A DNA stretch of 20,548 bases. Source: a virus. Location: IMG/VR virus record IMGVR_UViG_3300036791_000481, positions 1 to 20,548 of that record; one strand, written 5' to 3'. The position numbers and the translations under genes are program-made. The notes under the pieces were generated by a model. That model ran no database searches. It saw only the letters and a list, made by a program, of their open reading frames with translations, and was not told where the DNA came from. How positions within the stretch are numbered: the first letter of the stretch is position 1; every line of letters begins with the position of its first letter. Shown in pieces: positions 1 through 20,548 of the stretch.

Positions 1-2
1 AC

Positions 3-431
3 CCCCCCGATCGGGGCCTCCAACCCCCCCGAAATGTTGCCCCGACCCTTAAGAGTCCCAAGAAAGAAGACCCTAAGACGCGCGCACAGGCGCGCGAAGC
101 AAGCCAGGATTCAGATTCTGCCTTGTTAGGAAGAAAGTCCGACGCTGCGCCGACCGAGGCCGAGGTCAAAGGCGACCGTGAGCGATCGAATGAGGAGCTG
201 AAGGCTGCAGGCGACAATGGCCTCGTCGTCCTGGCGCTCGGCAAGTCCCTGCGCCGTCCCGCCTACGCCCCAGGAGCGTGGCCAAGCCAGAAGAACCACG
301 CAGCCACCGCAGCAGCCGTCGCTGCAATTTCAGGCCGGCCGTACGCGACGCTGAGCGACGCGCACCTCAAGGCCATGCGAGCGCAATATTCGGCCAACCT
401 TGGGGGCCGGGCGATGGGACGCGTGTCATGA
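3..431 (+). CDS. hypothetical protein, 5'-partial at window edge
   Basis: The frame ending at the TGA at 429-431 is open all the way back to the left edge, so the gene probably begins outside the window; a TTG at 123 is only the first start-like codon inside it. The visible N-terminal part is rich in Pro, Lys, Asp and Ala and looks disordered. The C-terminal half holds the segment LVVLALGKSLRRPAYAPGAW and a short Ala-rich helix, and ends in GGRAMGRVS. I recognise no domain. Its stop overlaps the next start (ATGA at 428-431), which suggests translational coupling with the zinc-ribbon gene. The chief doubt is whether the region left of 123 is truly coding. Confidence 0.5.
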   Translation, partial: PPDRGLQPPRNVAPTLKSPKKEDPKTRAQAREASQDSDSALLGRKSDAAPTEAEVKGDRERSNEELKAAGDNGLVVLALGKSLRRPAYAPGAWPSQKNHAATAAAVAAISGRPYATLSDAHLKAMRAQYSANLGGRAMGRVS

Positions 432-790
432 CCGATGCCTACTGGGCAGAGTGGGGCGAGGAGGACGACGACGAGGTTAACGCCTATGGGACGCCGAAGG
501 AGCGCCCAGCTTCACGTCATTGCCAGCATTGCGGCGATAGCACCCGCCAGCTCGACGTCGTTCAGGTCACGTATGAGCGCCTGGGCCGCGAGCTGGGGCC
601 GTTCCCGCTTGTGCTGTGCGCGCGCTGTCGTGCCCTTGAGCAGGCGGACGCTAACGCACTGTTCCTGCTCCAGAAGCTCGCAAGCATCGGCGTCAGCCCC
701 AAGGCGATTGACGAAATCGTCCGCAGAAGCCCCGCCGATGTGCAGGCCCTCGTCCGTGCGTTCCGGCGGCAAACGACAGAGCCGCCATGA
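428..790 (+). CDS. small zinc-ribbon protein (two CxxC pairs)
   Basis: A 120-residue protein starting at the ATG inside the ATGA overlap with the upstream gene. It has an acidic N-terminus (WGEEDDDEV), then two cysteine pairs, CQHC near residue 36 and CARC near residue 65, spaced as in a zinc ribbon. A helical C-terminal half follows, with a helix-turn-helix-like stretch (IGVSPKAIDEIVRRSPADVQ). A nucleic-acid or protein-binding role is inferred from the zinc ligands; no specific family was recognised. A longer frame is open upstream to 278, but the coupled ATG at 428 is the better start. The stop at 788-790 is followed within a few bases by the first pentamer array. Confidence 0.7.
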   Translation: MTDAYWAEWGEEDDDEVNAYGTPKERPASRHCQHCGDSTRQLDVVQVTYERLGRELGPFPLVLCARCRALEQADANALFLLQKLASIGVSPKAIDEIVRRSPADVQALVRAFRRQTTEPP

Positions 791-797
791 TCACCGC

Positions 798-972
798 CGC
801 TCCTCAGCGCAGCGCGGCTCAACGCCGCTCGCCTCTCCGCAACGCAACTCGCCTCATCTCACCGCGCCGCTCCTCGACGCCACGCCGCTCTCCGCCGCTC
901 GCCGCTCCTCTCCGCGTCGCGCCGCAGCGCAGCGCAGCTCTCCGCATCACATCGCCCCGCAACGCTCCGCAA
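798..972 (+). repeat. CKCNN pentamer array 1 (35 units)
   Basis: Read in steps of five from 798, all 35 consecutive pentamers have the form C-(G/T)-C-N-N except one CAC at 948-950. By hand count there are 22 CGC, 12 CTC and 1 CAC units. The last two bases of each unit vary freely (AA, TC, GC, AG, AT and others). No insertion or deletion breaks the phase over 175 bases. The array starts 7 bases after the stop of the zinc-ribbon gene and stops just before the ribosome-binding site of the next gene. Composition is about 52% C and 22% G on the transcribed-sense strand. A period of 5 is incompatible with conserved coding. I do not recognise it as a described element. Confidence 0.9.
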
Positions 973-980
973 CCACAACC

Positions 981-985
981 GAGGT
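981..985 (+). promoter_or_regulatory. ribosome-binding site for the 993 gene
   Basis: GAGGT lies seven bases before the ATG at 993 and immediately after the end of the pentamer array, so the start is fixed just outside the repeat. Confidence 0.7.
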
Positions 986-992
986 GTAACCC

Positions 993-1586
993 ATGGACTT
1001 CACCCGCGCCGTCGTAACCATCACCGGAACCTCCCCCTACTCCCAGAGCAGAAGCCACAGCGAACCCTTCCTCGAAGGCGAATCTCACGACGCTCACGAC
1101 CGCCGAACCTGGCGCCATAAAATGTCCGTCCAAACCGTCAAAGGAAAAACCACCGTCGTCGTCCCAGCTCACGGGCTCCATCAGGCAATCGCCGCCGCCG
1201 CAAAATATTCCAAACGTCAAATCCCAGGCCAAGGCAAAGCAACCTGGACCGCCAAATTCATGTCAGGCATCGCCATCCTGGAAAACCCGGCGCTCAACAT
1301 CGATCCCCAGTCCGTCGAATCGGTGACGCTCCCCATGAACGCCGACGGCGTCCGCGGCAGCGGAAAGCGCGTGCCCAGAGTGTTCCCCGAGATGCCCGAG
1401 TGGGAATGCACCTTCGAGGTCGTCATCCTCGACCCAATCATCACCGAAGAAATCTTCCGCGACTTCCTGGAACTCGCCGGACTGCTCATCGGCATCGGAC
1501 GCTTTCGCCCAGAGAAAGGCGGCACCAACGGACGCTTCGTCGTCTCCAAGCTGCAATGGGTCGACAACCGACGCGCCGCCGCCTGA
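993..1586 (+). CDS. conserved phage-type protein, possible RAMP/Cas7-like fold
   Basis: A 197-residue protein with a good ribosome-binding site. Three motif regions stand out: an N-terminal strand ending in ITGTSPYSQS (about residues 10-19), a strand-turn-helix VVVPAHGLHQAIAAAAKY (about 55-72) followed by IPGQGKATW, and a C-terminal glycine-rich stretch IGIGRFRPEKGGTNGRF (about 167-183). I have the impression of a conserved phage family of unknown function. The order of elements (first strand, proline-turn-helix, late Gly-rich loop) resembles RAMP-superfamily proteins such as Cas7, but this is by eye only and there is no CRISPR locus here. It sits between two pentamer arrays. The real role is unknown; an RNA- or ssDNA-binding function is a guess. 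Confidence 0.75.
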   Translation: MDFTRAVVTITGTSPYSQSRSHSEPFLEGESHDAHDRRTWRHKMSVQTVKGKTTVVVPAHGLHQAIAAAAKYSKRQIPGQGKATWTAKFMSGIAILENPALNIDPQSVESVTLPMNADGVRGSGKRVPRVFPEMPEWECTFEVVILDPIITEEIFRDFLELAGLLIGIGRFRPEKGGTNGRFVVSKLQWVDNRRAAA

Positions 1587-1590
1587 TCGC

Positions 1591-1770
1591 CGCTCCGCAC
1601 CTCACCGCCCCACATCGCCGCACCACTCACCGCAACGCCACTCCACGCATCGCTTCGCCGCTCGACTCAACTCGCCGCGACGCGCCTCGCCGCTACTCGC
1701 CGCCGCGCTCCTCTGCGCCCCGCTCCGCAACGCATCGCTTCGCAGCTCCGCGCGTCTCAACGCAACGCCC
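1591..1770 (+). repeat. CKCNN pentamer array 2 (36 units)
   Basis: From 1591 to 1770 every pentamer reads C-(G/T)-C-N-N apart from CAC units at 1611 and 1621: 23 CGC, 11 CTC, 2 CAC by hand count. It begins four bases after the TGA of the upstream gene and ends shortly before AGGAG at 1777. Some sub-words recur: CGCATCGCTTCGC at 1646 and again at 1731, and CTCACCGCAACGC at 1626, which is also found in array 3 at 2367. The orientation matches array 1 (C-rich on the plus strand). Confidence 0.9.
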
Positions 1771-1776
1771 CACACC

Positions 1777-1781
1777 AGGAG
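1777..1781 (+). promoter_or_regulatory. ribosome-binding site for the 1788 gene
   Basis: AGGAG with a six-base gap to the ATG at 1788, placed just after the last pentamer of array 2. Confidence 0.8.
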
Positions 1782-1787
1782 AACCCC

Positions 1788-2312
1788 ATGAGCTTCACCG
1801 CCAACACCACAAACGCTCAGCACCTCCGCCGCCTCGCCGACCTCTTCAACACCACCTCAATCGGCGAACTCGCGACCTATCGCGCCATGACCCAGCACCT
1901 CGGCTTCGACATCCACACCCGCCGGTGGCTCACCATCGCAGCCAAGCGCATCGCCAACGAAGAAACCGGCGCCATCTTCGCCACCGAACGCAACGTCGGC
2001 TATCGCCGCCTCCCAGGCGCTCAGGCCCACGCACTCGGCCGACAGGCACGCCATCGCATCCGCAGGGTCAGCAACGTCACCGTCAAATTTATCACCAGAG
2101 CCCTCGTGCTCACCAACGACATGCCAGACGAGGACCGGCGCACCATCCTCACCGAACTCGCTGCGCTGAACCTGCTGAAGCACCTGACCATGGATCGCCA
2201 TCTGCCCCGCGATCCCGGCGTGGCGCCGATGCCGACCGTTGACGCCGTGCGTCGCAGCATCGAGGTGCTGCGGGAGCGCCACCGCGATCCCCCTTCGGCG
2301 CCGCCTCCGTGA
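1788..2312 (+). CDS. probable winged-helix DNA-binding phage protein
   Basis: A 174-residue basic protein. Residues about 22-77 show a pattern I associate with small phage wHTH proteins: a helix, TTSIGELATYRAMTQHLGFD (turn and recognition helix), then RRWLTIAAKRIANEETGAIF and a wing-like segment ending NVGYRRL. The rest is helical and basic (RQARHRIRRVSNVTVKFITR), ending in a proline-rich tail. DNA binding is inferred from this pattern; no operator is known. It lies between pentamer arrays 2 and 3 and upstream of the NusG-like gene, so a role in phage transcription or replication control is plausible. The first part has an unusually uniform C-ending codon choice. The exact family is not recognised. 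Confidence 0.75.
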   Translation: MSFTANTTNAQHLRRLADLFNTTSIGELATYRAMTQHLGFDIHTRRWLTIAAKRIANEETGAIFATERNVGYRRLPGAQAHALGRQARHRIRRVSNVTVKFITRALVLTNDMPDEDRRTILTELAALNLLKHLTMDRHLPRDPGVAPMPTVDAVRRSIEVLRERHRDPPSAPPP

Positions 2313-2321
2313 ACCAATCGC

Positions 2322-2391
2322 CGCACCTCAACTCAGCGCTACGCCCCGCCTCGCAACGCAGCTCGGCTCACCGCAACGCATCGCATCTCCC
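2322..2391 (+). repeat. CKCNN pentamer array 3 (14 units)
   Basis: Fourteen uninterrupted pentamers of the form C-(G/T)-C-N-N: 9 CGC and 5 CTC, no exception. It starts nine bases after the stop of the wHTH gene and ends 22 bases before the ATG of the NusG-like gene. It is shorter than arrays 1 and 2 but has the same strand orientation and a similar right boundary, a run of CCAC/ACC before the start region. Confidence 0.88.
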
Positions 2392-2401
2392 ACCACACCA
2401 T

Positions 2402-2405
2402 GGAG
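2402..2405 (+). promoter_or_regulatory. ribosome-binding site deciding the NusG-like start
   Basis: GGAG lies eight bases before the ATG at 2414. The same frame is open back to a GTG at 2309, but that start would translate array 3 into a low-complexity leader, so 2414 is preferred. Confidence 0.6.
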
Positions 2406-2413
2406 CCCACGCG

Positions 2414-2998
2414 ATGCTTGACGCACAACCGGACAGGGGGTTAGATCGCCAACAGAGCCGGATCGGTCCTATTCCCGTCCGGTGCGGTAGCCGTCATGGC
2501 CCCCGCTGGTTCGTCGCCACCACCCACGACCCGGCCGTCGCCGACACCAACCTCGCCAACCAGCACTTCGAAGCCTGGTTCCCCACCATCGCCGTCCGCC
2601 GCCGCGATCCTCGCGGCCGATGGGACGTGGTGCCCAGGCCGCTGTTCGGCCCCAGCTACATCTTCGTCCGCTTCAACCCCGCTGCCGACCCGTGGGGCGT
2701 CATCCTGAGCACCTACGGCGTCCGGTCCATCATCATGTTCGAACTCGGTATTCCAGCACCATGCCAGGAGGGGGCCGTGGAAGCCCTCCAGGCGGGCGAG
2801 GAGGCCAGGCGGCTACTCACCCACCAGCCGGACGAGACGCTGCGGGCACTGAGCTCGTGTCAGGTCGTCGCCGGTCCCTTCCGTGGCCACCGCGGTCAGG
2901 TCGTGGCCGTGAACGGAGGACGGGTTGTGGTTACCCTGATGATCTTCGGCCGGTTGCAGGACGTTCACGTCGCGGCCTCCTGTCTGGAGGCAGCCTAA
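2414..2998 (+). CDS. NusG-like transcription elongation/antitermination factor
   Basis: A 194-residue protein with the two-domain layout of the NusG family. Residues about 30-110 match an NGN domain: PRWFVATTHDP at the start, HFEAWFPTIAVRRRD, then LFGPSYIFVRFNP, and a strand ending in GVRSIIMF. Residues about 149-180 form a KOW domain: CQVVAGPFRGHRGQVVAVNG followed by RVVVTLMIFG. Family knowledge: NusG and its specialised paralogues (RfaH, LoaP and others) bind RNA polymerase beside the transcription bubble and change pausing or Rho-dependent termination. A phage-encoded copy is likely a specialised paralogue acting on phage operons; this is inference. It is the last gene of the run that carries pentamer arrays, and its TAA overlaps the stop of the convergent minus-strand zinc-finger frame. 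Confidence 0.88.
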   Translation: MLDAQPDRGLDRQQSRIGPIPVRCGSRHGPRWFVATTHDPAVADTNLANQHFEAWFPTIAVRRRDPRGRWDVVPRPLFGPSYIFVRFNPAADPWGVILSTYGVRSIIMFELGIPAPCQEGAVEALQAGEEARRLLTHQPDETLRALSSCQVVAGPFRGHRGQVVAVNGGRVVVTLMIFGRLQDVHVAASCLEAA

Positions 2999-3189
2999 CC
3001 CTGCGGCCGGACTAGACTGCCAGATCGCCACGACTGGAGGATTTCCCGCCGTTCCTGGTAGTTCCACCGCTGTTGGCAGGCCTTCCCGCAGAACCTTTGC
3101 CAGCCGCGCCGAACGGGGAACGTATTGCCGCAAGCTGAACAGGTTCGCTGTTCGATGTGTTTCGCCACGCCAGCCTTTCGAGCAACCAT
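2995..3189 (-). CDS. zinc-finger tail of HNH protein or small separate zinc-finger gene
   Basis: A 64-residue minus-strand frame with a clear finger: CSACGNTFPVRRGWQRFCGK followed by ACQQRWNYQERRE. Such fingers occur in endonuclease-associated proteins. It overlaps the 3' half of the HNH frame in a different reading frame, and the HNH frame over this stretch is low-complexity, so the finger is probably the natural C-terminus of the HNH protein reached by a frameshift. The alternative is a separate gene starting at the ATG at 3189. Its stop (TAG) shares bases 2996-2997 with the TAA of the convergent NusG-like gene, a tight tail-to-tail join that supports this frame as the true end. Confidence 0.6.
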   Translation of the reverse strand: MVARKAGVAKHIEQRTCSACGNTFPVRRGWQRFCGKACQQRWNYQERREILQSWRSGSLVRPQG

Positions 3190-3569
3190 TGCCGCCTCGC
3201 CATCCCAGCCCGGACGAAATCCTGCAACGCGTAGCCGAGTTCCGCCAATTCAGCGTCGCTCCAGTGTGGCATCGCCAGAAGTTTCCGGTATCTGAACCGA
3301 AGTCGCGTGTGAATGTAGCGTCGCTTGGCCGCAACCGTTGGGAACACGCGGTCTCCGGCAATTGCGTTGCACTCGCCGCACGTCGGCAACAGCACCTTCC
3401 CTGGGATCGCGTCCAGAATGCCCACCAACATGGTGACCACGCTGATCGGCACGAAGTGATCGTATGCCGTGGCTCTCACGCCGCAGAACACGCAGACCCT
3501 TTGGCGCGTGATCTGCCGGTAGAAGCGCTGGAAGTGGCCGATACGTGGTTGAGAGGATGCTCTGCTCAT
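3012..3569 (-). CDS. HNH endonuclease (frame likely shifted near the 3' end)
   Basis: The ATG at 3569 gives 185 residues. Residues about 24-90 show an HNH-type nuclease core: CVFCG (first zinc pair), then TAYDHFVPIS with the catalytic-type DH, then CGECNAIAGDRVFPT with a second CxxC and Asn, then KRRYIHTRLRFRYRKLL. Family knowledge: HNH enzymes of this kind cut DNA and spread as homing endonucleases or work near phage packaging genes. After about residue 130 the frame becomes Gly/Ser/Ala-rich, while a zinc finger appears in another frame, suggesting a frameshift close to 3160-3190. The frame is open upstream to 3728; that extension is unlike protein. No good ribosome-binding site is visible before 3569. 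Confidence 0.7.
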   Translation of the reverse strand: MSRASSQPRIGHFQRFYRQITRQRVCVFCGVRATAYDHFVPISVVTMLVGILDAIPGKVLLPTCGECNAIAGDRVFPTVAAKRRYIHTRLRFRYRKLLAMPHWSDAELAELGYALQDFVRAGMARRQWLLERLAWRNTSNSEPVQLAAIRSPFGAAGKGSAGRPANSGGTTRNGGKSSSRGDLAV

Positions 3570-3839
3570 AAAGGCAGAAATAACGCCCGTGGCTGCGTTG
3601 TCAACGCATAATGCTGTATGGATGCGGGGAACACCGTTGTCGCCGCGTAGCCTCCCCTCTAGACCCCCTCTGTGCCCATCGCTGGCGGCTTCGGGCCATG
3701 GCGGACTACATCGAACGGCATGCCTCACGAAATAGAGAGGTGCGATAAAATCCGTTATCGCGCCTATCGCAATTCCCCGCCGATTATCGCGCCTAGCTGG
3801 CCCGTCTGCGGTATCGCACCCAGGTCGGGCGCGACACGG
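3570..3839. other. gene-free gap with TATCGC word cluster
   Basis: I see no credible gene in this 270-bp stretch. Its right part (3742-3817) holds TATCGC at 3756, 3765, 3785 and 3812 and the reverse word GCGATA at 3742. GCGATAA (3742-3748) and TTATCGC (3755-3761) form an inverted repeat around six bases, and TTATCGCGCCTA occurs twice (3755 and 3784), 29 bases apart. This resembles an operator cluster or a weak hairpin. It lies between the 3' end of the CPCC gene and the 5' side of the HNH gene, both on the minus strand. Confidence 0.6.
3577..3604 (-). promoter_or_regulatory. candidate promoter for the minus-strand HNH gene
   Basis: On the minus strand an exact TTGACA (3604-3599) is followed after 16 bases by TATTTC (3582-3577), only a partial match to a -10 box. 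A start from it would make a nearly leaderless HNH message. Weak evidence. Confidence 0.2.
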
Positions 3840-4055
3840 TCACGGCTTGGCCAGCGGGTAGGCGAGGTCGCACACTGTCTGCGCGGCGTAGCGATACTGC
3901 ATCGGCTGGTTGCAGCACGGGCAGGTCAGCAGCCCCGCCACCTGCATGCCGCGCGGCGGCACCACGCCCCAGCTGCCGCCGAACAGTTTATCAACCCTGG
4001 CACCGTCGCTGCGGGTGTTGCCGTCCCAGCCGGGCGGGCTCGTGTCGGTGCTCAT
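3840..4055 (-). CDS. small CPCC-motif hypothetical protein
   Basis: A 71-residue minus-strand protein from the ATG at 4055. It looks protein-like: VDKLFGGSWGVVPPRGMQVA, then LLTCPCCNQPMQYRYAAQTV, then CDLAYPL. The CPCC with a nearby third Cys suggests metal binding, although a second full CxxC is missing. A G-rich stretch (GGGGGC, minus sense) about four bases upstream could serve as a ribosome-binding site. It is divergent from the Ig-like gene, with only 28 bases between the two starts. The frame is open upstream to 4244, but that part is antisense to the Ig-like gene. Function unknown; moderate doubt that it is expressed. Confidence 0.45.
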   Translation of the reverse strand: MSTDTSPPGWDGNTRSDGARVDKLFGGSWGVVPPRGMQVAGLLTCPCCNQPMQYRYAAQTVCDLAYPLAKP

Positions 4056-4083
4056 GCTGCCCCCATCAGGTGAATGATCCGCC

Positions 4084-4545
4084 GTGAGCATAACCATCAG
4101 CGGCAACATCACCATCAGCGGCAGCATCGACCTCGCCCCGCCGCCATCACTCACACCCGTCGTCACCACACGCATCGATCGCTTCACCGTCACCGCACAG
4201 GGAAACCAAATGGCATACACGCTGCCGATCGACCGCATGATCACCGTCCAGGTCGCCTATTTGGATTCCGGCGGTAATCCCGCGCCCGTGCAGGCCGTCG
4301 CATGGTCGGCGTCAAATGACACGCTGCTCACCGTCGCCCCCGATGCCAATGACGACACCACCTGCGCCGTTACACCCATCGGCCCGCTCGGCTCGTGCCA
4401 GGTCGTCGCAACAGCAGATGCCGATCTCGGCGCCGGCGTTACAAATGTTCTAACGACGTTGGATATTACACTCGTTGCCGGCGAGGCGGTCGTGGGCACG
4501 ATCAATGTCGTGGGCGATCCACAGCCAATCCCGGGCGGGCCGTGA
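4084..4545 (+). CDS. Ig-like (BIG2-type) domain protein
   Basis: A 153-residue protein starting with GTG at 4084; AGGTGA ends ten bases upstream. Its N-terminus has short beta repeats (SITISGNITISGS). Residues about 35-140 resemble a bacterial Ig-like domain: VQVAYLDSGGNPAPVQAVAW, SNDTLLTVAPD, then LGSCQVVATADADLGAG and a closing strand. Family knowledge: such domains decorate phage heads and tails or mediate weak surface binding. It comes directly before the terminase genes and overlaps the DUF5681 gene by GTGA (4542-4545). A decoration or accessory structural role is an inference. Confidence 0.72.
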   Translation: MSITISGNITISGSIDLAPPPSLTPVVTTRIDRFTVTAQGNQMAYTLPIDRMITVQVAYLDSGGNPAPVQAVAWSASNDTLLTVAPDANDDTTCAVTPIGPLGSCQVVATADADLGAGVTNVLTTLDITLVAGEAVVGTINVVGDPQPIPGGP

Positions 4546-4892
4546 GCGCAGACGACAACTCACAGCAGGCCATCAGCAGACGCCCGGGACAGTGGGCGCC
4601 TGGCCAATCCGGCAACCCCGGCGGTCGTCCAAAAGGCATCGAAGCGCTCGCCCGCGCATATACCCCGCAGGCACTCGAAGCCCTCGTCGTTGCGCTCCAA
4701 GACCCGGGCACACGTGTTGCTGCTGCCGTCGCGCTGCTCGATCGCGGCTGGGGCAAGCCCAAGCAGACCATCGCAGGCGACGCCGACAACCCCGTGACCT
4801 ACGTCATCCGCGGCCCCACTCCAGTAGAGTCCACATCGGAATGGCTCAAATTACACGCACCGGTGCTCGATGCTGACACTGACGCGGGATGA
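4542..4892 (+). CDS. DUF5681-domain protein, probable small terminase subunit
   Basis: A 116-residue protein starting with the GTG at 4542, overlapping the preceding stop. The N-terminal GQSGNPGGRPKG (about residues 21-32) is the hallmark of DUF5681, followed by a helical segment (ALARAYTPQALEALVVALQD, then RVAAAVALLDRGWGKPKQ). Family knowledge: DUF5681 proteins often lie directly upstream of phage large terminases and are commonly taken as small-terminase-like DNA-recognition proteins. Its last 23 bases overlap the large terminase gene, so the two are likely co-translated. The small-subunit role is inferred from context. Confidence 0.75.
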   Translation: MSADDNSQQAISRRPGQWAPGQSGNPGGRPKGIEALARAYTPQALEALVVALQDPGTRVAAAVALLDRGWGKPKQTIAGDADNPVTYVIRGPTPVESTSEWLKLHAPVLDADTDAG

Positions 4893-6300
4893 ACCGATCA
4901 CCGTATGGCAGCCGCAACCCGGCTTTCAAACGGCGTTTGTCGATTGTCCCATCTTCGAAGTCTTCGGTGGTGGCGCGCGCGGCGGCGGGAAAACCGAAGC
5001 CGTCCTCGGTGAGTGGGCGCTGCACGCGGACCAATACGGACCAGACGCTATCGGCCTGATGATCCGCCGCACTCGTGTCGAACTCGATGAGACGTTCGAG
5101 CGGGCAAAGCAGGTCTATAGCAAGCTCGGTGTGCATGCGACCTACAGTCCGCGCCGTTTCATCTTTCCTAATGGCGCGCGCATAACCTACGCATATTTGG
5201 AGCGCGATTCGGACGCAGAGTCTTACCAGGGCTGGTCGACAACGCGGGTGTACGTCGAGGAGGCGGGTAACTTTCCGTCGCCAGCGCCGATCATGAAGTT
5301 AATGGCGACACTGCGATCAGGTGCGGGCGTTCCTGTCGGCATCAGGCTCACTGGCAACCCAGGCGGCAGCGGTCACCAGTGGCTTCGCGCCCGCTACATA
5401 GACCCCGCGCCGATGGGCTGGAAGAAGATCACGGACCCGAACACCGGCCTCGAACGCATCTATATTCCATCGCGCGTTACGGACAACAAATACCTCGGCG
5501 ACGATTACGTGCAACGTCTCAAGGCCAGTGGATCGCCCGAGTTGGTGCGCGCATGGCTGTATGGTGATTGGTCCGTTGTCGCCGGGGCCTTCTTTCCGGA
5601 ATTTTCCATGGACCGCCACGTCATCGCACCACGCACGCTGCCGCAGCACTGGGCACGGTTCCGGTCATTTGACTGGGGCAGCGCGCGTCCGTTCTCGTGC
5701 GGCTGGTGGGCAATCTCCGACGGCTCACTGCCAGACATCGCGCGCGGCGCCCTGGTGCGCTATCGCGAGTGGTATGGCATGCGCCCGGGCGAACCCAACG
5801 TCGGGTTGAAGCTGACCGCTGAGGCCGTGGCGGAGGGCATCAAAGAGCGCGAGGCGGACGACCCGAAGCCGCTGATCGGCGTCGCTGATCCCGCCATGTT
5901 CGCCGAGGACGGCGGCCCGTCGATCGCCCATCGCATGATGAGCCGCGGCGTCATCTTCCGGCCGGCGGACAACAAGCGCGTGCCGCAGCGTGGCGCCATG
6001 GGCGGCTGGGATCAGCTGCGCTCGCGCCTCGTCGGAGACGCGGACGAGCGCCCGATGTTGCTGATGTTCTCGACGTGCCGCGATCTCATCCGCACGCTGC
6101 CGGCATTGCAGCACGACGACGCACGACCGGAAGACGTTGACAGCGACATGGAAGACCATTCCGCGGACGAAGCACGCTACGCCTGCATGTCGCGGCCCTT
6201 CGTGCGCGATGCCGAGAAGCCCATCGTCCGCGATTCGTGGGATCTGGCCTTTGAGCGCGCGGGACAAGAGGGCGCTCCTGCCGGATGGAGAACCGCATGA
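4870..6300 (+). CDS. terL: terminase large subunit
   Basis: A 476-residue packaging motor. The ATPase part has a Walker A GGGARGGGKT (residues 33-42), a Walker B RVYVEEA (126-132, with the acidic pair) and a TGNPGG coupling motif (161-166). The nuclease part carries the expected acidic residues: FDWG with Asp268, VADPAMF near residue 338, and a late DEARYA near residue 435. Family knowledge: the enzyme pumps DNA into the prohead through the portal and cuts concatemers. It overlaps the DUF5681 gene upstream and ends in ATGA with the membrane protein gene. Length is typical of the family. The start at 4870 is the first ATG of the frame. Confidence 0.95.
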   Translation: MLTLTRDEPITVWQPQPGFQTAFVDCPIFEVFGGGARGGGKTEAVLGEWALHADQYGPDAIGLMIRRTRVELDETFERAKQVYSKLGVHATYSPRRFIFPNGARITYAYLERDSDAESYQGWSTTRVYVEEAGNFPSPAPIMKLMATLRSGAGVPVGIRLTGNPGGSGHQWLRARYIDPAPMGWKKITDPNTGLERIYIPSRVTDNKYLGDDYVQRLKASGSPELVRAWLYGDWSVVAGAFFPEFSMDRHVIAPRTLPQHWARFRSFDWGSARPFSCGWWAISDGSLPDIARGALVRYREWYGMRPGEPNVGLKLTAEAVAEGIKEREADDPKPLIGVADPAMFAEDGGPSIAHRMMSRGVIFRPADNKRVPQRGAMGGWDQLRSRLVGDADERPMLLMFSTCRDLIRTLPALQHDDARPEDVDSDMEDHSADEARYACMSRPFVRDAEKPIVRDSWDLAFERAGQEGAPAGWRTA

Positions 6301-6470
6301 GCCCGATCACCCTCGTCGTCATCGTGCTGCTGGTGCTGCTCTTGGCCGGAGGCGGCTGGGGCTACAGCACCCGCTGGGCGGGGTGGTATCCTGGGTATGG
6401 GATAGGATTCGGCGGCCTCGGAGCCATACTCGTTTTGCTTCTGATTCTGGCGCTATTAGGTTATCTATAG
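6297..6470 (+). CDS. small two-helix membrane protein (DUF3309-like)
   Basis: Starting at the ATG in the ATGA overlap with terL, this gives 57 residues; a second ATG lies 12 bases upstream at 6285. It has two hydrophobic helices, about residues 3-20 (ITLVVIVLLVLLLAGG) and 38-57 (LGAILVLLLILALLGYL), joined by a loop rich in Gly, Trp and Tyr. The loop and second helix recall DUF3309, a small inner-membrane family of unknown function. A holin-type role is possible but unsupported. Confidence 0.72.
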   Translation: MSPITLVVIVLLVLLLAGGGWGYSTRWAGWYPGYGIGFGGLGAILVLLLILALLGYL

Positions 6471-6473
6471 GCC

Positions 6474-7001
6474 ATGACTGATCACACGCTAGAATCGCTA
6501 CTGAGCCGGTCTCATCCTATCCCGTTCAGTGGTTGCTGGGCTTGGCATGGTGCCGTGAATACACACGGCTATGCACAGGTCAGAGTGAATGGGAAAAAGA
6601 AAGTCGCGCACGTCGTCTCCTACGAATTGAAGTGTGGACCTCTGCCTGCAGGACTGCAAATAGACCACCTATGTCGCGTTCGATGTTGTGTAAACCCGGA
6701 CCACCTGGAGGCAGTAACCCCCAGCGTTAACGTCAGGCGCGGCATAGCAATACCGTTGTTTATAGAGAGGAATTCCCGGCCCAAGTCACCGGAGCAGCGT
6801 GCGAAGCTCAAGGCCATACTTACCGCGCGTAATCAATCGCCGAAGATGCGCGAAATATCCTCGCGTCCTAAATCACCGGAGCATCGTGCGAAGCTTGCTG
6901 CGTTGCTGACTGAGCGCAACCAATCGCCTGAGATGCGGGCCATCGTGAAGCGCCCTCGGTCGCCTAAGAAGCTCTCGACGGAAGAGGCCAGTCGGCGATG
7001 A
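6474..7001 (+). CDS. HNH homing-type endonuclease with C-terminal 29-residue repeats
   Basis: A 175-residue protein. Residues about 20-90 form an HNH_3-type nuclease: GCWAWHGAVNTHGYAQV, then AHVVSYELKCG with the first His, then LQIDHLCRVRCCVNPDHLEA with the DH pair, CC and the N-x-x-H end. The C-terminal half is a tandem repeat beginning RPKSPEQRAKLKAIL and RPKSPEHRAKLAALL, 29 residues apart, with a third partial copy RPRSPKK; this looks like a NUMOD3-type DNA-binding module. Family knowledge: such genes are selfish endonucleases that insert near conserved phage genes. It sits between terL and portal, and its stop overlaps the next start. Base composition looks less GC-rich than the neighbours. 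Confidence 0.88.
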   Translation: MTDHTLESLLSRSHPIPFSGCWAWHGAVNTHGYAQVRVNGKKKVAHVVSYELKCGPLPAGLQIDHLCRVRCCVNPDHLEAVTPSVNVRRGIAIPLFIERNSRPKSPEQRAKLKAILTARNQSPKMREISSRPKSPEHRAKLAALLTERNQSPEMRAIVKRPRSPKKLSTEEASRR

Positions 7002-7198
7002 CCCTCACCGGCCGCGAGTTCATGCGCGAGGCGGACGATGACTTGGACCGCTGGACCGACGGCATAGTCGAGAGCGCCGCCAGCCACGGCTACAAGGTCG
7101 AGCGGGAGTGGCTGCGCGGCTGGCTCGCCGATGCCATGGACGCCGCGCGCAAGGCCAAGCCACCGCCGATCATCGAGGAGAACGCAGATGGCGCGTGA
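6998..7198 (+). CDS. small hypothetical protein
   Basis: A 66-residue protein starting at the ATG of an ATGA overlap with the HNH gene. It is mostly helical and acidic at the N-terminus (REFMREADDDLDRWTDGIVE), then EREWLRGWLADAMDAARK, with a Pro-rich end. No family recognised. It overlaps the next tiny gene by 11 bases. Confidence 0.6.
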   Translation: MTLTGREFMREADDDLDRWTDGIVESAASHGYKVEREWLRGWLADAMDAARKAKPPPIIEENADGA

Positions 7199-7376
7199 AC
7201 CAGCCCACCCGAGCGGCCGCATTCCCGGCAGTGCCCCGCCGGCCAAGACCAGCAGAGCGCCAGGCCCGGGCAACGCGCCCGCGTTCAAGACCTCGCCCGG
7301 CGCGTCGGTGAACAAGGCGCCGGTGCGGCGTGAGCCGGCGTTCAAGACCCGGCCCGGTCCCGGTAGCGACGTGTGA
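7188..7376 (+). CDS. small Pro/Ala-rich protein with PAFKT repeats
   Basis: A 62-residue low-complexity protein. The ATG at 7188 is preceded by GAGGAG at 7173-7178, a strong ribosome-binding site. The motif PAFKT(S/R)PG occurs twice; the matching DNA words of 20 bases at 7281 and 7338 differ by only two bases. The chain is basic and probably disordered. No family recognised; a DNA-binding or structural linker role would be a guess. Confidence 0.55.
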   Translation: MAREPAHPSGRIPGSAPPAKTSRAPGPGNAPAFKTSPGASVNKAPVRREPAFKTRPGPGSDV

Positions 7377-7407
7377 GGTGTGTTGTGACCGTGCGCGGCT
7401 GCCATCG

Positions 7408-7614
7408 CTAATTCGGTCTCTCGCGTGATGCAATCTCGATCAGTCGCCTACCGAACTCAGTAGCTATCCGCACTCTATGGTCTGCCGCGCTAACTGCGTT
7501 AATCACGCAGCTGGCAGCGTAGCCGAGCACCCTTAAAGCGTCCTCCACCTCCAATCCCACAAGTGCTTCGCAGATGATGTCCCTGGCCCCGGCCACTTCC
7601 GATTGATCTCTCAT
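7408..7614 (-). CDS. small antisense hypothetical protein
   Basis: A 68-residue minus-strand protein from the ATG at 7614, preceded by a purine-rich GGGAGGAGG (minus sense of 7616-7624), the best ribosome-binding site in this area. The chain is alpha-helical and protein-like (ARDIICEALVGLEVEDALRV, then INAVSAADHRVRIATEFGRR). Its start codon shares the CATG at 7612-7615 with the start of the divergent portal gene. A longer frame to 7734 exists but lies wholly within the portal gene. No family recognised. Confidence 0.5.
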   Translation of the reverse strand: MRDQSEVAGARDIICEALVGLEVEDALRVLGYAASCVINAVSAADHRVRIATEFGRRLIEIASRERPN

Positions 7615-9835
7615 GTCCTCCTCCCTCACTGTCACCACCAGCCGCAGGAATGACTGGCCCACTGCCGTTGCGCAATACAACGGCAATGCCACCGATTTCC
7701 CGCGCGACGCCGACGAGCAGCACGCGCGGCTCATCAGATGGTTTGAGGAGGCGGAACGCTCTACGCAGGACAGCCGCGTCGCATCGGAGAACTACCGCGC
7801 TTACGTCAACGGCGAGCAGTGGACGCCGGCCGAACTCGATGTGCTCAATGCGCGCGGGCAACCGCCCATCACCTTCAATTACTGCCGCCGGAAGCACGAC
7901 CTGCTGTGCGGCCTCGAGCGCAAAGCACGCACGGATCCAAAAGCGTTCCCGCGCACGCCCGCCGAGGACGAGCGCGCCGACGCCGCTACCCAGTGCCTGC
8001 GCTACATCGCCGACGACAACGACTTTCAGCCGCTGCGCTCCCAGGTCTTCAGCGAGATGCTGGTGGAGGGCTTCGGCGGCCTCGAGGTCGGGATCGAGGA
8101 CGATGGCCAGGGCGGCGCGAATGTCACGCTTGCACAAGTGCCGTGGGATCGCATCTGGTATGACCCGCATTCGCGCCAGGACGATTTCCTCGATGCGAGG
8201 TATATCGGCATCGTTATCTGGATGGATCGCGATCAGCTCGAGGATACGTATCCGGATGCCGGCGATGTGGTCGAGGACAGCTTTGCATTCTCGACCAACG
8301 ACGCAACGCAGTATGCCGACCGGCCGAATTACATGGTCTGGACCGACAGCAGCCGCACCCGGGTTCGTGTTGCGCAATGCCACTGGTCAGAGCGTGGCAC
8401 GTGGTGGAGCGCCACATTCACCCGCGCCGGGTATCTCGCCGAGCCACAGAAGTCGATGTTCAAGGACCGGCACGGGAAATCCGCGTGCCCGCTGATCCTG
8501 CAGAGCGGCTACACGGACCTCGACAATACGCGCTACGGCATGATCCGCGACTTGATCAGCCCGCAGGACATGATCAACAAGGCATATTCCAAGGCGCTGC
8601 ATCAGATGAGCGTCCACCAGGTGATCGCCGAGCAGGGCGCGGTGGTCGACGTCGACAAGGCGCGGCGCGAGGTGGCGCGGCCGGACGGCTACGTCGAGAT
8701 CATGCCGGGGCTGAAGTTCGAGGTGCAGGACGGCGCCAATAACGCCACCGGGCAGATGGCGCTGCTCGCACACGCAACCCAGGAGATGCAGCTGTCGGGC
8801 CCCAACGCGGCGATGTCGGGCACGGATCCCCGGGAACTCTCCGGCCGCGCGATCCTCGCCCAGCAGGCGGGCGGTGCGGTGCAGAACGAGCCGTTGGCCG
8901 ACAGCCTGCGGATGTGGGCGCGGCGTGTCTACGAAATGTGCTGGCAGGCGGCGCGGGAATACTGGACCAGCGGCAAGTGGGTGCGGGTGACCGACAGCCT
9001 GCAGGACACGCGCTGGGTCGGCATCAACCGGCAGGTCACGCTGCAGGACGAACTCGCCGCCATGCCCGAGCAGCAGCGCGCCATGGTGATGCAACGCATG
9101 CAGCCGCCATTGCAGCCGGGCGATCCGCGGCTCGAGCAGGTGATCCGCGTCGAGAACGACATTACTGACCTCGACGTGGATATCACCATCGCCGAGGGCC
9201 AGGACGTGCCCACGATGCAGGCGGAGAATTTCCAGACGCTGGTGCAATTGGCTGGCATGCAGCCTGGGCTGATCCCGGGCGATGTGCTGATTGCGGCGTC
9301 CTCGCTGCGCGACAAGGACGACCTGTTGCAGCGCATGAAGGCGCACATGGCGCAGCAGGCGCAGGTGCAGCAGGCAGCGGGGCAGGCGGCGCAGCAGAAG
9401 GCGCAGGCGGAGACCACCGAGACGCAATCCAAGGCGGCGGCCAACATGGCGCTGGCCAAAGAGCGGCAGGTCAATGCGGCACGCGGCGTGCACGACATCC
9501 ATGCCGACTTCAACGCCGATCCCTACGGGCAGCCGAACGTGGCGCCGGATAATCCGCCGGGGGTTGGCCCGCAGCCGCCGACGATCGATCAGATGACGCC
9601 TGATGTTGCGCTTGCCCACCAGATGGCGGACCTCGCCAAGAAGCACGCCGACATTGCCAAGACGCACGCCGACGCGGCGCTGACGACGGCGAAGATCGGC
9701 CAGATCCCGCACCAGAACGTGGCGACACAGGCCGGCACGCTCAACACGCTGCATGACGCGGCCAACACGGCACTGACCACGAACAGGTTGGCCAGGACAC
9801 CGATACCGCAGCCGGCGCCACCGACTGCGCCATGA
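7613..9835 (+). CDS. P22-type portal protein
   Basis: A 740-residue protein, close to the length of P22-type portals. The N-terminal part is typical: ARLIRWFEEAERSTQDSR, then ENYRAYVNGEQW, QPPITFNYCRRKHDLLCG and FSEMLVEGFGGLEVGIEDD. The core continues with VPWDRIWYDPHSR. From about residue 580 the chain is Gln/Ala-rich and coiled-coil-like (QQAQVQQAAGQAAQQKAQ), as in the barrel extension of such portals, and it ends with RTPIPQPAPPTAP. Role: the dodecameric ring through which DNA enters and leaves the head. The ATG at 7613 is the only start available: an in-frame TGA lies nine bases upstream and no start-like codon follows for many residues. No ribosome-binding site is visible. Confidence 0.92.
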   Translation: MSSSLTVTTSRRNDWPTAVAQYNGNATDFPRDADEQHARLIRWFEEAERSTQDSRVASENYRAYVNGEQWTPAELDVLNARGQPPITFNYCRRKHDLLCGLERKARTDPKAFPRTPAEDERADAATQCLRYIADDNDFQPLRSQVFSEMLVEGFGGLEVGIEDDGQGGANVTLAQVPWDRIWYDPHSRQDDFLDARYIGIVIWMDRDQLEDTYPDAGDVVEDSFAFSTNDATQYADRPNYMVWTDSSRTRVRVAQCHWSERGTWWSATFTRAGYLAEPQKSMFKDRHGKSACPLILQSGYTDLDNTRYGMIRDLISPQDMINKAYSKALHQMSVHQVIAEQGAVVDVDKARREVARPDGYVEIMPGLKFEVQDGANNATGQMALLAHATQEMQLSGPNAAMSGTDPRELSGRAILAQQAGGAVQNEPLADSLRMWARRVYEMCWQAAREYWTSGKWVRVTDSLQDTRWVGINRQVTLQDELAAMPEQQRAMVMQRMQPPLQPGDPRLEQVIRVENDITDLDVDITIAEGQDVPTMQAENFQTLVQLAGMQPGLIPGDVLIAASSLRDKDDLLQRMKAHMAQQAQVQQAAGQAAQQKAQAETTETQSKAAANMALAKERQVNAARGVHDIHADFNADPYGQPNVAPDNPPGVGPQPPTIDQMTPDVALAHQMADLAKKHADIAKTHADAALTTAKIGQIPHQNVATQAGTLNTLHDAANTALTTNRLARTPIPQPAPPTAP

Positions 9836-10068
9836 CCAGAATGGAGCGCGACATTTACGAAGTGCGGCGATTGGTGGGCTTCACTTCGCTGATCTACGAG
9901 TTGACGCAGGATGGCGGCTTTACCGTCAGTTTTACCGCGCCGGACGGCAGGCGGGGGCGACTTCGCATGTTGCTCAGCGAGCCTCACGAACCCCGTCACG
10001 TCGCGGCTGCGGTAATGCGAAAGTTGCGCACGCCCATTCCACAGCCGGCGCCGCCGGCGGGGCCGTAA
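9832..10068 (+). CDS. small protein sharing the portal C-terminal tail
   Basis: A 78-residue protein starting at the ATGA overlap with the portal stop and ending in TAATG with the next gene. The first 60 residues look like a compact alpha/beta domain (LIYELTQDGGFTVSFTAPDG). Its last 13 residues, RTPIPQPAPPAGP, nearly repeat the portal's last 13. This suggests copying of the tail or a shared binding tag. No family recognised. Confidence 0.65.
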   Translation: MTRMERDIYEVRRLVGFTSLIYELTQDGGFTVSFTAPDGRRGRLRMLLSEPHEPRHVAAAVMRKLRTPIPQPAPPAGP

Positions 10069-11201
10069 TGTCGGACACGCTGCTCGGGCAGAACGCGCTG
10101 TTCGACCCGCTGCGCATTCAGCAGCCGGACCCGGGGCAGGTGTCGCTGTCCGATGCGTGGACGGCCAACACCAAGGCGCTGGGTGATGAGATCGCGCGGC
10201 AGCGGCAGATCAGCGCCGATCGCGGGCTATGGGGGCCGCAGGGGATTACGCCGGCCGGTGCGCGCGATGCCGGGATGCAGATGGCAATGGGGACGGCGCT
10301 GGCCAGCACGGCGCCGGCCGACAAGCCGCCCGGCATTACCGTGTTTCACGGATCGCCGCACGACTTCGATGCGTTCGATGCGAGCAAGATCGGCACCGGC
10401 GAGGGCGCGCAGGCGTATGGGCACGGGCTGTATTTCGCCGAGGGCGAAGGGGTGGCGAAAAGCTATCGGGACAAGCTGGAAACCCCGACATTCGATGCGC
10501 CGAACCTGTCGGCACCGGCACGGGCGTGGTTGGATAATACGGTTGCGGGAAATCCGATTGCTACGACGGCCGATATAGGTCAGGCGGCGCGCAATTCGTC
10601 GAAATACTACGGCGCCGATCACCCCATTGGGCAGGCTGCCGCCGAGGTGGCGCAGGGGGTAAAGGCTGGGGATGTCGCTCGCGTTCCATCCGGCCGCATG
10701 TATGAGGTGAACATCGCCGCCGACCCGCAGCACTTCCTCGACTGGGACAAGCCGCTGTCCGAGCAGCATCCCTTGGTGCAGCAGGCGCTAGGCGATCTGG
10801 GCGTTGATATCCCCTCGCCGGCCTACAAGGTGCGCCCGGTCGACGGCGGCCACGTTGTCGATTACACGCATGACGGTAGCAATTGGTCAGCTTCATCGCG
10901 GGTGTTCAAAACCGCCGAGGAAGCCACGCGGCAGGCGGACATTACCATGCAGATGATGGACCGTCCGACCGGCGCCGCAGTGATAAAACGCGATCCCGGT
11001 GTAGAATCCAAACTGCGCGACGCCGGTATCCCCGGCATCCGATACCTCGACGCCGGATCGCGCGGTGCGGGCAGCGGGACGAGCAACTACGTCGTGTTCG
11101 ATCCGAAGATGCTGTCCATCGTGCGCAAATACGCGGTGCCGGCGTTCGCCACCGCAGGCGGCATCCCCGCCGCAATGGGCGGCTCGCAGCCGCAGCAGTA
11201 A
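10068..11201 (+). CDS. ADP-ribosyltransferase-fold protein (ART-PolyVal-like)
   Basis: A 377-residue protein. After a disordered N-terminal 85 residues comes TVFHGSPHDFDAFDASKIGT (His94), then QAYGHGLYFAE (Tyr122, Glu125), a signature of the ART domain found in phage polyvalent proteins. The fold closes near the C-terminus with GIPGIRYLD and TSNYVVFDPKMLSIVRKYA (about 334-368). Family knowledge: such domains move ADP-ribose from NAD to a target, and in phages many are thought to be injected or virion-associated. Its place between portal and scaffold fits packaging in the head or an ejected early effector; that is inference. Activity depends on residues I cannot confirm by eye. Confidence 0.82.
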   Translation: MSDTLLGQNALFDPLRIQQPDPGQVSLSDAWTANTKALGDEIARQRQISADRGLWGPQGITPAGARDAGMQMAMGTALASTAPADKPPGITVFHGSPHDFDAFDASKIGTGEGAQAYGHGLYFAEGEGVAKSYRDKLETPTFDAPNLSAPARAWLDNTVAGNPIATTADIGQAARNSSKYYGADHPIGQAAAEVAQGVKAGDVARVPSGRMYEVNIAADPQHFLDWDKPLSEQHPLVQQALGDLGVDIPSPAYKVRPVDGGHVVDYTHDGSNWSASSRVFKTAEEATRQADITMQMMDRPTGAAVIKRDPGVESKLRDAGIPGIRYLDAGSRGAGSGTSNYVVFDPKMLSIVRKYAVPAFATAGGIPAAMGGSQPQQ

Positions 11202-11216
11202 TCCCGAGGACTACCC

Positions 11217-12098
11217 ATGGCAGACAACACCCAGCTCGACGGGTTCCTGGCGGCTGGCGCACAGCCGCCTGCGGAGCCCGCACAGGCGCCCGAGCCACCG
11301 CCCGCACCGGAGACACCCGGCAAGCCCGAGACGCCGCCCAGCGCCCCGGAAAAGCCGGCACGCGAGGCTAAGGCAGCCGAGCCGGAGGCGGAGCACGAGG
11401 ACGAGGCGCTGGCCCACGTCCAGGGCGGCGACAACCGAACCGTGCCGTTCTCCGCGCTGGAAAAGGTGCGCAACGATTGGAAGTCGAAAGCCGCGGCGCA
11501 CGAGGCCCGCGCCGAACTCCTGGCCAAGCAGCTCGAGGAGGCCAAGCGCCCGCCGCCGGTTGTAGAAGCCCCGCCTGTCCAGCAGATGGCGCCGCCACCC
11601 GATCCGCGCGTCGATCCGGTCGGCGCGATGCAATACCTCCAGGTGCAGCACCAGCACATGCTGCTGAACGAGCGGCTGAACGTCAGCGAACTCCACGCCC
11701 GCGACAAACTGGGCGACGACCTCGACAAGTATGTCGCCGAGTTCAAGGAAGCCGCCGGCAAAGATCAGACGCTCTGGGGCAAGCTCTACTCGCAGCCCGG
11801 GCCGTATCAGTGGCTGGTCAAGGAGATGGACCGCCGCCGCAGCATGGCCGAAGTCGGCGACGATCCCGCCGCGTTCCGCACGCGCCTCGAGGCTGAACTG
11901 CGCGCGAAGTGGGAGCAGGAGTTGGGGCAGCCGGCGCAGGGCAACGGCAACGGGCGCACATCACCCGCCGCCGGGCTGCCGCCGTCGCTGGCCAACGCAA
12001 GGAGCGTCGCGGGACGGACGACGCATTCATTCACCGGACCGCCATCGATGGATGAACTGTTTCCTGGGAGTCATCGCCCCAAGTCGCAGCAGCGTTAG
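11217..12098 (+). CDS. capsid scaffolding-type protein
   Basis: A 293-residue protein with a GAGGA ribosome-binding site at 11205. The first 70 residues are Pro/Ala/Glu-rich and disordered. Residues about 75-115 form a charged coiled coil (VPFSALEKVRNDWKSKAAAH and onward), followed by a Pro-rich linker, a helical domain (NVSELHARDKLGDDLDKYVA) and a short tail with MDELFPGSHR. This build, together with its place between portal and major capsid protein, matches podophage scaffolds, which guide prohead assembly and leave or are cleaved. The coding end touches the convergent minus-strand HNH gene, which lies between it and the capsid gene. Confidence 0.8.
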   Translation: MADNTQLDGFLAAGAQPPAEPAQAPEPPPAPETPGKPETPPSAPEKPAREAKAAEPEAEHEDEALAHVQGGDNRTVPFSALEKVRNDWKSKAAAHEARAELLAKQLEEAKRPPPVVEAPPVQQMAPPPDPRVDPVGAMQYLQVQHQHMLLNERLNVSELHARDKLGDDLDKYVAEFKEAAGKDQTLWGKLYSQPGPYQWLVKEMDRRRSMAEVGDDPAAFRTRLEAELRAKWEQELGQPAQGNGNGRTSPAAGLPPSLANARSVAGRTTHSFTGPPSMDELFPGSHRPKSQQR

Positions 12099-12632
12099 CT
12101 ACTCGATGCGGGCGAACTCGCCATGCAAGCGCACAGCAGCGGCGGCATACGCGGCATGGGCTTCTTCGGCAGTGTCAAAGTATCCGAGGTAGTGCTGTCT
12201 CCCCTGGTGCTTGATCTGAGACAGCCACCGTTCGGCACGTTTGTCCCAGTAGGCGCCTTTGAGACCTGACGTGTTGTGTGATGGCATACGCATGTTGCCG
12301 TTATTCTGGGTCCGCGTTGCCTCACGCAGATTGCCGATGCGGTTGTCAAATCCATTGCCGTTGACGTGGTCAAGGTCGCCGGCAGGCCATTCGTCGAAGA
12401 TGTAGAGCCATGCAAGGCGGTGCGCACGGTAGAGGCGCCTGTTGATGCCTAGAAGGACGTAGCCAAGGCGCGGACAGCGGTGCCCGGCTTCTTTCCCCGC
12501 ATACCGGATGTTGGTTGTGTGATGGACGCCCTTGCGGCGCCGCCAATAGAACCGTCCGGTCGTGTGGTCGTAGTCCAGCATCTCGCGTAGTTGCTGTGCC
12601 GTCAGGCCGCTGTCTATGAATCGCTTAGCCAT
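12099..12632 (-). CDS. HNH-AP2 homing endonuclease
   Basis: A 177-residue minus-strand protein. The HNH part includes YRAHRLAWLYIFDEWPAGD (His71), LDHVNGNGFDNRIGNLREAT (Asp88-His89, Asn101) and TRTQNNGNM. The C-terminal AP2-like DNA-binding domain, about residues 122-172, shows GLKGAYWDKRAERWLSQIKH, YLGYFDTAEEAHAAY and a final Ala-rich helix. This is the classic layout of phage homing endonucleases. It has invaded the scaffold-capsid boundary: its stop lies directly against the scaffold stop, and it is transcribed against the late operon. No strong ribosome-binding site is seen. Confidence 0.92.
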   Translation of the reverse strand: MAKRFIDSGLTAQQLREMLDYDHTTGRFYWRRRKGVHHTTNIRYAGKEAGHRCPRLGYVLLGINRRLYRAHRLAWLYIFDEWPAGDLDHVNGNGFDNRIGNLREATRTQNNGNMRMPSHNTSGLKGAYWDKRAERWLSQIKHQGRQHYLGYFDTAEEAHAAYAAAAVRLHGEFARIE

Positions 12633-12662
12633 GTCGAGTAGACCATCCTGCTCGTTTGGTTA

Positions 12663-12698
12663 GAGGCTCGGACGCTGCTGATAACAGCGCCGAGCCTC
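12663..12698. other. long perfect hairpin upstream of the capsid gene
   Basis: GAGGCTCGG (12663-12671) pairs with CCGAGCCTC (12690-12698), and inside it CGCTG (12673-12677) pairs with CAGCG (12685-12689), leaving one bulged A and the loop CTGATAA. No T-run follows on either strand, so it is not a textbook intrinsic terminator. It may be an RNA processing or stabilising element in the scaffold-capsid message, or a former terminator. Confidence 0.65.
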
Positions 12699-12778
12699 GC
12701 TGAACCTACCACCATCCCAACAGAACTGAAAACGCAACTAGGCTACCACCTGTAGGAATGGTGTCCCAGCCGCCGTGG

Positions 12779-12851
12779 GTAATCGGGCGTCACGCCGCCA
12801 CCGGGCGTAATCGGGTGTCATGCTGCCGCCGGGCTCCATCGGGCGTTGCCG
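12779..12851. repeat. 28-bp imperfect tandem repeat before the capsid gene
   Basis: Two adjacent 28-base units (12779-12806 and 12807-12834), each beginning GTAATCGGG and ending CGGGC, differ at four positions. A third, partial copy starts TCCATCGGGCGT at 12835. It sits about 45 bases before the capsid start. Confidence 0.7.
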
Positions 12852-12881
12852 TAAGTAAATCTGCAATACAGCAACAACCGA

Positions 12882-12885
12882 TGGA
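12882..12885 (+). promoter_or_regulatory. ribosome-binding site for the major capsid gene
   Basis: GGAG with about nine bases to the ATG at 12895, in an A/T-richer local context. Confidence 0.6.
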
Positions 12886-12894
12886 GTAACGGCC

Positions 12895-14004
12895 ATGGCC
12901 GATATGAATGTAACGCCTGCTAGACAAGGTTTAACGCCACTAATATGGGATAGCCAGTTCTTCAGCGAATATGTCAGAAAGTCACAATTCTCGAAATATA
13001 TGGGAACCTCGACCGGCTCTCTTATACAGGTCCGCGAGGACTTAACCCGCAAGGCCGGCGATACCGTGGTGTTTCCCGCCATGCGGAGGCTCGTGGGAGC
13101 CGGCGTTACTGGTAATACGATACTTGAGGGCAATGAGGAAATCCTCAACCTCCGTTCGTTGAACCTCGTCGTTTCCGCGTTCCGCCACGCCGTCGCGGTC
13201 AGTGATTGGGACGAGCAGAAGTCGGTGGTCGATCTCCGGGAAGCAGCGCGCGAGGCGCTGATGACCTGGGAACTCGAGAAGATGCGCTCCGACATCATCA
13301 CCTCGCTCGGGGCGATCACCGCCGACGGCAACGTCCAGGTCAGCTACGGCGCGGCCACCGCCGGCCAACGCAACACCTGGATGGTGAACAACGCCGATCG
13401 CGTGCTGTTCGGCCACCAGAAGGCCAACGCGGCATCCGGCGTCATGGCCACCGCGCTGTTGACCCTGGCATCGCCCGGCGATCGCATGAGCGCTGCGATC
13501 CTCACCTTGGCCAAGCGCATGGCGCGCGCTGCCAATCCCCGCATCCGTCCGATCACGGTGAACGACGACGAAGAGTGGTTCGTGGTGTTTATGCCGTCGC
13601 TGGTGTTCCGCGATCTGCTGCTCGATCCGGTCATCACCAATGCGCTGCAATACGCCTGGAACCGCGGTTCCGATAACCCACTCTTTACCGGCGGCGATAT
13701 CATCTATGACGGCCTCATCATCCGCGAGGTGCCCGAACTCGGCGTCATCACCGGGGCCGGCGCCGGCGGCGTCGACGTGGCCGCCTCGTTCATGTGCGGC
13801 GCACAGGCACTCGGGTGTGCATGGGCACAGAGGATGAAGTCAACCACCAACACGCGCGACTACGGCTACATGCATGGAGTCGGCATTCAGGAAATCCGCG
13901 GCATCGGCAAACTGCGCTTCGGCACCGATCCCACCGTGGATACAACCAAGCCGGTCGATAACGGGGTGTTCACGATCTACACGACCGCCGTCGCCGACGC
14001 ATAA
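12895..14004 (+). CDS. major capsid protein, N4-gp56/DUF4043-like
   Basis: A 369-residue protein. The pattern fits the N4-gp56 family: FFSEYVRKSQFSKYMG, then IQVREDLTRKAGDTVVFPAM, VTGNTILEGNEEILNLRSLN, VVDLREAAREALMTWELEKM and, late, FVVFMPSLVFRDLLLDP. These are the N-arm, spine helix and peripheral domain of an HK97-type fold in family terms. Role: main shell subunit. It follows the scaffold (with an HNH gene between) and precedes small structural genes. The first 40 codons are about 43% GC by hand count, against 60% or more later on, which is unusual for this window. Confidence 0.88.
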   Translation: MADMNVTPARQGLTPLIWDSQFFSEYVRKSQFSKYMGTSTGSLIQVREDLTRKAGDTVVFPAMRRLVGAGVTGNTILEGNEEILNLRSLNLVVSAFRHAVAVSDWDEQKSVVDLREAAREALMTWELEKMRSDIITSLGAITADGNVQVSYGAATAGQRNTWMVNNADRVLFGHQKANAASGVMATALLTLASPGDRMSAAILTLAKRMARAANPRIRPITVNDDEEWFVVFMPSLVFRDLLLDPVITNALQYAWNRGSDNPLFTGGDIIYDGLIIREVPELGVITGAGAGGVDVAASFMCGAQALGCAWAQRMKSTTNTRDYGYMHGVGIQEIRGIGKLRFGTDPTVDTTKPVDNGVFTIYTTAVADA

Positions 14005-14016
14005 GGAGACACCATC

Positions 14017-14481
14017 ATGGCAAATCAGCATTCTGATGCCCACCCGGCCGAGAAGCCGGCACCTCCGCCTCCGCCGGCACCGAAGCCCGATCCGAAGGCC
14101 GTAGCCGCCGCTAAGGAGGCACAGGCCGCCGGATCGATCGGCGCGCAGGTCATTCTCGACTTCAACGGCGACGGCTCGCTCGGTGCACGTGGCGGCCTCT
14201 CCGCGACCATCGAGGAGAACACCGCCGGCCGGGACGCGCACCTGATCGCGCTCGGGCTCGATCCGCTCGCGCCGTCCGGACCGCCGCCGCCGATGGAGGT
14301 GCGTAAGGCACGGAAGGCGGCAGCCGAGGCGCAGGCGAAGGCCAATGAGCAGGTGGCGGCCGCACACGCACAGCCGGGCTCCGGTGCGGCCTCGCGCGTC
14401 TCCAGCCTCGCCGCCGGCCTCATCACCGAGCCGGCCGACGTGCCGATCGACGGGCCGACCACCGCCGGCGGCGCGCACTGA
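14017..14481 (+). CDS. Ala/Pro-rich small structural candidate
   Basis: A 154-residue protein right after the capsid gene, with AGGAG around the capsid stop as ribosome-binding site. It starts with a Pro-rich arm, then a short folded-looking part (SIGAQVILDFNGDGSLGARG), then a long Ala/Lys-rich helix (RKARKAAAEAQAKANEQVAA) and a disordered end. Position suggests a head-associated or head-closure protein; no family recognised. Confidence 0.65.
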   Translation: MANQHSDAHPAEKPAPPPPPAPKPDPKAVAAAKEAQAAGSIGAQVILDFNGDGSLGARGGLSATIEENTAGRDAHLIALGLDPLAPSGPPPPMEVRKARKAAAEAQAKANEQVAAAHAQPGSGAASRVSSLAAGLITEPADVPIDGPTTAGGAH

Positions 14482-14488
14482 GCGTGTG

Positions 14489-14767
14489 ATGGCGGTCCAG
14501 CTCAATCAACTGATGCCGGCTGGGCCGCCCTCGGACCCGGGGCAATACATGCAATGGCTGCAACAGGCCTCGCAGCATGTCGGCATGGCGCCTGAGGTGC
14601 TGCACGGCATGGTGCAGAAAGACCCCGATGCGCCATGGGTGCAAAACCTCAAGCGGCTGGTCGACCCGAACGTCGACCCCCGCGCAGTCATGGCGCCACA
14701 GTATCAGAACACCGACCCGGGCCTGAACCGCCTCGGGCCGCAGATCGGTGAGGTGGTGGGAACATGA
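14489..14767 (+). CDS. small hypothetical head/tail-region protein
   Basis: A 92-residue protein from the ATG at 14489 (a GTG sits directly before it). It is Gln/Pro/Met-rich: GQYMQWLQQASQHVGMAPEV, then VQKDPDAPWVQNLKRLVDP. It overlaps the adaptor gene by ATGA at 14764-14767. No family recognised; context suggests a virion or assembly role. Confidence 0.62.
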   Translation: MAVQLNQLMPAGPPSDPGQYMQWLQQASQHVGMAPEVLHGMVQKDPDAPWVQNLKRLVDPNVDPRAVMAPQYQNTDPGLNRLGPQIGEVVGT

Positions 14768-15426
14768 GCATCACCGTCGCGCCAGGGCTGTCGATCGCCG
14801 ACCTGGGCGAGCGGGCATTGCGGCGGATCGGCGTCGCCATCATCCCGGTCGCCGATCGCCCGCCGCTCAATGCGATGGTCGCGCCCGCCAGTGTCGCCAC
14901 CTCGGCGCTGGTGGAACTCGGCGTGATCGCCGCCGACGAAACCCCCTCCGCATCAGATCAGGCGCTGGCACTGGCCAAGGTGCAGGCGGTTCAGGCCAGC
15001 TTAGCTGCCCAGGCGCTGGTGTGGTGGGACGACGCCGGCATTCCGTCCGCGCTGGTCGAGGAATACACCAAGCTGGCGGCACAGCAGATGGCGACCTCGT
15101 TCGGCAAGGCCGGCGACCTGCAAATCTACACCGCGATCGAGGCGCGGGTGCGGCATGTGGCGCTGGTGCTGTCGGCGCCCGACCTCGCGACCGCCGCGGT
15201 GCAGGCGGTCCATGACAACCTGGCAGCACGCGGTCTGGTGCGCTGGACCGTGTTCGACATCCCGCCCGCCGCCATCGATCCGTATGTGGCCCTGGCGGCG
15301 GCGGCACTGGCGCCGCGGTTCGACCAGCAGGCCGATCCCAATGCCGTGGTCGCGGCAACCCGCTCGCTGGCGCAGATCATCGCGCTGCCGACCTCCGGCG
15401 AGCGGGTGCAGGTGGAGTACTTCTGA
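14764..15426 (+). CDS. gp4-like head-tail adaptor (tail accessory factor)
   Basis: A 220-residue protein starting at the ATGA overlap. The N-terminal half carries a signature of P22 gp4-like tail accessory proteins: ALVELGVIAADETPSASDQA, then an Ala-rich helix to VWWDDAGIP. Family knowledge: these form a ring under the portal and stabilise packaged DNA. An internal duplication is visible: residues 72-115 align without gaps to 144-187 with 19 of 44 identical by hand count, including I-P, Tyr and Phe positions. It is longer than P22 gp4 (166 residues), in line with the duplication. No tape-measure gene is seen in the window, in keeping with a short tail. Confidence 0.75.
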   Translation: MSITVAPGLSIADLGERALRRIGVAIIPVADRPPLNAMVAPASVATSALVELGVIAADETPSASDQALALAKVQAVQASLAAQALVWWDDAGIPSALVEEYTKLAAQQMATSFGKAGDLQIYTAIEARVRHVALVLSAPDLATAAVQAVHDNLAARGLVRWTVFDIPPAAIDPYVALAAAALAPRFDQQADPNAVVAATRSLAQIIALPTSGERVQVEYF

Positions 15427-15429
15427 AAC

Positions 15430-16293
15430 ATGACCGTGCATCTGCACTACGCCGCCTATCCCTCGTCGGTCGAGGTGCCGGTGGTGGGACCACCGGGTCC
15501 GCCTGGGCCGGTTGGACCGGCAGGCCCGGCAGGGCCGCCAGGAACGCCGGGAGGGCCGCCAGGCCCCACCGGACCCGCCGGACCAGCGGGGGCCGGCAGC
15601 GTGGCCAATATCGGGCGCAACCGGCTGCACAACAGCGGCTTCAGCGTCAACCAGCGCACCTATGTCAGCGGCACCGCGCTGGCGGCGGCAGCCTACGCGC
15701 ACGATCGTTGGAAGGCCGGCGCCGGGGGCTGCACCTACACATTCACGCAAACGCAGCCGTTCACCACCATTACGATCACCGCCGGCACGCTGCAGCAGAT
15801 CGTCGAGGCGATGAACGTCGAAGGCGGCGCCTATGTGCTGTCGTGGACGGGGACGGCGCAGGCGCGGATCAATGCCGGCACGTATGCCGCAAGCCCGGTG
15901 ACGATCACGGGCCTCACCGCCAATGCCGCGATCACGGTGGAGTTTAACGCCGGCACGCTTGGCGCGGCGCAGCTTGAGCCGGGAAGCGCGGCGACGTCGG
16001 TGGAAAAGCGCGATCCGATGCTGGAAAAGGCGCTCTGCCAGCGGTTCTATCAAACGGCGCCATTGCGCGTGCAGGGATGGGCCGAGGGCGCTAACGTCAT
16101 AGCGGCACAGTGGCAACCGTTCATTACCAGTATGCGGGCCTCGCCCACAATCACGCCGAACTACAGCACGCAGTCAAATTGTGCCGGCTCCATTGGCACG
16201 ACAACCGCCGACGGCTTCCAGCCGTTTGCCATCGGGGTCGCGACTGGGCAGATGAACCTGCAAGGGACATTCACCGCATCCGCTGATTTATAG
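15430..16293 (+). CDS. collagen-repeat tail fibre protein
   Basis: A 287-residue protein. Residues about 20-55 are Gly-X-Y repeats (GPPGPPGPVGPAGPAGPPG and onward), a collagen-like trimer stalk. The remainder is beta-rich: NRLHNSGFSVNQRTYVSG, AYAHDRWKAGAGGCTYTF, then WTGTAQARINAGTY, a layout I associate with phage receptor-binding and carbohydrate-binding tips. The likely role is a virion fibre contacting the cell surface. It starts three bases after the adaptor stop; the nearest GGAG is rather far upstream. Confidence 0.78.
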   Translation: MTVHLHYAAYPSSVEVPVVGPPGPPGPVGPAGPAGPPGTPGGPPGPTGPAGPAGAGSVANIGRNRLHNSGFSVNQRTYVSGTALAAAAYAHDRWKAGAGGCTYTFTQTQPFTTITITAGTLQQIVEAMNVEGGAYVLSWTGTAQARINAGTYAASPVTITGLTANAAITVEFNAGTLGAAQLEPGSAATSVEKRDPMLEKALCQRFYQTAPLRVQGWAEGANVIAAQWQPFITSMRASPTITPNYSTQSNCAGSIGTTTADGFQPFAIGVATGQMNLQGTFTASADL

Positions 16294-16303
16294 AGGGCAA
16301 CCA

Positions 16304-17548
16304 ATGCCGGACTGTGGACCGCTGATCTTTGGCCCGCCGCTCACCGAGATGTCGAACGTGCACGATTTCGGGGCGCGTGGCGACGGCGTAACCGACGATA
16401 CCGCCGCGATCAACGCGGCACTCGCGACCTGCTCGCCGGTGTTCTTCCCGCCGGGGACGTACAATACCACGGGCAGCCATGTCATCGCCTGCAATGGTCA
16501 GGTGATCTGGGGTACCGGGCCGGGCGCCTCGATCATCAACTGCATCAGCAGCAGCGCGCCGGTGTTCACGGTCAATGTAAGCCTGTCGTGGACCGGGTTC
16601 CGGGAGATCGGCATCTGGCGCAATGGCGGTTACTGGGCTGGCGGCGGCGGCGCTGCCGCGGTGGTGGGCGGCAACGGCATTGTATACAACAACACCGGCA
16701 GCAATGCGCTGATACAGAACGTGGTGCTGAACAACCATTATGTCGGTCTCGTGCTCGGCAACACCGATATTTCGGTCGTCGATAATGTCTGGATCGAGGG
16801 CTGCGCTTCGCACGGCGTGATGTTCGACAGCACCCACGGCGGCGCGCTGCAATGGCGCCTCTGCAACATGGTATCCCAAGCCAACAACGGCCATGGTTAT
16901 TATGTGCCAGCCAATCCGGGCGGCGCGTCATGCGTCATGGGTGAGTGGTCCGACCTGTCAACGTTCGCTAATTCCGGTTATGGGATGGTCGTGCTGGGCA
17001 CCAGTGACGCGCAGGTTTACGACCTGCGGATTACCAGCGGATTTATCGGTGCCGACGCTGCCGGCGAATTGTATCTGGACACCTACGGCGACAACCATAA
17101 AATTATCGGGCTGTTTACCGAACTAGCCGGCAACGAGAGCAATGGCCGCGGCTTGCTGAAGCCGGCGCCCCATAGCGGCATGGGCATCAACGTCACGGCG
17201 AATAACCGCAATGTCATGCTGGAGGGCGTGGTGGCGTCCGCTCATAGCGAGCACGGGTTTTTAATCGCCGGCGCCGAGACCCTGATGGTGGGATGCCGCG
17301 CGGCGAGCAGCGGCATCGCGCATACTGGCGGTCGCAACGGGGTAAACCACTTAGGCGGCGTGCTGATGATGTCGGGCTGTCGCTCCGGCAACACGATCGG
17401 CGGCACCGATCAGCTCTACGGCGTGGCTACCTACGACGGCTCCAAGCTCGGCGTGGTCGGCTGCGATCTGCGCGGCAACACCACCGCAGCGCTGTTCTAT
17501 TCCACGAATGCCGGCCTGGTGACGGCGGCGGGGAACATGACGACATGA
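16304..17548 (+). CDS. pectate-lyase-fold tailspike protein
   Basis: A 414-residue protein. Residues 18-37 read NVHDFGARGDGVTDDTAAIN, the entry motif of right-handed parallel beta-helix (pectate-lyase-like) proteins, followed by FFPPGTYNTTGSHV. The rest is a repetitive Gly/Asn/Val-rich beta-helix (VVDNVWIEGCASHGVMFDST and similar coils). Family knowledge: phage tailspikes of this fold bind or cut capsular or O-antigen glycans. No catalytic residues can be assigned by eye. GAGGG before the ATG may serve as ribosome-binding site. Its stop overlaps the next start. Confidence 0.85.
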   Translation: MPDCGPLIFGPPLTEMSNVHDFGARGDGVTDDTAAINAALATCSPVFFPPGTYNTTGSHVIACNGQVIWGTGPGASIINCISSSAPVFTVNVSLSWTGFREIGIWRNGGYWAGGGGAAAVVGGNGIVYNNTGSNALIQNVVLNNHYVGLVLGNTDISVVDNVWIEGCASHGVMFDSTHGGALQWRLCNMVSQANNGHGYYVPANPGGASCVMGEWSDLSTFANSGYGMVVLGTSDAQVYDLRITSGFIGADAAGELYLDTYGDNHKIIGLFTELAGNESNGRGLLKPAPHSGMGINVTANNRNVMLEGVVASAHSEHGFLIAGAETLMVGCRAASSGIAHTGGRNGVNHLGGVLMMSGCRSGNTIGGTDQLYGVATYDGSKLGVVGCDLRGNTTAALFYSTNAGLVTAAGNMTT

Positions 17549-18030
17549 GCGCGCTGGCGATGACGCTGCCGTGGCGGCACGCGACGCCGCTCTATACGCC
17601 GCGACGCGACCTCGCGGCCGATGCCGCCGACAGCCTCTCGCTCACCGTGACCGTGGTCGAGACCGACACCCCGAATGCACCGCCGGCCGACCTCGCGACC
17701 GGGCCCACCTTCCCGTGCTTCTGGCTGCGCATCTGGAGCACCGCGAGCGGCTGGGGACCGTGGGACTACGGCGGCCTCGCACTGGGCAGCGGGACCGCGC
17801 TGTGGGCCGGCGAAGGCACAATCGATGCGACGCTGCCCGGCGCGGTGGATTTCCTGCTGCCGCTTGGCAGCATGCAGGGTTGGCCGCCACGCTGCGGCTG
17901 GGCGGTCTATGTGCAGCACGACGTGGGCCTGCGCGACACGCTCTGCACCGGCTACCTGCATCTGCGCGGCGCCGGCAGGTCCGCCACGCCGACCGGCGCA
18001 TTCAGGCTCAACAGCAGCGTTTTGGGATAA
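17545..18030 (+). CDS. hypothetical beta-rich tail-region protein
   Basis: A 161-residue protein beginning at the ATG in the ATGA overlap with the tailspike. It seems beta-rich (LSLTVTVVETDTPNAPPADL, CFWLRIWSTASGWGPWDYGG, GWAVYVQHDVGLRD) with several Trp and Cys. No family recognised. Position between two spike or fibre genes suggests a tail part or fibre accessory protein. Confidence 0.65.
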   Translation: MSALAMTLPWRHATPLYTPRRDLAADAADSLSLTVTVVETDTPNAPPADLATGPTFPCFWLRIWSTASGWGPWDYGGLALGSGTALWAGEGTIDATLPGAVDFLLPLGSMQGWPPRCGWAVYVQHDVGLRDTLCTGYLHLRGAGRSATPTGAFRLNSSVLG

Positions 18031-18034
18031 CCCG

Positions 18035-20548
18035 ATGACGTATCCATGGGTCAAAGGCGACATCCTGACGGCGGCGGACCTGAACGCCGCGATTGCCGAA
18101 GGCATCGCCGAAGGTGCGGTCCCCGAAGCCCCCTCCGACGGCACTGCCTACGGCCGTCTCAGCGCGGCCTGGCAGCCGGTGCTGCCGCTGGCCGGCGGCA
18201 CCATGACCGGCGCGCTGACGTTAAGCGCAGGCGGCACGTTCACCGGCACATTCGCTGGCGCGCATACCTATTCTGGACCGCTCACACTGACTGCAGCCGG
18301 CACCGCTCTTGCTGTCACCAACAACGCCACGGTCGGCGGCACGCTGACCACGACCGGCACGCTCATCGCCGGCGCATCTGGCCTGATCCGTGTCGCGACC
18401 GTTGCAGCAATGCGCGCGTTTGATACCACCAAGCTTGCAGGCGGTGCCAGCTATGTTGCCGAGGCCGATGGCTACACGACCGCAGGCGACGGCGGCGGTG
18501 GCGTGTTCGACTGGAGCACGGCAGTCCTTAGCGACACTGGGACAACCAATTCGACAACCACCATCACCGGGCTATCGGCCACCGTGCTGCGGTTTTTCAG
18601 CATGGGCGTATCCGGTGCCGGCATTCCGGCTGGCGCCACAGTTGCCTCGATCGTGTCCCCCACCTCGATCACGATCAGCGTCGCTGCTACTGCTTCTGCA
18701 AGTGGTGTGGCACTAACATTTACGCCGGTAGACGACGGCGTGATCGTGTTCAAGCCGACAGCCCTGACCACGCAGCAAGCTGGCCGTTGGGTGCGTCGCG
18801 TCTATGCCAACATGCTGACCATGGAAATGGCGGGCGGCGCGGGCGATTACCAATTTCCCGCCGGTGGTGTCGGCGAGGTTCTCGGGACTGATAACACAAC
18901 GCCACTTGTCAGGATCTCCAATGGCTCGGCAAGCCTTGCATTCTCTCAGGGCAAGACAACGGCCGGCGTTACAGTCAGATTGGGTCCGGGCAATTATCGC
19001 GTTGCTGGCACGTGGCAGCCACCGGCCGGCGTTGCTTTCGAGGGCTGCGGCACCACGGTCCAGCAGGCAGCGCTCGGCGGCGGAAACACCGGCCCGGCAA
19101 TATTTACCGCCGGAAGCGTGATCGCGCTCGATCCGGCAACGGGTGTCTGCAATCTGATCAACGGCGCACGTCTGTCTAACCTGAAAATATACCGCCGCGG
19201 CATGGATCTAAACCCAACAACCGCGCAGGTTAAGAGCTTCTTTGCCGGCCTCGAAACCGAATTGACCGGCGGCAATCAATGGTTGCCGTCCACCGCATAC
19301 ACTGTTGGGCAGGTCGTTGTGCGTGTCGGGCTGGTCTACAAGTGCGACACGGCAGGCACGTCGGGCACGGCGCCATATGGCGGCCCGACAGGCACGACCA
19401 AGACAGCCAGTAGCGTTTCGGACGGCTTGGGCACAGTAAAATGGCACTACTGCAATGAGTTGAATTGGGTTGCTGGCAGGGCCGTCGAAATCGGCACGTT
19501 CCTCGCGTGGCAGCAGAATTTATACACGGTTGACACGGCAGGGACGACCGGAGCGAACGGCCCTACGGCAACCACGACGGGGGTCAACAGCATAACCGAT
19601 GGGACTGCAAAGCTGCACTTCGTAAATCGCTTCTCCGTTGGCATTCAGAGCATAAACCCCGGCCACTCGATCAACGACGTGTCGGTTGTCGGGTTTGCCA
19701 AGTGCGTCACATTAGGGAAACACGCAACGACGATCCGCAACCTATTCCTCGACGGCTTGTTTCCGTTTGAGAGCTTTGCGTCTGGTGACGGCACCACGTT
19801 TGATCGTATACACGCCCTTCCGTTGTATGCCCCGACGGCTGACGTGCCACCAGATGCGACATGGCGGTATAAGGCTGGAATTGGTCTATCTCTGTTAAAT
19901 AACAATCAGGCAACGGCCCTGATGAACTGTGAATCCGAGAACTGGATTATTGGGCTAAAACTGTCCAATGTGATATGGACGCGAGTTGAGAATTTCATAT
20001 GCGAAACCCCTGGTGCAGCATTGGGTGAAGCGTCCATTCAGTTCCGCAATATATGTGTCGCGGTGCAGGTGTCCAATGCCTATACCAACGGCACCTGTAG
20101 CTATGACATCGCCGCAACTGACCTGGCACACGTCAGCGACCCGTCCTCAGTTCCGGCGGCTGTTGGCAGTGTATCAGGCATCCGCATTACCAATGGCTTG
20201 GTTTTTGGTGATTCTGGCTATGCCGGACCCGGCAACGTTACCCAGTTTATAATTGGCGGAAATAGCCAATTATCCATCAACGGTTTGCAATCGAATAATT
20301 TTGGCAACCCGGTGATGAAATTCCTTCCCTCCAACGGTGGCGTCGCGTTCTGCGATGTTGACAACTCGCGTATTAACGGGGCGACAGGTAGCCAGGTCTT
20401 CACTGATCTGTTCCAGATTGACCCCACCGTTGCGGCCAACGTCCACTTCTCGTCAGTGTGGGACGCGGCCTTTAACCACTACATCGTGCCGCCCAACCAC
20501 AACGACGCTATCGACCTTGTCGCGGCTCCACTGACCGGTGGATCGCAT
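18035..20548 (+). CDS. large tail fibre/spike protein, 3'-partial at window edge
   Basis: Open from the ATG at 18035 to the right edge, 838 residues so far, no in-frame stop. The start MTYPWVKGDILTAADLNAAI is typical of phage fibres. Around residues 145-165 is a spike-like segment ADGYTTAGDGGGGVFDW. A beta-helix begins near VRLGPGNYRVAGTWQPPAGV. Two related inserts follow: one with STAYTVGQVVVRVGLVYKCD and AGTSGTAPYGGPTG, the next with IGTFLAWQQNLYTVDTAGTT; both look like small carbohydrate-binding modules placed in the helix. The far part is less GC-rich than the early part. Likely the main receptor-binding or glycan-active spike. Confidence 0.85.
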   Translation, partial: MTYPWVKGDILTAADLNAAIAEGIAEGAVPEAPSDGTAYGRLSAAWQPVLPLAGGTMTGALTLSAGGTFTGTFAGAHTYSGPLTLTAAGTALAVTNNATVGGTLTTTGTLIAGASGLIRVATVAAMRAFDTTKLAGGASYVAEADGYTTAGDGGGGVFDWSTAVLSDTGTTNSTTTITGLSATVLRFFSMGVSGAGIPAGATVASIVSPTSITISVAATASASGVALTFTPVDDGVIVFKPTALTTQQAGRWVRRVYANMLTMEMAGGAGDYQFPAGGVGEVLGTDNTTPLVRISNGSASLAFSQGKTTAGVTVRLGPGNYRVAGTWQPPAGVAFEGCGTTVQQAALGGGNTGPAIFTAGSVIALDPATGVCNLINGARLSNLKIYRRGMDLNPTTAQVKSFFAGLETELTGGNQWLPSTAYTVGQVVVRVGLVYKCDTAGTSGTAPYGGPTGTTKTASSVSDGLGTVKWHYCNELNWVAGRAVEIGTFLAWQQNLYTVDTAGTTGANGPTATTTGVNSITDGTAKLHFVNRFSVGIQSINPGHSINDVSVVGFAKCVTLGKHATTIRNLFLDGLFPFESFASGDGTTFDRIHALPLYAPTADVPPDATWRYKAGIGLSLLNNNQATALMNCESENWIIGLKLSNVIWTRVENFICETPGAALGEASIQFRNICVAVQVSNAYTNGTCSYDIAATDLAHVSDPSSVPAAVGSVSGIRITNGLVFGDSGYAGPGNVTQFIIGGNSQLSINGLQSNNFGNPVMKFLPSNGGVAFCDVDNSRINGATGSQVFTDLFQIDPTVAANVHFSSVWDAAFNHYIVPPNHNDAIDLVAAPLTGGSH

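Follow-up and report, generated by a model that had tools for sequence, protein, structure and literature searches.

Three consecutive gene gaps in a viral DNA fragment of 20,548 nucleotides (the whole stretch analyzed, referred to here as the window) are filled by long arrays of degenerate pentamers, and the question raised by this locus is what such arrays are for. The window is a fragment of a tailed phage, with terminase, P22-like portal and capsid genes present. Array 1 (798–972, plus strand) consists of 35 CNCNN units, 34 of them CKC and one CAC; array 2 (1591–1775, plus strand) consists of 37 CNCNN units and array 3 (2322–2391, plus strand) of 14. They occupy the gaps at 791–992, 1587–1787 and 2313–2413, each flanked by open reading frames on the same strand. 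An earlier sequence-only reading had already placed them in three consecutive gene gaps. That reading counted 82 C-(G/T)-C-N-N units and three CAC units among 85 pentamers (798–972, 1591–1770 and 2322–2391) in constant phase. A recount reproduced these numbers exactly and revealed no slip or indel, and the extents given for arrays 1 and 3 stood, whereas array 2 proved to be one unit longer, its extra final unit CACAC reaching 1775. All 85 pentamers carry C at positions 1 and 3, whereas position 2 holds G (54 units), T (28) or A (three) but never C. There are 29 distinct units and 16 distinct NN pairs across the arrays.

The longest uninterrupted CKC runs in the three arrays comprise 30, 29 and 14 units. 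A chance origin was assessed by shuffling and rejected: the longest CKC run reached 8 units when each array was dinucleotide-shuffled 500 times and 5 units when the whole window was shuffled 30 times. Runs of the array type were absent from the minus strand and from the remainder of the window. Tandem Repeats Finder recovered fragments of the arrays only and no repeat family besides the pentamers in the window, and an Rfam search returned no match for the arrays. The arrays are neither ordinary sequence nor artefact. From the letters alone, CKCNN units can form no stop codon, no ATG, GTG or TTG start and no purine-rich Shine-Dalgarno sequence in any forward frame, so the arrays would be translation-neutral inside an operon. 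An open reading frame at 435–989 runs through array 1.

Gene A (993–1586, plus strand; 197 amino acids; phrog_4652) lies between arrays 1 and 2. A profile derived from positions 993–1583 detected one sequence in the PDB, 36pp_D, “SUSP1 Vipr protein” (E 8e-10, 121 positions). The structural model of gene A (pLDDT 94.9) best matched Cas7-like (Csm3) subunits of type VII and type III systems (Z 12.7, residues 1–197), and a G-rich motif, GIGRFRPExGGxNGRF, is conserved. Gene A is predicted from this model to be a single-domain Cas7/Csm3-like RAMP of the Vipr type; profile match, fold and motif all agree with the single RAMP/RRM-type protein of ∼20 kD with a G-loop that is characteristic of VIPR.

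VIPR, for Viral Interference Programmable Repeat, was introduced in a preprint of April/June 2026 (PMC13142463), the available text of which gives Escherichia phage SUSP1 and a Pseudomonas fulva prophage as examples. There, the system consists of a minimal RAMP, an accessory gene (vap) with a role in DNA interaction, and vrRNAs of 9–16 GGY/NN pentamers carrying an invariable 3′ tail. The vrRNA is described as recognizing double-stranded DNA without a PAM, each NN being paired and one target base skipped, and the system as serving phage-phage conflict. Seven types are mentioned, with “GGY/NN or a related consensus.” The sequence-only reading knew of no named element of this form, a statement that no longer holds: the form matches the vrRNA arrays of VIPR (PMC13142463), though with GGY as anchor there and C[G/T]C here. 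Its alternative that the runs might be fragments of a known repeat family is borne out insofar as a named system now exists.

Gene B (1788–2312, plus strand; 174 amino acids) lies between arrays 2 and 3 and is a putative vap-like accessory gene. Its model (pLDDT 91.4) matched winged-helix proteins weakly, and its N-terminal part is predicted to be winged-helix-like. Using a profile from positions 1788–2309, the gene B family was found in 65 array loci among the matches listed, and homologs lie near vipr in several GGY systems, including that of phage LESphi2 (E 6e-23 to 3e-4). Pfam and PADLOC revealed no cas genes among the cassette genes tested, and Pfam revealed no Nop domain in array-flanking genes. 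The arrays, the Vipr-type RAMP gene and the putative vap-like gene form one same-strand cassette. As in VIPR, to judge from the available text of PMC13142463, a phage-encoded minimal RAMP and a small accessory gene are flanked by intergenic pentamer arrays in which a constant triplet alternates with two variable bases. By contrast with that description, the GGY triplet is absent, all 85 units being C[G/T/A]C; two arrays have 35 and 37 units rather than 9–16; and the arrays fill operon gaps with at most a very short tail.

The distribution of CKC arrays was examined by pattern scanning. Ten CKCNN units were sought in 2.9 million viral contigs, which gave at least 119 stretches; among the matches listed, 86 contigs carried degenerate arrays and 33 plain repeats. 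A stricter pattern gave 95 stretches in 84,980 bacterial and archaeal genomes, only 15 of them degenerate arrays, several on short phage-like contigs or in a prophage. Among the viral matches listed, gene A was flanked by arrays in 67 of the 86 degenerate-array contigs versus none of the 33 simple-repeat contigs, and gene A or B was present in 70 of 86 versus 0 of 33 loci; with a broader profile, a GGY-type Vipr was found in two of the 33 simple-repeat loci listed. Arrays lay on the strand of gene A in 319 of 321 cases among the matches listed, and gene A was present in 6 of the 13 searched genomes with degenerate arrays. The claim that a fixed degenerate frame free of indels points to selection on positions 1–3 of each unit, and not to slippage, is upheld. 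Sixteen degenerate-CKC loci lacked gene A and gene B in the fetched stretch when searched with the first profiles (L042, L050, L053, L059, L065, L072, L081, L083, L087, L096, L099, L103, L104, L126, L141 and L147); these may be cut contigs, loci with more distant Viprs (as in L083) or effector-less arrays.

Arrays are absent from most contigs that carry close relatives of the window's capsid gene. In the two loci that have arrays and gene A (L305 and L307), a two-gene cassette is arranged as gene A, array, gene B. A third contig, L278, has a 36-base gap (623–659) where L307 has 1.3 kb (7775–9066) between the same two flanking genes, as if the cassette in L307 had been gained as a unit. Between L305 and L307 the cassette is common and the CKC triplets are kept, with NN pairs that are unrelated. 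Peptide patterns from the window's gene A or NusG-like protein retrieved no relatives from the viral contigs. Elsewhere in the window, the stretch at 10068–11201, adjoining the portal gene, gave a weak, sub-cut-off match to an ADP-ribosyltransferase domain of polyvalent proteins, and collagen-like Gly-Pro-Pro repeats at 15499–15584 fall within a gene that probably encodes a tail or fibre protein.

When GGYNN was the only pattern scanned for, 120 loci were obtained, in 93 of which the gene A profile detected a Vipr; over all GGY loci with Vipr, arrays lay on the Vipr strand by 346 to 6. In phage LESphi2, GGY arrays lie upstream of a homolog of gene A. In a tree of 155 Viprs, 65 of the 67 CKC systems fell in one clade (support 100/100), which also holds two GGY systems (L349 and L424), and the other two CKC systems (L097 and L144) sit in the GGY part. 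Four anchor changes sufficed on this tree, versus about 50 with shuffled labels, so that the whole-array anchor seems to have switched a few times and the window belongs to a CKC branch of VIPR. Clade history dominates the residues that covary with the anchor; position 16 (S) alone is common to the two CKC groups, and S is retained in the systems that reverted to GGY. On an Azospirillum plasmid, a Vipr homolog (L331, 5599–6384) adjoins DNA methyltransferase and helicase genes, and the 12 kb retrieved there contain neither GGY nor CKC arrays.

The capacity of the arrays to specify targets was assessed by reading each NN pair as two target bases followed by one skipped base (NNxNNx). Read antisense in this way, array 3 spells V-P-L-F-S/R-G-Y-L-F-V, a NusG/RfaH-like motif. 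An exact 18-base gapped pattern from units 2–10 was then searched for in the 2.9 million viral contigs. Six stretches were found, and all six lie inside genes for NusG paralogs (NusG-like antiterminators); each is in frame, skips the wobble base of the codons and encodes the peptide VPLFSGYLFV. Four of the six also match unit 1, giving 20/20 matching bases over units 1–10 (2322–2371). The six matches represent about three lineages, as L466–L468 are near-identical and L469 and L471 are alike. Array 3 read with other skips gave no matches in the same target contigs, and units 11–14, a probable tail, did not match the NusG targets.

The phage's own NusG/RfaH-like gene (2414–2998, plus strand) stands directly after array 3, which targets the NusG-like genes of others. 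Its motif, PLFGPSYIFV, is one codon longer, and the best match of array 3 to it is 12/20; given this difference at the targeted motif, the guide would spare its owner. NusG was considered as a universal array partner and rejected, since just 5 of the 49 array records contain it; the cassette has NusG as a target and as an adjacent gene rather than as one of its parts. L468 and L470 are target phages whose NusG gene adjoins a relative of the small-terminase-like gene, as it does in the window, and this shared neighbourhood makes these phages likely competitors of the window phage. Another NusG-targeted phage, L471, has a distant Vipr-like open reading frame of its own (8954–9760, E 1e-8), which would fit mutual warfare.

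A second decoded cassette is that of a Paracoccus litorisediminis prophage, where four discrete CKC guides each end in CGCAA units. Guide 4, read as NNxNNx against 125 Paracoccus genomes, gave a single match of 23/26, with none for the control, in a serine recombinase gene of another bacterium (IYTRKSSEEGLD). Guide 1 matches the same gene at 21/22, 204 bases from the guide 4 site and with the skip at the wobble position; the recombinase contig had been retrieved by guide 4 only, and the guide 1 match was found afterwards. Guide 3 gave two matches, at chance level. Matches to the NN pairs with one base skipped, the skip falling at the codon wobble position and the targets lying in competing phages or mobile elements, as in the available description of VIPR, were thus found for array 3 and for Paracoccus guides 1 and 4. 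All three of these guides are complementary to the target mRNA. The sequence-only reading held that the NN positions vary freely; they are indeed variable, with 16 pairs, and since they decode to specific genes, the positions thought free appear to be the payload that carries the guide information.

Chance levels for the array 3 scan are calibrated by two further scans of the viral contigs, namely an exact 18-base pattern from Paracoccus guide 4, which gave no matches, and a 16-base pattern from array 2, which gave eight unrelated matches, at chance level and in no coherent gene. Array 2 also found no targets in 397 genomes, and a 17/20 match inside the targeted nusG gene of L466 is suggestive only. 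For array 1, one match with three mismatches in a chromosomal gene was taken as chance, and peptides guessed from arrays 1 and 2 were not found in phage records. A local target search with all CKC guides gave 110 matches at a score of at least 14 with a skip of one, versus 60–86 otherwise, a small excess that decides nothing by itself, in a small database in which the GGY positive control gave none.

The ends of 251 CKC arrays were also compared. The NN pair was AA in 55, 53 and 38% of the last three units versus 9.5% inside, and at several CKC loci a constant sequence is repeated after each array. Together with the unmatched units 11–14 of array 3, these AA-rich ends suggest that the guide product is likely ∼10 units with a short tail. 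Arrays of more than 16 units make up 27% of CKC and 11% of GGY arrays, and each of the two long arrays of the window could be either one very long guide or a series of guides linked in phase.

Taken together, the arrays very probably encode the guide RNAs of a VIPR system whose anchor is C-K-C. By analogy with the SUSP1 experiments, array RNA would be transcribed with the operon and then cut out; Vipr subunits would bind it, one per pentamer, keeping the constant C-K-C out of pairing; each NN would pair with target DNA, one target base being skipped per unit; and the bound complex would block transcription of the rival phage's antiterminator, and hence rival gene expression. What counts against this reading is that arrays 1 and 2 are without found targets, that their 35 and 37 units exceed the 9–16 described, that the anchor is not GGY, that the six NusG matches come down to about three lineages and that Paracoccus guide 4 had no exact match in viral contigs. 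The intergenic, sense-strand position of the arrays, a short distance ahead of the following start codon, would also suit a repeat-binding site like that of TRAP, at which an oligomeric protein would bind C-K-C triplets in mRNA and regulate the following gene at translation or termination, the NN being spacers. TRAP itself binds (G/U)AG triplets with spacers of 2–3 nucleotides, and its sites resemble the arrays as leader-RNA triplets with two-base separation. They differ in the triplet, in numbering 11 or so and in having spacers that hold no information; no TRAP gene is present in the window, gene A is a predicted RAMP, and a single fixed rule links array 3 and two Paracoccus guides to particular phage genes. 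Such a site is very improbable.

That the VIPR guides have the mRNA of rival phages, and not the DNA, as their target would be consistent with the antisense orientation of all three decoded guides and with the nearest folds, which are Csm3 and type VII subunits of RNA-targeting CRISPR complexes. However, three guides are a small sample, and the available text of PMC13142463 has SUSP1 VIPR binding double-stranded DNA, with silencing when either strand is targeted, so we regard an RNA target as quite improbable. Plain tandem-repeat slippage, low-complexity sequence or assembly artefact might be suspected because simple pentamer repeats are picked up by the pattern scan too, making up about a quarter of the viral matches listed and most of the genome matches. 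Nevertheless, 29 different units show no indels, the arrays accompany one gene family on one strand across many metagenomes, and they decode to targets; this explanation has a vanishingly small probability.

The VIPR reading also sets the locus apart from other guide systems. Class 1 CRISPR-Cas types III and VII share the RAMP fold (Csm3/Cas7) and the expected polymerization on guide RNA. By contrast, the window lacks CRISPR repeats and spacers, no Cas10, Cas5, Cas6 or Cas1/2 was detected among the cassette genes tested, and the alternation of constant with variable bases has a period of five. TIGR-Tas (PMC12045711) likewise has phage-encoded tandem guide arrays and no PAM, but it is described as using another protein family and long repeats that hold contiguous dual spacers, with no pentamer code; Pfam detects no Nop domain near the CKC arrays, and gene A has a predicted RAMP fold.

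The preprint limits the novelty of these observations, as its “related consensus” types may already include CKC (PMC13142463). It is put forward tentatively, and with rather less than even confidence, that CKC is a distinct VIPR branch outside the main text of that preprint, in which the anchor switched between GGY and CKC a few times, the arrays being rewritten each time, and that guides of at least 30 units could read targets of ∼100 bases. Among RNA-guided systems, VIPR is the first whose code is noncontiguous, and it is a proposed ancestor of CRISPR. In the CKC variant, the constant triplet has changed completely and yet this code of two bases read and one skipped persists, so the anchor would be a protein-RNA contact that coevolves and is open to dissection along the tree. 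The variant extends VIPR to soil phages and alphaproteobacterial prophages, and its natural targets can be named: NusG-like antiterminators and serine recombinases, which are control points of the phage life cycle. Guides decoded in this way could reveal, from metagenomes, which phages and elements are in conflict with one another.
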